A stretch of DNA of 64,000 nt from Candidatus Nitrosopelagicus sp. (GTDB lineage Archaea; Thermoproteota; Nitrososphaeria; Nitrososphaerales; Nitrosopumilaceae), in NCBI GenBank assembly GCA_028345575.1, contig JAOMDR010000002.1:1-64000 (forward strand), given 5' to 3'. Below the pieces are notes generated by a model, which worked only from the letters and a program-made list of their open reading frames with translations, was not told where the DNA came from and searched no databases. The position numbers and the translations under genes are program-made. Shown in pieces: positions 1 to 64,000 of the stretch (within the stretch, counting starts at the first letter, position 1; each line of letters starts with the position of its first letter).

Positions 1-390
1 ACATATGCATTAGCGTATAGGGGTAGTGATTTTGATGGCTTCATTTCAACATTTACCATCTCAGCTGATGGCTCTACCATTACTGAAGTAGATAGTTTAG
101 AGCATGACACGGAACGTGGTGCATACCCCTCCATAGTACAAGTGGATTCAGTTACATATGCAGTAGCGTATTCTGGTTCAGGAGCTGATGGCTTCATCTC
201 GACATTTACAATTGACAGTGATGGTGATATCACCGCAGTAAAGACACAGTCTGAGGGAAATAATTTAGAGCATGACACGAATAAGGCTGAATACAACTCC
301 CTAGTACAAGTGGATTCAGATACATATGCAGTAGCGTATGAGGGCTGGGGTGATGACGGTTTTATCTCGACATTTACCATCTCAGCTGAT
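1..390 (+). repeat. Imperfect coding tandem repeats: units at 1-153, 154-321 and 322-~390, each starting acatatgcaNtagcgtat
   Basis: Repeated motifs read directly: 'agtacaagtggattcag(t/a)tacatatgcagtagcgtat' and 'ttagagcatgacacg'. Confidence 0.85.
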
Positions 391-1356
391 GACTCAACTG
401 ATGACTCAACTGATGACTCAACATCTACTGAGAGTAAGAAACCAAGTGGAGCATGTGGTTTTGACAGAGACTGTACTGCCCCTAGAATTACAAAGCATGG
501 AATTTCAGAGACACCTGATGGATTTTCAATAAACAGTGTAATTTTCGAAGAAAATCAGAAATTTTACAATGAAAATCCAACTGTCGAGATAGGCATAGGA
601 GAATTAACAACAATCAAGGCAAGAGCATGGGAAAACATGGGACCTGAGAAAATTTTCTTGGCAATAGCATACCTTGACATGCAGGAAGCAAAGCCGAACT
701 GGCAAGACAGTGAGGCGTACATTGAATATGACATCAGAAATGACAGTATCACCATACATGACGAAAACAAGTTGTTTCTAGCGCAAGCATCAACTGAGAT
801 AGTAAAAGATCCGTATGGCGATAATCAAGGTTTAGAATTTTTAGACATAACATTTAGTCTAATGTTTACAAAACCGATGGAGACATCACATGTTGCAATA
901 CAGGTAGTTGATCATATTAGAAATTATGAGTTGGTTTACTTTAAAGACGCATTAAAGGTAGTAGACAGACCAATTTCTGAAATGCCAGAATTTCCAGGTA
1001 AAATAGAAAAGGTAGATACCATGCCAAAACAAGATGAAGACATTCATTTCGTATTTGCAGTAAATGGAACCGAAGATACAGTTTTTGCAGCAGTAGATGG
1101 CAATGCGATTCCAATTGAAGAGATGAATAAAGAAGAACCAAAAATAGAAACACCAGAAGAAAGAGATGCCAGATATCATCTCAAAGTAAAACAATCAGAT
1201 CAATATGAGAAACTTTTAGAATACATAGCAGAGTCACAAGCGCTCCACCCTGAGGCATGGGATAAAATTGTAGGTACAGACAATGTTTCAAACCAGATGG
1301 AACATGTCACTGATGGAACAAAGACAAATGTCATCAAAAATGACAGAAGAAGATAG
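1..1356 (+). CDS. Secreted/surface-type repeat protein, 5' end outside window; N-terminal ~51-56 aa repeats (VQVDSxTYAVAYxGxGxDGFISTFTIS), DDST linker, C-terminal domain
   Basis: Frame 1 is open from base 1 (the ORF track begins at an internal ATG at 142). At least 2.5 imperfect repeats, then (DDST)3 and a non-repetitive C-terminal region. Confidence 0.75.
   Translation, partial: TYALAYRGSDFDGFISTFTISADGSTITEVDSLEHDTERGAYPSIVQVDSVTYAVAYSGSGADGFISTFTIDSDGDITAVKTQSEGNNLEHDTNKAEYNSLVQVDSDTYAVAYEGWGDDGFISTFTISADDSTDDSTDDSTSTESKKPSGACGFDRDCTAPRITKHGISETPDGFSINSVIFEENQKFYNENPTVEIGIGELTTIKARAWENMGPEKIFLAIAYLDMQEAKPNWQDSEAYIEYDIRNDSITIHDENKLFLAQASTEIVKDPYGDNQGLEFLDITFSLMFTKPMETSHVAIQVVDHIRNYELVYFKDALKVVDRPISEMPEFPGKIEKVDTMPKQDEDIHFVFAVNGTEDTVFAAVDGNAIPIEEMNKEEPKIETPEERDARYHLKVKQSDQYEKLLEYIAESQALHPEAWDKIVGTDNVSNQMEHVTDGTKTNVIKNDRRR
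388..423 (+). repeat. 12-nt microsatellite gatgactcaact x3 encoding (DDST)3
   Basis: Direct reading; last copy ends gatgactcaaca. Confidence 0.9.
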
Positions 1357-1409
1357 TCAGTTTTTGCCTGTCCCTAACATATATTGAATACAATTGTACA
1401 ACATTCAGT

Positions 1410-2012
1410 ATGGAATTTGCTAAAGAATTTTCAGCATTTCTTTATGAAAAAAAGATCATCAGATTTGGAGATTTCACATTAGCAAGCGGGAAAAAAAGCC
1501 CTTACTATATCGATCTTAGACTAGTTCCAAGCTTTCCCATATATTATAGAAAAATGATCAAGGGATTACAAAACTTGATTGCAGAAGACATAGGATTTGA
1601 AAATTTTCACTCACTAGTTTCTGTTCCAACAGGCGGACTAGTAGTTGCAGCATCACTTGCAACTGAAATTCTAAAACCACTCATCTATGTTAGAGATAAA
1701 CCAAAAGAACATGGAACAGGAAAAGCAGTTGAAGGTGTAATTTGTCACGACATGAAACTGTTAATGATTGAAGATGTTGTAACAAGTGGTGGCTCTGTAA
1801 TTAATGCAGTAAAATCAATCAAAGAAGAAAAGATGATAGTGACTGATGCGTATGCAATAGTTGATAGAATGGAGGGTGCAACAGAAGCATTACAAAATGA
1901 AGGTGTCAAACTTCACAGTCTTTTGACTATCAAGGATATTGCAGAAAATCTATTTGAGCAAAAATTAATCTCAGAAGACGTACTAAAGCAGGTTCAAGAC
2001 AGAATAAAGTAA
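1410..2012 (+). CDS. pyrE: Orotate phosphoribosyltransferase
   Basis: 200 aa; PRPP motif MLLIEDVVTSGGS-type (LLMIEDVVTSGGSVINAV), FxLxSGKKSPYYIDLR. Confidence 0.92.
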   Translation: MEFAKEFSAFLYEKKIIRFGDFTLASGKKSPYYIDLRLVPSFPIYYRKMIKGLQNLIAEDIGFENFHSLVSVPTGGLVVAASLATEILKPLIYVRDKPKEHGTGKAVEGVICHDMKLLMIEDVVTSGGSVINAVKSIKEEKMIVTDAYAIVDRMEGATEALQNEGVKLHSLLTIKDIAENLFEQKLISEDVLKQVQDRIK

Positions 2013-2016
2013 AAGG

Positions 2017-2079
2017 GGCAGCTCAGTCAAATGCCTTTACATCATTAATCAGGTATAACTCTGATTCTTCATTGCAGCC
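2017..2079 (-). ncRNA. Candidate C/D-box sRNA (2'-O-methylation guide)
   Basis: Minus strand reads GGCTGC-AATGAAGA(C)-ATCAGAGTTATAC-CTGA(D')-TT-AATGATGT(C')-AAAGGCATTTGA-CTGA(D)-GCTGCC. Flanks pair as a terminal stem with one U-U mismatch; two 12-13 nt guide segments; T-run follows. Confidence 0.6.
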
Positions 2080-2114
2080 ATTTCGATAACAATTAGCTGG
2101 AATTAAAATTTTAG

Positions 2115-2188
2115 TGGGCCCGATGGGCTTCGATCCCATGGCTCCTCGGTTATGAGCCGAGTACTCTACTAGGCTGAGTTACGGGCCC
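2115..2188 (-). tRNA. tRNA with CAT anticodon (elongator Met or Ile2)
   Basis: GGGCCCG...CTCGGCTCATAACCGAG...GGGATCGAAGCCC...CGGGCCCA cloverleaf; no encoded CCA. Confidence 0.93.
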
Positions 2189-2226
2189 TAGGAAAAAATA
2201 ATTTCAACTTAGTAAAAAGTGTTAGA

Positions 2227-2862
2227 TTAGCAGTAAGACTCGTAACAACTGTCTAACAAGAGATTTTGTGCTGCAACAGATTTTTCGGCTGTTGATAGCA
2301 TCACTGAGTCATCTACAGATGTATTATCGATGATTTTTTGCCAGGATGCTGCGTGTCTAATGTCAGCAGTCATGTGTTCTTCAAAGTATTCAATTGCATC
2401 TTTTGTATCAATGCCATAGAATTCTTTCAATCCTTCTAATTTGGTTTGACTTACTTTAGGAATTTCTTTTTCAAATGCATACATTGCACATGCACCATTA
2501 TCAAAGGAGTCCATAAGTGAGCCTAAATTGGATACTGCTCTTTTGGTTTTTTCAAGACCTTCATAGCCTTGTAGTTCGGATTCAGAAATTCCCATAGAAC
2601 CTGCAAATTTCTCCCATAGAGGAATGTGCTCTGATTCTTCGTTCATGTTCTGAATTAACTCATCTTTCATATCAGAAGATGCATCATTTACCATTGGTTG
2701 CATGAATTGCGGGACCTGTTTCACTAGTTGGTAGTACTCTTTAGAGTAGCCTTTGAGTGAATCTAGTTCCAGTTTTCCATCAGACCACATTTCGTAAAAT
2801 GGATGTTTGAGTAAACTTTTGTCTTCAATGATTTGATCGATTCGTTTGATTAGAGAACCCAT
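2227..2862 (-). CDS. TenA/PqqC/CADD-like haem-oxygenase-fold protein
   Basis: 211 aa; HPFYEMWSDGKL, EYYQLVKQVPQF, EESEHIPLWEKFA and HMTADIRHAASW metal-ligand-like segments. Confidence 0.7.
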   Translation of the reverse strand: MGSLIKRIDQIIEDKSLLKHPFYEMWSDGKLELDSLKGYSKEYYQLVKQVPQFMQPMVNDASSDMKDELIQNMNEESEHIPLWEKFAGSMGISESELQGYEGLEKTKRAVSNLGSLMDSFDNGACAMYAFEKEIPKVSQTKLEGLKEFYGIDTKDAIEYFEEHMTADIRHAASWQKIIDNTSVDDSVMLSTAEKSVAAQNLLLDSCYESYC

Positions 2863-2940
2863 GAATGATATTCTTGGAATTAGGATAAAAAAGCTTGTGA
2901 TTACAAAAAGTTTTATGGATTAGAAGAGCCGGAATTTTAA

Positions 2941-3015
2941 GCTCCTGTAGTGTAGTCCGGTCAAGCATTTAGGCCTTTCACGCCTGAGACTCGGGTTCGA
3001 ATCCCGACGGGAGCA
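2941..3015 (+). tRNA. tRNA-Glu (TTC)
   Basis: GCTCCTG...TTAGGCCTTTCACGCCTGA...GGGTTCGAATCCC...CGGGAGCA cloverleaf. Confidence 0.95.
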
Positions 3016-3067
3016 TTCAATTCTAAAGTTTAATATGTTATTTCAGAAAATTTTGATTAGATAATTT

Positions 3068-3919
3068 TTGGACAGAAAAAATATAGAGATTAATCCACTT
3101 TTGGAAGTGTACAGCAAGTACATCGAGAAGATTGATTCAGCTTTACAAAATGAGTTAGAACTATACTCAGAATCAGAATTTTGTGAACCTCTAAAATATG
3201 CATTAGACGGCGGAAAACGAATCAGACCAATAATCTCACTTTTGGCAGCCGAATGTGTAGGAGAGATTGATGAGAATGTGTATGCAGGAGCATGTGCAAT
3301 TGAACTGCTCCATACAGAATCAGTCATACATGACGATATTATTGATAATGAAACTCAGAGAAGACATAAAGATCCATTCCATATCAAATATGGGTATAAC
3401 ACTAGTGTTCTAACAGGAGACTTTGTTTTAGGATTAATTCTAAACATTTCATCTAGATTAGATAAAGCACGAGTTACCAAAGATTTGGCAACAGCTGCAA
3501 TGCTCATGAGTGAAGGAGAAGTTTTAGAAGGAAAATTAGAAGAAAGCGAAGATGTAACATTTGAAGATTACATCAAGGTGATGGATTACAAGACCGCAAC
3601 TGCCTTTGAGATGGCAGCCAAACTAGGAGCAGTGATTGGAGGCGGAAGTGAGGAAGAGATTTCAGGATTAGCAGAATATGGAAAAAACATTGGAATTGCA
3701 TATCAAATTAAAGATGATTTGATGGATTGGAAAAATGAAGATAAATTATTTAATTTACTAGTTAAGAAGAGTTCAGATCCTAGAGTTGTATTCAATAAAA
3801 TGGAAGAGTTATTGAAATCTTATTCGCAAAAAGCTCTTGAGAGTCTAAGAAAAGTAAAAGATTCTGATTCAAAGCACAACTTGGAAGAATTAGTAAGTTT
3901 CACAGAGTTTAAGGCATAA
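3068..3919 (+). CDS. Polyprenyl (geranylgeranyl-type) diphosphate synthase; TTG start
   Basis: DGGKRIRPIISLLAAE, first Asp-rich motif HDDIIDNETQRRHKDP, second Asp-rich motif KDDLMDW. Confidence 0.88.
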   Translation: MDRKNIEINPLLEVYSKYIEKIDSALQNELELYSESEFCEPLKYALDGGKRIRPIISLLAAECVGEIDENVYAGACAIELLHTESVIHDDIIDNETQRRHKDPFHIKYGYNTSVLTGDFVLGLILNISSRLDKARVTKDLATAAMLMSEGEVLEGKLEESEDVTFEDYIKVMDYKTATAFEMAAKLGAVIGGGSEEEISGLAEYGKNIGIAYQIKDDLMDWKNEDKLFNLLVKKSSDPRVVFNKMEELLKSYSQKALESLRKVKDSDSKHNLEELVSFTEFKA

Positions 3920-5399
3920 CTGCAGTCATTGAAGGCGTAATCATTTCTACAAATTGTATTATTGGTTCTGGGTATACACCAATTGTTACCATAAAGATTA
4001 CAGAGAATATCATTACACCTACAATTGATGCAGGTTCTTTGACTCGTTTTTCTGTTTCACCTTCAAAGTACATCTTTCTTATAATCCAACCATAGTATGC
4101 TAGAGATAATGCACTGTTCAATACTCCAGCTATTGCAAGCCATGGAGCCCACCAAACAACGCTTGTTGCATCAATGGCAGAACCAAACAGCATAAGTTTA
4201 CTCCAGAATCCATTAAGTGGCGGTACACCAGCTAAAGCAAGTAATGAGATAACAAGACCAAATGCAGTAATTGGCATTTTTCTACCAAGTCCCTTGATTT
4301 TATCTAAATGTACAATTCCAAGTGTTGTGACAATTCCTGCTATTGCGATAAATGCTGCACCTTTCATCACAGCATGATTTAGAATATGGAATAATGATGC
4401 CTGTAATCCTAATCCGCTGAACGGCGCAAGTGAGATACCAATTAAGATGTAACCTGCATGACCAATACTCGAATATGCAAGCATTCTTGTGAGATTCTTT
4501 TGCATGATTGCTGCAATATTACCAATAGTCATCGTCATTATGGCAATTACTCCTAGCGCTAATGTCCAGTCAAGGTTTAGCGCCGCAGCACCCATAATTA
4601 CAACTCTTAATGCAGCAGCAAATCCTGCTTTTTTGGTTCCTGCAGCAAGTAATGCTGTGATTGGTGTTGGTGCACCTTCGTATGTATCTGGTAGCCACAT
4701 GTGGAATGGAACAAGTCCCATTTTGAATCCAAATCCAGCAATAAACATACCAACTGCAAGTAAGCCAATCGGAAGCATGTCTGGAGATAGATTTGAGAAT
4801 CCGTAAATGACATCACCGATGTTTGTAGAACCGGTAATTCCGTATGCAAGTGAGATACCGTATATGATAATTCCAGAAGATAATGCTCCAAACAAAAAGT
4901 ACTTGATGGCAGCTTCGTTTGATGACGGGTCTTTCTTGTTATATCCTGCAAGGATGTATGTTGGAATACTCATCAACTCCCATGCTACAAATAACATAAC
5001 CAGGTCTGTTGAAAATGCAATCAAGACCATACCAATACTTGAAAGTAAAATTAATGAGAAGTAAATTGCCGGATTTGATTTATCTCTCATGTAATTGAAA
5101 GAACCGGCAACGGCCATTATTGATACAATGAGCATTGCAATTGCAAAGAAGGAACCAAATCCATCATCGACTAAAACATCACTGGAGAAGATAGCGGCAT
5201 CTGCAACAGAGTCTGTATAGAATCGGTAGATTACATAACCAAGAGATAAGAGTAATGCACCAAATGCAATTAATCCATAAAATGTTGAACTACCCTGTTC
5301 TTTTCTTACAACATTGATTACAGGAATTATCATTCCTGCGATACCAAGAATTACCATTATGATTATTGGAGTAGAAGTTAGTTCGATCATCATAAACAC
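3909..5399 (-). CDS. nuoN: NADH-quinone oxidoreductase subunit N
   Basis: Multi-pass antiporter-like subunit, last gene of the nuo cluster. Confidence 0.93.
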   Translation of the reverse strand: MFMMIELTSTPIIIMVILGIAGMIIPVINVVRKEQGSSTFYGLIAFGALLLSLGYVIYRFYTDSVADAAIFSSDVLVDDGFGSFFAIAMLIVSIMAVAGSFNYMRDKSNPAIYFSLILLSSIGMVLIAFSTDLVMLFVAWELMSIPTYILAGYNKKDPSSNEAAIKYFLFGALSSGIIIYGISLAYGITGSTNIGDVIYGFSNLSPDMLPIGLLAVGMFIAGFGFKMGLVPFHMWLPDTYEGAPTPITALLAAGTKKAGFAAALRVVIMGAAALNLDWTLALGVIAIMTMTIGNIAAIMQKNLTRMLAYSSIGHAGYILIGISLAPFSGLGLQASLFHILNHAVMKGAAFIAIAGIVTTLGIVHLDKIKGLGRKMPITAFGLVISLLALAGVPPLNGFWSKLMLFGSAIDATSVVWWAPWLAIAGVLNSALSLAYYGWIIRKMYFEGETEKRVKEPASIVGVMIFSVIFMVTIGVYPEPIIQFVEMITPSMTAVMP

Positions 5400-7457
5400 C
5401 TATAGTAACAATATCAGAACTACGAAAAGTAGTCCAGCTCCAAATATGTAAAGATAAGATTGCGATACTCCGGTCTGTGTTCCTTGAACAACTCTAGCAC
5501 TCCAACCAACAGCTTTCTCGAATCCAATGTTCATTCCAGTATCAATTGCTGTGCGTTCAAAGTATCTCCAGATTCCGCGTGCCATCCACAATGGTGCGAC
5601 AACAAAGCCCCAATAAACAAAGGCATTGAGATACCATCTGTTCAAGAATAGTTTATGCATTGAGTAAAAGAAAATGTTAGAGTTTACAAATTTGGCCGGA
5701 TCCACCCATCGTCCAATGTAGAAGATATATCCTAATCCAAATCCAGTGGCAAATGCAACTAGTGATGCGCCAAGTGCTACAGGGTTGAGTCCACCTAAGA
5801 ATTCGGTACTTGCAGCTTCATGTGATACATAAATTCCAAAGGAATGTTCTAGATATTCACCAAATAGATGATGAATTCCTTCTTCAGCAGATAATCCAAT
5901 TAATCCAATTCCTATTGTTAGTACTGCAAGAATTCCATATGGAATCCACATTGATCTTGGTGCTTCGTGTATATGATTGCCTTCGCTTTCCATCTTTTCA
6001 ATATGTTTACTGTTCTTTCCAAAGAATACCATTCCAATCATTCTTGTGGTGTAAAATGCTGTAATAACTGCAGTCAAAACTGCGATAAGGAATAACGGTA
6101 ATGCCCAAGAACTGTCAGCCTCATAAACTGCTGCAAATATTGCATCCTTACTCCAGAATCCTGTTGTGATAAATGGAGCACCCATTAGCCCAAGACCTGC
6201 AGCCCACATGAACGCATACGTCTTTTTCATCTGTTTCTTCAATCCACCCATGTCGGTCATGAACCGAGAACCAACCACATGTAGGAGTGACCCTGCCGCC
6301 ATGAATAGTGATGCTTTGAACATTGCGTGAGATATTAAGTGGAAGAATCCAGCTGTGTAACCATCAACATAGTGTTGTGAAAGACCTGCGACACCAAGGG
6401 CTAACATCATGTAACCAATTTGTGAACCAGTAGAATACGCCAAGACTTTCTTAATTTCAGGATTAACCATTCCCTGAGTTGCAAGTAATAATGCAGTGAT
6501 TGCACCAACCCATGCAATGATTTCGAAGAATTGGTCTGCAAGAATTCCTGCAGCTGCTAATGCAAATACAATTGGTCCAATTCTTGCAACTAAAAATACA
6601 CCAGCCTTGACCATTGTTGCTGCATGGATTAATGCAGATACAGCGGTAGGGCCGGTCATTGCTTCTAAGAGCCATTCGTTAAGTGGGAATTGTGCAGATT
6701 TACCCATTGCACCACCAAATAGTAAAACAAATGCAGGAACTAATAATCCCTGAGCAGACATTTCTACCGCCCAAGCAGTATCAGAAACTAATTCTTTAAA
6801 TCCAAATGTTCCAGCAAACAAGAAAAGAAGTAACATTCCTGAAAGCATCATTACATCACCAACTTTGGTCATGATGAAAGCCTTCATTCCAGCATGTGTT
6901 GGAGAGAAATATTCCATAACACCAAGTGCAGAACGACCTTCTTGGCCAACGTGATCTTTCTTCTTATCACGATACCAGAAGCTGATCAAAGCATACGACG
7001 CAAGACCCACTCCTTCCCAACCAAAGAAGACTTGTAATAGATTATCAGAAAGTATGATCAGTTGCATGGAACCAATAAAGAACATCATCCAGAACCAGAA
7101 TCGAGTGATGTCTTTGTCGCCTTTCATGTAACCTGTACTGTAAACCATGATTAGGAAAGAAATCCATCCGACTACATTTGCCATTATGATTGATAGAGGA
7201 TCAGCGAGAACACCTGCTTTGAGACCGATTGCATCAATCCACATAACTTGGTGATGAATCTCATGTGCTTCCAATGCCATTGGGAACAATGTTGCAGCGG
7301 AAATTGCACTCATTAAAGCAAATGCAACTGCAACTCTACCGGTAGATAATTTTGAGAATTTACCAACTGCAGGAATTATCATGGCTGCTGCAAATGGAAG
7401 TATCCAGATTAACCAGACGTTAATTTCACTTACAGGGATTCCAAAGAAGTCTGCCAT
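5400..7457 (-). CDS. nuoL: NADH-quinone oxidoreductase subunit L
   Basis: 685 aa; FFGWEGVGLASYALISFWY, GPTAVSALIHAATMVKAGVFL. Confidence 0.95.
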   Translation of the reverse strand: MADFFGIPVSEINVWLIWILPFAAAMIIPAVGKFSKLSTGRVAVAFALMSAISAATLFPMALEAHEIHHQVMWIDAIGLKAGVLADPLSIIMANVVGWISFLIMVYSTGYMKGDKDITRFWFWMMFFIGSMQLIILSDNLLQVFFGWEGVGLASYALISFWYRDKKKDHVGQEGRSALGVMEYFSPTHAGMKAFIMTKVGDVMMLSGMLLLFLFAGTFGFKELVSDTAWAVEMSAQGLLVPAFVLLFGGAMGKSAQFPLNEWLLEAMTGPTAVSALIHAATMVKAGVFLVARIGPIVFALAAAGILADQFFEIIAWVGAITALLLATQGMVNPEIKKVLAYSTGSQIGYMMLALGVAGLSQHYVDGYTAGFFHLISHAMFKASLFMAAGSLLHVVGSRFMTDMGGLKKQMKKTYAFMWAAGLGLMGAPFITTGFWSKDAIFAAVYEADSSWALPLFLIAVLTAVITAFYTTRMIGMVFFGKNSKHIEKMESEGNHIHEAPRSMWIPYGILAVLTIGIGLIGLSAEEGIHHLFGEYLEHSFGIYVSHEAASTEFLGGLNPVALGASLVAFATGFGLGYIFYIGRWVDPAKFVNSNIFFYSMHKLFLNRWYLNAFVYWGFVVAPLWMARGIWRYFERTAIDTGMNIGFEKAVGWSARVVQGTQTGVSQSYLYIFGAGLLFVVLILLL

Positions 7458-7460
7458 TTA

Positions 7461-9017
7461 CTATCCCCCCATCACTCCTTGCATGTATGGCATGATGTGT
7501 CCTAGGAATATGTCAGGATAAATTCCAACGACGATAGTAAATCCTGCTAAAACCATCATTGGCGCAAGCATATACCAGCTTCCGTCTTTTACATTTTGTA
7601 AGTTCTCAGGTAATTTTCCAAAGAAGACTCGTTTTAGCATCCAAAGAATGTAAGACATTGTAAGTGCAGTAGCAATCAAACCTAATGCAAACATGAGGCT
7701 TCGTAAATCGTTTCCTTCTTCTATTGCAGTTTCTAATGCACCATAGAAGACCATCCATTCTCCCATGAATCCGCTTGTTGGAGGAATACCCATGATTGTT
7801 AATGCACCAATTACAGCACATACTGCGGTAATTGGCATTTTACTTGCAAGACCACCAAGTTTAGAGAAACTTCTTGTTCCAACTTGAACTATAATTACAC
7901 CAGCGGTCATGAAGAGTAATCCTTTACCTAAACCGTGTGAAACATACATCATTTCCGCACCGGCTAGACCATAAGTAGAAAATGAACCAATTGCAAACAG
8001 CAGGTAACCCATCTGACTGATACTAGAGTATGCAAGCATTCGTTTGAAATCATCTTGCATTAGCGCCATAGCGCCACCATAGAACATTGTTACAACACCC
8101 CAAATGTTCAACATTATTGAAATGTCGCCGTACGTTTGTGGCATGAACTCTACAATTAACCTGAATAATCCATATGCACCAATTCCAATCATAGCTGGAG
8201 AAAGTAAAGCACTGATTGGTGTCGGAGCTGCACCGTGAGCATAAGGCAGCCAAACATGGAATACAAAGGCTGCAAGTTTTACACCCAATCCTAAGATTAT
8301 AGCAACAGCAGATACCACCAGGATATCAGGATCAATTGCTGCTTCATTGATATCTACAAAATCAAAGCTTCCAACACTTAGACCGATTGCTAGGAAACCA
8401 AGTAATAGAACGACTGCACCAACGTGAGTCCAGAATAAGAATTGTAAAGCAATTCTACGTCTATTTCCATCTCCATAGAAAGCAACTAGGAAAAATGATG
8501 GTATGAGCATAACTTCGAAAAATATGTAAAATTCAATGAGATTTGTAGATAAAACGGTTCCAAGCATTCCCATTGCAAAGACTAGGAACATTGCAAAGTA
8601 GAGACCAGATTGACGGTTGACATAGGTCTGTAGTGCAACAGATTCAACTACTGCAGTTGTCTGACCATCAGTTGTTGCATTTTGATGATAATGTTCTTTG
8701 AATAATTCTTCAAATTTATGAACCATATATGGTTTTGAATATAGTGCAAGAACTGTACACAATACGTAAATGATTATTGCAAATGGAGTAGCAAGTCCAT
8801 CAAGCATGAAACCAAATTCACCGAACATGGTAGTCCATGGATAATGTTCTTCGTATGTTCCGCCTAATGCTGCATTAATCAGGATAACAGAACAGTATAG
8901 AAGTAAACCAAAGGTAAACCATGTTGCATATGTAGGACCATAATTTCTTCCGATTAGATATGCAACCGGAGACAGTAACAGTGGTAAAAATACCGCCTGT
9001 AAAAGTACAAACTCCAT
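7461..9017 (-). CDS. nuoM: NADH-quinone oxidoreductase subunit M
   Basis: 518 aa; FFEVMLIPSFFLVAFYG, FHVWLPYAHGAAPTPISALLSP. Confidence 0.95.
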   Translation of the reverse strand: MEFVLLQAVFLPLLLSPVAYLIGRNYGPTYATWFTFGLLLYCSVILINAALGGTYEEHYPWTTMFGEFGFMLDGLATPFAIIIYVLCTVLALYSKPYMVHKFEELFKEHYHQNATTDGQTTAVVESVALQTYVNRQSGLYFAMFLVFAMGMLGTVLSTNLIEFYIFFEVMLIPSFFLVAFYGDGNRRRIALQFLFWTHVGAVVLLLGFLAIGLSVGSFDFVDINEAAIDPDILVVSAVAIILGLGVKLAAFVFHVWLPYAHGAAPTPISALLSPAMIGIGAYGLFRLIVEFMPQTYGDISIMLNIWGVVTMFYGGAMALMQDDFKRMLAYSSISQMGYLLFAIGSFSTYGLAGAEMMYVSHGLGKGLLFMTAGVIIVQVGTRSFSKLGGLASKMPITAVCAVIGALTIMGIPPTSGFMGEWMVFYGALETAIEEGNDLRSLMFALGLIATALTMSYILWMLKRVFFGKLPENLQNVKDGSWYMLAPMMVLAGFTIVVGIYPDIFLGHIMPYMQGVMGG

Positions 9018-9322
9018 TAGCCTTTCAAGCTCCTGAAGTCTGCAATATCGATATTTTTGTACATACGATATGCTACAATAATTAATGCAAGTCCGACTGC
9101 AACTTCTGCTGCAGCAATTGCAATTGAGAATAATGCAAGTGTTTGTCCACCGCTGTGTGGCATAAATCTAGCAAATGCAACAAGATTGAGGTTTGCAGCG
9201 TTGACAATAATTTCAACTGCAAATAACATTCGGATTGCGTTTCTTTTTACCGCTAAACCATAAATTCCAATACCTAACAAAGCAACGGATACTAATACAA
9301 ATTCGATTAGCTCATTGCTCAT
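9017..9322 (-). CDS. nuoK: NADH-quinone oxidoreductase subunit K
   Basis: 101 aa; NAIRMLFAVEIIVNAANLNLVAF, AAAEVAVGLALIIVAYR. Confidence 0.95.
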   Translation of the reverse strand: MSNELIEFVLVSVALLGIGIYGLAVKRNAIRMLFAVEIIVNAANLNLVAFARFMPHSGGQTLALFSIAIAAAEVAVGLALIIVAYRMYKNIDIADFRSLKG

Positions 9323-9818
9323 TTTCTATTGTATCCTCCCTTCGTGCTAGAACTAATGCACCCATAACAGAACCTGCTAAAATTAGGGCCATCAAGATTA
9401 ATGCAGGCCAGTAGTATGTGAGAAAGTCACCACCAATTTCTCTAAAGTCAACAGGATCAGAGTCGGTACTGATTGTTTTAATTCCAGAATCCATAATGAC
9501 TGCACCTAGTGCAAGAATTACAATTAACATTAAGCCAATTCCAGCAAATTTTCTTTTCGGGTCTTCAATTTTTTTGAATATGAGTTCTCTTTTTACAAGC
9601 ATAACAGTGAATAAGATAAGAACAGCGATAGAGCCAACATAAACTGCTAATTGGAACATTGCAACAAATGGAGAATCTAACATTACGTAAAATCCTGCAA
9701 CACCACCTAGTGTTCCCATTAATGCAATTGAACCATAAACAAGTGAACGCATTTCAAGTGCTGCAATTGCAGAGCCGATTGTTAATACAGAGATAGCTAA
9801 GAACAGAGCATCAGCCAT
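9312..9818 (-). CDS. nuoJ: NADH-quinone oxidoreductase subunit J (start probably MADALFLAI at 9818)
   Basis: VYVGSIAVLILFTVMLVKRE; ORF open to 9839 but an internal ATG fits better. Confidence 0.9.
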   Translation of the reverse strand: MADALFLAISVLTIGSAIAALEMRSLVYGSIALMGTLGGVAGFYVMLDSPFVAMFQLAVYVGSIAVLILFTVMLVKRELIFKKIEDPKRKFAGIGLMLIVILALGAVIMDSGIKTISTDSDPVDFREIGGDFLTYYWPALILMALILAGSVMGALVLARREDTIENEQ

Positions 9819-10308
9819 GTCTGGCGCCCCGTTTATCAATAATTAATTCTGAATCTTGTTGAACTTGTGGTTTAACCTGTAATTGTGCAGGTGTGTAAAT
9901 TAAGCCCTCTTTGGTAAATGATGATAATTCATAGTCATTTGACATGTATAATGCATAAAATGGACATGCGTCAACACATAATCCACAAAAGACACATTTT
10001 CCATAGTCAATTTGTGGCATGATTGATTTTGCGTTTTGCCCCCACTTGTCAGGAACTTTTACCATTGCAATTGCTTCTGCAACACCTTCACATGCAATTG
10101 AACATAATTGACATCCAGTACAATGATCATGGAATAGCATGTGTCTACCTTTCAGACCTGCAATAGCAACACCAGATGCTGGATCAAATTGGTAACCATC
10201 TCCAACAAATTTCAATTTTTGTTCAGGATATCTTAAAGTAAAACGTTTTACTGCCAGATGTTTAATTCCGGAGTTTAATGCTTTGATAATTCCAGTTGCA
10301 GTTCCCAT
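9811..10308 (-). CDS. nuoI: NADH-quinone oxidoreductase subunit I (2x[4Fe-4S])
   Basis: CTGCQLCSIACEGVAEAI and CVFCGLCVDACPFYAL. Confidence 0.94.
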   Translation of the reverse strand: MGTATGIIKALNSGIKHLAVKRFTLRYPEQKLKFVGDGYQFDPASGVAIAGLKGRHMLFHDHCTGCQLCSIACEGVAEAIAMVKVPDKWGQNAKSIMPQIDYGKCVFCGLCVDACPFYALYMSNDYELSSFTKEGLIYTPAQLQVKPQVQQDSELIIDKRGARHG

Positions 10309-11684
10309 TACAAAATTCCTCCAGGTCCTATTACTCCAGCATACACCAATCCGAGTGCAATAAAGATGTTAACGAAGGACAAACCAATTAGTTTGTACCA
10401 ACCAATGTGCAACAGCATATCGAGTCTGATTCTTGGGAATACACCTCTTGGTAATAGTATAAAGAAAATTACTCCAACTGTTTTTAGTACAAACCAAATA
10501 ACGCCGCTAACTAATAGCTGCCCGCTCGTATACTGTAGTTCGCCCTGCTGCTGCAGGACCCATTCATTTGGATCTTGATCAAGTAGTGGCAAACCAGGTG
10601 CGTTAACTGTGAGAATTGGGTCACCGGCATAGTTTGGAATTGGAATACCTTCAGTGATTATTTCAGTCTCTAATGGAGGCCAAAATACAGGACCGGTCCA
10701 TCCGCCTAAGAAAATTATTACAAATAATGCTGCAAATGCATAAAGTTTGAGATATGAACCTAATTGAACTAATCCATACATCATTCCAGAAAATTCAGTC
10801 AACCATCCTGCTACAATTTCACTTTCTGCTTCTGGAAGATCAAATGGAATTCTTTCTAGTTCAGCTAACATTGTAGTAAAGAAGACAATTGCACCAATTG
10901 GCATGAAAATAATCCAAGGGAAACTACTTTGTGATTCTACAATTTCACTAAGATTAAGCGTTCCAGTTAAAATTACAACTCCCAATAGAGATAAGATCAA
11001 TGGAATTTCAAACGATACCATTTGGTGAAGTGCTCTAATTCCACCAATGAATGGGAATTTACTGTTAGCAGACCATGCTGATAAAATCGTAATGATTGGG
11101 AAAAATCCAATTACTGCAAATACTGCAAGTAAACCTACATCCAAGTCTGCAACAACCCATCCACCAGGTGCAACAGGAATTAATGCGACAAATGCAGCAG
11201 CAGTGCCAACAAACAATACCGGTGCTGCCCAGAATAATGGTTTATCAGCTTTTGCGGGAATAATAATTTCTTTTGAGATTAATTTTAAACCATCACCTGC
11301 TAGTTGTAAAATACCTTCAACTTTGCCACAGTAAAATGGACCAACACGAAGTTGTAGTTTTGCTAACATTTTTCTTTCAACAAAAATTGTTCCTGCAGCT
11401 ATCAATGCAGCAAAACCAAATCCAGGGAAGGCTACAATTCGGAATAAATCAGAATAGATAAGCGCCTTGATTAATGGAACCTGCATCGTCGGGTTAAACA
11501 ACCATGTAAATGCCAAGAAAGCGGTTAGAAGTTCACCGTCAATTACCGGTAATTCTAGATAAAATAATACAATTTGAATTGCTGGAATTCCTGCAAGTGT
11601 TACAATTGTTAGAATCCAAAATGCATTATCAAAAATTCCTTTTAGGAAATATCCAAGACGGAATTTTGGTGCAATAACAGACAT
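10308..11684 (-). CDS. nuoH: NADH-quinone oxidoreductase subunit H (458 aa, long form)
   Basis: ERKMLAKLQLRVGPFYCG, ERIPFDLPEAESEIVAG. Confidence 0.95.
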   Translation of the reverse strand: MSVIAPKFRLGYFLKGIFDNAFWILTIVTLAGIPAIQIVLFYLELPVIDGELLTAFLAFTWLFNPTMQVPLIKALIYSDLFRIVAFPGFGFAALIAAGTIFVERKMLAKLQLRVGPFYCGKVEGILQLAGDGLKLISKEIIIPAKADKPLFWAAPVLFVGTAAAFVALIPVAPGGWVVADLDVGLLAVFAVIGFFPIITILSAWSANSKFPFIGGIRALHQMVSFEIPLILSLLGVVILTGTLNLSEIVESQSSFPWIIFMPIGAIVFFTTMLAELERIPFDLPEAESEIVAGWLTEFSGMMYGLVQLGSYLKLYAFAALFVIIFLGGWTGPVFWPPLETEIITEGIPIPNYAGDPILTVNAPGLPLLDQDPNEWVLQQQGELQYTSGQLLVSGVIWFVLKTVGVIFFILLPRGVFPRIRLDMLLHIGWYKLIGLSFVNIFIALGLVYAGVIGPGGIL

Positions 11685-12836
11685 TTATCGGTCAGCCTCC
11701 ACTGGCCAATAGTTTAGACTCCAATAAACTGCTGGCATGTTTCCAAGTTTTTCTCCTTTTAGTAAGTATGGTAATGCAATTAAGTTTCTGAAAGAACTTA
11801 CACTAAGTTTTAGACGATATGGTTCAGGTTTTCCTCTTGAAATGATGTGACAGCCTGCTGAACCTCTTCCACTTTCAACTCTACGATAAACTTCATCTTC
11901 TCTACCTTTTGGATTTGGTTTGAGTTTTGTTCTAATAGAACCTGATTTTGGCATTTTCTCTAATGCTTGTCTAATAATATTACAACTCTCTAACATATCA
12001 AGCCAAGGGATTTTAGAACGTGCGTATGAATCACCAGATTTTAGTACATTGGTATGTACATCAAGTTCATCATAGACATCATATGGTTCTTTGATTCTTA
12101 GATCATAATCAACGCCACTTGCACGAAGAACTGAACCTGTAGTTCCTAAACGAATTGCATCTTCTCTAGATAATACTCCAGTGTCTTCAGTTCGTGCTTT
12201 TAGAATTGGATTATCATAAAAGATATCGGCATATTCTTTGATACGTTTTTCAAAGTAATTTACTTGACGTAAACACACATCTTCAAAGTTTGCAGGAACA
12301 TCATTTCTAACACCACCTGGGATAAAGTATGCATGTGTTACTCTAGCGCCAGTAATTTTTTCCATTAAATCAATTAAAAGTTCCCTATCACCTGCAGGCC
12401 ACATAAACATTGTAGAATGTCCAAGAAATATTCCATAGATTGCAAGCCAGTATTGAATATAGATACATCTGTTTAGTTCTGCTGCAATTACACGAACATA
12501 CTTTGCACGTTCTGGAACTTCAATTCCTACTAAATCTTCAACTCCTAAAACGTAAGGATACAAGATATTACAAGAATCATGAATTACAGGTCGCTCTAGA
12601 TGAGGAATATTTGTAATGTAGTTTCTAGATTCAGCCATTTTTTCTTCACCACGATGAACGTAACCAGGATCAGGATCTGCATCGACAATGTAATCACCGT
12701 CAATCTTTACAATAATTCTCATGTGTCCAGAACCAGGATGTTGTGGACCGACATTTAGTGTCATAATCCTATCATCTACATTTTCTACCTGTAGACCTGG
12801 AGGCATTTTTTTAGTTGGAATTACTTGTTCAGTCAT
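11685..12836 (-). CDS. nuoD: NADH-quinone oxidoreductase subunit D
   Basis: GPQHPGSGHMRIIVKIDGD, GYVHRGEEKMAESRNY. Confidence 0.96.
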   Translation of the reverse strand: MTEQVIPTKKMPPGLQVENVDDRIMTLNVGPQHPGSGHMRIIVKIDGDYIVDADPDPGYVHRGEEKMAESRNYITNIPHLERPVIHDSCNILYPYVLGVEDLVGIEVPERAKYVRVIAAELNRCIYIQYWLAIYGIFLGHSTMFMWPAGDRELLIDLMEKITGARVTHAYFIPGGVRNDVPANFEDVCLRQVNYFEKRIKEYADIFYDNPILKARTEDTGVLSREDAIRLGTTGSVLRASGVDYDLRIKEPYDVYDELDVHTNVLKSGDSYARSKIPWLDMLESCNIIRQALEKMPKSGSIRTKLKPNPKGREDEVYRRVESGRGSAGCHIISRGKPEPYRLKLSVSSFRNLIALPYLLKGEKLGNMPAVYWSLNYWPVEADR

Positions 12837-12837
12837 T

Positions 12838-13656
12838 TTATCTTCCTTTATTCCTAAAGTCCTTTCTTAGCGGAGGTAGATCTGCCCAATCTTCAGGCAA
12901 TAGTAAACGTCGATTATCAGGATGGCTTTCAAAGTAAACTCCAAGCATTTCAAATATTTCACGTTCATGAAACTCAACACTGTAAAACATATCTCTTAGA
13001 CTTGGTAATTTTGTAGAATCATTTCCAGGATTAGGATTTTCCTCACGTGGAACTCGGGTTGCGAGTGCCAAGACTTGTTTTGAATAAGTAGGATCGGTGT
13101 AGGAACCCAAGTGGTATACAACCCCAATTTCATTATCTTCAGGAAAATCAACTCCAGTAACAGATTCTGCATGATCGAAAGGTAAGTTATCTTTGATAAA
13201 TTGTGCAACTTCGAGAATTTTCTCTTTTTTTACATTTACTCTAGTTCTATTTTCTTTGATATAGCCAACTTCTACATCATCAGTAAATTGACTTGAAATC
13301 TTATCAACGAAAGATTTTTCAAATTCAGGTAGAGATTCTTCTTCAGTATCTGTTTTTGAAGGAGGTGCTGCTTTTGGTTTTTCTTCTTTAGGTTTTGATT
13401 CCGTTGGTTTTTCTTCTTTAGGTTTTGATTCCTTTGGTTTTTCTTCTTTAGGTTTTGATTCCGTTGGTTTTTCTTCTTTAGGTTTTTCTTTAACCTCTTT
13501 TGGTAAAGTTTTGTTAGAACGTGTCGCTAAAGCTTCTTTTGCAAGTTCTTCTCGTCTTGCATTTGCTGCTGCAATAATTGCATCACCAATAGCTTTTTCG
13601 TCAGATTTTTTCTTATCTTCATCTTTTGAAGTTACTTTTTTTTCAGACTTACTCAT
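12838..13656 (-). CDS. nuoC: NADH-quinone oxidoreductase subunit C with a ~110 aa charged repeat-rich N-terminal extension
   Basis: C-terminal REIFEMLGVYFESHPDNRRLLLPEDWADLPPLRKDF is NuoC; N-terminal (KPKEEKPTES)n. Confidence 0.93.
   Translation of the reverse strand: MSKSEKKVTSKDEDKKKSDEKAIGDAIIAAANARREELAKEALATRSNKTLPKEVKEKPKEEKPTESKPKEEKPKESKPKEEKPTESKPKEEKPKAAPPSKTDTEEESLPEFEKSFVDKISSQFTDDVEVGYIKENRTRVNVKKEKILEVAQFIKDNLPFDHAESVTGVDFPEDNEIGVVYHLGSYTDPTYSKQVLALATRVPREENPNPGNDSTKLPSLRDMFYSVEFHEREIFEMLGVYFESHPDNRRLLLPEDWADLPPLRKDFRNKGR
13376..13485 (-). repeat. 30-nt tandem repeat (ggtttttcttctttaggttttgattccgtt on +), 3 full units plus a partial, inside nuoC
   Basis: Near-identical units at 13376-13405, 13406-13435, 13436-13465 and a partial fourth; encodes KPKEEKP(T/K)ES. 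Confidence 0.95.
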
Positions 13657-13666
13657 AATTTTTTAC

Positions 13667-14182
13667 CTATCTAGCCTTCATCCTTTTGATTTTCTCTTGC
13701 AACAACATGCATCCTTGAATCAAGGTTTCAGGTCTAGGAGGGCAACCAGGAACATAAACATCAACTGGAAGAATTCCGTCGATGCCAGGCAACACATTGT
13801 ATGAATCAAAGTACAGACCGCCAGTAATTGCACATGCACCCATGGCAATTACATATTTTGGTTCTGGCATTTGATCATAGACTAATCTAAGTCTTGGTGC
13901 CATTTTTCTTGTGATTGTTCCTTGTACTACGACAAGATCACACTGTCGTAATGATCCAAAAGCTTCGATGATACCGAATCTTTCTACGTCGTATCTTGGA
14001 CTCGATGCTGCTCCAAACTCAACACTACAACATGCTGTTTCAATGTGTACTGGCCATAAAGACCACATTCTTCCCCAGTTGATTGCCATACCTAATGGTT
14101 GATCAACTGCTTTGTACAAAATGTCGCCGAGTTTTCCAACAAACACATTTGCGTTTTGTGGTGTAACGAGTTCTTTTAGCAA
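13667..14182 (-). CDS. nuoB: NADH-quinone oxidoreductase subunit B
   Basis: ETACCSVEFGAA, VVQGTITRKMAPRLR, MGACAITGGLY, VPGCPPRPE. Confidence 0.96.
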   Translation of the reverse strand: MLKELVTPQNANVFVGKLGDILYKAVDQPLGMAINWGRMWSLWPVHIETACCSVEFGAASSPRYDVERFGIIEAFGSLRQCDLVVVQGTITRKMAPRLRLVYDQMPEPKYVIAMGACAITGGLYFDSYNVLPGIDGILPVDVYVPGCPPRPETLIQGCMLLQEKIKRMKAR

Positions 14183-14222
14183 CTTAGTCCCTCACCTTGA
14201 TAGTTGTAACTAGTATATAGAA

Positions 14223-14627
14223 TTACCATATGTCTTTCCTCTTTGATTGGTATAACGCGTATGCCATTGCGGCAAACATAATTCCTAAGAAGGCAATAAT
14301 TGGTAAAGTTGCAGTTCGTGGAAGGTCTAAAAGAGAGCTACCCCAAGCATACAGGAAAATTGCCATAACATCAAAAATAACGAACATTAGAACATATGCA
14401 TAATATTGCATCATGAAATGAGTTCGACCAGCACCAGATGGGACTTGGCCACATTCCATAGGAAGTGTCTTTACAGGATTTGGTTGTTTCTTGTTTTCAG
14501 GAGATATCATTCTAGATACCAAAAGGGCAGGTGCCATTGCGGCACATGCAAAGCCAAACATGAGTAATACATTACTGTATGATGCTACACTCTCGCCAAC
14601 CAAGTTAAACCGACTCCCTTCGGTCAA
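14223..14627 (-). CDS. nuoA: NADH-quinone oxidoreductase subunit A
   Basis: MECGQVPSGAGRTHFMMQYYAYVLMFVIFDVMAIFLYAW. Confidence 0.95.
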   Translation of the reverse strand: MTEGSRFNLVGESVASYSNVLLMFGFACAAMAPALLVSRMISPENKKQPNPVKTLPMECGQVPSGAGRTHFMMQYYAYVLMFVIFDVMAIFLYAWGSSLLDLPRTATLPIIAFLGIMFAAMAYALYQSKRKDIW

Positions 14628-14703
14628 AATATAAAGCTATAGAGAATTTTTTCGATCAAAATTTGGTTTTTACAAAGTCCTCTAAATTGATATACGACAA
14701 TAA

Positions 14704-15180
14704 ATGAGGATTCCTATGGCAGTCAATGTTGGAGATCAAGCACCAAAATTCGAACTAGTTGATGGAGATCTAAAATTTAGATCCCTAGATGAATTTAAAG
14801 GCAAAAAAGTTGTTATCTCATTTTTCGTTGCAGCCAGTTCTCCAGTATGTGAAGTTGAACTTTGTAAATTCAGAGATTCATTAAATGATATTTCAGCTCT
14901 AGGAGCACAGGTAATTGCAATTAGTAATGACGGACCATTTGCAAATAAGGCATTTGCAGAAAAGAATAATTATAATTTTCCAGTACTAGGAGATTATACA
15001 AGTCAAACAATCAAAGACTATGATATTTTGTTAAAAGATCTGTTACACGTTAAAGATTACAATGCAGCAAAACGTTCAGTTTTCATTTTAGATGAAGAAC
15101 ATAAAGTGATTTGGAAATGGGTTTCAGAAGATCCATTGAAAGAACCAGATTACAGTGAAATTATGAACGTTCTAAAATAA
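14704..15180 (+). CDS. Peroxiredoxin (AhpC/TSA family)
   Basis: VGDQAPKFELVDGD, FFVAASSPVCEVELCKFRDS; start could be the ATG at 14716. Confidence 0.9.
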   Translation: MRIPMAVNVGDQAPKFELVDGDLKFRSLDEFKGKKVVISFFVAASSPVCEVELCKFRDSLNDISALGAQVIAISNDGPFANKAFAEKNNYNFPVLGDYTSQTIKDYDILLKDLLHVKDYNAAKRSVFILDEEHKVIWKWVSEDPLKEPDYSEIMNVLK

Positions 15181-15186
15181 AATTAG

Positions 15187-15699
15187 TTATTCAATTTCAG
15201 CGATAATATCATTTTTGTTTACAGAATTACCTTCTTTAATTTTGATACCTTTGACTGTACCATCTTTTTGTGCTTTGACAGCAACTTGCATCTTCATGGA
15301 TTCTAAGGTACAAACGGTGTCACCTTTCTTGACTTCAGAACCTTCACCTGCATTTATTGATACAACTTTACCAGGTATTTGACTACGCAAAGTGGATTGA
15401 CCTGCACCAGAATCAGATCCGCCGGAGTTTTTGTAAACAATGTCATCAAGATGTGAATTCATGTTTACAGACATTGATGAACCATCAACAATGAAATTCA
15501 TCTCAGAAGTTTGACTATCAACATATCTAACTGAATGGAATTCATTGTTCAAAACAAATTCCATAACATTTGAATCCATGTTAAGAATTTTTACAACATA
15601 TTCATTGTCTTTGATCTTAATTTTGTATTCATCCTGTGATAATTTCTCTAAGATTTCACCATCTACAATTTCATCAGTATCTTGAACTTTGTATTTCAT
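15187..15699 (-). CDS. Biotin carboxyl carrier protein of acetyl/propionyl-CoA carboxylase
   Basis: C-terminal biotinyl domain with LESMKM; downstream of biotin carboxylase. Confidence 0.9.
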   Translation of the reverse strand: MKYKVQDTDEIVDGEILEKLSQDEYKIKIKDNEYVVKILNMDSNVMEFVLNNEFHSVRYVDSQTSEMNFIVDGSSMSVNMNSHLDDIVYKNSGGSDSGAGQSTLRSQIPGKVVSINAGEGSEVKKGDTVCTLESMKMQVAVKAQKDGTVKGIKIKEGNSVNKNDIIAEIE

Positions 15700-15701
15700 T
15701 T

Positions 15702-17195
15702 TTACACGCTATCCATCTTATTTTTCCAGTTTTGATTTCTAGAATTTTGTGATTGTACTTTACTTTTATAAAATTCAGAATGCATTATTGCAGAAGCAAT
15801 AGCAGGAATTTGTTTATCTTTTCTATCTTGAATTAGATCTTTTTCTAATTTTTCAATCATTTCAAATCGTTTCAAAAAGTCAGTTGACAAGTTTCCGGTC
15901 TTGTATTCTTCAGAATTTAGAATGGTTTTGTATAAAGGAATTGAAGTTTCTACACCTTGAATATCAAAGTCATCTAATGCGTTTAGCATTCTTAATCTAG
16001 ATTCATCAAATGTTTTTCCCCAAGTGCACAGTTTTGCCATCAAAGAATCATAAAATGGAGATACAGTACATCCAGGGTATAGATATGTGTCACATCTAAC
16101 ACTAGGACCTGAAGGAATTGTAACGTAAGGGACAGGACCAGTTGATGGTGCAAAGTCTAAGAAAGTATCCTCAGCATTTATTCTACATTCAATTGCATAA
16201 CCATTCATTTTCAAATCAGATTGTTTGAATGGTAATGTTTCTCCATTTGCAATATCTAGTTGAAGTTTAACAAAGTCTAATCCAGATACCATTTCAGAGA
16301 TTGGGTGTTCTACTTGTAATCTTGCATTGATTTCAATGAAATAAAATTCTCCAGAATCTGCTCTGAGAAATTCTGCAGTGCCCAAGTTAGTATAATCAAC
16401 GGCTTGTGCTGCTTTAACAACTAATTCACCAATTTCTTCCCTTTTCGCTTCATCGACTACAGGAGATGGAGTTTGTTCAATTAATTTTTGATTTCGTCTC
16501 TGAATGGAACATTCTCTCTCAAAGAGATGTACGGTATTACCATGTTTGTCTCTACACATTTGATATTCAATGTGTCGTGTTTTTTCTAGGAATTTTTCAA
16601 CAATAATTGCAGATTTTCCAACAGCAGCTATGGATTCGGATGTAACAGTTTCAAAACCTTCCTGTAATTCTTTATCATTAGTAACTAATCTAATTCCACG
16701 ACCTCCACCACCATAAACTGATTTCAAAAGTACAGGATAACCAATATCATTTGCAATTTTTTCTGCTTCATCTGCATCTTTTACTAAACCTGGACTTCCA
16801 GGTACGGTTGGGACATTAGCATCAAGCATTGCGGCTTTACAACGCATCTTATCTCCACAAAGATTCATTGAATCAGCAGAAGGACCGATAAAGTTAATTT
16901 TATTTTTTTCACATAATCGTGCAAAATCATCATTTTCTGAAAGAAAACCATAACCAGGATGTACAGCATCGGTACCAGACGATAGCATGACGTCAAGAAT
17001 TTTTTCTTGATTAAGATAGCTCTTTGCAGGAGCAGCTTCACCAATGTAATATGACTCGTCAGCAGTTTTTACATGAAGGGAGTTTACATCTTCATCAGAA
17101 TAGACTGCCACAGTCTTTATTCCTAAAGCCTTACAAGTTTTCATTACACGAAGGGCGATTTCTCCTCTGTTGGCTATCAGTACTTTTTCAATCAT
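15702..17195 (-). CDS. accC: Biotin carboxylase subunit
   Basis: IEKVLIANRGEIALRV, GGGGRGIRLV, INARLQVEHPISEMVSGLD. Confidence 0.95.
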   Translation of the reverse strand: MIEKVLIANRGEIALRVMKTCKALGIKTVAVYSDEDVNSLHVKTADESYYIGEAAPAKSYLNQEKILDVMLSSGTDAVHPGYGFLSENDDFARLCEKNKINFIGPSADSMNLCGDKMRCKAAMLDANVPTVPGSPGLVKDADEAEKIANDIGYPVLLKSVYGGGGRGIRLVTNDKELQEGFETVTSESIAAVGKSAIIVEKFLEKTRHIEYQMCRDKHGNTVHLFERECSIQRRNQKLIEQTPSPVVDEAKREEIGELVVKAAQAVDYTNLGTAEFLRADSGEFYFIEINARLQVEHPISEMVSGLDFVKLQLDIANGETLPFKQSDLKMNGYAIECRINAEDTFLDFAPSTGPVPYVTIPSGPSVRCDTYLYPGCTVSPFYDSLMAKLCTWGKTFDESRLRMLNALDDFDIQGVETSIPLYKTILNSEEYKTGNLSTDFLKRFEMIEKLEKDLIQDRKDKQIPAIASAIMHSEFYKSKVQSQNSRNQNWKNKMDSV

Positions 17196-17201
17196 ATCTA
17201 A

Positions 17202-18749
17202 TCACAGGTTGATATTTCCATGTTTTCTAGGAAGTTGTTTTTCACGTTTATTGCTGAGCATTTCTAGTGCTTTGATAAGCATTGGTCGAGTCTCTGCCGG
17301 GTCAATAACGGTATCTACTGTTCCATTTGATGCTGCAACGTAAGGATTTGCAAATTTTTCGGTAAATTCATCGACTAATTTCTTTTTTAATTCATCAGGA
17401 TTATCGGAACTTGCTAATTCTTTTCTATTCATAATTTTTACAGCGCCCTCAGATCCAAGTACAGCAATTTGTGCAGTTGGCCATGCATAATTCACATCAG
17501 TTCCCAGATTTTTACTGGACATTGCAATGTATGCACCACCATATGCTTTTCCAATGACCACTGTAATTTTTGGAACAGTAGCTTCACAGTAAGAGTATAG
17601 TAATTTACTTCCATGACGAATTATTCCATTATGTTCTTGATTTGAACCTGGCATGTAACCAGGAGTATCAACTAAAGTAATTAATGGAATACCATAACAA
17701 TCACAGAAACGAATGAAACGTGATGCTTTGTTTGATGAATCAATATCTAATGCACCTGCCAAAAACATTGGTTGATTTGCTACAATTCCAACGGTTTTAC
17801 CATTCATTCTACCAAAGCCAACAATAACATTTTGTGCAAATAGTTCATGGATTTCAAAGAATTTGTTATCATCTAAAATTGAATGAATAATTTCTTTCAT
17901 ATCATAAGGTTGTAAAGCATCATCAGGTAGAATGTTTATTAAATTATTATCTAGTCTGTTAGGATCATCAGATGTTGTAACAGAAGGTGGAGCTTCAGCA
18001 TTATTTTGTGGAATGTAAGAAAGTAATGTTTTGATGTAATCCATACATTCGTATTCATTTTTAGCTACAAAGTGAGCAACACCACTCTTTGTTCCATGAG
18101 TCATTGCACCACCTAATTCATCAAAGGATATTTCTTCTCCAAGAACTGTTTTTACAACATCAGGACCAGTTACAAACATAGTTCCAGCTTTTTCAACCAT
18201 TATAACAAAATCAGTCATTGCAGGAGAATAAACAGCGCCACCAGCAGAAGGACCGATACTTGCAGTAATTTGTGGAACTACACCAGATGCTAATTGATTA
18301 TGATAGAAAATATCTGCAAAACCATCGAGGCTTAAGATTCCCTCTTGAATTCTTGCACCACCAGAATCAGCAATTCCAACTATTGGACAACCATTTCTAG
18401 TTGCATGATCCATTAATTTAGTAATTTTTTTAGCTCCCATCTGACTTAAGGTTCCACCTAAAACAGTGAAATCATATGCAAAAACATAGACTTGACGACC
18501 ATTGATTTTTCCATAACCACCAACTACACCATCAGTGAAAAATTTCTTTTTCTGCATATCGTAATCAAAATAGTGATGTGTAGTCATTGCATCAAGTTCA
18601 ACGAAAGTTCCATCATCACAGAGTAGATCAATACGTTCTCTAGCAGTCAGTTTACCCTTTTCATGTTGAGCCTTAATTCTATCCTGACCGCCACCTTGAA
18701 GTGAGGTTTTTTTGTTATTCAGATATTCATTTAGTTTATCAGAATGCAT
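17202..18749 (-). CDS. Acetyl/propionyl-CoA carboxylase carboxyltransferase subunit
   Basis: 515 aa; GIADSGGARIQEGILSLDGFADIF, VDTPGYMPGSNQEHNGIIRHG, GKAYGGAYIAMSSK. Confidence 0.94.
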   Translation of the reverse strand: MHSDKLNEYLNNKKTSLQGGGQDRIKAQHEKGKLTARERIDLLCDDGTFVELDAMTTHHYFDYDMQKKKFFTDGVVGGYGKINGRQVYVFAYDFTVLGGTLSQMGAKKITKLMDHATRNGCPIVGIADSGGARIQEGILSLDGFADIFYHNQLASGVVPQITASIGPSAGGAVYSPAMTDFVIMVEKAGTMFVTGPDVVKTVLGEEISFDELGGAMTHGTKSGVAHFVAKNEYECMDYIKTLLSYIPQNNAEAPPSVTTSDDPNRLDNNLINILPDDALQPYDMKEIIHSILDDNKFFEIHELFAQNVIVGFGRMNGKTVGIVANQPMFLAGALDIDSSNKASRFIRFCDCYGIPLITLVDTPGYMPGSNQEHNGIIRHGSKLLYSYCEATVPKITVVIGKAYGGAYIAMSSKNLGTDVNYAWPTAQIAVLGSEGAVKIMNRKELASSDNPDELKKKLVDEFTEKFANPYVAASNGTVDTVIDPAETRPMLIKALEMLSNKREKQLPRKHGNINL

Positions 18750-18809
18750 GTCCGCGATTTCTCGCCCCAGATATCATATATTAATTTAAGTTAAACAAAA
18801 CAAAAATTG

Positions 18810-19127
18810 CTAATTTTTGAGATTTAATAACGAAAATTTCTTTTTAAGAGAATTTTGATATGTTTCATAAGAATTTCCTAATCCTTCACATTTTTTACAT
18901 ATACATAGTTGAGAAACAACTGAACGATCACAATCATCTTGAAATTCACATTGGGAGCACCCAGCAGAGCCATCACATATCATGCATTTGAGATCTTCAG
19001 TTTCGACACATTTTTCGTGTTTGACTCCTAGACCTTTTGACCATAAGCCAATTTCATTTACATTGATTTTTTCATTACATACTATGCATGTGCCATCAAA
19101 TTTCATTGCAATTTTTCGCCAGCTCAT
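18810..19127 (-). CDS. Small Cys-rich (zinc/metal-binding) protein, translationally coupled to rfcL
   Basis: 105 aa with 11 Cys: CIVC, HEKC, CMIC, CSQC, CICKKC; 4-bp ATGA overlap with the rfcL stop. Confidence 0.75.
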   Translation of the reverse strand: MSWRKIAMKFDGTCIVCNEKINVNEIGLWSKGLGVKHEKCVETEDLKCMICDGSAGCSQCEFQDDCDRSVVSQLCICKKCEGLGNSYETYQNSLKKKFSLLNLKN

Positions 19128-20293
19128 TGTAAAAGTTCAATCTCCTTTTCAATTAATTCTTCATACGTTTCTTCAAATTCAAGTTCAATAGAATCATTTT
19201 TCTTTAATGATAAAATGATTGGAAAGAAAAATGTTGCAAAGGTACTATTCGATACATGAAGTTTTTTAGATAATGTTGAACCAATAGCTTTGATTTTTGC
19301 ACCATCCCATCGTAGTCTATTCAATAATGGCCAAGATAGATTATACTGAGTGTATCTAGCAGAAGAATCTTTTTCATAAAGGGATAACAAAATTGAATCA
19401 AGGTAACGTAGTAATCTCCAATTTTGTGTTTTCATTATTTTTCCATAAAGTAAATCAGCTTCTGAAATAATTTCTAGTGCTTTAGACATTTTGTCTGAAG
19501 ATAGATTACTAGTAATGATACTTGAATAAAATGCATTAATTTTTTCTCTAGGATCAATTCTTAAAGAGAATAAAACAACTCTTGCTTCCTCAAGTGACTG
19601 TGATTTGAAAAATGCATTTAATCCATCTTCAATGTTTAGAGATTCAAATGATTTTTCAGTATTGGGTTCAAATCCAGTAACTAATACTTGTGCAGAGTTT
19701 ATCATAGAACGAATATCACCTTTCGAATCAGTAATTAATTTTATCAATCTTCCAGGATTAATTTTTGCTTTTTCTTTTTCTAATATCATATCAAGATATA
19801 ATTTAAGAAATCTAGGCGACAACGGACTAATCTGCAAAGTTTTTACAACTTTTTTTATTTTCTTCATTTTATCAGAAGAACCATAATTACCTGCAAGTAC
19901 AATTGGAACAGTTGGTTCTTTTAAGATGTTAATGAGAGCCTCAACTCCTCCATAATCAGAACGTCCATGTATTCCATCTACTTCATCAATGAAAATCATG
20001 GGTTCCCCAAGAACAGTTTGATTTCCAAGTACAGGAGTTAGTATTTCTTGAATATTTTTTTTGTTTCTAACATCACTTGCGTTAAGACTAATCATGTCAT
20101 ACCCAAATTGTTTTCCTGCGAGAAAACACATTGTTGTTTTTCCAATTCCAGGAGGACCAATCAATAATAGTGGTTTTGTTCCTTTTTTCCATTTTCCAAA
20201 CCATTCAACAAATTGTTTTCTAGCATCTTCATTTCCAACCATATCAAAAATATTTTGAGGTCGGTATTTTTCAGACCACATCATTTGTATCAC
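19124..20293 (-). CDS. rfcL: Replication factor C large subunit
   Basis: MWSEKYRPQNIFDMVGNED, GPPGIGKTTMC Walker A, MIFIDEVDGI Walker B. Confidence 0.92.
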   Translation of the reverse strand: MIQMMWSEKYRPQNIFDMVGNEDARKQFVEWFGKWKKGTKPLLLIGPPGIGKTTMCFLAGKQFGYDMISLNASDVRNKKNIQEILTPVLGNQTVLGEPMIFIDEVDGIHGRSDYGGVEALINILKEPTVPIVLAGNYGSSDKMKKIKKVVKTLQISPLSPRFLKLYLDMILEKEKAKINPGRLIKLITDSKGDIRSMINSAQVLVTGFEPNTEKSFESLNIEDGLNAFFKSQSLEEARVVLFSLRIDPREKINAFYSSIITSNLSSDKMSKALEIISEADLLYGKIMKTQNWRLLRYLDSILLSLYEKDSSARYTQYNLSWPLLNRLRWDGAKIKAIGSTLSKKLHVSNSTFATFFFPIILSLKKNDSIELEFEETYEELIEKEIELLQ

Positions 20294-21408
20294 TTAGGAA
20301 GGTTTTGAGTCAAATCTGACCAGATATTCTCTTCTTGGAGTTTTTTATACCAAAATAGATTATAGTGTTCGACAGTTAGGAACAAAAATTCTAAGAATTT
20401 TCGATGTGAGAAACTATTTGGGAGTTTTTCAAGAGCGGCTCTAGCATCATTAAGATATGATTCGCTGTGATTCATGGTCTCTTCAAATCCACTCTTTACA
20501 TCATTCATTTTTAGAGAATAGAACAGTGGCCATGATGGTATTTTTGCTGCTTTATCTCTAATGCTGTCTTCAATTTCATTTCCACATCCAACAGATTCTG
20601 CTGCTTTTGCCATTCCAGTGTAAAAGATATCAGCTAACGGTGCACGATTTAATGCCATGTTTCGACCAGCCGTACCCATAACAGAACGATATTTCTTGTA
20701 ACTCTCAACTAATTCTTCTTCTGTAATTGATGTAGGTTTATCTTTTAATTTCGTATCAAGGTATTGTCCAATTCTTGCCTGCTTGAATCCTTCTTCAAAT
20801 TCTTTTAGTACATCCTCGCCACCTTTTGAAATTTTTTCTCTTGCAAGTTTTAGAATATATGGATTCATTAGTTTGTAATCATCAAGATATTCCAAATCCT
20901 CATCTTTGTCTACAATTCTATCCATTGGTTCACTAAGATCTATTGCAATTATGTGACCATCTACAATATCCTCGCGCATATTGGTACTTGGATCATCTTT
21001 AAAGTAATCAGTTGACGCATCAAAAAGACCATTGAATACAGGAAATGTCATTTTTACAAAATTTGAGTTTAGAATTCTAAGAACTCTGTCGTGTAGAGTA
21101 TCAAAATCAGATAGTTTCGATTTAATAGGATCTATTTCAGAAGCATTAAGAATAATTTCTGTTGAACCCACTTCTTCTGCAAATTTTTGTTGTGTGGTGT
21201 TAGGAGATTCATCAGATTTTATTTGATCAAATAAATTTTTTGCAAATCTTTTAGCAAATTCTGGAAATGTATTTTCTGCTTCTTCCTTATAATGATTAAA
21301 TTGTTTGAATCCTTTTGATTTGAATAAACCTTGTTTTATGATTTGTTTTCCAGGTTTAGTTCCCATTAATGCACTTTTACTGAAAATTGATTCGTCTTTT
21401 CCACTCAC
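20290..21408 (-). CDS. Uncharacterised 372 aa protein overlapping rfcL by 4 bp
   Basis: Long ORF with continuous coding character and no recognisable motif; ATGA overlap with rfcL. Confidence 0.75.
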   Translation of the reverse strand: MSGKDESIFSKSALMGTKPGKQIIKQGLFKSKGFKQFNHYKEEAENTFPEFAKRFAKNLFDQIKSDESPNTTQQKFAEEVGSTEIILNASEIDPIKSKLSDFDTLHDRVLRILNSNFVKMTFPVFNGLFDASTDYFKDDPSTNMREDIVDGHIIAIDLSEPMDRIVDKDEDLEYLDDYKLMNPYILKLAREKISKGGEDVLKEFEEGFKQARIGQYLDTKLKDKPTSITEEELVESYKKYRSVMGTAGRNMALNRAPLADIFYTGMAKAAESVGCGNEIEDSIRDKAAKIPSWPLFYSLKMNDVKSGFEETMNHSESYLNDARAALEKLPNSFSHRKFLEFLFLTVEHYNLFWYKKLQEENIWSDLTQNLPK

Positions 21409-21452
21409 AAAAGATTGTTAACAAATTGCTATTTATGCCTTCAAAGATCTAA

Positions 21453-21908
21453 TTACATTCGTCTAAACTCTGCAGCGCCTTTTTCTGTAATTCTCAGTTG
21501 TATTGATTTTCCAAATGGACCACTTTTTTCTACAGGTCTCATTAGGCCTTTTTTCTCAAGATCTTGAAGAATGGTATCTAGATTGTTTGTCGATATGTTT
21601 CCTTTCTTCTGAAGTTCTTCAAATTTTGATATGTTAGTCATCAATAAACCAAGTACAATTTTTTCTTTAGACCAGTTTTTTGTTGAAAATTCTTCTCGAC
21701 GTGGAGATTCTTGAAAATTATCAGATGATGATGATTCTCTAAAATTATCCGCAGATGGTGATTCTTGGAAAAAATTTCCACGTGGGGTTTCAGGACGAGG
21801 TGATATGTCTTGTTTAAGACCAGCACGTCTCAATAATCTTGGGAGTATTCTAGCAAGTGGTATGATCATGAATATGAGCAAATAGATCCAAGAGTAATTT
21901 TCTTCCAT
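21453..21908 (-). CDS. N-terminally membrane-anchored winged-helix (MarR-like) protein
   Basis: N-terminal WIYLLIFMIIPLARILP segment, Ser-rich repeat linker, C-terminal LQDLEKKGLMRPVEKSGPFGKSIQLRITEKGAAEF. Confidence 0.65.
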   Translation of the reverse strand: MEENYSWIYLLIFMIIPLARILPRLLRRAGLKQDISPRPETPRGNFFQESPSADNFRESSSSDNFQESPRREEFSTKNWSKEKIVLGLLMTNISKFEELQKKGNISTNNLDTILQDLEKKGLMRPVEKSGPFGKSIQLRITEKGAAEFRRM

Positions 21909-21953
21909 GTTATATGATAATGATTCGAAATTAATAATGTATATGTTGGGTTT

Positions 21954-22274
21954 CTATTGTGGCTGTGAGAAAACACGATATTCGCCGATGGTAGAACTAC
22001 ATTTGTGACAGGTGTACTGACCTCTCTCAATTAAGATTAATCCATTAGCAACCTCTTCATTTGGTTTTTCTTCTATTTGAAAACCAGTTGGTCCATCAAA
22101 CTCAGAATTACATGCTTTACAGAAATGTTTCAGCATTTTTGAAGGATCTAATTTTTCAAGTGAAGCTAGGAAGTGTTTGTCTATGTTTGGTACAAGTTTT
22201 GATTTTTGTACTTCTTCATCAGTAAGTTCAGCATTAACCCATCCACCTGAGCCTTGTAATTCTATTGCCGTCAT
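21954..22274 (-). CDS. Small zinc-ribbon protein of unknown function
   Basis: 106 aa with two Cys pairs: CKAC ... CHKC. Confidence 0.7.
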   Translation of the reverse strand: MTAIELQGSGGWVNAELTDEEVQKSKLVPNIDKHFLASLEKLDPSKMLKHFCKACNSEFDGPTGFQIEEKPNEEVANGLILIERGQYTCHKCSSTIGEYRVFSQPQ

Positions 22275-22351
22275 AATTGATTAATTTCAAGCATGAATAA
22301 AGAGGTTTTCAAATTAGGTGAAAAAATTATTCAATTAAATTATCCACAAAT

Positions 22352-23161
22352 TTGAAAATCATAATGGAAACTAATCAAGTTCTCAAAGAAGCATCAAGAA
22401 GAATTTATGAGGCGGTGAAAGACATGGCAGGAACAGAAAAAGCCGCTGGTGATTTTGGAAGAGGTGCAGGAGGAGATATTTCTAGAAATATCGACATTAC
22501 TGCAGAAACCACTGTTTTAGATTATCTAAAAGAGATTAATTTTGAGTGTGTAGTTTTAGGAGAAGAATGTGGTCGAGTAGAACTATCAGAAAATCCAAAA
22601 GGATTTGTTATCATGGATGCAATCGATGGTTCTGCAAATGCGGTTAGAGGTGTGCCATTTTTCTGTTCATCATTAGCATTTGCAACAGAAAATAGGCTCA
22701 GTTCCATAACAGACGGAGTGATTACAAATCTTTCAACAGGTGAAATGTATTCTGCGTCAGAAGGAAAAGGTGCATTTCTAGATGACAAACAAATTTCAGT
22801 TTACAAAGGTACCCCATTGTACAAAATAGTCGGAGTCAATACTTCAGGTGCATCACAAGAAATAATGAAAAAATTACAACCTGTTTTTGAACATCATAGT
22901 CATACCAGACATTTTGGTGCAAATGCATTAGAAATGGCAATGTTTGCACAAGGTTTGATGGATGTCTTTATTGATTTAAGAGATAAAATTCGAATCCAAG
23001 ATATTGCAGCAGGATACATAATTGTTAAAGAAGCAGGAGGTTTGCTTTTAGATTCAGAATTCAATCCTCTTGATGCAGATTTGAGTTATGATACAAGAGT
23101 TTCTTTTATTGCAGCTGCAAATCAGGAAATTTTAGACGAGATACTTCCAAGAGAAAAATAA
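22352..23161 (+). CDS. Inositol monophosphatase/FBPase family protein
   Basis: VVLGEECGRVE, MDAIDGSANAVRGVPFFCSSLAFA, RIQDIAAGYIIVKEAGG. Confidence 0.88.
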   Translation: MKIIMETNQVLKEASRRIYEAVKDMAGTEKAAGDFGRGAGGDISRNIDITAETTVLDYLKEINFECVVLGEECGRVELSENPKGFVIMDAIDGSANAVRGVPFFCSSLAFATENRLSSITDGVITNLSTGEMYSASEGKGAFLDDKQISVYKGTPLYKIVGVNTSGASQEIMKKLQPVFEHHSHTRHFGANALEMAMFAQGLMDVFIDLRDKIRIQDIAAGYIIVKEAGGLLLDSEFNPLDADLSYDTRVSFIAAANQEILDEILPREK

Positions 23162-23164
23162 ATT

Positions 23165-24001
23165 TTATCCGTATGATTCGTATTTGACTTCAAAAGTTCC
23201 ATCTTCATGCGGATTATCTCTATTGACAAATCCTCTATCATCAACATAATCCATTACTCCATCGATGGTTCCTTGATAACCACAAATGTAAATTCTAGTA
23301 TTCTCAGGAGTAACTTTTTCTCCAACTAATTCATCTAACGGAGAAACACCTTGTGCGTTTGCTTTGAAAAATGATTCAACTCTTCCTACTTGACCATTCC
23401 ATGATCTATTGTATTGTTCTTTTGGTCTACTAATTGCAGCCCTGTAAAGAAAGTTCCATTCATCAGTTCCTCTCTCTTTACTTTCATTTTCAAAGTCAGT
23501 GAGAAGACGTTTGTAACTTAATTCATCAACATAACTTGCACCATGTAAAACTACAAGTTGTCTTTTATCATTAGTATCGTGAAAATGATGTGCAAATGCG
23601 ATGAACGGTGCAAGACCAGTTCCGCCACCTACGCAGACTACTCTTCTATTATCTGGTTCTCCATTTCGATATTTATCTTCGATTATCAAGTCGTCACCAG
23701 TTGGATCACCAAGTAATACTTCATCACCAACACTAAGATAGAATAATTCAGTGGTTACACGACCAGGTAATGGTTTTCTTACCCATCTAATTACAAATTC
23801 AAAATAATCTCTATTTTCAGCATGTGATGCAATTGAATATGCACGTTTTACAATTTTATTTTCCGCAGCTACCGGTAAACCAATAGTTAGAAATTGTCCA
23901 GTTTTGTATTTTGGCATACCAGTTATTGGAACTAGACGAATTACAACTAGATCTTCTTTTAATAATTCAGTATAGATGATCTTTGCTTTTGTATCTGCCA
24001 T
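23165..24001 (-). CDS. Ferredoxin--NADP(+) reductase family protein (paralogue 1)
   Basis: RAYSIAS FAD motif, VCVGGGTGLAPFIAFA, YICGYQGTIDGVMDY, C-terminal YESYG. Confidence 0.88.
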   Translation of the reverse strand: MADTKAKIIYTELLKEDLVVIRLVPITGMPKYKTGQFLTIGLPVAAENKIVKRAYSIASHAENRDYFEFVIRWVRKPLPGRVTTELFYLSVGDEVLLGDPTGDDLIIEDKYRNGEPDNRRVVCVGGGTGLAPFIAFAHHFHDTNDKRQLVVLHGASYVDELSYKRLLTDFENESKERGTDEWNFLYRAAISRPKEQYNRSWNGQVGRVESFFKANAQGVSPLDELVGEKVTPENTRIYICGYQGTIDGVMDYVDDRGFVNRDNPHEDGTFEVKYESYG

Positions 24002-24096
24002 GTGAGGAAAGTTTCTTGATTTGGATAAATGTATTTCTCTTCAAAATTTGACAGAATTACTTATATTTAGAAAATTAACCAGCCAAAATTAGTCAC

Positions 24097-24261
24097 ATGA
24101 CAAAAATTACATGTAGAGATTACGGATTTGAATGTCAATACGAAATTGAGGGCGAAGTAGAAAATGTGATCGATGCATATAGAAAACATAGTGATGAAGA
24201 ACACGGAATAGAGTATTCTGTAGAGACACTAACACAAGTAATTCTAAGACAACAAGGCTAA
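24097..24261 (+). CDS. DUF1059 family small protein (54 aa; below the ORF-track size cutoff)
   Basis: MTKITCRDYGFECQYEIEGEVENVIDAYRKHSDEEHGIEYSVETLTQVILRQQG. Confidence 0.8.
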   Translation: MTKITCRDYGFECQYEIEGEVENVIDAYRKHSDEEHGIEYSVETLTQVILRQQG

Positions 24262-24271
24262 TCGTAAAAAA

Positions 24272-25399
24272 TTAAACTCTTTTCATTGAAGCAGATAAGA
24301 CGGGTAATTCCTTATCAATGATTTTCTCAACAGCAGGTACAATTCCAGCTCTTAATTTTGCATTTTCTTCATAAATTTCTGCAACCTGATCTCTAAATAA
24401 TAATTTTATTCGAGGTAACTCCATAATGGTTTCTTCTACGGCTCTTGGCTCAGATATGTCTAAAATTAGAGTTCCTTTTTTCTTTTCTTTCATAACAAGT
24501 TTGATTCGTTCAAGATCAATCAAAAAGTAATCAGCAGTAGTAGCAACTATGACAATATCAAATTTATCAAATCCTGAAAGTGCATCAACAAACTCCATTG
24601 GGGTACCGCACAAAAGTTGTGAGAAATTCGTAGCACGTTGCATATCTTTACTAGTAACTGTGAATGAAATTTCTTTTTGTCCTAGTGTTTTTGCAACCAT
24701 AGCAGCAGATTCACCAGTTCCAATGAGTAAGACCTTCTTTTTTGCATCCAAACCAACTTTTTCTTCTACCAAGTTTAATGCAACATCTCCTAATGATAAA
24801 ACTTCTTTACTTATTTCAGTTGAATCTCGAATTGAATTAGCAAGTCGAATTATACTATCAAATAATTTATTGAGAATTTTTCCTGAGGCACCAGATTTTT
24901 TTGCAAGTTCTAATGATTTTTTAATTTCGTCAAAGACTTCTTCTTTTCCAACAACTATAGAATCTAATCCACAAGCTAATCGTAAAAGATGAAGGTAAAC
25001 ATCATCATCTTTGAAGACTTCCAAGGTTTGATCAAAATGATCAATATCAATTTGCTCTATACTAGAATTTTGTTCCCAAGTTTCTTTCATTTGATTAATT
25101 ACCAAACCTTTTCCTTCAGGTCTTCTTGCATCAGTAGAATCATCTGTTTCAAGATTACTTACGGTAAAAATTTCTACTCTACTAGAAGTTTGAATTATAA
25201 TACATTCTTCAACACCAGGAATTTTTTTGAAGGCCTCTGTTGCAGCGTTTACATCTTTGAATGCAAATCTAGCAAGAGAATGAAGAGGAACATTTTTGAA
25301 AGTTACTCTTGCATTTAAAACATCAAATTTTAGTTCGCTCACATCATTCACCAAAATTAATTTAATTTTTTCTTCCACCTTTTGCAGTTCTGAAAACAT
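24272..25399 (-). CDS. hemA: Glutamyl-tRNA reductase (true start may be a GTG at 25351 or 25342)
   Basis: SSRVEIFTV, LACGLDSIVVGKEEV, VLLIGTGESAAMVAKTL, ISEPRAVEE. Confidence 0.93.
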   Translation of the reverse strand: MFSELQKVEEKIKLILVNDVSELKFDVLNARVTFKNVPLHSLARFAFKDVNAATEAFKKIPGVEECIIIQTSSRVEIFTVSNLETDDSTDARRPEGKGLVINQMKETWEQNSSIEQIDIDHFDQTLEVFKDDDVYLHLLRLACGLDSIVVGKEEVFDEIKKSLELAKKSGASGKILNKLFDSIIRLANSIRDSTEISKEVLSLGDVALNLVEEKVGLDAKKKVLLIGTGESAAMVAKTLGQKEISFTVTSKDMQRATNFSQLLCGTPMEFVDALSGFDKFDIVIVATTADYFLIDLERIKLVMKEKKKGTLILDISEPRAVEETIMELPRIKLLFRDQVAEIYEENAKLRAGIVPAVEKIIDKELPVLSASMKRV

Positions 25400-26027
25400 T
25401 CATTCCAAGATAATAATTTTCATGTAGTGAATCCAAATATGCAAGATTTTGTTCAACTTGTGCAATATCATCAGGCAGTGCTTCAGGATCATTTCTAAGA
25501 CGATCTAATTTTGCTTGCAATTCATCACCAAGAACAGTTATTCCAGTTTCATAATTGGAGGTTCCTCCAAAACGTTCGTCTAAAATATTTTGAGGATTGT
25601 ATTCAGGTGTAGTATCTTCATAATTGAGAGCTTTACGTGTAATGTCATCTTTTTCATCTTCAGATAAAATAGGTTTTGGAAATCTATCTACCTTATCTAA
25701 GAAAAATTCAGGTTCACCCATCTCTCTTCTAAATATAATTTCATTTTTTCTTTTGTTAGTTACATCAGGTGCTTTTGGAGCTTCTGCTTTAATTTCTTCA
25801 GCAATTGCTTTGAATTCATCTTCTGATGCTTTTGATGCAGCTTCTTTCAATTCTTTGGCTTTTGCAATTGCAGCTTCTGCTGCAGCTTCTGCTTCTTCTG
25901 CTGCCTTCATTGCTTTTTGAGCATCTTTAGATGCCTTGATAGATTTTTGACCATCCTGTTTTTTTGATTCTGCATCTACTTTTGGAGCATCCTTTACTTC
26001 AGAATCTTTTTTGTCGTCAGACATCAA
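25362..26027 (-). CDS. Uncharacterised protein with Ala/Lys/Glu-rich N-terminal coiled coil upstream of hemA
   Basis: 221 aa; KAAEEAEAAAEAAIAKAKELKEAASKA then a non-repetitive acidic C-terminal region. Confidence 0.7.
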   Translation of the reverse strand: MMSDDKKDSEVKDAPKVDAESKKQDGQKSIKASKDAQKAMKAAEEAEAAAEAAIAKAKELKEAASKASEDEFKAIAEEIKAEAPKAPDVTNKRKNEIIFRREMGEPEFFLDKVDRFPKPILSEDEKDDITRKALNYEDTTPEYNPQNILDERFGGTSNYETGITVLGDELQAKLDRLRNDPEALPDDIAQVEQNLAYLDSLHENYYLGMNVFRTAKGGRKN

Positions 26028-26119
26028 TTTTTCACTGAAATTGCCCGGATTTTAAGATTATTGTGACAAACAAGGTAGAACGTCATGCGATCACATAATG
26101 TTAATTTGAAAAATAAAAG

Positions 26120-26194
26120 CGCCCTCGGCGGGATTTGAACCCGCGTCTCAGCCGTGACAGGGCCGAATTCTAGACCGGGCTATACTACAAGGGC
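26120..26194 (-). tRNA. tRNA-Asp (GTC)
   Basis: GCCCTTG...TTCGGCCCTGTCACGGCTGA...GGGTTCAAATCCC...CGAGGGCG. Confidence 0.95.
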
Positions 26195-26291
26195 AGTATT
26201 TACAAGAAAAAGAACTGCTGGTTTTAAAGTTTCCATTTTTAATTTTAGACTGGTAAAAGACTAAATTGTACAATAATGGAAAAACTCGCAT

Positions 26292-26365
26292 GGGTCTATA
26301 GCGCAGCCAGGTAGCGCACCGCCCTTTTAAGGCGGCTGTCGTGGGTTCGAATCCCACTAGACCCG
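26292..26365 (+). tRNA. tRNA-Lys (TTT)
   Basis: GGGTCTA...CCGCCCTTTTAAGGCGG...GGGTTCGAATCCC...TAGACCCG. Confidence 0.95.
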
Positions 26366-26368
26366 CAT

Positions 26369-27829
26369 CTATTTTGTAAGTGTTTTAACTCGTTTTTCTA
26401 ATAATGTTAATGATTTTTTCACATTATCATTTTGAATTTTAATAGAATTTTTTAGAGTTACAAGTTTTCTGTTTCTTTGTCCAATCATTCGTGTTTGTTC
26501 TGAAGTGCCAGAAGATCCTTTTGATTTTCTTTGTTTAAGAGATGATGAGATGGTGGTTTTTTGAATTAACTCAAAAAGTTTTTGTAATTTAATCTCTTTA
26601 ATTTGAAGAGATTCAATTTCATCTAATTCTAGATCGGAGAGTAGTTTTTTTGAATTATGTGATAGTTGGACAAGGTTACCAACAATGTTATGTGCAGTAC
26701 GAAATGGTATTTTTTCAAGAACTAAATTTTCTGCCAAATCTAAAGCAACTAGAAATCCTTCTTCTGTTGCTTGTTGCATTTTTTCCTGATTAACGATAAG
26801 ATCAGACAACATTGATTTGATAATAATTAATGCAGTGATTGATGTTTTTGATGTTGACCAGATTGAAGATTTTATTTGTTGTAAATCCCTACTATAGCCA
26901 GAAGGCAAACCTTTGGTGGTAGTTAAGATAGATGTCAAATAGCCTATAACCTGAGATGTTTTTCCTCGTGTGAGTTCTAAGATATCAGGATTTTTCTTTT
27001 GTGGCATTACACTTGATGGTGATGTAAAATCATCAGAAAGTTCTATGAATGAAAATTCAGCTGAAGACCAAATGATAAAGTCTTCAGATAATCTACTTAG
27101 ATTTGTCATCATGATTGCAGAGTTTGCAACATATTCTGCTACAAAGTCACGCGTACTTGTTGCATCAATTGAATTTTCTACAAGAGATGTAAATCCAAGC
27201 ATTTTTGCAGTACTATCTCTATCAATAGGAAGACTAGTTCCCCCTACAGGACCAGCACCTAATGGACTTTGATTAACTCGTGTATACAATGACATGAATC
27301 TATCTAAATCACGGAATAGTGAATCGGCGTATGACAATAAGTAATGTGAGAATACTCCAACTTGAGCTTGTTGAAGATGTGTATAAAGTGGCATTATTGT
27401 TTTAGTATTTTCTTGTGCTGTTTTTAGTAAAGTGGAGATTGTTTCAATTAGACATTGTAATAATATGTTAATATCATCACGGATTTTTAGTCGAATATCA
27501 AGTGCCACTTGATCATTTCGTGAACGAGCAGTGTGCATTTTTCCACCATTTTCAATTCCAGTTTTCTTGATAACAAGAGATTCTATTAATTCATGAATAT
27601 CTTCAGGTTCAAAATCAGGCTGGGAGATGTTTCCGCCTTTTAGTTCTTCTAATGCAGTTAAAATTTTTTTTACCTCAATTTTTGACAAGAGTTTATTTTC
27701 ATATAACATGATGGCGTGTGCTTCGCTTCCGATGATATCATAAAATGCAATATCAGAATCGTCTTTTATGGATGAGACATAACTTAGTGTAATATCATCA
27801 AGATCTTTTCCTAATCGAGAACGATACAT
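26369..27829 (-). CDS. argH: Argininosuccinate lyase (start MYRSRLGKD at 27829 preferred over 27835)
   Basis: TARSRNDQVALD, GSSVMPQKKNPDILELTRGK-type signature (SPSSVMPQKKNPD). Confidence 0.95.
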   Translation of the reverse strand: MYRSRLGKDLDDITLSYVSSIKDDSDIAFYDIIGSEAHAIMLYENKLLSKIEVKKILTALEELKGGNISQPDFEPEDIHELIESLVIKKTGIENGGKMHTARSRNDQVALDIRLKIRDDINILLQCLIETISTLLKTAQENTKTIMPLYTHLQQAQVGVFSHYLLSYADSLFRDLDRFMSLYTRVNQSPLGAGPVGGTSLPIDRDSTAKMLGFTSLVENSIDATSTRDFVAEYVANSAIMMTNLSRLSEDFIIWSSAEFSFIELSDDFTSPSSVMPQKKNPDILELTRGKTSQVIGYLTSILTTTKGLPSGYSRDLQQIKSSIWSTSKTSITALIIIKSMLSDLIVNQEKMQQATEEGFLVALDLAENLVLEKIPFRTAHNIVGNLVQLSHNSKKLLSDLELDEIESLQIKEIKLQKLFELIQKTTISSSLKQRKSKGSSGTSEQTRMIGQRNRKLVTLKNSIKIQNDNVKKSLTLLEKRVKTLTK

Positions 27830-27847
27830 CAACATGGATTCAAAATC

Positions 27848-27859
27848 GCTATATATAGC
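27848..27859. promoter_or_regulatory. Perfect palindrome GCTATATATAGC: candidate bidirectional TATA element for argH and the DUF59 gene
   Basis: Centre at 27853.5, ~24.5 bp from both the ATG at 27878 (+) and the ATG at 27829 (-). Confidence 0.6.
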
Positions 27860-27877
27860 AACTACGGATTCAATTCA

Positions 27878-28279
27878 ATGACACAAGATGTGAAACAGCT
27901 ACGAGTGAAAATTTTTGACGAATTATCACAAATTGTAGATCCTGAAATAAACACAACAATTACAGAATTAGAATTGATTGACGAAGTAGACATCAGTGAT
28001 GCAAATGTCAAAGTTGATTTACATCTAACAAGTCCATTTTGCCCAGCAGTTTTTGGATTTAAAATTTGTCAAGATATTCATGATAATTTATTGAGTATAC
28101 ATGGAATTGATGATGTGAAGGTAAATGTCTCAAATCACTTTATGGCTGAACAGATTAACAATCAAGTAAATAACAGTCCAAATCCTCACAAAAAGGAAGA
28201 TACAGTATCACATGGAGATAACACAAGTGGTGATTCCGTAAGTGACAAAAAAACCGAACCAGAAGAAAAGAAAGATTAA
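27878..28279 (+). CDS. DUF59/MIP18-family metal-sulfur cluster assembly factor
   Basis: DELSQIVDPEINTTITELELIDEVDI, LTSPFCP. Confidence 0.85.
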   Translation: MTQDVKQLRVKIFDELSQIVDPEINTTITELELIDEVDISDANVKVDLHLTSPFCPAVFGFKICQDIHDNLLSIHGIDDVKVNVSNHFMAEQINNQVNNSPNPHKKEDTVSHGDNTSGDSVSDKKTEPEEKKD

Positions 28280-29052
28280 TCTCTAATTCCTAAAAGATAT
28301 CCTCTCAAAAGTTGAATTCCCATTGCAGGATCAACTCCTTTTGGACAAACTTGACTACATGAGCCAGCAAAGTGACATCTCCAAATTCCATGAGATTCAT
28401 CTATAACTTTGAGTCGTTTGTTTTTGCCTTTATCACGGTCATCAGCAATGTATCTGTAGGCCTGTGCTAATGCTTGAGGACCAACAAATGTCTTATCCAT
28501 CGCCATAGTTGGGCATGCAGAATTACATAAACCACATTTGATACAACTTGAAAATTGAATATATTTTTCAACATTTTCAGGACTCTGTAAAAATTCTCTT
28601 ATACCGCTTTCAGCATCAATTTCAGAATCTTCTCTAATAACATATGGCATTACTTTTTTGTGATTGTTTATCATTCGATCCATGTTTACAGCCAAATCTC
28701 GAACTACAGGATAGTTATCCATTGGCTCTACAGTTACAGTGTCAGAATCTAATTCAGATATTTTTGTGAAACATGCTAAACCAGGTTTGCCATTAATTTT
28801 CATTCCACAAGAACCACATGATGCTTGTCTACACGAATAACGAACTCCAACAGAATGATCAAGATGTGATTTAACATCTAGTAGGACATCTAGAACAGTT
28901 GTCCATTTTTCAATTGGAACAACAAAGTCATCAAATTTTTGTTCAGAGTTTACATTCGGATTACTTCGTTTAATTTTTATTTTTACAGATTTCGTAGAAG
29001 AAACTACTGTTTGAGATAGTTCGTCTGATAATTTAGGATGGATTGTTGCCAT
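28276..29052 (-). CDS. sdhB: Succinate dehydrogenase/fumarate reductase iron-sulfur subunit
   Basis: YSCRQASCGSCGMKINGKPGLAC, CIKCGLCNSACP, CSQVCPKGVDP; start MATIHPK at 29052. Confidence 0.93.
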   Translation of the reverse strand: MATIHPKLSDELSQTVVSSTKSVKIKIKRSNPNVNSEQKFDDFVVPIEKWTTVLDVLLDVKSHLDHSVGVRYSCRQASCGSCGMKINGKPGLACFTKISELDSDTVTVEPMDNYPVVRDLAVNMDRMINNHKKVMPYVIREDSEIDAESGIREFLQSPENVEKYIQFSSCIKCGLCNSACPTMAMDKTFVGPQALAQAYRYIADDRDKGKNKRLKVIDESHGIWRCHFAGSCSQVCPKGVDPAMGIQLLRGYLLGIRD

Positions 29053-29405
29053 TATAGCATCCCCATGTTTGTCATAATTATAGTTCGCGAACCATATGCA
29101 ATTAATGCTGCCATTCCTGCAAGACATCCAATTGTTACAAGTTTTTCATATGTTGGACCTTGATTCATTTCTAACAGAATTACTCTCAAGCCATTAAATC
29201 CATGAACAGAAATCAAGATTAACAATAATTCAAGTAATATCGCATAACCTACACTTTCATAATTCGCAATTACGTTTTCATATTCTAATGATTCGTGAAA
29301 GTCTTGAGTCAGTCTCATCATTATGTGTATGACCGTTAAGAACAGTGCACCTAGGGCAGTGCCATAGTGTATCTTCATTATGATACTTTCTCTTAATACC
29401 ATCAT
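29052..29405 (-). CDS. sdhD: Succinate dehydrogenase membrane anchor subunit
   Basis: Hydrophobic, HGFNGLRVIL; start M at 29405, overlaps sdhC by 4 bp. Confidence 0.82.
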   Translation of the reverse strand: MMVLRESIIMKIHYGTALGALFLTVIHIMMRLTQDFHESLEYENVIANYESVGYAILLELLLILISVHGFNGLRVILLEMNQGPTYEKLVTIGCLAGMAALIAYGSRTIIMTNMGML

Positions 29406-29842
29406 GCGAACATCACCGCCATTCCATACCACATTGCAAGGGCTGCCATACCTAATGTTGCATAGATACATGCTTTACCTTTCATGTTAATTGATTGAGG
29501 TTTGTATGGATAATCAGGCCTCTCTGCTTTTCCAATACCATAACCCATTTGTGCAATCATTAATCGAATTCCGTTTCCAGTGTGAAAAACACACATTCCA
29601 ATTACTAACGCTAAGAACAGATGACCTTCAGTTGTTTGAGTCATTTCTAATGACTTGTCCCAAACCGCTTTTCCGTCTAAGATATGACTTGTTTCATAAA
29701 TATGACCAATGAAATATGCCAAGAGACCAAGACCGGTTAATCGCATCAAAAGCCATGCTAATCTTTCGATACCAAATTTTCCAATTTTACTAGGATTTAG
29801 CCATCCCTTCAGTCCTTCTCTTGCTCCAGTTTCTCTTTCCAT
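29402..29842 (-). CDS. sdhC: Succinate dehydrogenase cytochrome b/membrane subunit
   Basis: RLTGLGLLAYFIGHIYETS, FHTGNGIRLM; directly downstream of sdhA. Confidence 0.82.
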   Translation of the reverse strand: MERETGAREGLKGWLNPSKIGKFGIERLAWLLMRLTGLGLLAYFIGHIYETSHILDGKAVWDKSLEMTQTTEGHLFLALVIGMCVFHTGNGIRLMIAQMGYGIGKAERPDYPYKPQSINMKGKACIYATLGMAALAMWYGMAVMFA

Positions 29843-31554
29843 TAGTATTTTCTCTCCACAGGTTTGTATTTAGTTATAGTAACTGGATGCTTCTTCATAA
29901 TTGGTTCGTTTGGATCATAATATGCCAGTGTGTGGTGAAGGAAATTTGCATCATCACGTGTTGGGAAATCTGTTCTTGAATGAGCTCCACGAGATTCTTT
30001 TCTATTTATAGCACCAACTAACACTACCTCAGCAACACGAAACATAGAATCTAACTCCATTACATTTTGGAAATTAGTGTTATACTCTTTAGCAGAATCA
30101 TCAACATGTTTCCAGGTTTTTTCTTTAAGTTCTCGCACCTTTTTTAGACCTTCGGCTAAATCATTATGATTTCTATAGACGTATGCTTTTGCATTGAGAA
30201 TTTCTGCAACTTCTTGTTTTACTTCATAGGGATTTACATCTCCACGTCCACGGAATATTCCATCAAAAATTCGAGTTTCTTCAGCAGCCACTAAATGAGT
30301 AGGAAATTGTGCAGAAGTATGTTCTTTTTCAATATAATCAACAGCTAATGACCCTGTGATTTTTCCCCAAACAATACATTCAGAAGTAGAGTTTGCTCCA
30401 AGACGATTTGCACCATGAACGCTGTTACATGCAGCTTCTCCTGCAGCCCAAACACCTTGAAGTTCAGCTGCACCGTCAATATTTGTATGAATTCCACCCA
30501 TCATGTAATGGCAAACAGGTCTGATGTCAATTGGTTCATCCGCAGGATCAATTCCTGAGAATTTAATTGAAATTTCTCTAATACCGCCTAGTTTAGCTTT
30601 AATCTTTTCATCACCTAAATGTCGTAAATCTAATTTCATGCAATCTTCTCCAGTTTCATGTTTGAATCCACGACCTTCATTAATCTCAGTCATAATAGAA
30701 CGTGAAACAATATCACGTGGAGCTAATTCCATTTTACCAGCCGCATAATTTTTCATAAATCGGTCACCATCTTTGTTTAGTAAATAACCACCTTCACCTC
30801 GTGCACCTTCAGTAATCAGAATTCCAGAAGGTAAAATTCCAGTAGGATGAAATTGTACAAACTCCATATCTTTTAGTCCCATTCCTGCACGATAAGCCAT
30901 ATCCAAACCATCAGGTGTCGATGATAATGCATATGTAGAATAACTAAAAATTCTTCCAGCACCGCCGGTTGCAATTATAAGCGCTTTACCTTTGATTGTG
31001 TAAAATGATCCAGATGATGTTTCTATTGCAGTTATTCCACAAAATTGTTTTCCGTCATGAACGATTGATGTTATGTACCATTCATTTAGAAATTCAATAT
31101 TGTCAAATTTTTGACAAGTATCGTATAAAGTCTGCATTTCAAAAAATCCGACTTTGTCAATAGCATAAGTTGCACGTGGGAAACTATATCCACCAAAATT
31201 ACGTTGATCAATTTTTCCGTTTTCTTGTCTAGACCAAGGCATTCCCCAATGTTCAAGTTGAAAAATTTCATTTGGCATCATGTGACATAATTTTTCAGCT
31301 GTATCTTGGTCTGCCAAAAAATCACTTCCTTTTACAGTATCATAAATGTGAGATTCTATTGTATCACCTTTTTCTTCTTGTATTACAGCAGCAGTTCCTC
31401 CTTCTGCAGATACTGAATGGGAACGCATTACCTGTGTTTTTGCAATAACACCAATCTTGATTTTTTGATTCTTCTTTGCGGCCTCAATAGCAGCACGTAA
31501 TCCTGCCAAACCAGAACCTGCAATTATTAGATCAAATTCAATAGAATCCGTCAT
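29842..31554 (-). CDS. sdhA: Succinate dehydrogenase flavoprotein subunit
   Basis: GSGLAGLRAAIEAAK, SVSAEGGTAAV, GARGEGGYLLNKDGDRFM, CHYMMGGI. Confidence 0.95.
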   Translation of the reverse strand: MTDSIEFDLIIAGSGLAGLRAAIEAAKKNQKIKIGVIAKTQVMRSHSVSAEGGTAAVIQEEKGDTIESHIYDTVKGSDFLADQDTAEKLCHMMPNEIFQLEHWGMPWSRQENGKIDQRNFGGYSFPRATYAIDKVGFFEMQTLYDTCQKFDNIEFLNEWYITSIVHDGKQFCGITAIETSSGSFYTIKGKALIIATGGAGRIFSYSTYALSSTPDGLDMAYRAGMGLKDMEFVQFHPTGILPSGILITEGARGEGGYLLNKDGDRFMKNYAAGKMELAPRDIVSRSIMTEINEGRGFKHETGEDCMKLDLRHLGDEKIKAKLGGIREISIKFSGIDPADEPIDIRPVCHYMMGGIHTNIDGAAELQGVWAAGEAACNSVHGANRLGANSTSECIVWGKITGSLAVDYIEKEHTSAQFPTHLVAAEETRIFDGIFRGRGDVNPYEVKQEVAEILNAKAYVYRNHNDLAEGLKKVRELKEKTWKHVDDSAKEYNTNFQNVMELDSMFRVAEVVLVGAINRKESRGAHSRTDFPTRDDANFLHHTLAYYDPNEPIMKKHPVTITKYKPVERKY

Positions 31555-31624
31555 TAATGAATAAAATTAGAAGAGGTTACTTATGTATTATAACAAAATA
31601 TCATGGATCGAATCATTAATATAT

Positions 31625-31648
31625 ATCGCTAGCGATATCGCTAGTGAT
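31625..31648. promoter_or_regulatory. Two abutting 12-bp palindromic operators (ATCGCTAGCGAT, ATCGCTAGTGAT) reaching the PadR-family start codon
   Basis: Perfect nested palindromes ATATCGCTAGCGATAT (31623-31638) and CTAGCGATATCGCTAG (31629-31644); TATA-like attaatatata just upstream. Confidence 0.75.
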
Positions 31649-32132
31649 GTTTAAGGAATGGACACAACGAGTTGGAAGCATGGTTCCAAGAGGATTCTCT
31701 AGATACTACATTTTACAACAATTGATGGAAAATCCACATACAGGAAAAGAAATTATTGATTCTGCAGTTGAAGCAAGTGCTGGAAACTGGAAACCATCAC
31801 CCGGACTAATTTACCCACTACTCGGCAGATTGCTAGATGAAGGTTTGATTGAAGAAAGTGAAAATGGAAAGTATCAGATTACAAATAACGGGAAAACAAT
31901 ACTAATGGATCTGGAAAACTGGAAAATGAATATGCAGCAACAAATGAGTACAATGATGCGACTGATGGATATGGGAAAATTCATGGGAATGGATATGTTA
32001 GAGAGAGTAACCATACTAGGTAATTTATTGAGTTCAAATGCAAGTAATATGACAAATCATGAAATTGAAAAATATAAGAAATTTCTCCAAGATGAATTAG
32101 AAAAAATCAAAGAGATGGATTCTAAAAAATAG
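31647..32132 (+). CDS. PadR-family transcriptional regulator
   Basis: SRYYILQQLMENPHTGKEIIDSA, PSPGLIYPLLGRLLDEGLIEES, TNNGKTIL. Confidence 0.88.
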   Translation: MFKEWTQRVGSMVPRGFSRYYILQQLMENPHTGKEIIDSAVEASAGNWKPSPGLIYPLLGRLLDEGLIEESENGKYQITNNGKTILMDLENWKMNMQQQMSTMMRLMDMGKFMGMDMLERVTILGNLLSSNASNMTNHEIEKYKKFLQDELEKIKEMDSKK

Positions 32133-32177
32133 ACACCTGTAGACTAATCATAAATAAAACAAGATTAGATAGATTTT

Positions 32178-33035
32178 ATGAAAAAACTTCGTAAACTAAT
32201 TAATGATAAATCAAAACCATTGGTAGTTCCAGGAGTTTATGATGCAATAGGAGCGAAAATTGCTCAAAAAGTAGGTTTTGATGCAATGTTTCAAACAGGT
32301 TATGGCACATCTGCAACATTGTTAGGAATGCCAGACTATGGATTCATCGGGTTATCTGAAACAACAGATAATGCAAGACGTATAGCAAATGCAATTTCAG
32401 TACCATTAATTGTAGATGTAGATACTGGTTATGGGAACGCATTAACTGTAAAAAAATTACTTCAAGATTTACAAGTTGCAGGAGTATCAGGTATATTTCT
32501 TGAAGATCAAAAATGGCCAAAAAGATGTGGTCATATGAAAGGAAAGGAGGTAGTTCAAAAAGAAGAGTATGGGGAGAAATTAGCAGCCGCAGTAGACGCA
32601 AAAGAGAACAAAGATTTCATCATAGTAGCTAGAACAGATGCTAGAGCCACAGAAGGATTAGATGATGCAATCGAGAGAGGAAAATATTATAAAAAAATTG
32701 GAGCAGACTTGATTTTTGTTGAAGCCCCAAAATCAATAGAAGAAATGAAAAAAATTGGTAAATCAATAAACGCTCCATTAGTTGCAAATATGATTGAAGG
32801 AGGAGCAACCCCAATCAGTTCAACAACAACATTGCATAAGATGGGATATCAGCTAATACTATATCCATTATCCATATTGTATGCAAATACATTCGCAACA
32901 ATGAAAATACTAAAAGAATTAAAAGATAAAGGTACCACTAAAAGACTCAAAAAAGATTTGGTTAATTTTGATCAGTTTAATGATATTGTTGAATTATCAA
33001 AATTTAGAAAATTGGAGAATAGATATTCAAAATAA
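32178..33035 (+). CDS. Isocitrate lyase/PEP mutase superfamily protein (methylisocitrate lyase-like)
   Basis: DVDTGYGNAL, FLEDQKWPKRCGHMKGKEVV, VARTDARA. Confidence 0.87.
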   Translation: MKKLRKLINDKSKPLVVPGVYDAIGAKIAQKVGFDAMFQTGYGTSATLLGMPDYGFIGLSETTDNARRIANAISVPLIVDVDTGYGNALTVKKLLQDLQVAGVSGIFLEDQKWPKRCGHMKGKEVVQKEEYGEKLAAAVDAKENKDFIIVARTDARATEGLDDAIERGKYYKKIGADLIFVEAPKSIEEMKKIGKSINAPLVANMIEGGATPISSTTTLHKMGYQLILYPLSILYANTFATMKILKELKDKGTTKRLKKDLVNFDQFNDIVELSKFRKLENRYSK

Positions 33036-33057
33036 AAAAGAAAAACTAGTAAAGAGT

Positions 33058-33345
33058 TTATTGAGTAGTTCTCTTTACTTCAATTTCTATTGTGGAAACA
33101 TTTCTTGTCTTACCGTCTTGTGACTCTAAACTTTCAGAGCCTATGGATATATTTCCAATGCTATATCCGGAGTTCTCGGTCTTTCTTGAAATTATTTGTG
33201 CAACATCTACGGCTCTACCGATACTCATTCCTCGAGCTTTGATGTTGACAGAAGGCAAGTTAGCCAATTGGATTAACGTTGAAGTAACGTATGCCATAAT
33301 TGGTTTCTTACCTATGAATACAGTGTCTCGTTGTTCGGTTGACAT
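33058..33345 (-). CDS. albA: Alba-family DNA/RNA-binding chromatin protein
   Basis: VFIGKKPIMAYVTSTLIQLANLPSVNIKARGMSIGRAVDVAQII. Confidence 0.92.
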   Translation of the reverse strand: MSTEQRDTVFIGKKPIMAYVTSTLIQLANLPSVNIKARGMSIGRAVDVAQIISRKTENSGYSIGNISIGSESLESQDGKTRNVSTIEIEVKRTTQ

Positions 33346-33385
33346 GCGACTAAAATATTACGAGGATAATTTAAATCAAGATAGG

Positions 33386-33919
33386 TTGGGTAGAGAGGAA
33401 ATATTAGAATCATTCAAAAATGATGCTTCAAAGAAAAGTATTGTATCTAGATTAAGTCAGAATAAAGATCCAGAAATTATCCAAAAAATGATTGAATTAT
33501 TTGACGATGATGATATTGAGATAAGAGGAGAAGTATTCAGTACTTTACTTCTTAATCAAAATGAAATTTTTGAGGATTTGATTTTAGGATTAGGACATGA
33601 AAGTAAAAATGTACGAGCATATGTGACCTTAGTTTTAGCAAATAGAAATGAAAAAAATGGAATTAAAGAAATTAGAAAATTAACTAATGATCCAAGTGGT
33701 TTAGTTAGAACTTGCGCATATGGAGCATTAGGACATTTAGAAGTAAAAGAATCTGCTAAGGAACTACACCAAGGTGTTTTTGATTCAAATTTAGAGGCTG
33801 TAAAAAGTGCAGCATATGCATTAGCAAGAATTGGTGAAAAAATTTCAGACAAAGAAATCGAAGTATTACATAAATTAGATGAATCAGAATTAAGAAAAAT
33901 TTTAAAGTTTTTTAATTAA
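33386..33919 (+). CDS. HEAT-repeat protein; start uncertain (ATG 33344 overlaps the alba start; TTG 33386 is an alternative)
   Basis: HEAT-like units (DDDIEIRGEVFSTLL, ESKNVRAYVTLVLANR, SNLEAVKSAAYALARIGEK). The ORF-track start at 33092 is antisense to alba. Confidence 0.7.
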   Translation: MGREEILESFKNDASKKSIVSRLSQNKDPEIIQKMIELFDDDDIEIRGEVFSTLLLNQNEIFEDLILGLGHESKNVRAYVTLVLANRNEKNGIKEIRKLTNDPSGLVRTCAYGALGHLEVKESAKELHQGVFDSNLEAVKSAAYALARIGEKISDKEIEVLHKLDESELRKILKFFN

Positions 33920-33920
33920 A

Positions 33921-33997
33921 TGGTGGACCGAAAGGGATTTGAACCCTTGACCCCACGCATGCCATGCGCGTATTCTACCAGGCTGAACTATCGGCCC
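33921..33997 (-). tRNA. tRNA-Ala (GGC) with genome-encoded CCA
   Basis: GGGCCGA...CGCGCATGGCATGCGTG...GGGTTCAAATCCC...TCGGTCCACCA; G3:U70 Ala identity pair. Confidence 0.95.
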
Positions 33998-34052
33998 ATG
34001 AACCTAATGATTCGTTTTCTTAAAAAATCACCAACATTTAACTTAATTTGAC

Positions 34053-34071
34053 TTAGGCTAATCTAACAGAA
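34053..34071. promoter_or_regulatory. Possible DtxR/IdeR-box-like element TTAGGCTAATCTAACAGAA upstream of the reductase at 34104
   Basis: Resembles the classical TTAGGTTAGCCTAACCTAA box by eye (14/19); no statistics. Confidence 0.25.
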
Positions 34072-34103
34072 GATATTTAAACATAAATTCGTATTTTTAA
34101 GAA

Positions 34104-34946
34104 ATGGTTCAAGATAATAAAGCAAAATTAACTTATACACAATTACTAAAAGAAGACCTTGGCATATTTCGTCTTGTTCCAGAAGATGGGGTTATTCCAG
34201 ATTTCAAAGCAGGTCAATTTTTAACACTTGGAATGCCGGTACCCGGAGAAGATAATAAAATTGTTCGACGTGCATATTCAATTGCATCACATCCAGAAAA
34301 TAAAAAATTTTTTGAGTTTGTAATTAGATGGGTAAGAAAACCATTTCCAGGAAGATTGACAACTGAATTATTTAATGCAAAAGAAGGTGCAGATGTAAGC
34401 TGGATTAAACCAACAGGTCATCTAACAATTAATGATGAATTACCAAACGGTGATCCAGATACTAGAAGAATTGTTTGTATCGGAGGAGGAACAGGCTTAG
34501 CGCCATTTGTGAGTTTTGCTCAACATCTTCATGACATAGGAGATAAAAGAGAAATTGTTGTTTTACATGGAGCCAGTTATGTAGACGAATTAAGTTACAA
34601 ACAATTACTTACAGATTTAGAAAATGAAAGTTTGGATAGAGGTACAGACAAATGGAATTTCAAATATAGAGCAGCAATTAGTAGACCACAAGAGTGGTTT
34701 AATCGTGCATGGACAGGTCAAACAGGAAGAGTAGAACAATTCCTAAGAACAAAATCTGGAGAAAAATCACCATTAGAAGAATTAGTTGGAGAAAATATTA
34801 CAAAAGATAACACCATGTTTTACATCTGTGGATGGCAAGGAACAATCGATGGTACATTAGATTATCTTGGAAGTAATGAGTTTGTAACAGAGAGAAATAA
34901 ACGAGAAGATGGTAGTTATGAAGTCAAATTCGAATCATATGGATAA
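34104..34946 (+). CDS. Ferredoxin--NADP(+) reductase family protein (paralogue 2)
   Basis: RAYSIASHPEN, VCIGGGTGLAPFVSFA, YICGWQGTIDGTLDY; collinear with 23165-24001. Confidence 0.88.
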   Translation: MVQDNKAKLTYTQLLKEDLGIFRLVPEDGVIPDFKAGQFLTLGMPVPGEDNKIVRRAYSIASHPENKKFFEFVIRWVRKPFPGRLTTELFNAKEGADVSWIKPTGHLTINDELPNGDPDTRRIVCIGGGTGLAPFVSFAQHLHDIGDKREIVVLHGASYVDELSYKQLLTDLENESLDRGTDKWNFKYRAAISRPQEWFNRAWTGQTGRVEQFLRTKSGEKSPLEELVGENITKDNTMFYICGWQGTIDGTLDYLGSNEFVTERNKREDGSYEVKFESYG

Positions 34947-35002
34947 GAAAAGATCGGCAGAGCAGCTCAGTTATTAAAATACAAGATAAACAGCAAACTA
35001 TT

Positions 35003-35599
35003 ATGACAATTGCAATTTACTTGGCACATCTAAATCCAGTTACGAATGCACATGCAGAAATTATTAGAGATTTATCAAAAACAGATAAGGTAGTTGTTAT
35101 GCCGGTTAGATTTCTAAATGAAGAAAAAGAAATTAACAGCAAAAGCTTTCCATTTAGCTTCGAACTTAGAAAAGAAATGTTAGAATCAGTTTTTGGAGAA
35201 TCAATTACGGTTTCATCAAATTATACATTTCATGCACCTTTCAAGAAATATTTTCCACCACTTGTTTCCAAAGGTTCATGGAAATTAAGGAAAGAAATTC
35301 TCAGTGAAATTGAAGGAAAATACTACACATACACAGGCGATAAAGCAGAGGGAATAATGTTGAAACTATACAGATTAAAACCAAAAATTGGTCAAAGAAA
35401 AGAACTCTCTGCAACATCGGTGAAAAATGAAATGTATGAGTCAGTTTCAGGAGGAAAAAAAGAGTGGGAAAAACAAGTTCCAGAATCGGTGGCAGAAATT
35501 ATTAACAAAAATTGGGATATTGTCGAAAAATTTGCATCATCAGAAGATAATACAACGAGAGTGCTAGGTATGAAGTTCCCAAGAGAAGGCTATACCTAG
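35003..35599 (+). CDS. Divergent nucleotidyltransferase (NMNAT/cytidylyltransferase-like) protein
   Basis: N-terminal AIYLAHLNPVTNAHAEII (HxGH-like site, degenerate) and C-terminal LSATSVKNEM (ISxTxIR-like). Confidence 0.55.
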   Translation: MTIAIYLAHLNPVTNAHAEIIRDLSKTDKVVVMPVRFLNEEKEINSKSFPFSFELRKEMLESVFGESITVSSNYTFHAPFKKYFPPLVSKGSWKLRKEILSEIEGKYYTYTGDKAEGIMLKLYRLKPKIGQRKELSATSVKNEMYESVSGGKKEWEKQVPESVAEIINKNWDIVEKFASSEDNTTRVLGMKFPREGYT

Positions 35600-35634
35600 T
35601 TATAAAATAAATATACAAAATTCTAGAATTTTTT

Positions 35635-36549
35635 GTGAGTTCCATATCTGAATTAATTTGGTTTGATGGGAAATTTGTAAAACACAGTAATGCAAAGATT
35701 CCAGTAACAACTCACGCAATTCATTATGGAACTTCAATTTTTGAAGGAATTAGAGCGTATTGGAATGGAGAAAAATTAAACATATTCAGATTAGATGAAC
35801 ATGTTACAAGATTTAGAAATTCAGGAAAATTTTATGATATTAGATTAAGATTTACAAATAAGGAAATTAAAGATGCAATAATTAATTTATGTAAAAAAAA
35901 TAAAATTAAAACTTCATGTTATATCAGACCATTTTATTTTGTGGGACAATATGGAATTAATTTACACGTAACAAAAAAAGCACCAACACATGCAGTTGTT
36001 TTTTGTTTTCCATTTGGAGATTTGTTTAATAAAAACGGAATTACGGCATGTATTTCAAAATGGAGGAAGTTTAATGACAGTTCAACCCCTACGCAAGCAA
36101 AGATGGGTGGAAATTATCTAAATTCAATTTTAGCTACACAAGATGCGAAAAAAAGAAAATTTGATGAAGCAATTCTATTAGATAAGAATGATAAAGTTAG
36201 TGAAGCACCTGGAGAAAATATCTTTATTGTAAAAAATAACATATTGATCACACCACCACTTTCATCATCAGCGTTAGATGGTATAACAAGAAAATCAATT
36301 TTAGAATTTGCAAAAAGTATGAAAGTTAAAACCAAGATTAGAGAAATTACAAAAGATGAACTAAAAAAAGCAGAAGAAGTGTTCCTAACTGGAACTGCGG
36401 CAGAAATAACTCCGGTAATTAAAATTGAATCTAAAAAAATCGGGAATGGAAATGTTGGAAATATAACAAAACAGGTTATGAATACATACACCGAGATAGT
36501 AATGAATAATAACAAAAAATTTTCTAAATGGTTAACAAACGTGTATTAA
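35635..36549 (+). CDS. ilvE: Branched-chain amino acid aminotransferase; GTG start
   Basis: IWFDGKFVKHSNAKIPVTTHAIHYGTSIFEGIRAYW, GGNYLNS, EAPGENIFIVKN, FLTGTAAEITPV. Confidence 0.93.
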   Translation: MSSISELIWFDGKFVKHSNAKIPVTTHAIHYGTSIFEGIRAYWNGEKLNIFRLDEHVTRFRNSGKFYDIRLRFTNKEIKDAIINLCKKNKIKTSCYIRPFYFVGQYGINLHVTKKAPTHAVVFCFPFGDLFNKNGITACISKWRKFNDSSTPTQAKMGGNYLNSILATQDAKKRKFDEAILLDKNDKVSEAPGENIFIVKNNILITPPLSSSALDGITRKSILEFAKSMKVKTKIREITKDELKKAEEVFLTGTAAEITPVIKIESKKIGNGNVGNITKQVMNTYTEIVMNNNKKFSKWLTNVY

Positions 36550-36551
36550 AA

Positions 36552-37487
36552 ATGAAAGTAATTCAAATTGGAACAGGTGGATGGGGTAAAAATCACAGTA
36601 GAGTTTTATCAGAATTTGGTGTGTTATCAGCTATTTGTGATATGAATTATGAAAGAGCAAAGGAGTTTGGAGAAAAATATAACGTCAATTATTATAAAAC
36701 ACTAGAAGAGTTGTTTGAAAATGAAGAATTTGATGCAGCATTCATTTGTACACCTACATCAACTCATTCAGAATTAGCATTACAATTAATTGAAAAAAAG
36801 AAACATGTTTTTGTAGAAAAACCAATGACATATCTTTCAGAAGATGGTGAAAAATTAGTAGAAAAGGCTAGAAAAAATAAAGTTATTTTGACATGCGGAT
36901 ATATTGAGAGGTTTAATCCCGCAGTAGCTCATGTCAAAGAATATCTAAAATCAAAGAAATTTGGAGATTTGATTAGATTAGAATTTTATCGAGAGCACCG
37001 AATGCCACTACACATCAAAGACGTCGGAATAATTTATGATACAAGCGTACATGATATAGATACAGCAATGTGGCTTTTTGATGAAACACCACAAGTTGTG
37101 TTTGCAAAGTCAGGACAGATTAATCATGAACACGAAGATTTTGCAACAATAATGCTTGGTTTCAAAGATAATAGAATAGCCACCATTTCTTCAAATTGGA
37201 TTACCCCAACCAGAGTGAGAAACTTTAACGCAGTATGTACTGATGGGCGAATTTTTTCAGATTTCATCACACAGGAAATACGAATTGAGACCGATAAAGG
37301 AACAGAAACACCATCAAAACAAAAAGAGGAACCATTATCATTAGAGATTAGAAACTTTCTTGATGCAATTGAGAGTAAAAATGAGTTAAGAGTAAAGCCC
37401 GAACATGCAGTAAATGTAACAAGAATTGCAGAAGCAGCTCTTTTATCTAGTCAAAAAGGGATTCCAATTTATCTGGATATAAAATGA
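36552..37487 (+). CDS. Gfo/Idh/MocA-family oxidoreductase (WlbA/WbpB-like)
   Basis: KVIQIGTGGWGKNHSRVL, FICTPTSTHSELALQLIEKKKHVFVEKPM, DTSVHDIDTAMWL; start ATG 36552. Confidence 0.9.
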   Translation: MKVIQIGTGGWGKNHSRVLSEFGVLSAICDMNYERAKEFGEKYNVNYYKTLEELFENEEFDAAFICTPTSTHSELALQLIEKKKHVFVEKPMTYLSEDGEKLVEKARKNKVILTCGYIERFNPAVAHVKEYLKSKKFGDLIRLEFYREHRMPLHIKDVGIIYDTSVHDIDTAMWLFDETPQVVFAKSGQINHEHEDFATIMLGFKDNRIATISSNWITPTRVRNFNAVCTDGRIFSDFITQEIRIETDKGTETPSKQKEEPLSLEIRNFLDAIESKNELRVKPEHAVNVTRIAEAALLSSQKGIPIYLDIK

Positions 37488-37753
37488 AGAGAAAATTATT
37501 AGATATTTTGGCATGTCCAATGTGTAAAAAACATCCTTTGGAATTAATAGAAATTAAAACAAAAAATGATGAGATAGTAGAAGGAGCAATTTATTGTGAT
37601 ACGTGTGAAAGATATTTCCTCATCATTGAGGAGATTCCTGTAATGTTGCCAGATGAATTAAGAGATAAAAAACAAGAAAATGAATTTCTTCAAAAAAACA
37701 AAGACACACTTCCAGAAAAAATAACTAAACAAGGAAAACCCTGGCACTTGTGA
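37484..37753 (+). CDS. Trm112-like small zinc-binding protein
   Basis: 89 aa; LLDILACPMCKKHPLEL ... YCDTCERYFLIIEEIPVMLPDE. Confidence 0.85.
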   Translation: MKRKLLDILACPMCKKHPLELIEIKTKNDEIVEGAIYCDTCERYFLIIEEIPVMLPDELRDKKQENEFLQKNKDTLPEKITKQGKPWHL

Positions 37754-38238
37754 TGGAATTGGTTCAAAATTTTATTTCAGAGAAAGCAAAAATTGGTGAA
37801 AATGTGAAAATATGGCATTTTGCATATGTTGGAGATAATACAGAAATTGGAAATAATGTGAAAATTGGTTCACTTGCGCATGTTGATTATAATGTGAAAA
37901 TTGGAAATAATACAATGATTGAGGGACTAGTTTACATTCCACCATTATCAAGAATTGGGAATAATGTTTTCATTGGACCATCAGCATCATTAACAAACGA
38001 TCCATTCCCACCAAGTGGAAAATTAATTGGAGTTACAATAAAAGATAATGCAATAATTGGTAGTCGAGCAGTAATCAAAGCAGGAGTAACTGTTGGGGAA
38101 AATAGTGTAGTCGCAATGGGTGCAGTAGTAACTAAAGATGTACCACCAAATACAGTTGTTGGGGGCGTTCCTGCAAAAGAAATGTATTCAAAAGAAGAGT
38201 ATGATAAAAAACAACTAGATTGGAAAAATTCTAATTAA
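37753..38238 (+). CDS. Hexapeptide-repeat acyltransferase (WbpD-like sugar N-acetyltransferase)
   Basis: IGxxxxIxx hexapeptides, AVIKAGVTVGENSVVAMGAVVTKDVPPNTVVGGVPAK. Confidence 0.88.
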   Translation: MELVQNFISEKAKIGENVKIWHFAYVGDNTEIGNNVKIGSLAHVDYNVKIGNNTMIEGLVYIPPLSRIGNNVFIGPSASLTNDPFPPSGKLIGVTIKDNAIIGSRAVIKAGVTVGENSVVAMGAVVTKDVPPNTVVGGVPAKEMYSKEEYDKKQLDWKNSN

Positions 38239-38753
38239 TTTTCTGCATCACTTGCAGGAGTGTTTGCTAGTCCACCAAGTAATTTATCAATTTCATAGAT
38301 TGCAAGTTTGTCACGACCTATAAGATTGAATTTTTGAAGTATGTCTTCAAATTGTTGCTCTTCTTCTATCTGTTCGTTAACAAAATACTGCAAGAATGTG
38401 ATTGTGTTATGATCTTTGTCCTTTTGAGCTAAATCAACCATGTGGTTTATTGATTTTGTAACTGCTTGTTCATTTGATAACGCAGTCTTGCATATTGATT
38501 CTAAAGATTTGTAAGTTTTTGGTGGTTGTTTGACGCCAGGAATTATTGCGCCAAGGCATTGACCATTAACAAAATTTACAAATTTTAGCATGTGTTGGTG
38601 CTCTTCTTGTGCTTGAGAATGGAAAAATTTTGCGGCTCCATCGTAGCCAGTAATGTCACACCATGATGCTGCAGAAAGGTATGCGTTAGCAGCATTTGCT
38701 TCCATTGAAATTTGATTATTTAGTGCTTTAACTAAAGGTCCAGATATTTTCAT
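38235..38753 (-). CDS. Ferritin
   Basis: NQISMEANAANAYLSAASWCD, HSQAQEEHQHMLKFVNFV, FVNEQIEEEQQFEDIL. Confidence 0.93.
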   Translation of the reverse strand: MKISGPLVKALNNQISMEANAANAYLSAASWCDITGYDGAAKFFHSQAQEEHQHMLKFVNFVNGQCLGAIIPGVKQPPKTYKSLESICKTALSNEQAVTKSINHMVDLAQKDKDHNTITFLQYFVNEQIEEEQQFEDILQKFNLIGRDKLAIYEIDKLLGGLANTPASDAEN

Positions 38754-38802
38754 AGTATAACTTAGTGTCTGGAGTTAAAATACTTCTCGAAAATTACCCT
38801 TA

Positions 38803-38821
38803 CCTAATTACGCTAAGCTAA
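38803..38821. promoter_or_regulatory. Possible DtxR/IdeR-box-like element (minus TTAGCTTAGCGTAATTAGG) between ferritin and the PLP-enzyme gene
   Basis: TTAGxTTAGCxTAA core in the divergent promoter region; by-eye similarity only. Confidence 0.3.
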
Positions 38822-38860
38822 TTGCAAAAGTTCTAAATTGAACCTCAATTATGCAATCAT

Positions 38861-40402
38861 ATGTCGGACAATGCATTAATGGAAAAATTTGAACAAGAAG
38901 TATGGTCCAAAGTTCCTCATAGAGAAGAAAAGGACGGTAAAGTTGAGATTGTTAATGCAACACCGTTAACTGATCTTACTGAAGATTTGAAAGAATGTGC
39001 AAAGACAGTTTACGATGTAGATATTAGTGGAAAAGATTTCAAAGTTTATGGTAAATTTGATGGAACATTACTAACAGGTTCAATCAAGGTAAGACCCGCA
39101 GTTAACATTATTCATGATGCAATAACTACAGGCAAAATTACTTCAGGAACAACTGTAATTGAAGCAACATCAGGAAACTTTGGAATTGCATTAGGATTAT
39201 TATCAAAAATTGGTGTAACTGCAATTGCACTTGTTTCAAGAAAACTTCAGGAAGGAGTTTTCAAAGAATTAAGAAACGGAAATATTCGAATAATGGATTT
39301 AGATATGGATATTTGTCCTGCACCTGGAATGGAAAGTAAACAAGATGAGTTAGTTGCTAAAGCTACAGCAGCAAATGTTCGTTCACAGATGATTGAGCTT
39401 GGATTTGAAGCTGAAACTTTTGATAATAATATTGTAGACATTGAAACACTTTTAGCTAAAAAAGACATAATCAATCTAGCAAAATTTCTTGCAAAAATTT
39501 ACAATTTATTCTGTCCAGAACAATACGATAATGATCTAAATGTCGACGCACATAGAACTGTAACAGGCGTTGAAATTGATCAGCAATTACAAGAAAATGG
39601 CGAATCATTAGAAAATTTCAATATTGTCTGTACTTTTGGAACTGGTGGAACTTCTGGCGGACTAAGCAGATACTTTGATGAGACATATAGTAGAAAAGGA
39701 GTTCATGTTATATTTCCACCAGACCAACAAGATGTCGCAGGAATAAGAACAGTCGGTAATGCAGACGGTTTAAAATATTATGATCCAGAAAAATATGCAG
39801 GTAAACATCAAGTAGATTTTGAACAAGCAAAACCATTACTCAAATTTTTTGTTGATAAAGGACACGATATGGGAGAGAGTAGTGCACTTGAACTTTATGC
39901 AGCATTACAAATGATATACAAAAATGGAGGAAATTATGTAGTTATGATTTGTGATGGAATTGGAAAATATAAAAAGAACTTTGAAAAGATTGGAAATAGC
40001 ATAACACCTAACCAAGTTTCACAACAAGATGTTTCATCAAATGCAAATGACTATGATAAAGTAATTTGGATTCATACTCAATATACTCCACGTGAAGAAG
40101 GAATTGAATTACTTGCAAAATCACTAGGAATTGATAAGAGTAAGATTGTAGTACCAAACGCCAGAACTGCACAAGAACTGCTTTCAGGACAACAAGTTCC
40201 AGAAGAAATTGATAAAGCATTACAAGAATCTAACGGAAAATCATTAATGGTGTGTATGGCCGGAAGAACATCATTAATGGCAGCTAACGTTTTAGCTGAA
40301 AAGGGTGTTCAAACAGATAGTTTAACTGGAGGAATTACAGGTCTGCCTGAAAGCCAGACTAAGGATCTATCAACGATAATTGAGCAAGCCTCACAATTTT
40401 GA
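38861..40402 (+). CDS. PLP-dependent cysteine synthase/threonine synthase-fold enzyme fused to a C-terminal rhodanese-like domain
   Basis: LTGSIKVRPAV (PLP Lys), EATSGNFGIALGL, TFGTGGTSGGLSRY; C-terminal VCMAGRTSLMAANVLAEKGVQTDSLTGGITGL. Confidence 0.82.
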   Translation: MSDNALMEKFEQEVWSKVPHREEKDGKVEIVNATPLTDLTEDLKECAKTVYDVDISGKDFKVYGKFDGTLLTGSIKVRPAVNIIHDAITTGKITSGTTVIEATSGNFGIALGLLSKIGVTAIALVSRKLQEGVFKELRNGNIRIMDLDMDICPAPGMESKQDELVAKATAANVRSQMIELGFEAETFDNNIVDIETLLAKKDIINLAKFLAKIYNLFCPEQYDNDLNVDAHRTVTGVEIDQQLQENGESLENFNIVCTFGTGGTSGGLSRYFDETYSRKGVHVIFPPDQQDVAGIRTVGNADGLKYYDPEKYAGKHQVDFEQAKPLLKFFVDKGHDMGESSALELYAALQMIYKNGGNYVVMICDGIGKYKKNFEKIGNSITPNQVSQQDVSSNANDYDKVIWIHTQYTPREEGIELLAKSLGIDKSKIVVPNARTAQELLSGQQVPEEIDKALQESNGKSLMVCMAGRTSLMAANVLAEKGVQTDSLTGGITGLPESQTKDLSTIIEQASQF

Positions 40403-40435
40403 TATTTATTAACAGTCTCTAAATGATAGAAGTTT

Positions 40436-40888
40436 ATGAAGTGTCTTTCAGTCTGTCAACCATTTGCAGAACTAATTGTACAAGGTAAAAAAACAATTGA
40501 ATTAAGAAAATGGAATACAAAATTTCGAGGTGAGTTTTTAGTTCATGCTGCAAAAAAAATTCTCATCAAAGATTGTAAACGAATGAAGATAGTACCATCA
40601 ACAATTGTAACAGGTGCAATAATTGGAAAAGTCAATTTAATTGATGTAAAAAAATATGACTCCGATAGAGAATTGAAAACTGATAAGAAAAAACATCATT
40701 CAGTATCAGATCATACAAAAAATAAGTATGGATTTATCTTAGAAGAACCAAAAAAATTACTAGTGCCTATCCCATATTTAGGAAAACAAAATTTCTTTGA
40801 GTTTCATCCAGAGAAAATAAAAAACAATGATGTTAAGATAGATCTTTTTGAAGAAGAATATCGATATATGTGGATTAACCGTCATTAA
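40436..40888 (+). CDS. ASCH-domain protein
   Basis: CLSVCQPFAELIVQGKKTIELRKWNTKFRGEFLVHAAKK, VTGAIIGKVNLIDV. Confidence 0.85.
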   Translation: MKCLSVCQPFAELIVQGKKTIELRKWNTKFRGEFLVHAAKKILIKDCKRMKIVPSTIVTGAIIGKVNLIDVKKYDSDRELKTDKKKHHSVSDHTKNKYGFILEEPKKLLVPIPYLGKQNFFEFHPEKIKNNDVKIDLFEEEYRYMWINRH

Positions 40889-40917
40889 TCGGAATATTCC
40901 ATTAAAATCAAACCATG

Positions 40918-40927
40918 TATATATAAA
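40918..40927 (+). promoter_or_regulatory. TATA box (TATATATAAA) of the TBP gene
   Basis: 23-32 bp upstream of the TBP ATG at 40950, spacing fitting a leaderless archaeal transcript. Confidence 0.6.
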
Positions 40928-40949
40928 GGGAGTATTTAAAAGAGTAGAA

Positions 40950-41513
40950 ATGCCACAGACAAAACCAATAGTTAGTGTAGAAAACGTGGTTGCTTCAGCA
41001 TCAGTTGATCAGAAAGTAGATCTTAATGATATTACAAAAAAATTTCCTGATACAGAATACCACCCAGACCAATTTCCAGGTTTAGTATTCAGATTGGAGA
41101 GTCCAAGAACTGCTACACTAATCTTTAGAACAGGTAAAATGGTATGTACCGGCGCAAAATCTGAAGAGATGGCAGTTAAAGCTGTTCAGACAGTTGTAAA
41201 ACAATTACGTAAAGGAGGCATCAAGATTAAGAAAGATGCAGTCATTACTGTACAAAATATTGTTGCAGCAATTAATCTAGGTGGTAAAATTCATTTAGAA
41301 GAAGCAGCAAGAAAATTACCAAGAAGTATGTATGAACCTGAACAATTTCCAGGTTTGATTCACAGAATGCTTGATCCAAAAACTGTAATTCTTTTGTTTG
41401 CATCAGGCAAGCTTGTATGCACAGGAGCCAAAAAAGAGGCTGATGTGTATAGATCCGTACATAACCTACATTCTACATTAGAAGAAAAAGAATTAATGAT
41501 CTACGACGCGTAG
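40950..41513 (+). CDS. tbp: TATA-box-binding protein
   Basis: Two direct repeats: VENVVASASVDQKVDL...FPGLVFRLESPRTATLIFRTGKMVCTGAKS and VQNIVAAINLGGKI...FPGLIHRMLDPKTVILLFASGKLVCTGAKK. Confidence 0.96.
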   Translation: MPQTKPIVSVENVVASASVDQKVDLNDITKKFPDTEYHPDQFPGLVFRLESPRTATLIFRTGKMVCTGAKSEEMAVKAVQTVVKQLRKGGIKIKKDAVITVQNIVAAINLGGKIHLEEAARKLPRSMYEPEQFPGLIHRMLDPKTVILLFASGKLVCTGAKKEADVYRSVHNLHSTLEEKELMIYDA

Positions 41514-41537
41514 ATTTTCCAATTCTATTTATTATTT

Positions 41538-41930
41538 TTAAATTTTCTTTAATTCATCTTCAATCTCAAGTAGAGATTTGTTTTTTGGATCTAATTCTTT
41601 AATTTTATTACAACATTCAATCACTTTATCTTTATTTTTTAGATTAAGATATACACTGGCTTTAATTGCTAAAGCATCAAGATCAAATATGCCAATTTCT
41701 AGAGTTTTATTCATATACTCTAATGTTTTTTCAGAATCACCTTTGATATAATAGATAGTTCCAATAATGAATGCAATGTCAGGATCATGTTCAAGTTTTT
41801 TTTCAATTCCATGTCCATAATCTAATGCTTCACCATATTTTTTCTCTCTTTCAATAGGATCTTTCTCTTTTCTTGCTTGTTTGATGAGAGTTCTCAGATG
41901 GCGTCTAGGATTATTAAAAAGACCGGTCAA
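41538..41930 (-). CDS. TPR-repeat protein
   Basis: DIAFIIGTIYYIKGDSEKTLEYMNKTLEIGIFDLDALAIKASVYLNLKNKDKVIECCNKIKELDP. Confidence 0.75.
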   Translation of the reverse strand: MTGLFNNPRRHLRTLIKQARKEKDPIEREKKYGEALDYGHGIEKKLEHDPDIAFIIGTIYYIKGDSEKTLEYMNKTLEIGIFDLDALAIKASVYLNLKNKDKVIECCNKIKELDPKNKSLLEIEDELKKI

Positions 41931-41945
41931 GTGTTATCAGAAATA

Positions 41946-42608
41946 TTATGCTTTATTTGAAAGCTCAGACTGTAATTTTTCCCAGTCAGCTAAGAATGCT
42001 TTAAGACCTTTATCAGTTAAGGAGTGACCAAGCATTTTTGCTAATACACCAGCAGGTAAAGTTACAACATCAGCACCAATTTTTGCTGCATCTACAACAT
42101 GTTGTGGGTGTCTTACACTAGCAACAAGAATTTCTGTTTTAAAGTCATAATTTGAAAATACTTGTTTTATTTCTCGGATCAAATCCATACCAGTGTGACC
42201 AATATCATCCAATCTTCCGATGAAAGGACTAACATATTTTGCTCCGGCTTTTGCTGCAAGAAGTGCTTGATTGGCTGAAAAAACAAGTGTAACGTTCACA
42301 GGAATTCCTTGTTCTGAAAAACTCTTGCAGGCTTTTAGACCATCTCCGGTCATTGGACATTTGACAACTACATGATCACCATACTCTCGAAGTTTTTTAC
42401 CTTCTTCCATCATTCCATCATAATCAGTACTTACAACTTCTAAACTGACATCACCTTTGATTATTCTAGTAATTTCTTCCATTGCAGCATGTGGATCACC
42501 ACCTTCTTTTGCAAGTAATGAAGGGTTTGTTGTAATTCCATCTAACAAACCCATATCATTATACTTTCGAATATCATCAAGGTTTGCGGTATCAAGGAAA
42601 ATTTTCAT
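41946..42608 (-). CDS. tal: Transaldolase (short TalC/FSA-like form)
   Basis: MKIFLDTANLDDIRKYNDMGLLDGITTNPSLLAKEG, VKCPMT, VSPFIGRLDDIG. Confidence 0.94.
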   Translation of the reverse strand: MKIFLDTANLDDIRKYNDMGLLDGITTNPSLLAKEGGDPHAAMEEITRIIKGDVSLEVVSTDYDGMMEEGKKLREYGDHVVVKCPMTGDGLKACKSFSEQGIPVNVTLVFSANQALLAAKAGAKYVSPFIGRLDDIGHTGMDLIREIKQVFSNYDFKTEILVASVRHPQHVVDAAKIGADVVTLPAGVLAKMLGHSLTDKGLKAFLADWEKLQSELSNKA

Positions 42609-43573
42609 TGTTTACTCCGGATATCCTTGACAGTTTTTTCTATATTAATTGATGTGATGCCATGTTTTTCTAATAATTGTGGAATTTCAGCATCACGAGC
42701 AGATTCACCAAACATATCTTGTGCACCAATTCTACGTATAGGAACAGGATATACCTCAGAAACTATCTCAGAAACTGCCGAACCAAATCCACCCATAATA
42801 TTATGTTCTTCACAAGTAACAATTCCACCAGTCTCACGTGCAGCTTTTTCTAAAATATCTTTGTCAATTGGTTTTATTGTAAAACAATCAATCACTCTAC
42901 ATGAAATTCCATCTTGCTGAAGTTTATCCGCAGCATCAAGAGCCATTTTTACTGTTATTCCAGTAGCAGCTATGGTACAATCATTTCCATCTCGTAATGT
43001 GATACCTTTTCCAATTTCAAATTCTTGGGAATCAGAGTGAACATTAGGAACTTTAGATCTTGCCATTCTCATGTAAAACGGACCATAAATTTGTGCAATA
43101 TTTTTTGTTAATTTTGATACGGCTGTAGCATCGGCAGGAATTATAACTTTCATATTTGGTATAACACGCATTATTGCAATATCTTCAATAGTTTGATGAG
43201 AACCACCATCAGGTCCAACAGATAATCCACCATGAGATGTTACAAGTTTAACATTCAGACCTTTTTTTTCTCCTCTCGATGGATATGCAACTGAATTTCG
43301 TATTTGATCAACACATCGTCCTGGCAAAAATATTGCATATGTACTTGCAAAGGATGTTTTTCCAGAGTAAGCTAATCCAGCAGCAACAGATACCAAATTT
43401 GCTTCAGCTATACCTACATTAAAGAATCTGTCAGGAAAACTTTTTCCAAATCCAGATGTTTTTAGTGAATCAGTTGTGTCAGCACCTAACACAACAATAT
43501 TTTTATTTTCTTTACCCAATTCAATCAATGCATTTCCATATGCAGTTCTCATATCACCGAATTCAGTACTCAT
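42605..43573 (-). CDS. Transketolase C-terminal subunit
   Basis: NVGIAEANLVSVAAGLAYSGKTSFASTYAIFLPGR, SHGGLSVGPDGGSHQTIEDIAIMR. Confidence 0.94.
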   Translation of the reverse strand: MSTEFGDMRTAYGNALIELGKENKNIVVLGADTTDSLKTSGFGKSFPDRFFNVGIAEANLVSVAAGLAYSGKTSFASTYAIFLPGRCVDQIRNSVAYPSRGEKKGLNVKLVTSHGGLSVGPDGGSHQTIEDIAIMRVIPNMKVIIPADATAVSKLTKNIAQIYGPFYMRMARSKVPNVHSDSQEFEIGKGITLRDGNDCTIAATGITVKMALDAADKLQQDGISCRVIDCFTIKPIDKDILEKAARETGGIVTCEEHNIMGGFGSAVSEIVSEVYPVPIRRIGAQDMFGESARDAEIPQLLEKHGITSINIEKTVKDIRSKQ

Positions 43574-45237
43574 TGATATCCAAGCTCCATTGCTATTTGT
43601 TGTAATTCATTTTTTTTCTTGCCTATAACATGTAAATCAATCCATTTGTTTACTAATTCAGATCCACCAAGTTCATTTGCTTTCTGAATCAATAATTTAC
43701 GTCTAGTTTTTAATACTCGATTTCTGAATTCACGTATTACTAATCTAACATCGGTTTGACCAATAATTGCACTGCCACCAACAAATGCTCGTGCTCCATC
43801 TGCAAAACATTCACCAATATTATCTAGAGTGACGCCTCCATCAGATTCTATGTAACCAGTGAAACCATTTTCTTTCAGATTCATCATAAGATTTTTTGTT
43901 TTTTCGTGTGTATTCTCAATATATTTTTGACCTGATTTTCCAGGTACAACAGACATCACTATAATTTGATCAAGTGTTGAAATGAATTTTTTACTCCAAT
44001 CAGGCATAGAAGTATCAGGATTTATTGCTAAACCAACACTAACTTTGTTTGATTTGAGTAAATCATGAATTTCACCAAAACTTGATTCATCACATACTTC
44101 TGCATGAACAGTTACAATATCACTTCCAGCATCAATATAATTTTGGATTTGTTTTACAGGTTCATTAATCATCAGATGTGTATCAAATGGGATTACAGTT
44201 AGAGGTCGTAATTCCTTGATTTTTGTATAATCAAAAGTAGAATTTGGAACAAATTGACCATCCATGACATCTAGATGTATGTAATCAGCTCTTCCATCAT
44301 CACAACGTTTTACTTCATTTTCTAAATTTGTCATATCACCTGCTATGATAGAAGGTGCAATCATAAATTGCGAATCTAATTCTTGATTAATTACAGGAAC
44401 AAGTGCGGGTGCAGGTGCCTTACCATGCCATTGTGGATTATCTTCCATATGTTCAACTGCTTTTCCCTTAATTGTTCTAGCTATGATAATTGATGGCATA
44501 CCTTTAACAGATTTTGCTCTACTAATTGCATCAGATACTTGTTCAATTCTATGACCATCAACTTCTATTACGTTCCATCCAAAGGAACGCCATTTATCAC
44601 CGGTTTTCCATCTACTAGCATCTTTCCACATTTCAGATAGTTCGTTATCTTCAAGGGATTCATCAAGTGGCATAATTTTTTCAGTGTAAGAATCTTGTTG
44701 TATAAAATTTCTATCAAGAATTAATGTAAGATTGTCAACATTATATTTTGCAGCAGTCATTGCAGCTTCCCATACTTGACCTTCATCACTTTCACCGTCA
44801 CCCATTACAGTAAAGATATGAGTATCTTTTTGATCAAGTTTTGCAGCTAATGCATTTCCGATAGAGTAAGACAATCCAATTCCTAAAGAGCCACCACAAA
44901 ATTCAACACCAGGACATTTCAGATCAGGATGGCCTTGTAACTTACTTCCAAATTGTCGTAGAGTGTCTAATTGTGATTCCTCAAAATATCCAGCTACTGC
45001 CATGTTTGAAAATAGACCAGGAGATGCATGACCTTTTGACAGAATTAGCTTGTCACGGCCGTCCCATTCAGGATTTTTTGGATCATATTTCAAATGATTA
45101 TAAAATATACAGCCCATAATTTCTGCCATGGAAAATGAACCTCCAGGATGACCAGAACCAGCAATTGAAGTTCCACGAATGACTAATTTCCTAGCTTGAA
45201 GGACATTTTTTTTAATTTGATAGTAATTTAGGCCCAT
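43570..45237 (-). CDS. Transketolase N-terminal subunit fused to ribulose-phosphate 3-epimerase (Tkt ~aa 1-290; Rpe ~aa 291-505; 50 aa basic tail)
   Basis: Tkt: SGHPGGSFSMAEI, VMGDGESDEGQVWEAAM. Rpe: MIAPSIIAGDM, HLDVMDGQFVPN, THLMINEP, ESDGGV, GGSAII. One uninterrupted frame. Confidence 0.9.
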   Translation of the reverse strand: MGLNYYQIKKNVLQARKLVIRGTSIAGSGHPGGSFSMAEIMGCIFYNHLKYDPKNPEWDGRDKLILSKGHASPGLFSNMAVAGYFEESQLDTLRQFGSKLQGHPDLKCPGVEFCGGSLGIGLSYSIGNALAAKLDQKDTHIFTVMGDGESDEGQVWEAAMTAAKYNVDNLTLILDRNFIQQDSYTEKIMPLDESLEDNELSEMWKDASRWKTGDKWRSFGWNVIEVDGHRIEQVSDAISRAKSVKGMPSIIIARTIKGKAVEHMEDNPQWHGKAPAPALVPVINQELDSQFMIAPSIIAGDMTNLENEVKRCDDGRADYIHLDVMDGQFVPNSTFDYTKIKELRPLTVIPFDTHLMINEPVKQIQNYIDAGSDIVTVHAEVCDESSFGEIHDLLKSNKVSVGLAINPDTSMPDWSKKFISTLDQIIVMSVVPGKSGQKYIENTHEKTKNLMMNLKENGFTGYIESDGGVTLDNIGECFADGARAFVGGSAIIGQTDVRLVIREFRNRVLKTRRKLLIQKANELGGSELVNKWIDLHVIGKKKNELQQIAMELGYQ

Positions 45238-45360
45238 TGTAGTTTATAGACCAAATTGATACTTTTAATTTTACACATGATCGTCCTCAAGAAAAAATAC
45301 CAAGAATTACATAAATAGCTATTTCCGAAAATTTTAATCTTCTAAGATCATAAGGTAAAT

Positions 45361-45747
45361 ATGGAATTTCGTGATGAGCTGCCACTCATGATTTATGATG
45401 ACAAATGTTATGTTTGTATAAAATTTGCCAAGTTAATGAATTTTATAGCTAAAGGAAAATTACGTATGATCGGTCATTATACAGAATTTGGGAAGACGAT
45501 AAGAGAAGAAATTCTAGAAGAGGATGCATTGGAAATGTTTTGGTTTATCGATAAAGAAACAGCATATGGTGGAAGAGCTGCAATATTTCCATTATTATCA
45601 GCAATTCTGAGAGTTCACGGTAGAAAGTTCAATGAAATGAGTGTTCAAGAATCATGTGATATAGGATGTAAGGATTCACTTGCGGTATTTTTCCGTTCTG
45701 CCAGTCTAATTACTCACAGTAGAAAAATCAAGATAAGCAATCTATAA
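45361..45747 (+). CDS. DCC-family (DUF393) thiol-disulfide oxidoreductase-like protein
   Basis: LMIYDDKCYVCIKFAKLMNF, TAYGGRAAIFPLLSAI. Confidence 0.75.
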   Translation: MEFRDELPLMIYDDKCYVCIKFAKLMNFIAKGKLRMIGHYTEFGKTIREEILEEDALEMFWFIDKETAYGGRAAIFPLLSAILRVHGRKFNEMSVQESCDIGCKDSLAVFFRSASLITHSRKIKISNL

Positions 45748-45771
45748 AAAAAGTATTTTTTAGAAAAAAGT

Positions 45772-47253
45772 ATGCGAATTAGAGCAGAATCAGTTCTTTC
45801 AGGAAAGAAAAAAACTGAGGTTTTATGTGCATTTTGTTTTGAAGATACAGACGCTCCAATTGGTCTAGGAAAATTAAATAAAAAAATAGACCAGACAATT
45901 TTACAATCAGTTAAAGAGATCAACGGGAAAAAAGGTAAAATTTCAATTATTCATTCGCACAAAGAAATTCCATCAGAGAGAGTTTTGATTGCAGGATTAG
46001 GTAAAAAAAGCAAACTAACCTCAGATGTAATTAGAGATGTTACAGGCATTATCACAAAAAAAATTAATGAATTAAAAATAAAACAATTTTCAATTATAAT
46101 TCCTGATAAAGCTCCAATTGATAATAATCAAATTATATCATCAATAGTAGAAGGTGCAAATCTTTCATTGTATGAGTTTGATTTGTTCAAAAAAGAAAAA
46201 TCTAATAATAAAGAACCAGATTTAATACTATTAACATCAGATGAAAATGCAACAAAAATAATCAAAGATTCAATTATAATTTCTGATGCAGTTAAATTTA
46301 CAAGAGATGTTGCAAATCTTCCACCAAATCAATGTCCTCCAATGAAATTAGGTGAAATAGCAAAGAAGATAGCAAATGAAAATAAAATGAAATGTACAGT
46401 ATTTTCAAAAAATGAAATTAAATCAAAAGGATTAGGAGGAGTTACGGCAGTAGGACAAGGAAGTAAGAATGAACCTAAATTCATAATTTTAGAATATAGA
46501 AATGGGGAAAAGGAACAAAAACCAATCCTACTTGTTGGTAAAGCAGTGACATTTGACACAGGTGGAATTTCCTTAAAACCTGGAGAGAAGATGGACGAGA
46601 TGAAGTTTGACAAATGCGGTGGATGTACAGTATTAGGAGTAATGAAAGCAATTTCAGAATTAAAACTTCCAGTTAATGTAGTTGCAATAATTCCATCCGT
46701 TGAAAATATGCCAAGTGGGGATGCATTTAGACCAGGAGATATTATTAAATTATTTAACGGTAAAACTGCAGAAATTCTAAACACAGATGCAGAAGGAAGA
46801 TTGATTTTAGCAGATGGGCTTGCATATGGAATAAAACATTATCAACCATCGTCGGTAATGGATTTTGCAACATTAACTGGAGCATGTATTGTTGCATTAG
46901 GAACTAATGTTGCAGGAATAGTAAGTAACAATTCAAAACTTGCATCAAAAATTAAAACTGCATCAGCAAAAACTTCAGAAGAAGTTTGGGAATTACCAAT
47001 AAACGATGATTATATGGACATGGTGAAATCAAAGGTTGCAGACATCAAAAATCTTGGAATGGGAAGAGCAGCAGGAACAATTACAGCGGCAGCATTTTTA
47101 GCAAATTCAGTAGGAAATTTACCTTGGGTACATTTTGATATTGCTGGGACTGCATGGATACAACCATCTACTAAAAGTAAATCATACAATTCACATGGTG
47201 CAACAGGATTTGGAGTTAGATTAGTCATAAATCATCTAATGAATCAAAAATAA
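45772..47253 (+). CDS. pepA: Leucyl aminopeptidase (M17)
   Basis: LVGKAVTFDTGGISLKPGEKMDEMKFDKCGG, NTDAEGRLILADGLAY. Confidence 0.95.
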   Translation: MRIRAESVLSGKKKTEVLCAFCFEDTDAPIGLGKLNKKIDQTILQSVKEINGKKGKISIIHSHKEIPSERVLIAGLGKKSKLTSDVIRDVTGIITKKINELKIKQFSIIIPDKAPIDNNQIISSIVEGANLSLYEFDLFKKEKSNNKEPDLILLTSDENATKIIKDSIIISDAVKFTRDVANLPPNQCPPMKLGEIAKKIANENKMKCTVFSKNEIKSKGLGGVTAVGQGSKNEPKFIILEYRNGEKEQKPILLVGKAVTFDTGGISLKPGEKMDEMKFDKCGGCTVLGVMKAISELKLPVNVVAIIPSVENMPSGDAFRPGDIIKLFNGKTAEILNTDAEGRLILADGLAYGIKHYQPSSVMDFATLTGACIVALGTNVAGIVSNNSKLASKIKTASAKTSEEVWELPINDDYMDMVKSKVADIKNLGMGRAAGTITAAAFLANSVGNLPWVHFDIAGTAWIQPSTKSKSYNSHGATGFGVRLVINHLMNQK

Positions 47254-47256
47254 ATT

Positions 47257-47487
47257 CTATTGATTTGTAATTTTTCTAAATATCCAGTTTTTAATTTTAA
47301 GTAATGCAATCACCCAGATAAAAATTAGAATCATAGCAATTAGCACTTTTGCGCCAGAATTTATGAGAGGATCTAAATCCCCAGCACCAGAAAATGATAA
47401 AGGTCCAATGAAGACTACCATTAATCCGCCTCCAACTATAATTAAAACCCACATTGCAAAAATAAACGAAAAGATTGGTATGGACAT
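47257..47487 (-). CDS. Small two-TM membrane protein
   Basis: 76 aa, two hydrophobic segments; overlaps the downstream glycosyltransferase boundary at 47487. Confidence 0.55.
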   Translation of the reverse strand: MSIPIFSFIFAMWVLIIVGGGLMVVFIGPLSFSGAGDLDPLINSGAKVLIAMILIFIWVIALLKIKNWIFRKITNQ

Positions 47488-48476
47488 TAGATAGTAACTC
47501 CCATCATAAATGCAGTAATTATAGCAAGAATTCCTGAAAATATTGCTAATTTAAAAATTTCATATCCAATTTGTTTTTCACTAAGAGGTTTTTTTGCAAT
47601 AAGTAATCTAACTAGAGTAATTGGAGCATGATTTTCAGAAGTAGTTTGTAACTTCCAATCATCAGTGTGAGATGTAGGATTTTTTATTTCACGATGTTCA
47701 ACAATTTTTTTTACACTAGAAAGAAACAAGAAAGAGTTAATGATTGCAGGGAGTATTGCAATAGCTGCAATTACTTCAACTCCACCAATTATTGCAATTC
47801 CACCATAAGCAGCACCAAAAGTTATTGCACCAGAATCACCAGGAAAAACTTTGCTTGGGAATTTATGATATTTATAAAATGCGAGTGATGAAAATGCTAA
47901 ACATAATGAAACAATTCCTACTTCATAATTTTGTAATATGAATAAACATATTGATAATGCAAAACTTGCAATTGTAATAAATCCACTTGCAACTCCATTT
48001 AGAACATCAATTGAATTAATTGTATTACCCATAATTGGAATCATGAATACAACTAGTGCCATGTATAGTAATGGAATTTGAACTGTACCAAATAATGGGA
48101 AAGCAAGATTTGAATCATATGCACCAAGTAAAAGTATTGGAGCTGCACAAAATGCAAGAGCTAATGGTTTGAACCATCCACCCATGGTTTTTTTATCATC
48201 AATAAGTCCTACAACAAATGCAAAGAAAGTTGTTAAGATTACAGCAAGTATTTCAGAAATTGGGAAGAATACATACAAAATAATTAATGAAGATTCAATT
48301 CCAACAATAATTGATAATCCACCAGGTCTTGCAACCATTGTTTTTTCTTTTTTATTTGCATCAACAACAGTAATGTTACGTTTTTCTAAAGCACGTATTA
48401 CAAAAGGAGTCAACCCATATACTGAAAAAAATGCAATTGTGATTGCAATTATTGCTGGGATTATTAGTTGTTCCAA
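47487..48476 (-). CDS. MraY/WecA-like UDP-sugar:polyprenyl-phosphate transferase (GT4)
   Basis: Multi-pass; FVVGLIDDKKTMGGWFKP, NSIDVLNGVASG, VFPGDSGAITFGA. Confidence 0.88.
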   Translation of the reverse strand: MEQLIIPAIIAITIAFFSVYGLTPFVIRALEKRNITVVDANKKEKTMVARPGGLSIIVGIESSLIILYVFFPISEILAVILTTFFAFVVGLIDDKKTMGGWFKPLALAFCAAPILLLGAYDSNLAFPLFGTVQIPLLYMALVVFMIPIMGNTINSIDVLNGVASGFITIASFALSICLFILQNYEVGIVSLCLAFSSLAFYKYHKFPSKVFPGDSGAITFGAAYGGIAIIGGVEVIAAIAILPAIINSFLFLSSVKKIVEHREIKNPTSHTDDWKLQTTSENHAPITLVRLLIAKKPLSEKQIGYEIFKLAIFSGILAIITAFMMGVTI

Positions 48477-50693
48477 TTATCTGACCTTTTCTACTTGAGA
48501 CTTGATACTTTTTGCAAGAATTATACCAATTTTATCTATTGCTGCTAATTTCTCAAGAGGTGCTTTTTTGAGTGAAACTTTGTTTTTGTAGCCATTTTTG
48601 TACAAAATTTGGGCACGAACCCGTCCAATTTGTTTAATTTTTACTAACTCAAGATATTTCTCTGGAACGCCATGAACTATTTGGAGTCTAAGTAAATCTA
48701 ATTCGTCAATAAGATTCTGATATTCAGATACAATCTTTTTTTGTTCATTTTCTTTTGCATAATCTCTCCAAAATTTAACAATCTCTGTAAAGGTATAAGC
48801 TAAATCTTTTGCATTTTCTTTAATATAGAATATATCACCAGGTTCAGCATCAAAATGTTCTGACATATCTTGATAAGTCATAGCATCAATCCATTTGTAA
48901 AGAATTAAGAGACTTTTGAAACAATCTTCACTTGAAAAATTTTGTTGTCTATATAATTTTTCATTTTTATTAATTAGATCATCCATAGATTCTTGATATT
49001 TATCAGGTACTGGATACTGTGAATAAAATTCAGTGAGATTTGTAATCATGTGTAATATTCCAAATGTATGTTTTGTTCCTCTTACATAATCTTCAATGTA
49101 ACCAGTCATATCAAAAGCAGTTTTTGGATCAATTCTTAAATAAAAAATTCTAGTACCAAATTTTGTAGGTTCAAAACCATTTTCATCAGTTATCATTCCA
49201 TATTCTTTTAATTTTTCAAGTTGTTTTGTTACTTTTTTTTCTAATACAGAATCATCTGAAAGTTGATATGCAGCAAAAGTTTGTGAAAAGAATTTTATTA
49301 TTTTTTCATATGATGTTGGATTAAATTTAGATGCAGTATAAATAAATCCGAGTAGATTTATTCGCAAAGAACTATCTTCGTCTAAAGTTTTTGATTCTAA
49401 TGGTTCAGGTTCACCATCAACATAATGCTCTAATATTTCATCAGGATATCCTTTTGAGATAATTATTGACTCACCCATATCGTCATATTGTGGTCGTCCA
49501 GCTCTTCCACACATTTGTTTATATTCTAGAATACTAATTTTTTCTAAACCATTATTTGTATATCTCATAACACTTGGAATTACAACTCTACGTGCAGGTA
49601 AATTTACACCCGCAGCTAAAGTAGGAGTTGCAGTTAAAAATTTTATGTGTCTGTTTTTATATTCAGTTTCAATTATTGTACGACATCTTTGATCAAGCCC
49701 TGCATGATGAAATGCTGTACCATTTTTTACCATTTGTGCCAATTCAGTGGTTAATTTTGTATTATCATAACTATCTTTTGGAAGAATTTTCTTTGAAATT
49801 TTTTCTAATTCTTTTCGTTGATTTTCATTAAGCATTTTTACAACGTCACGTCCAGCCTCTTTTGCCCATGCTACAGCATTTTTTCTTGTCATTGCAAATA
49901 TCAAGCATTGATCACCATTGTCAACAGTGTCCAATCCTAAACCAATCCAATCTTTTTGATGCCTAGATTCTTGACGATCATTTGTGAGATTACCTTCAGT
50001 TTCTTCTCTATCTTGATTTGTAATTATATGCCGACTGTAAACGGCTTCAGATAATGGAACACGTCTGAATGTACTCTCAACTAATTCACAATCTAACCAG
50101 TCTGCAAGTTCATCACTGTTTGATATTGTTGCACTAAGTCCAATAATTCTAGGTGGATTTTTTCCGATAAATCCAGATCTTAGTCGAGTTAGAACAATTT
50201 CTAACGTCGGACCTCTTGTATCATCACCAATTAGATGAATTTCATCAGAAACTACCAAACCTATGTCATAAATCCAATCTTGTTGAAATGCCATATTTGC
50301 ATCCATACTTTCGTTTGTAAGAAATATTACGTCTGCATCTTCTAATTTTTCTTTTTTTTCTTTTGAATCTCCAGTAGATAATGCAACTTTTATTTTTCTA
50401 TCAAGGTTTAATTTCTCAAGTTTTTTGAACTCTTCAAATTTTTCACTAGTTAGTGCACGTAACGGTGTGAGATAGATGATTTTTGTTTTATGTTTTGAGA
50501 GATGTGAAAGAATTGCTAACATAGCAATGAGTGTTTTTCCACTTGCAGTAGGTATTGTGATCAAAAAGTTTTTTTTGTCATCAAATAATCCAGCCTTTAC
50601 AGATTGTTCTTGTGGTTCAAAAAGTTCTTTGTAGCCTTCAGAGGTTAGAAAATCAATTACTTTAGGTTCTAAATCAAGTTTACTTATTTTCAT
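48477..50693 (-). CDS. Ski2/Hel308-like DNA helicase
   Basis: TIPTASGKTLIAMLAIL, SDEIHLIGDDTRGPTLE, GLSATISN, QMCGRAGRPQYD, C-terminal HhH. Confidence 0.9.
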   Translation of the reverse strand: MKISKLDLEPKVIDFLTSEGYKELFEPQEQSVKAGLFDDKKNFLITIPTASGKTLIAMLAILSHLSKHKTKIIYLTPLRALTSEKFEEFKKLEKLNLDRKIKVALSTGDSKEKKEKLEDADVIFLTNESMDANMAFQQDWIYDIGLVVSDEIHLIGDDTRGPTLEIVLTRLRSGFIGKNPPRIIGLSATISNSDELADWLDCELVESTFRRVPLSEAVYSRHIITNQDREETEGNLTNDRQESRHQKDWIGLGLDTVDNGDQCLIFAMTRKNAVAWAKEAGRDVVKMLNENQRKELEKISKKILPKDSYDNTKLTTELAQMVKNGTAFHHAGLDQRCRTIIETEYKNRHIKFLTATPTLAAGVNLPARRVVIPSVMRYTNNGLEKISILEYKQMCGRAGRPQYDDMGESIIISKGYPDEILEHYVDGEPEPLESKTLDEDSSLRINLLGFIYTASKFNPTSYEKIIKFFSQTFAAYQLSDDSVLEKKVTKQLEKLKEYGMITDENGFEPTKFGTRIFYLRIDPKTAFDMTGYIEDYVRGTKHTFGILHMITNLTEFYSQYPVPDKYQESMDDLINKNEKLYRQQNFSSEDCFKSLLILYKWIDAMTYQDMSEHFDAEPGDIFYIKENAKDLAYTFTEIVKFWRDYAKENEQKKIVSEYQNLIDELDLLRLQIVHGVPEKYLELVKIKQIGRVRAQILYKNGYKNKVSLKKAPLEKLAAIDKIGIILAKSIKSQVEKVR

Positions 50694-52771
50694 ACTATGT
50701 TATAGTGACCAGGTTTTGACTCATAAATAGATGAGTCTCTAGCCATTTTTCGAATGAAGTTTTTAGCTTCTTCTTCAGTAAACTTTTCAGTTTTTGTTAA
50801 TTCCTCTACAAGTTGTTTTTCATCAACAGGAGCCTTATGTTCACCTTCTAGTGATTTCATTATATCCATAAATAATTGCATTTTTGATACTTCACTTCTA
50901 GGTCGTCCTTGTAGTACACCTAAATCCACTTTACCAGTATTGACATCAATCCCTGCTACCTCAAACATACCTTGTAATAGATCAATTGCACGTTGTGCAT
51001 CTTCAGCCTCAACTTGAGTTTTTAATAGTAAACGTGCACGTGCAGTTGCCAATCTAATCAAGCCCTCTAATTGTCTAGGTGTAACAGTTATCATTTCTTC
51101 AGCTTCAACTGTTCTCATTTTCATATAATAATCAAGAATTATCTCTTCAGCCTCTTTTGTGAGTGTTGGATTAATTCTTTTTACATATGCAAGATACTTT
51201 GTTAATGTTTCAGAATCAATCAAAGATTTTTTGTCAATTCCAGTTGGCGTATGTAAATTAATAATATGTTTAGCAATTTTTGTATCTTTTTCTTTTGATG
51301 GTTTATCACGTACTACAAAAATTAAATCAAAACGAGTTAGTAATGGAACTGGAAGGTTAACGTTTTCTGTGATGTTTTTGAAAGGATCATATTTACCATA
51401 CATCGGGTTTGCAGCTGCAAGGATTGATGTTCGTGCATTTAATGTTGCAACAATTCCTCCTTTAGAAATACTTGCAGTTTGTTGTTCCATAACCTCATGC
51501 AATGCACTTCTATCTTCAGTTTTCATTTTATCAAATTCATCAATGCATACCAATCCTTGATCACCAAGTACTGTTGCACCTGCTTCTAGCATGAAAATTC
51601 CATTTGTATCTCTAACAACTGCAGCAGTTAAACCAGCTGCAGTAGAACCCCTTCCAGAAGTATACAAACCACGAGGAGCAACTCTAACACAAAATTTTAA
51701 CATTTCACTTTTTGCAGTACCAGGATCACCAACTAAGAATATGTTGATATCACCTCTAATCTTACTTCCATCTTCTAGTTCTCTTTGCGTGGAACCAGCC
51801 ATGAGTAACAAAATGGATTCTTTGATCATTTCATGGCCTGTAATATGAGGCGCATACGAATCAATCAATTGTTGATACAAATCAGGGCTTTTAGATAATG
51901 ATTTAATCATTTTTTCATCTTCAGATGAAATTTCTTCTCGTTGTATTTTTCTTGATTTTTTATCCTTTTTACCACCACCTAAAAATTCCACATTATTTCC
52001 ATCTAATCGTAATCTGTACAATGGACTACTGTTTTTTGAAACACCGCTCATTTTCTCTTGTTCAATTCTTACTACTCCTGTAAGGACTACTCTATCACCA
52101 GGTCTAGCATTGTCTACTAAATCTTGTTTTACGGTTACATCCAGATAATGAGGCAATTGGCCAGGTGGAAGATCCTCAGGTAATTCTTGTAGACGTACAA
52201 ATTGTACATCAATGAAACGACTAGATTCAGGCTCAACACCAAGTTCTCTATGAGCACACTTTGGATTTGAACATTGTACAGGAGAATTTAGGGATAAACC
52301 ATGTCCAAGAAGTACATCAGTTCTATGACCTTCCGGACAAACAAAAACTAATTCTTTTGCAAGAGGTTTTACTTCAGATGCTCTTAACACCATTCCAGAA
52401 ACACTAGTTATCTTTCCAATAACTTCTGCATTGATTTGACGTAAACTTCGTTGTACAGGATAATTTGCAATTCTTGCTCTTATTTCATGTTCAATTTTTT
52501 TTGCATATTTTGGAAAACGTTCTTGTAAGATCTCTTTGATCGCTCTTGAAAAGGCTTCTAGAATTGAATCAGGGTTTTCATGAAACACAGATTCAATGTC
52601 AGGATGTAATACAAGATCATTATAATCAACATTGATGAACTTAGATTTTGATGGCATCATATTGTCAATATCGTCAACATATCGGAAATTTCCTTTTTCA
52701 TCTTTAAACTCTAGTAAAAATTTTTTTACATAGTCAGATAATGCAGATTCAGTTTGTGTTTCAAGTGTCAT
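50690..52771 (-). CDS. mcm: MCM replicative helicase
   Basis: GDPGTAKSEMLKF, CIDEFDKM, NPMYGKYDP, LLTRFDLIFVVRD. Confidence 0.96.
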   Translation of the reverse strand: MTLETQTESALSDYVKKFLLEFKDEKGNFRYVDDIDNMMPSKSKFINVDYNDLVLHPDIESVFHENPDSILEAFSRAIKEILQERFPKYAKKIEHEIRARIANYPVQRSLRQINAEVIGKITSVSGMVLRASEVKPLAKELVFVCPEGHRTDVLLGHGLSLNSPVQCSNPKCAHRELGVEPESSRFIDVQFVRLQELPEDLPPGQLPHYLDVTVKQDLVDNARPGDRVVLTGVVRIEQEKMSGVSKNSSPLYRLRLDGNNVEFLGGGKKDKKSRKIQREEISSEDEKMIKSLSKSPDLYQQLIDSYAPHITGHEMIKESILLLMAGSTQRELEDGSKIRGDINIFLVGDPGTAKSEMLKFCVRVAPRGLYTSGRGSTAAGLTAAVVRDTNGIFMLEAGATVLGDQGLVCIDEFDKMKTEDRSALHEVMEQQTASISKGGIVATLNARTSILAAANPMYGKYDPFKNITENVNLPVPLLTRFDLIFVVRDKPSKEKDTKIAKHIINLHTPTGIDKKSLIDSETLTKYLAYVKRINPTLTKEAEEIILDYYMKMRTVEAEEMITVTPRQLEGLIRLATARARLLLKTQVEAEDAQRAIDLLQGMFEVAGIDVNTGKVDLGVLQGRPRSEVSKMQLFMDIMKSLEGEHKAPVDEKQLVEELTKTEKFTEEEAKNFIRKMARDSSIYESKPGHYNIV

Positions 52772-53283
52772 TTCTTTTTACCCAATATTTGTTCTTTAAA
52801 TGCAAGACTAGCATTATGTATCTGATTATAATATACTTCTTCTTCTACACTTAGTTTTGACGAAAGGTCAGAAGTAAGTTTAGATGAATCAGCCAACCTA
52901 ACAATCTTACCTTGTCTGATTCTAACTAGTTGATTCAACATACTTTCCGCTTTATCAAAATCAGCTGTTTCAAGTTTTTTCAGGTATGCGTTAAGTTTTA
53001 TGTAAAAATGTTTTTCTAATGTTGCAAGGGAATCTTCATCTGCAATATCTTCTTTGACCTTTGCTTGTTTTAGTTCTTTAATCATATCTTGTTCATGTAG
53101 AATTACATGTTTTTCAGATTCTAGAATATTAGCAACCCATCTAGGGATATTCATCATTTCATTTTCTTTTCCTTCTATCTGTACACCAGATACATCCATC
53201 TTTAGATCATGTTTGAATTCGACTTTAACGTCTTCTAGACCATATCCTATCGAATGAACTTTGATTACATCTTCTAATTCCAA
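52768..53283 (-). CDS. GINS-like replication protein
   Basis: 171 aa, 4-bp overlap with mcm; helical IPRWVANILESE and NAYLKKLETADFDKAESMLNQLVRIRQGKIVRLA segments. Confidence 0.7.
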   Translation of the reverse strand: MELEDVIKVHSIGYGLEDVKVEFKHDLKMDVSGVQIEGKENEMMNIPRWVANILESEKHVILHEQDMIKELKQAKVKEDIADEDSLATLEKHFYIKLNAYLKKLETADFDKAESMLNQLVRIRQGKIVRLADSSKLTSDLSSKLSVEEEVYYNQIHNASLAFKEQILGKKK

Positions 53284-53400
53284 TATTGATCACACACCTT
53301 TCAGGGATTTATGGACAGCGATCGATCAATTTTCTCGACAATTAGCTTTGATCATTTGATCCTTCTAGGCATTTATTAATAACAAAATGAGTTTGCAACT

Positions 53401-54357
53401 ATGACAATTTCAGATATTATGTGGGTGGAGAAGTATAGACCAAAGAAAATCTCAGAAGTAGTTAATCAAAAAGATATCAAAGGTAGCCTATCGGCATTAC
53501 TCAAAAATCAAGAAGAGATGCCACATTTACTATTTTCAGGTTCTGCAGGAGTTGGAAAGACTACAATGGCATTATGCATTTCTAAAGAGATTTTGGGGGA
53601 TAAATGGAAAGACTACACATTAGAACTCAATGCATCTGATGAAAGAGGAATAAACATGGTAAGAGAACGAGTAAAAAAATTCTCAAGATTTGCAGGACTC
53701 GATACTGAGATTCCATTTAAGATAATAATTTTGGATGAAGCAGATGAGATGACATCAGATGCTCAAACAGCATTGAGACGAATAATAGAAGATACAGCAA
53801 AATTTTGTAGGTTTATTTTGATTGCAAATAATATTTCAAAAATTATTAATCCAATTCAGAGTAGATGCGCAATTTTCAAATTCTCACAAATTGATGAAAA
53901 AGAGATAACTACACATCTAAAAGCTGTATTAAAAAAAGAGAAAGGAAAGGCGGATGAGAAAGGTCTAAAGGAAATTGCAGGATATGCAGGAGGGGATCTG
54001 AGACATGCAATCAACTTATTACAAACTGCTGCAAGTACAGGAGATATTTCCCAAGATAGTGTGAAGGCTGCTGCAGGATTAACAAAAACAAATGATGTAG
54101 ATGATGTTCTAAAGTTAGCAGTTTCTGGAAAGATTCAAGATTCAAGAAATAAAATGATTGAATTAGTAAAAGTGTATGGAATGTCAGAATCAGATTTTCT
54201 AAAATATATCAATCAAGCATTATTTTCTGGAAAATACGAAAACCTAGAAGAGTTATCACAAATTATAGCAAAATATGATTATAGAATTTTGGTTGGTTCT
54301 AATCCAGAGATTCAATTATCAGCAATGCTTGCAGAGTTAGGAAAGTTTTCTAAATAA
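53401..54357 (+). CDS. rfcS: Replication factor C small subunit
   Basis: MWVEKYRPKKISEVVNQKD, GSAGVGKTTMAL, IILDEADEMTSDAQTALRRIIED. Confidence 0.95.
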   Translation: MTISDIMWVEKYRPKKISEVVNQKDIKGSLSALLKNQEEMPHLLFSGSAGVGKTTMALCISKEILGDKWKDYTLELNASDERGINMVRERVKKFSRFAGLDTEIPFKIIILDEADEMTSDAQTALRRIIEDTAKFCRFILIANNISKIINPIQSRCAIFKFSQIDEKEITTHLKAVLKKEKGKADEKGLKEIAGYAGGDLRHAINLLQTAASTGDISQDSVKAAAGLTKTNDVDDVLKLAVSGKIQDSRNKMIELVKVYGMSESDFLKYINQALFSGKYENLEELSQIIAKYDYRILVGSNPEIQLSAMLAELGKFSK

Positions 54358-54648
54358 TTAAAAACCTTCAGGTGGTTTTTGGACAAACACATTACAAACT
54401 AATGCATCAGTGTTCTCATCTCTATACTGAACATTACAAGAGACAAATTTACCCTTTAATGCACGCTCTAAATCTTCAGGAGTTGTTTCCTTGTATTCGG
54501 GATTTTCAGGATTATCGATTTTAGATATTATAATTTTCTCAAGTCTACCATACTGTTCTTGATTATCTTTTCTATAATGAGTCACATCTAATTCAAATGC
54601 ATTTCCAGAAATACATCTTACAACCGGTCCTCCAATTCCATCACCCAT
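54358..54648 (-). CDS. Conserved-looking 96 aa protein of unknown function (possible OB/SNase-like fold)
   Basis: ORF fills the space between rfcS and tRNA-Ser; coding-like composition. Confidence 0.6.
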   Translation of the reverse strand: MGDGIGGPVVRCISGNAFELDVTHYRKDNQEQYGRLEKIIISKIDNPENPEYKETTPEDLERALKGKFVSCNVQYRDENTDALVCNVFVQKPPEGF

Positions 54649-54701
54649 GGATTATTACAGGATAATAGCGATATAAATTTCAAAATGAATTAAAATTTAA
54701 A

Positions 54702-54785
54702 CGCCGAGAGAGGGATTTGAACCCCCGCGTTCTTGCGAACACAGGCTCTCAAGGCCCGCGCCCTACCAGGCTAGGCGACCTCGGC
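54702..54785 (-). tRNA. tRNA-Ser (TGA)
   Basis: GCCGAGG...CGGGCCTTGAGAGCCTG with long variable arm (GTTCGCAAGAAC)...GGGTTCAAATCCC...TCTCGGCG. Confidence 0.94.
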
Positions 54786-54915
54786 AAAAATTAGTGGTAA
54801 ATACTGCTTAAAATTTGTAAGTATCTAAAAGAAGAATTAAAAATAAAGAAATTTATGATTATTTTTAATTGAATGTATGCAGATTCTAATAACCAGGTTG
54901 TAATTTTATAAAATT

Positions 54916-55443
<528 letters not shown>

Positions 55444-55534
55444 TTAAAGCTAGACAAAATTAGTAGTGACTAAACATAATTTATCAGAATTTTGTAAATA
55501 TCTACGTTCATATCTTTTCACATTAAATTACATC

Positions 55535-56200
55535 ATGGACATTATCAAATACGATATCTACAGTGGTCCAAATATTGGGATTTACAGTACAGTGAATGAT
55601 GAATTTGTGTTTTTACCAAGAGGATTTGCGGATGGAAAATCTGAAAAATTATCAGAATATCTAGAAGTGAAACCATTAGAGATATCAGTTGCAAACGCTA
55701 GAGTATTGGGAATTTTGATGGTAGTCAATAATCATGGAATAATTATTCCAAGTACATGTTCAGAAGGAGAGTTTAATCATATTAAGGAAAATACAGATCT
55801 CAATGTAGAGATTTTAGATGTAAAAAATAATGCACTTGGAAATATGATGAGTGTGAATGATAAAGGAGGGGTAGTTTCACCATTAATCCCAAAAGAAGAT
55901 TTACAGAAAATACAAGATGTGTTAGATATAGAAGTAATGCAAAGTAAAATTGCAGGATTTCAACAAGTAGGTGCAGTAATGGCAACATCAGAAAAAGGAA
56001 CTATAGTACATCCAGAAACTGACGAGGAAGATATGAAAACCATTAATAATTTACTAGGAGGAAATATCGAAGCTGCAACAATTAATGGAGGAATACCGTT
56101 TGTATCATCAGGGATATTAGCAAATAAAAATTCAGTAGTTGTGGGTTCATTAACAAATGGACCAGAAATAATGATGCTCACCAGAGCGTTTCTACATTAA
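55535..56200 (+). CDS. Translation initiation factor aIF6
   Basis: YDIYSGPNIGIYSTVNDEFVFLPRG, VANARVLGILMVVNNHGIIIPS; start ATG 55535. Confidence 0.92.
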   Translation: MDIIKYDIYSGPNIGIYSTVNDEFVFLPRGFADGKSEKLSEYLEVKPLEISVANARVLGILMVVNNHGIIIPSTCSEGEFNHIKENTDLNVEILDVKNNALGNMMSVNDKGGVVSPLIPKEDLQKIQDVLDIEVMQSKIAGFQQVGAVMATSEKGTIVHPETDEEDMKTINNLLGGNIEAATINGGIPFVSSGILANKNSVVVGSLTNGPEIMMLTRAFLH

Positions 56201-57463
56201 AATATTTTTAATATGTTCTAATAATTCAGATATTGGAATTTGATTTTCAGTTCTATCAGACATATTTCTAACAACTACCACATTTTTTGAAAATTCATCT
56301 GGCCCTACAATAATAACAAATTTAGAATTTGTAGATTGTTCCATTTGTTTTTTTAGCGCTCTACCAGAAAGATCAATATCAGTCAGTATAGAATTTTCTC
56401 TCAGTAAAGATGCAATTTGAATAGCATTTGGTTTCATTTCATCATTTACATATAATACAGATATTCTAACATCTTGTATTTTAAATGTGGAATTTTGATT
56501 TTCTAATGCTAACATGATTCGTTCAACACCTCCAGCGACTCCAGTTGCACCAAGATCATTTCTTCCAAAAACAGATGGTAAATTATCATATCTTCCACCA
56601 CCAACCAAAGCACCTATGTCAAAGGTTTTATCGAATGCTTCAAAGACTACTCCAGAATAATAATCAAGACCTCGAACAATTCCAAAATTAATCTGAATAT
56701 TATTTACATTACGATTCTTTAGAGATTCAAATAACATTGTTAATTCAGACCAGTTCTCAAATTTAGTTACATCTAAAATTTTAGATATTTCTTCAGGAGT
56801 GCCTTTTAATTTAGAGAATTCGATAATTTTTTCTAATTTTTCCTTAGCATAGCCTTTTTTCTCATATTCAGAAATAATTTCTTGTTTCGATTTTTTTTGT
56901 ATTTTATCAATTGCACGAAAAATATCAGATATGAGTTCAGGTTTATCAGATTCAAAGACAGATGAAACGTATGATTGGACAATTTTTCGATGAGATATAC
57001 TGAGAATTATGTTTTCTAGACCAAGATTTGTGAAAAATTTTGATGTGAATTCAATAATTTCTGCATCAGTTTCAGTATTTTGTTTTCCAAAAATTTCAAT
57101 ATCCCATTGATGAAAAAATCTGTATCTTCCTTTTTGTGGTTCGTCATATCTCCATACACCACCAAATGCAGATATTTTTGCTGGAAGTTTCATAGATTTT
57201 TGTCCAGCAGCATATCGTGTTAAACCAACTGTAAAATCAAATCTTAACGAAACTTCCCGATCACCTTTATCATTAAAAAAATAAACATCATCACGTATTG
57301 TAGGTCCACTCTTTGCTTCAATAACTGACATTAGTTCAATTGGAGAAGGTTCCATTAATTGAAATCCAAATATCTTTGAAGTTGAGAGAAATTTTTCTCG
57401 GATATACTCAATTTTTTCCATTTCAATATTTTCGAAATCTTTCATTCCTCTTGGTAGATCCAT
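56192..57463 (-). CDS. hisS: Histidyl-tRNA synthetase
   Basis: LPRGMKDFENIEMEKI, LRFDFTVGLTRYAA, GIVRGLDYYSGVVFE, VGGGRYDNL. Confidence 0.95.
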   Translation of the reverse strand: MDLPRGMKDFENIEMEKIEYIREKFLSTSKIFGFQLMEPSPIELMSVIEAKSGPTIRDDVYFFNDKGDREVSLRFDFTVGLTRYAAGQKSMKLPAKISAFGGVWRYDEPQKGRYRFFHQWDIEIFGKQNTETDAEIIEFTSKFFTNLGLENIILSISHRKIVQSYVSSVFESDKPELISDIFRAIDKIQKKSKQEIISEYEKKGYAKEKLEKIIEFSKLKGTPEEISKILDVTKFENWSELTMLFESLKNRNVNNIQINFGIVRGLDYYSGVVFEAFDKTFDIGALVGGGRYDNLPSVFGRNDLGATGVAGGVERIMLALENQNSTFKIQDVRISVLYVNDEMKPNAIQIASLLRENSILTDIDLSGRALKKQMEQSTNSKFVIIVGPDEFSKNVVVVRNMSDRTENQIPISELLEHIKNILM

Positions 57464-57545
57464 TTACAAAAAAAATTGAAACAAAGAATTTAGACTTTAC
57501 TGTCGTAGTTGTAACTAATTAATAACAGAATAACAGGAATATGGA

Positions 57546-57962
57546 ATGAGTTACAAAACATTAGAACATGCAACTGATGCAATAATTGAAGTGACAGCAG
57601 ATAATTTGAAAGAGGCATTTCAAATAGCAGGAATTTCAGTTATAGACACAATTTTAGACAGTTCTAAAGTTGAAGAAAATGATAGTAAAAAGCTAATTGT
57701 AAAAGGAAAAGATTTGAAATACTTGTTGTACAATTGGCTTGAAGAAATAATAATCTTAACCATTACCGATGGATTTGCTGGAAAAAGAATTCTATTAGAC
57801 GTAACAAAAAATGATGAATATCAAATTAATGCAGAAGTTTTTGGAGAGTTAATAGATTTGAAAAAACATGAATTCAAAGTTGAAATAAAGTCACCTACAT
57901 TTCATGAAATGGAAATTGATGAAAATAGTAAAGTTAGAATGAAATATTTGCTTGATTTGTAA
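57546..57962 (+). CDS. Archease (RtcB cofactor)
   Basis: EHATDAIIEVTADNLKEAFQIAG, DLKYLLYNWLEEII, KSPTFHEMEI. Confidence 0.88.
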   Translation: MSYKTLEHATDAIIEVTADNLKEAFQIAGISVIDTILDSSKVEENDSKKLIVKGKDLKYLLYNWLEEIIILTITDGFAGKRILLDVTKNDEYQINAEVFGELIDLKKHEFKVEIKSPTFHEMEIDENSKVRMKYLLDL

Positions 57963-57994
57963 TACAATAAATATTGTAATTAAGAGAAAAGATT

Positions 57995-58405
57995 ATGGAA
58001 GATGATGAATTTGAAAAAATACAGAAAAAACAATTAGAAGATTTACTTAAACAACAAAATCTTAACAATATTTTAGATAAGACACCAGTTATGGAATTAA
58101 CATCAGAAAATTTTAATCAAGAGATGGCAAATAATAATTTACTTTTGGTAGATTTTTGGGCAGAATGGTGTGGACCGTGTAAATCAATGCATCCAATATT
58201 TACCAGAATGGCAAAAAAATACAAACGTGTTAGATTTGCAAGAGTGAATGTGGATAATGCACAAGACATTGCAATGAAATATGGAGTTCAATCAATTCCG
58301 ACATTCATAATGTTCAGAAATGGAGAAATTGCAAATACAATGGTAGGAGCGGTAGGAGAACCAGGAATACACATGATTTGTAAAAAATTTATAGATAATC
58401 AATAA
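57995..58405 (+). CDS. trxA: Thioredoxin
   Basis: LLVDFWAEWCGPCKSMHPIF, YGVQSIPTFIMFRNGE. Confidence 0.94.
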   Translation: MEDDEFEKIQKKQLEDLLKQQNLNNILDKTPVMELTSENFNQEMANNNLLLVDFWAEWCGPCKSMHPIFTRMAKKYKRVRFARVNVDNAQDIAMKYGVQSIPTFIMFRNGEIANTMVGAVGEPGIHMICKKFIDNQ

Positions 58406-60180
58406 CCATAAACTGGATTGGTTTCTCTTTGTATACGAACAATTTCATTAAGTGTTTGTAATTCTTCAGAAGAAAGTTTGTGAGCATATTTTTTCAAGAG
58501 TTGCTTTGCTTCGGATGGAGATGGTAAAGTATAGAAAACATCTTCTTCATTTACCTGTCGTCCAATTGTAACATTTTGTACTGAGCAGGCAACCTCTTCA
58601 CCAGTTTTAACTTCTTTTACGGTTTTACCATCTGCTTCAAGAGAATGAATGTTGCCAATTTTTTTACCAGTTTTATTTGTAAATGCAATTTTTTGTCGAA
58701 GTATACCAACATCTACACGTATACCAAACACAGCAGGATTGTTGTTACGAAAAGTATAACCTTTTAGAAAAGTAAATTTTGATATCGGAGTGAATTCTTT
58801 AAAAATAGAGTTTTCAAGATCAGATTTGTCATCATCTACCCATTGTGAGTAAGTATCAATTAGACTGTAGATTACTTTATCTTCAAATACTCTTATGTGA
58901 CTTTCATCACATTCAGTTTTTGCATCATCAAATACTTTTACATTAAATGCCAAAACGACTCCAAGGTGACGATCTTTATCTTTAATGGCTTTTGCTTGCA
59001 TTACATCTCTACGTGTAACAGGACCGATGTCTGCTTTTGCTATAGGAACTTGTTGTCTTCTAAGCATTTCAGTAATTGCTTCCAATGAACCAATTGTATC
59101 ACATTTCAGAATCACTCCAGTTGTTTCAGTATCAATAAAAACAGATTCCATTTCAGATTCAAGTGTTTTTTTGAATTCTTCGGTAGTCTCTTGATTTGAT
59201 GATGCATAAACAGTAGTGCCTGGAAGAACTCCCTCTAGATCTGGCGATGCAATTTTTATTCCTGCTGCTGCTTGTACTTCATCTATTGGTTTGAATTTAT
59301 CTCGCGGATCACGCATTTCATCCAAGGCTTTTGGTAGTAAGAGAGCTTTGGGTTTTGTGATTATTACAGAATCTCTTTTTGCAACAATAATGTTATCATC
59401 TTTTTTCAAATGACCATCAATTAGTATCATATTTGCAGTAGGACCTAATCCAACTTCATCATTTACTTCTAAAATAATTCCACGTGTTTGTTTTTCTTCT
59501 TGTTCAAGTTTTTTACCAAGAAATTGTTGTGTTAAACCAACTAAAACTGCCAATAATTCAGGTATTCCAACACCAGATCTAGCACTTACAGGTACAATTG
59601 ATATTTCTTTTTTGAAATCTTGTACTCGATAAAACGCTTCAGATTGATACCCCAGTATGGATAATGCACCAACAACATTATAGATCTGTTCATCAATGTT
59701 TGTCTGAATAGATGAAGGTTGTTTCTTTATTGCTTGAGATATGTATGCATCATCTGTTGCTTGCCAGCCAGATATCATATCGACCTTGTTTAATGCAACC
59801 ACGAATGGTACTTTACGACTTTCAAGAATTTTCAAGCTCTCATTTGTTTGAGGTTGAAATCCTCGATTAATGTCAACAACCAAAATTGCAATATCAGCAG
59901 CAGAACCACCTCTAGCCCGGAGATTTGTGAATACTTCATGTCCAGGGGTATCAATTACTAAAAGTCCAGGAACTTTGTTTTCTGCTTTTCCTAATTTTTC
60001 ATAAAGTGAACCACATAATTTTTGAATGACTTCATCAGGTAAGAAACTCGCTCCAATGTGTTGAGTTATACCACCAGCTTCTCTACCTTGTACGCCAGTT
60101 CCTCGAACTTTATCTAAAAGGGATGTTTTCCCTGAATCAACGTGACCTAATACAGCCACTATGGGTTGTCTTATACGCAA
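58399..60180 (-). CDS. infB: Translation initiation factor aIF5B
   Basis: RQPIVAVLGHVDSGKTSLLDKVRGT, IDTPGHEVFTNLRARG, ALNKVDMI. Confidence 0.95.
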   Translation of the reverse strand: MRIRQPIVAVLGHVDSGKTSLLDKVRGTGVQGREAGGITQHIGASFLPDEVIQKLCGSLYEKLGKAENKVPGLLVIDTPGHEVFTNLRARGGSAADIAILVVDINRGFQPQTNESLKILESRKVPFVVALNKVDMISGWQATDDAYISQAIKKQPSSIQTNIDEQIYNVVGALSILGYQSEAFYRVQDFKKEISIVPVSARSGVGIPELLAVLVGLTQQFLGKKLEQEEKQTRGIILEVNDEVGLGPTANMILIDGHLKKDDNIIVAKRDSVIITKPKALLLPKALDEMRDPRDKFKPIDEVQAAAGIKIASPDLEGVLPGTTVYASSNQETTEEFKKTLESEMESVFIDTETTGVILKCDTIGSLEAITEMLRRQQVPIAKADIGPVTRRDVMQAKAIKDKDRHLGVVLAFNVKVFDDAKTECDESHIRVFEDKVIYSLIDTYSQWVDDDKSDLENSIFKEFTPISKFTFLKGYTFRNNNPAVFGIRVDVGILRQKIAFTNKTGKKIGNIHSLEADGKTVKEVKTGEEVACSVQNVTIGRQVNEEDVFYTLPSPSEAKQLLKKYAHKLSSEELQTLNEIVRIQRETNPVYGY

Positions 60181-60186
60181 TGTGAA

Positions 60187-60588
60187 TCACTTGAATACCA
60201 CACTTACTTCTTTATCAAAGCTTTCTGTTGAATCAGATGCGTGGATGATGTTTTCAGTAAAACCTAAACCAAAATCACCTCTGATTGAACCAGGTTCAGC
60301 TTCAAAGGATTTTGTTGCACCAACCATTTGTCTAGTTGTAGCAACTGCATTATTACCTTCTACAACTGTAACAACAACTGGGCCAGATGTCATATACTCT
60401 AACAGTTCACCAAAAAATGGTTTGTCTTTATGAACTGAATAGAACTCTGTTGCTAATTCTTTTGTAAATGTGAACATTTTTAATTTTAAGATGGTAAAGC
60501 CCCTTTTTTCAAATCTTGAAACTATTTCTCCAACTAATTTTCGTTGGACACCATCAGGTTTTACAATGAATAATGTTTGTTCAGACAA
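60187..60588 (-). CDS. ndk: Nucleoside diphosphate kinase
   Basis: TLFIVKPDGVQRKLVGEIVSRFEKRGF, NIIHASDSTESFDKE. Confidence 0.95.
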   Translation of the reverse strand: MSEQTLFIVKPDGVQRKLVGEIVSRFEKRGFTILKLKMFTFTKELATEFYSVHKDKPFFGELLEYMTSGPVVVTVVEGNNAVATTRQMVGATKSFEAEPGSIRGDFGLGFTENIIHASDSTESFDKEVSVVFK

Positions 60589-60589
60589 T

Positions 60590-60793
60590 TTACTTCTTAA
60601 CTTTAATTCCGCCTTTAACGAATTTTTTAGTCCATTTGAATTTTCTAGGATCCCGTTTTAGATCAATTGCGTTTTTTTTACATTTTGCAGAACAGAACCA
60701 TCTTACAGTTCCATCATTTTTTACATTCATTGTTCCAGTACCTTTTGCTACAGGACGGTCACAAAAACTGCAAGGTTTTACTAATAGACTCAT
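60590..60793 (-). CDS. rpl24e: Ribosomal protein L24e
   Basis: CSFCDRPVAKGTGTMNVKNDGTVRWFCSAKCKKNAIDLKRDPRKFKWT. Confidence 0.95.
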   Translation of the reverse strand: MSLLVKPCSFCDRPVAKGTGTMNVKNDGTVRWFCSAKCKKNAIDLKRDPRKFKWTKKFVKGGIKVKK

Positions 60794-60802
60794 AATTTAT
60801 CA

Positions 60803-61027
60803 CTAATGTAATTTCTTTGCCTCACGTTCAGTTTCACGTAAAATTAAAACCTCTCCAACTCTAGGAGAACCTTTTACATTTCTAGTGAGAACACGGCCTT
60901 TGTCTTTACCTTCACGAACTTTAACTCTAACTTGAATAACTTCTCCTGCAATACCAGTTCTTCCAACAATTTGAATGATATCTGCAGGACTTAATTGATC
61001 AGATTCTGATTCTTTTTGTTGACTCAT
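60803..61027 (-). CDS. rps28e: Ribosomal protein S28e
   Basis: [57 protein letters not shown]. Confidence 0.95.
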
Positions 61028-61410
61028 TCTTCAGTCGAGCCACCTTTCAATTTAGCTAGTGATGCAACTACTTCATCAACAATATGTGATGCATCTCCTG
61101 AATCTAATATAGCAGCGGCAGCTGATGTGACATCAATTCCAAGAGCCTTTCCTAGTTCTTGTTTACTTGGAACAAATGCATAGGCTGCTTTTTGTTCTTC
61201 ACAGATTAGTGGAAGATGGGCTACAACCTCTGGAGGTTCTACATCTTCTGCAATAATGATTAATTTACTAATTCCACGTTCAATGGCTTTTGTTGCCTCA
61301 TTTGTACCTCTGACAACTTTACCAGATGTGGCAGACACTCTTAGTGCTTCAAGGATCGGACTAACAAGTTCTTCTGGTGTTTCAGTTTTTACGTAATACG
61401 GTTTAGCCAT
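61024..61410 (-). CDS. rpl7ae: Ribosomal protein L7Ae
   Basis: [45 protein letters not shown]; start MAKPYYV at 61410. Confidence 0.95.
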
Positions 61411-61445
61411 TATGAGCATGCTCCAAAATGGTCTTAAATATGTTA

Positions 61446-62789
61446 TCAGGAGAGAATTGATTTGGTTTTTTCAACAAAATTAGAGATTAATGAATCAAGA
61501 TTTTGTTGAGAGCTTGATTCTCCATAAATTCGGATAATTGGTTCTGTTCCACTGGGTCTAATCATGATCCAATTGTTTTCATCCACTTGGATTTTGATTC
61601 CATCAGAGGTATTTGAATCAGGGAATTCTCTCAAAAGTTCTAAAATAACAGTTTTAGATTGATCCAAAGAACAGTCTATCTTTGTTTTAGTAGTAAAACT
61701 AGGTGGAAGGTTTTTGATGTTTTGACTAAGATTTGATTCTGATTTAGACAATAGATCTAACATTAATGCTAAAGTCATAGCACCGTCTCGTACATGATTA
61801 TGCTTTCCAAACATAAATCCTCCATTTTCTTCATAACCAATTAATGCATCATCAGTTACCATTCTTCTAGAAACTTCTACACTACCCACTTTTGTTCGTA
61901 CTACGTGAGAATTACTCTTTTCAACAATAGTTTCAATAATGTTACCAGAGTTTAGACAGGTCACTACTTGTGATTTTGGATATTGTTGAAGTAGATAATC
62001 ACAAAGAAGTAAAGCTGAACTATCACCTGTTAAGATTTTTCCAGTTTCATCACAGAAAATACTCCTATCACCATCACCATCAAATGCAATCCCAAAATTT
62101 GAATTTGTATCAGTAACTAAACTAGACAATTCTCCAAGATTTTGAGGAGTAGGTTCCGAACCACGACCTGGGAAATCACCATCAATATTTTCATTTATGG
62201 TGTAGACATCACATCCTAATTTTTCACATAATTGTTTAGCAGTAACAGATTGTGCACCATTTCCAAGATCCAGACAAACTTTGAATTTTTTTGCCTTAAT
62301 GGAATTAATATCTACTAAAGAAATTATTCCATCGATATATGTGGAAATAACATTTTTTTCTTCAAATGATTTACCAAATGTATTAGTTTTAATCCAATTT
62401 TTTTCATCAAAAATTTGCTCTATTTTTCGTTCATCCTCACGGGAGATTTCAACACCGTCAAATGCAACAGGTTTGATTCCATTATATTTTGCAGGATTGT
62501 GTGATGCAGTAATCATCAATCCACCATCATATCCTAATTTTTTTGTCGCATATTCTAAGCAAGGAGTAGGCACAAGTCCAGCCATATAGCAATCTAAACC
62601 TGAATAATTTAATGCCGAAGAAACAATTTTTGCGACAATTGGACTAGAATGTCTTCCATCATACCCTACCAGAATTTTTCCTTTTTTGAAATATGCAGCT
62701 AATGACATAACAAGATCATTAACAAACTCCAGTGTAAAATCTTCAGAGAAAACACCACGAACCCCATTTGTGCCAAATAATTTTTTCAT
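61446..62789 (-). CDS. glmM: Phosphoglucosamine/phosphohexomutase
   Basis: FGTNGVRGVF, MITASHNPAKYNGIKP, AFDGDGDRSIFCDE, RPSGTEPIIRIYGES. Confidence 0.93.
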   Translation of the reverse strand: MKKLFGTNGVRGVFSEDFTLEFVNDLVMSLAAYFKKGKILVGYDGRHSSPIVAKIVSSALNYSGLDCYMAGLVPTPCLEYATKKLGYDGGLMITASHNPAKYNGIKPVAFDGVEISREDERKIEQIFDEKNWIKTNTFGKSFEEKNVISTYIDGIISLVDINSIKAKKFKVCLDLGNGAQSVTAKQLCEKLGCDVYTINENIDGDFPGRGSEPTPQNLGELSSLVTDTNSNFGIAFDGDGDRSIFCDETGKILTGDSSALLLCDYLLQQYPKSQVVTCLNSGNIIETIVEKSNSHVVRTKVGSVEVSRRMVTDDALIGYEENGGFMFGKHNHVRDGAMTLALMLDLLSKSESNLSQNIKNLPPSFTTKTKIDCSLDQSKTVILELLREFPDSNTSDGIKIQVDENNWIMIRPSGTEPIIRIYGESSSQQNLDSLISNFVEKTKSILS

Positions 62790-62836
62790 ATTATCAATTC
62801 AATACCGATAAATTTGTCTGTTGTTGCACAATCCTT

Positions 62837-62921
62837 GCGGGTGTCGCCCAGCCTGGTCAAAGGCGCAGGGTTTAGGACCCTGTCTCTTAGGAGTTCGTGG
62901 GTTCGAATCCCACCACCCGCA
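62837..62921 (+). tRNA. tRNA-Leu (TAG)
   Basis: GCGGGTG...CAGGGTTTAGGACCCTG, long variable arm, GGGTTCGAATCCC...CACCCGCA. Confidence 0.95.
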
Positions 62922-62973
62922 TTATTTGATTTTTTTTACAAGATACCTTAAGCATATATGAGATTAAACAGAA

Positions 62974-63825
62974 ATGTCGGCATTGAAAAAAACATTAATC
63001 GGAATCACAGTTGTAGGAAAAGATAAAGAAGGAATTGTAGCTAATTTCACAAATTTTGTTTTTGAACGAAAGGGTAACTTAGAGAGAGTTAATCAAAATG
63101 TAATCAAAGGTCTTTTTGGAATGTATTTGGAAGCGTCATTCGGAAAAAAGATGGACATTAAGAGATTTGATTCTGATTTGGAAAAACTAGGTAAACAATT
63201 ACACATGGAAGTTAATACACATCATGAATCAAATTTACAAAAAAATATTGCTGTCTTTGTTACAAAGGAACCACATTGTCTTCAAACATTAATTCGTGCA
63301 CAAACGAAAAAAGAACTCAAAGGGAAGATTGCCGTAGTAATAGGTACAGAGAATACTCTTTCAGGAATGGCCAAAAAAGCAAAATTACCTTTTGTGTTAA
63401 TTAATGAAAAAAGTCAAGATAAAGCTGAAGCCAAAATTATTCAAGTTTGTAAAAAATATGATATTGATTTGATCGCATTGGCAAGATACATGAGAATATT
63501 GACACCAAACTTTGTTTGGAGATATCCAAACAGAATAATTAACATTCATCCATCTTTACTACCTGCATTTCCAGGAGCAATGGCTTATGCACAAGCTTTC
63601 GAAAGAGGAACAAAAATTATTGGGGTTACATCACATTATGTTACAGAGAATCTTGATCAAGGACCAATAATTTTCCAAGATTCATTTGATGTTAAACCAG
63701 AACATACATTGGAATCAATAAAACGTGCAGGACAGAAACTTGAAGCAGAGGTTTTGTTGAAGGCAGTAAAAATGCATCTAGCAGATAAATTAGAAGTTAG
63801 ATGGAGAAAAGTACATACAAAGTGA
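62974..63825 (+). CDS. purU: Formyltetrahydrofolate deformylase-like protein (ACT + formyltransferase domains)
   Basis: N-terminal ACT-like TVVGKDKEGIVANFTNFVFERKGNL; LARYMRILTPNFVWRYPNRIINIHPSLLPAFPG, GVTSHYVTENLDQGPII. Confidence 0.88.
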   Translation: MSALKKTLIGITVVGKDKEGIVANFTNFVFERKGNLERVNQNVIKGLFGMYLEASFGKKMDIKRFDSDLEKLGKQLHMEVNTHHESNLQKNIAVFVTKEPHCLQTLIRAQTKKELKGKIAVVIGTENTLSGMAKKAKLPFVLINEKSQDKAEAKIIQVCKKYDIDLIALARYMRILTPNFVWRYPNRIINIHPSLLPAFPGAMAYAQAFERGTKIIGVTSHYVTENLDQGPIIFQDSFDVKPEHTLESIKRAGQKLEAEVLLKAVKMHLADKLEVRWRKVHTK

Positions 63826-63829
63826 TTTG

Positions 63830-64000
63830 ATGATTATTCGTGATCAATTTGATCCTGATTTGAGAAAGCTGATCAAAAAAAAGAAACAGATTGCCATCAT
63901 ACCAGTTGGCTCAATTGAACAACATGGTCCACATTTACCAATTTCAACAGATTCAGATATTGTAACAGAAATTTCATTACAATTGTCAGACAAGATAAAT
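63830..64000 (+). CDS. Creatininase-family amidohydrolase, 3' end outside window
   Basis: MIIRDQFDPDLRKLIKKKKQIAIIPVGSIEQHGPHLPISTDSDIVTEISLQL. Confidence 0.85.
   Translation, partial: MIIRDQFDPDLRKLIKKKKQIAIIPVGSIEQHGPHLPISTDSDIVTEISLQLSDKIN

Follow-up and report, generated by a model that had tools for sequence, protein, structure and literature searches.

Archaeal box C/D sRNAs are pictured in surveys as fast-evolving guides with a rapid turnover of guide sequences, and about 17% of their predicted sites are common to more than one species (PMC4644070, PMC7994747). According to Dennis et al., about half of these sRNAs are double guides, and helices 68-71 together with A1912 are predicted methylation hotspots in hyperthermophilic archaea (PMC4644070). 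On the eukaryotic side, Am2256 and Am2281 of yeast are methylated via snR63 and snR13, respectively (PMC5199042), and Am3739 and Am3764 of humans via U46 and U15 (PMC8817022). Hoeppner and Poole reported that early eukaryotic snoRNA families do not significantly resemble archaeal ones, with sR12/snR70 as the only known archaeal counterpart guide (PMC3511168).

In the window, that is, the whole 64-kb stretch of DNA analysed here, the minus strand of positions 2017-2079 very probably carries a gene for a double-guide box C/D sRNA, likely under a promoter of its own, and the RNA is proposed to guide methylation at two sites of the 23S rRNA. Its length of 63 nt, the C-D'-C'-D order, the k-turn stem, the guides of 12-13 nt and the direction of both guides to sites less than 100 nt apart on one rRNA are all shared with archaeal double-guide C/D sRNAs; in contrast to the rapid guide turnover described for these RNAs, the core of the D guide is kept here throughout the phylum (PMC4644070, PMC7994747). 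Specifically, the strand reads GGCTGC-AATGAAGA-ATCAGAGTTATAC-CTGA-TT-AATGATGT-AAAGGCATTTGA-CTGA-GCTGCC, a complete C-guide-D'-C'-guide-D layout plus a 6-nt terminal stem. An earlier note on this DNA had quoted exactly this sequence, and five of the six terminal pairs form, as it stated, bringing boxes C and D together in a k-turn. The features of the locus are the following:

2017-2079, minus strand: box C/D sRNA of 63 nt, a conserved block with diverging flanks, matched by sequence models across class and phylum
2074-2079, minus strand: 5' arm of the terminal stem, GGCTGC, with covariation in 23 diverse relatives (0/500 shuffles)
2066-2072, minus strand: box C, ATGAAGA (consensus RTGATGA), from the sequence
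2053-2065, minus strand: D' guide, ATCAGAGTTATAC, pairing with positions 2020-2029 of the organism's own 23S rRNA
2049-2052, minus strand: box D', CTGA, from the sequence and kept in relatives
2039-2045, minus strand: box C', ATGATGT, from the sequence and kept in relatives
2027-2038, minus strand: D guide, AAAGGCATTTGA, whose positions 2-11 pair with positions 2045-2054 of the own 23S rRNA
2023-2026, minus strand: box D, CTGA, from the sequence and kept in relatives
2017-2022, minus strand: 3' arm of the terminal stem, GCTGCC, with covariation
2101-2108, minus strand: TATA-like box, TTTTAATT, the predicted own promoter of the sRNA, from A/T enrichment across sRNA loci
2114-2188, minus strand: tRNA gene (CAU anticodon), by exclusion a probable tRNA-Ile2, 34 nt upstream of the sRNA
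1410-2012, plus strand: convergent phosphoribosyltransferase ORF (pyrE-like), 4 nt from the sRNA

The tRNA lies on the same strand and close to the sRNA, as the earlier note had described, but the gap measures 34 nt and not 35; the convergent pyrE stop does sit beside the sRNA 3' end, the ORF ending at 2012. The assignment of the tRNA to Ile2 derives from the other CAU tRNA genes, since one of them (L062, G000:C41:12630-12745) is probably an elongator tRNA-Met gene and another (L038) is initiator-like. L062 is about 116 nt long and has an apparent intron near the anticodon loop. Directly upstream of the window tRNA, on the same strand, lies an ORF of the TENA/THI-4/PQQC family (haem oxygenase-like; 2227-2862, minus strand).

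The sRNA block is kept far beyond the genus. A 301-nt query recovers the locus, whole or in part, in 121 of 151 relatives, in many of which the tRNA and the 63-nt sRNA match at two separate places. Counting this one, 15 same-genus loci share all 63 nt without a change while their flanks vary, and in the next ring of relatives the D'/C' spacer, the 5' end of the D guide and the base preceding each D box take most of the changes. A first sequence model, built from ten sRNAs, finds the sRNA in 286 of the 330 class genomes and in 76 of 151 of the phylum; a second, broader model, built from 23 diverse members, finds it in at least 217 of 348 genomes and 94 of 149 genera of the phylum. Twenty weaker matches of the second model that were read are more than generic C/D boxes, since they keep the core of the D guide (GGCATT in 19, GGTATT in the other). 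Moreover, the terminal stem covaries among 23 diverse relatives, with 17 cells in which both sides change against 5.7 in shuffles, a covariation score reached by 0/500 shuffles. The conservation in related genomes proposed earlier as a check is thus found across class and phylum, with the boxes kept in relatives, and, judged by these matches, the sRNA is a member of a phylum-wide, unusually conserved family. One relative (G291) carries two strong copies, L189 (C32:920-982) and C18:49124-49187, by duplication or contamination.

This family is unannotated and absent from Rfam, and no description of it was found in the literature searched. In an Rfam search of the sRNA no family reaches its cut-off, nearly all the best sub-threshold matches being box C/D families; Pyrococcus-type sR17, sR9, sR14 and sR11 have similar boxes and spacing, but all stay below the gathering score and their guides are unlike. 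Literature searches found no account of Nitrosopumilus C/D sRNAs, and with the guide-core strings no archaeal RNA paper was among the matches listed.

A search for complementarity in the own 23S and 16S rRNAs and 30 tRNA genes places the best sites of both guides in the 23S rRNA, at 2018-2033 for the D' guide and at 2044-2060 for the D guide (the latter tied with one tRNA). The D duplex comprises exactly guide positions 2-11, with 10 contiguous Watson-Crick pairs at 23S 2045-2054, and the N+5 rule points to A2048 (E. coli A1938). The D' duplex, at 23S 2020-2029, has 9 Watson-Crick pairs (guide positions 4-12), a G-U at position 3 and an A-A mismatch at position 2, and by the same rule would mark A2022 (E. 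coli A1912, helix 69). The target strings implied by the earlier note do not occur exactly, yet both fit this one region. Both guides most likely target 23S sites 26 nt apart in the ribosome core, where ribose methylations are predicted. Considered singly against all rRNA and tRNA targets, the guides score 10.4 and 10.0, below the shuffled 95% levels of 11 and 11.6, so that the significance comes from the pair and from its evolution: the joint score of two sites at most 100 nt apart is reached by 0/400 shuffled guide pairs. tRNA targets were rejected, with scores near chance. The D' guide of several distant relatives is shorter by 1 nt, and by register the nucleotide predicted there is A1913 instead of the A1912 predicted here.

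Across the phylum the 23S target hardly varies, so that covariation can be tested only to a limited extent, and the informative cases are few. In G526, the 23S sequence TAACTCTAA replaces TAACTCTGA and the guide TTAGGGTTA replaces TCAGAGTTA, with pairing kept. G368 and G422 carry other D' guides instead, TTACTCCCGGC and TTACCCCCG respectively, which match GCCGGGAGTAA and CGGGGGTAA in the 23S rRNA of each; both targets belong to this 23S place but are shifted about 9 nt upstream, and an A-to-G change in the target is answered by a T-to-C change in the guide. A similar shifted D' guide in G573, GTTACCTCCGGC, pairs with 23S GCCGGGGGTAAC with one G-U. By this comparison of sequences, the D' guide differs to match where the 23S of relatives differs. 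A swap of the D' guide for a 23S match about 9 nt upstream, with the D guide unchanged, is seen in some families of the phylum (L146, L147, L201, L202, L203, L208). Separately, an intron-like insertion, absent from this genome, splits the 23S genes of G096, G389, G092, G489, G439 and G391 (L156, L158, L168, L178, L179, L234) between the D' and D targets, where the two guides would span the splice junction.

Three other explanations of the locus have to be weighed against these data. That the site is a chance box-like sequence, or a decayed sRNA that has lost its target, could draw on the one position at which box C departs from the consensus and on the unremarkable scores of the single guides; however, phylum-wide conservation, the covarying stem and the guide-target covariation refute it in practice, leaving it a negligible probability. 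The box C deviation is common to close relatives, and RTGATG forms are seen in distant ones. Moreover, in a scan of both strands for the box order (C/C' with at most one mismatch, exact CTGA boxes, guides of 9-16 nt), 2017-2079 is the only site in the whole window, while Markov-simulated windows yield 0.067 expected sites and, in 60 simulations, no site whose stem reaches 5/6. The second explanation concerns the mode of expression: the sRNA would be the distal part of a dicistronic tRNA-sRNA, as the earlier note had suggested, read through from the tRNA promoter and freed at its 5' end by tRNA 3' processing. The 34-nt gap on one strand and the linkage to a CAU tRNA, seen within the genus and in several further genera but only in part of the family, would suit this idea. 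Conversely, across 62 distinct sRNAs the A/T content at -29 to -22 rises to 82-97%, with a TTTTAAA-like core (most of the sequence beyond -36 has roughly 40-70%), and the distance from this TATA-like box to the sRNA is constant at loci with and without the tRNA. The tRNA-sRNA spacing, in contrast, varies in the genus from 34 to about 46 nt, and no tRNA occurs in the fetched stretch at 35 of 40 divergent loci. As -29 to -22 is also the usual distance of an archaeal TATA box from a start at the RNA 5' end, an own promoter is the better reading, and the sRNA probably has one; the dicistron proposed earlier is disfavoured and appears very unlikely here. Dicistronic genes of this kind exist in other archaea, and about 20% of archaeal C/D genes are reported with such a promoter motif (PMC7994747).

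The third explanation accepts the RNA and its targets but alters its function, making it mainly a chaperone of rRNA folding whose guides keep helices 69-71 open or in register, with only the D site or neither methylated. Such a role has been proposed for double guides (PMC4644070). It would agree with the weakness of the D' duplex beside the box, where the mismatch at position 2 and the G-U at position 3 could render D' methylation inefficient, with the joint retention of both guides, and with the relocation of the D' guide within the same 23S region in some relatives. On the other hand, positions 2-11 of the D guide are perfectly paired and the D site is a known eukaryotic Am site, and even where the D' register shifts by one nt a paired A is kept at N+5 in the forms examined. 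A predominantly chaperoning RNA is improbable, and a two-site methylation guide is preferred.

As a methylation guide, the sRNA would assemble with L7Ae, Nop5 and fibrillarin, pair simultaneously with the two 23S stretches flanking the helix 69/helix 71 junction and direct 2'-O-methylation of A2022 by the D' guide and of A2048 by the D guide; it may also hold that 23S segment during folding. We infer that the gene is transcribed, that the RNP assembles, that methylation actually takes place and which nucleotide exactly the D' guide addresses. Nop5 is encoded in this genome, which is 86% complete and in which no fibrillarin above the cut-off was found, contig C41 ending inside nop5; in a same-genus genome (G028) the fibrillarin gene adjoins nop5 and overlaps its end, and fibrillarin is present in all seven relatives tested. 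The C/D-box identity originally put forward is thus upheld by the conservation, the covarying stem, the two adjacent 23S targets, the guide-target covariation, Nop5 in the genome and fibrillarin in relatives.

The two predicted sites can be set beside eukaryotic ones. The Rfam consensus of SNORD15/U15, AtU15 and snR13 (RF00067), GAGGCAUUUGUCUGA, contains this D guide and its D box in an identical register, whereby the D guide AGGCAUUUG with its D box marks the A that corresponds to Am3764, and the D site is the same as Am3764/Am2281. Against RF00067 the sRNA scores 18.2 bits, with a gathering score of 75, in a match limited to the 3' part. U46/snR63 direct Am3739/Am2256, which lies 25 nt upstream of the site served by U15/snR13 and in the spot of the 23S to which the D' guide points, and the D' site would lie at, or one base from, Am2256/Am3739, an equivalence that derives from the spacing, the eukaryotic sites Am2256 and Am2281 being 25 nt apart like A1913 and A1938. 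Two separate eukaryotic snoRNAs thus stand against one double-guide RNA here. A shared target dictates the guide, and since equal guides can arise independently, a common ancestral RNA is no more than a possibility. A line of descent that makes this family the archaeal counterpart of U15/snR13, and perhaps of U46/snR63, with one ancestral helix 69/helix 71 double guide that later gave rise in eukaryotes to two snoRNAs of one site each, is a speculative and rather unlikely proposal. A search of 84,980 genomes for a euryarchaeal-type compensated pattern of both guides gave one match, in a bacterial MAG and taken as chance; the pattern was built from assumed 23S sequences, and the result rejects that exact form only.

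Surveys picture archaeal C/D guides as fast-evolving, and a guide kept throughout a phylum contrasts with that picture. The family supplies a missing Rfam entry for ammonia-oxidising and other Thermoproteota-type archaea. Lastly, a guide directed to the region of the intersubunit bridge, and to sites also methylated in eukaryotes, would offer a concrete test of whether a modification guide predates eukaryotes.
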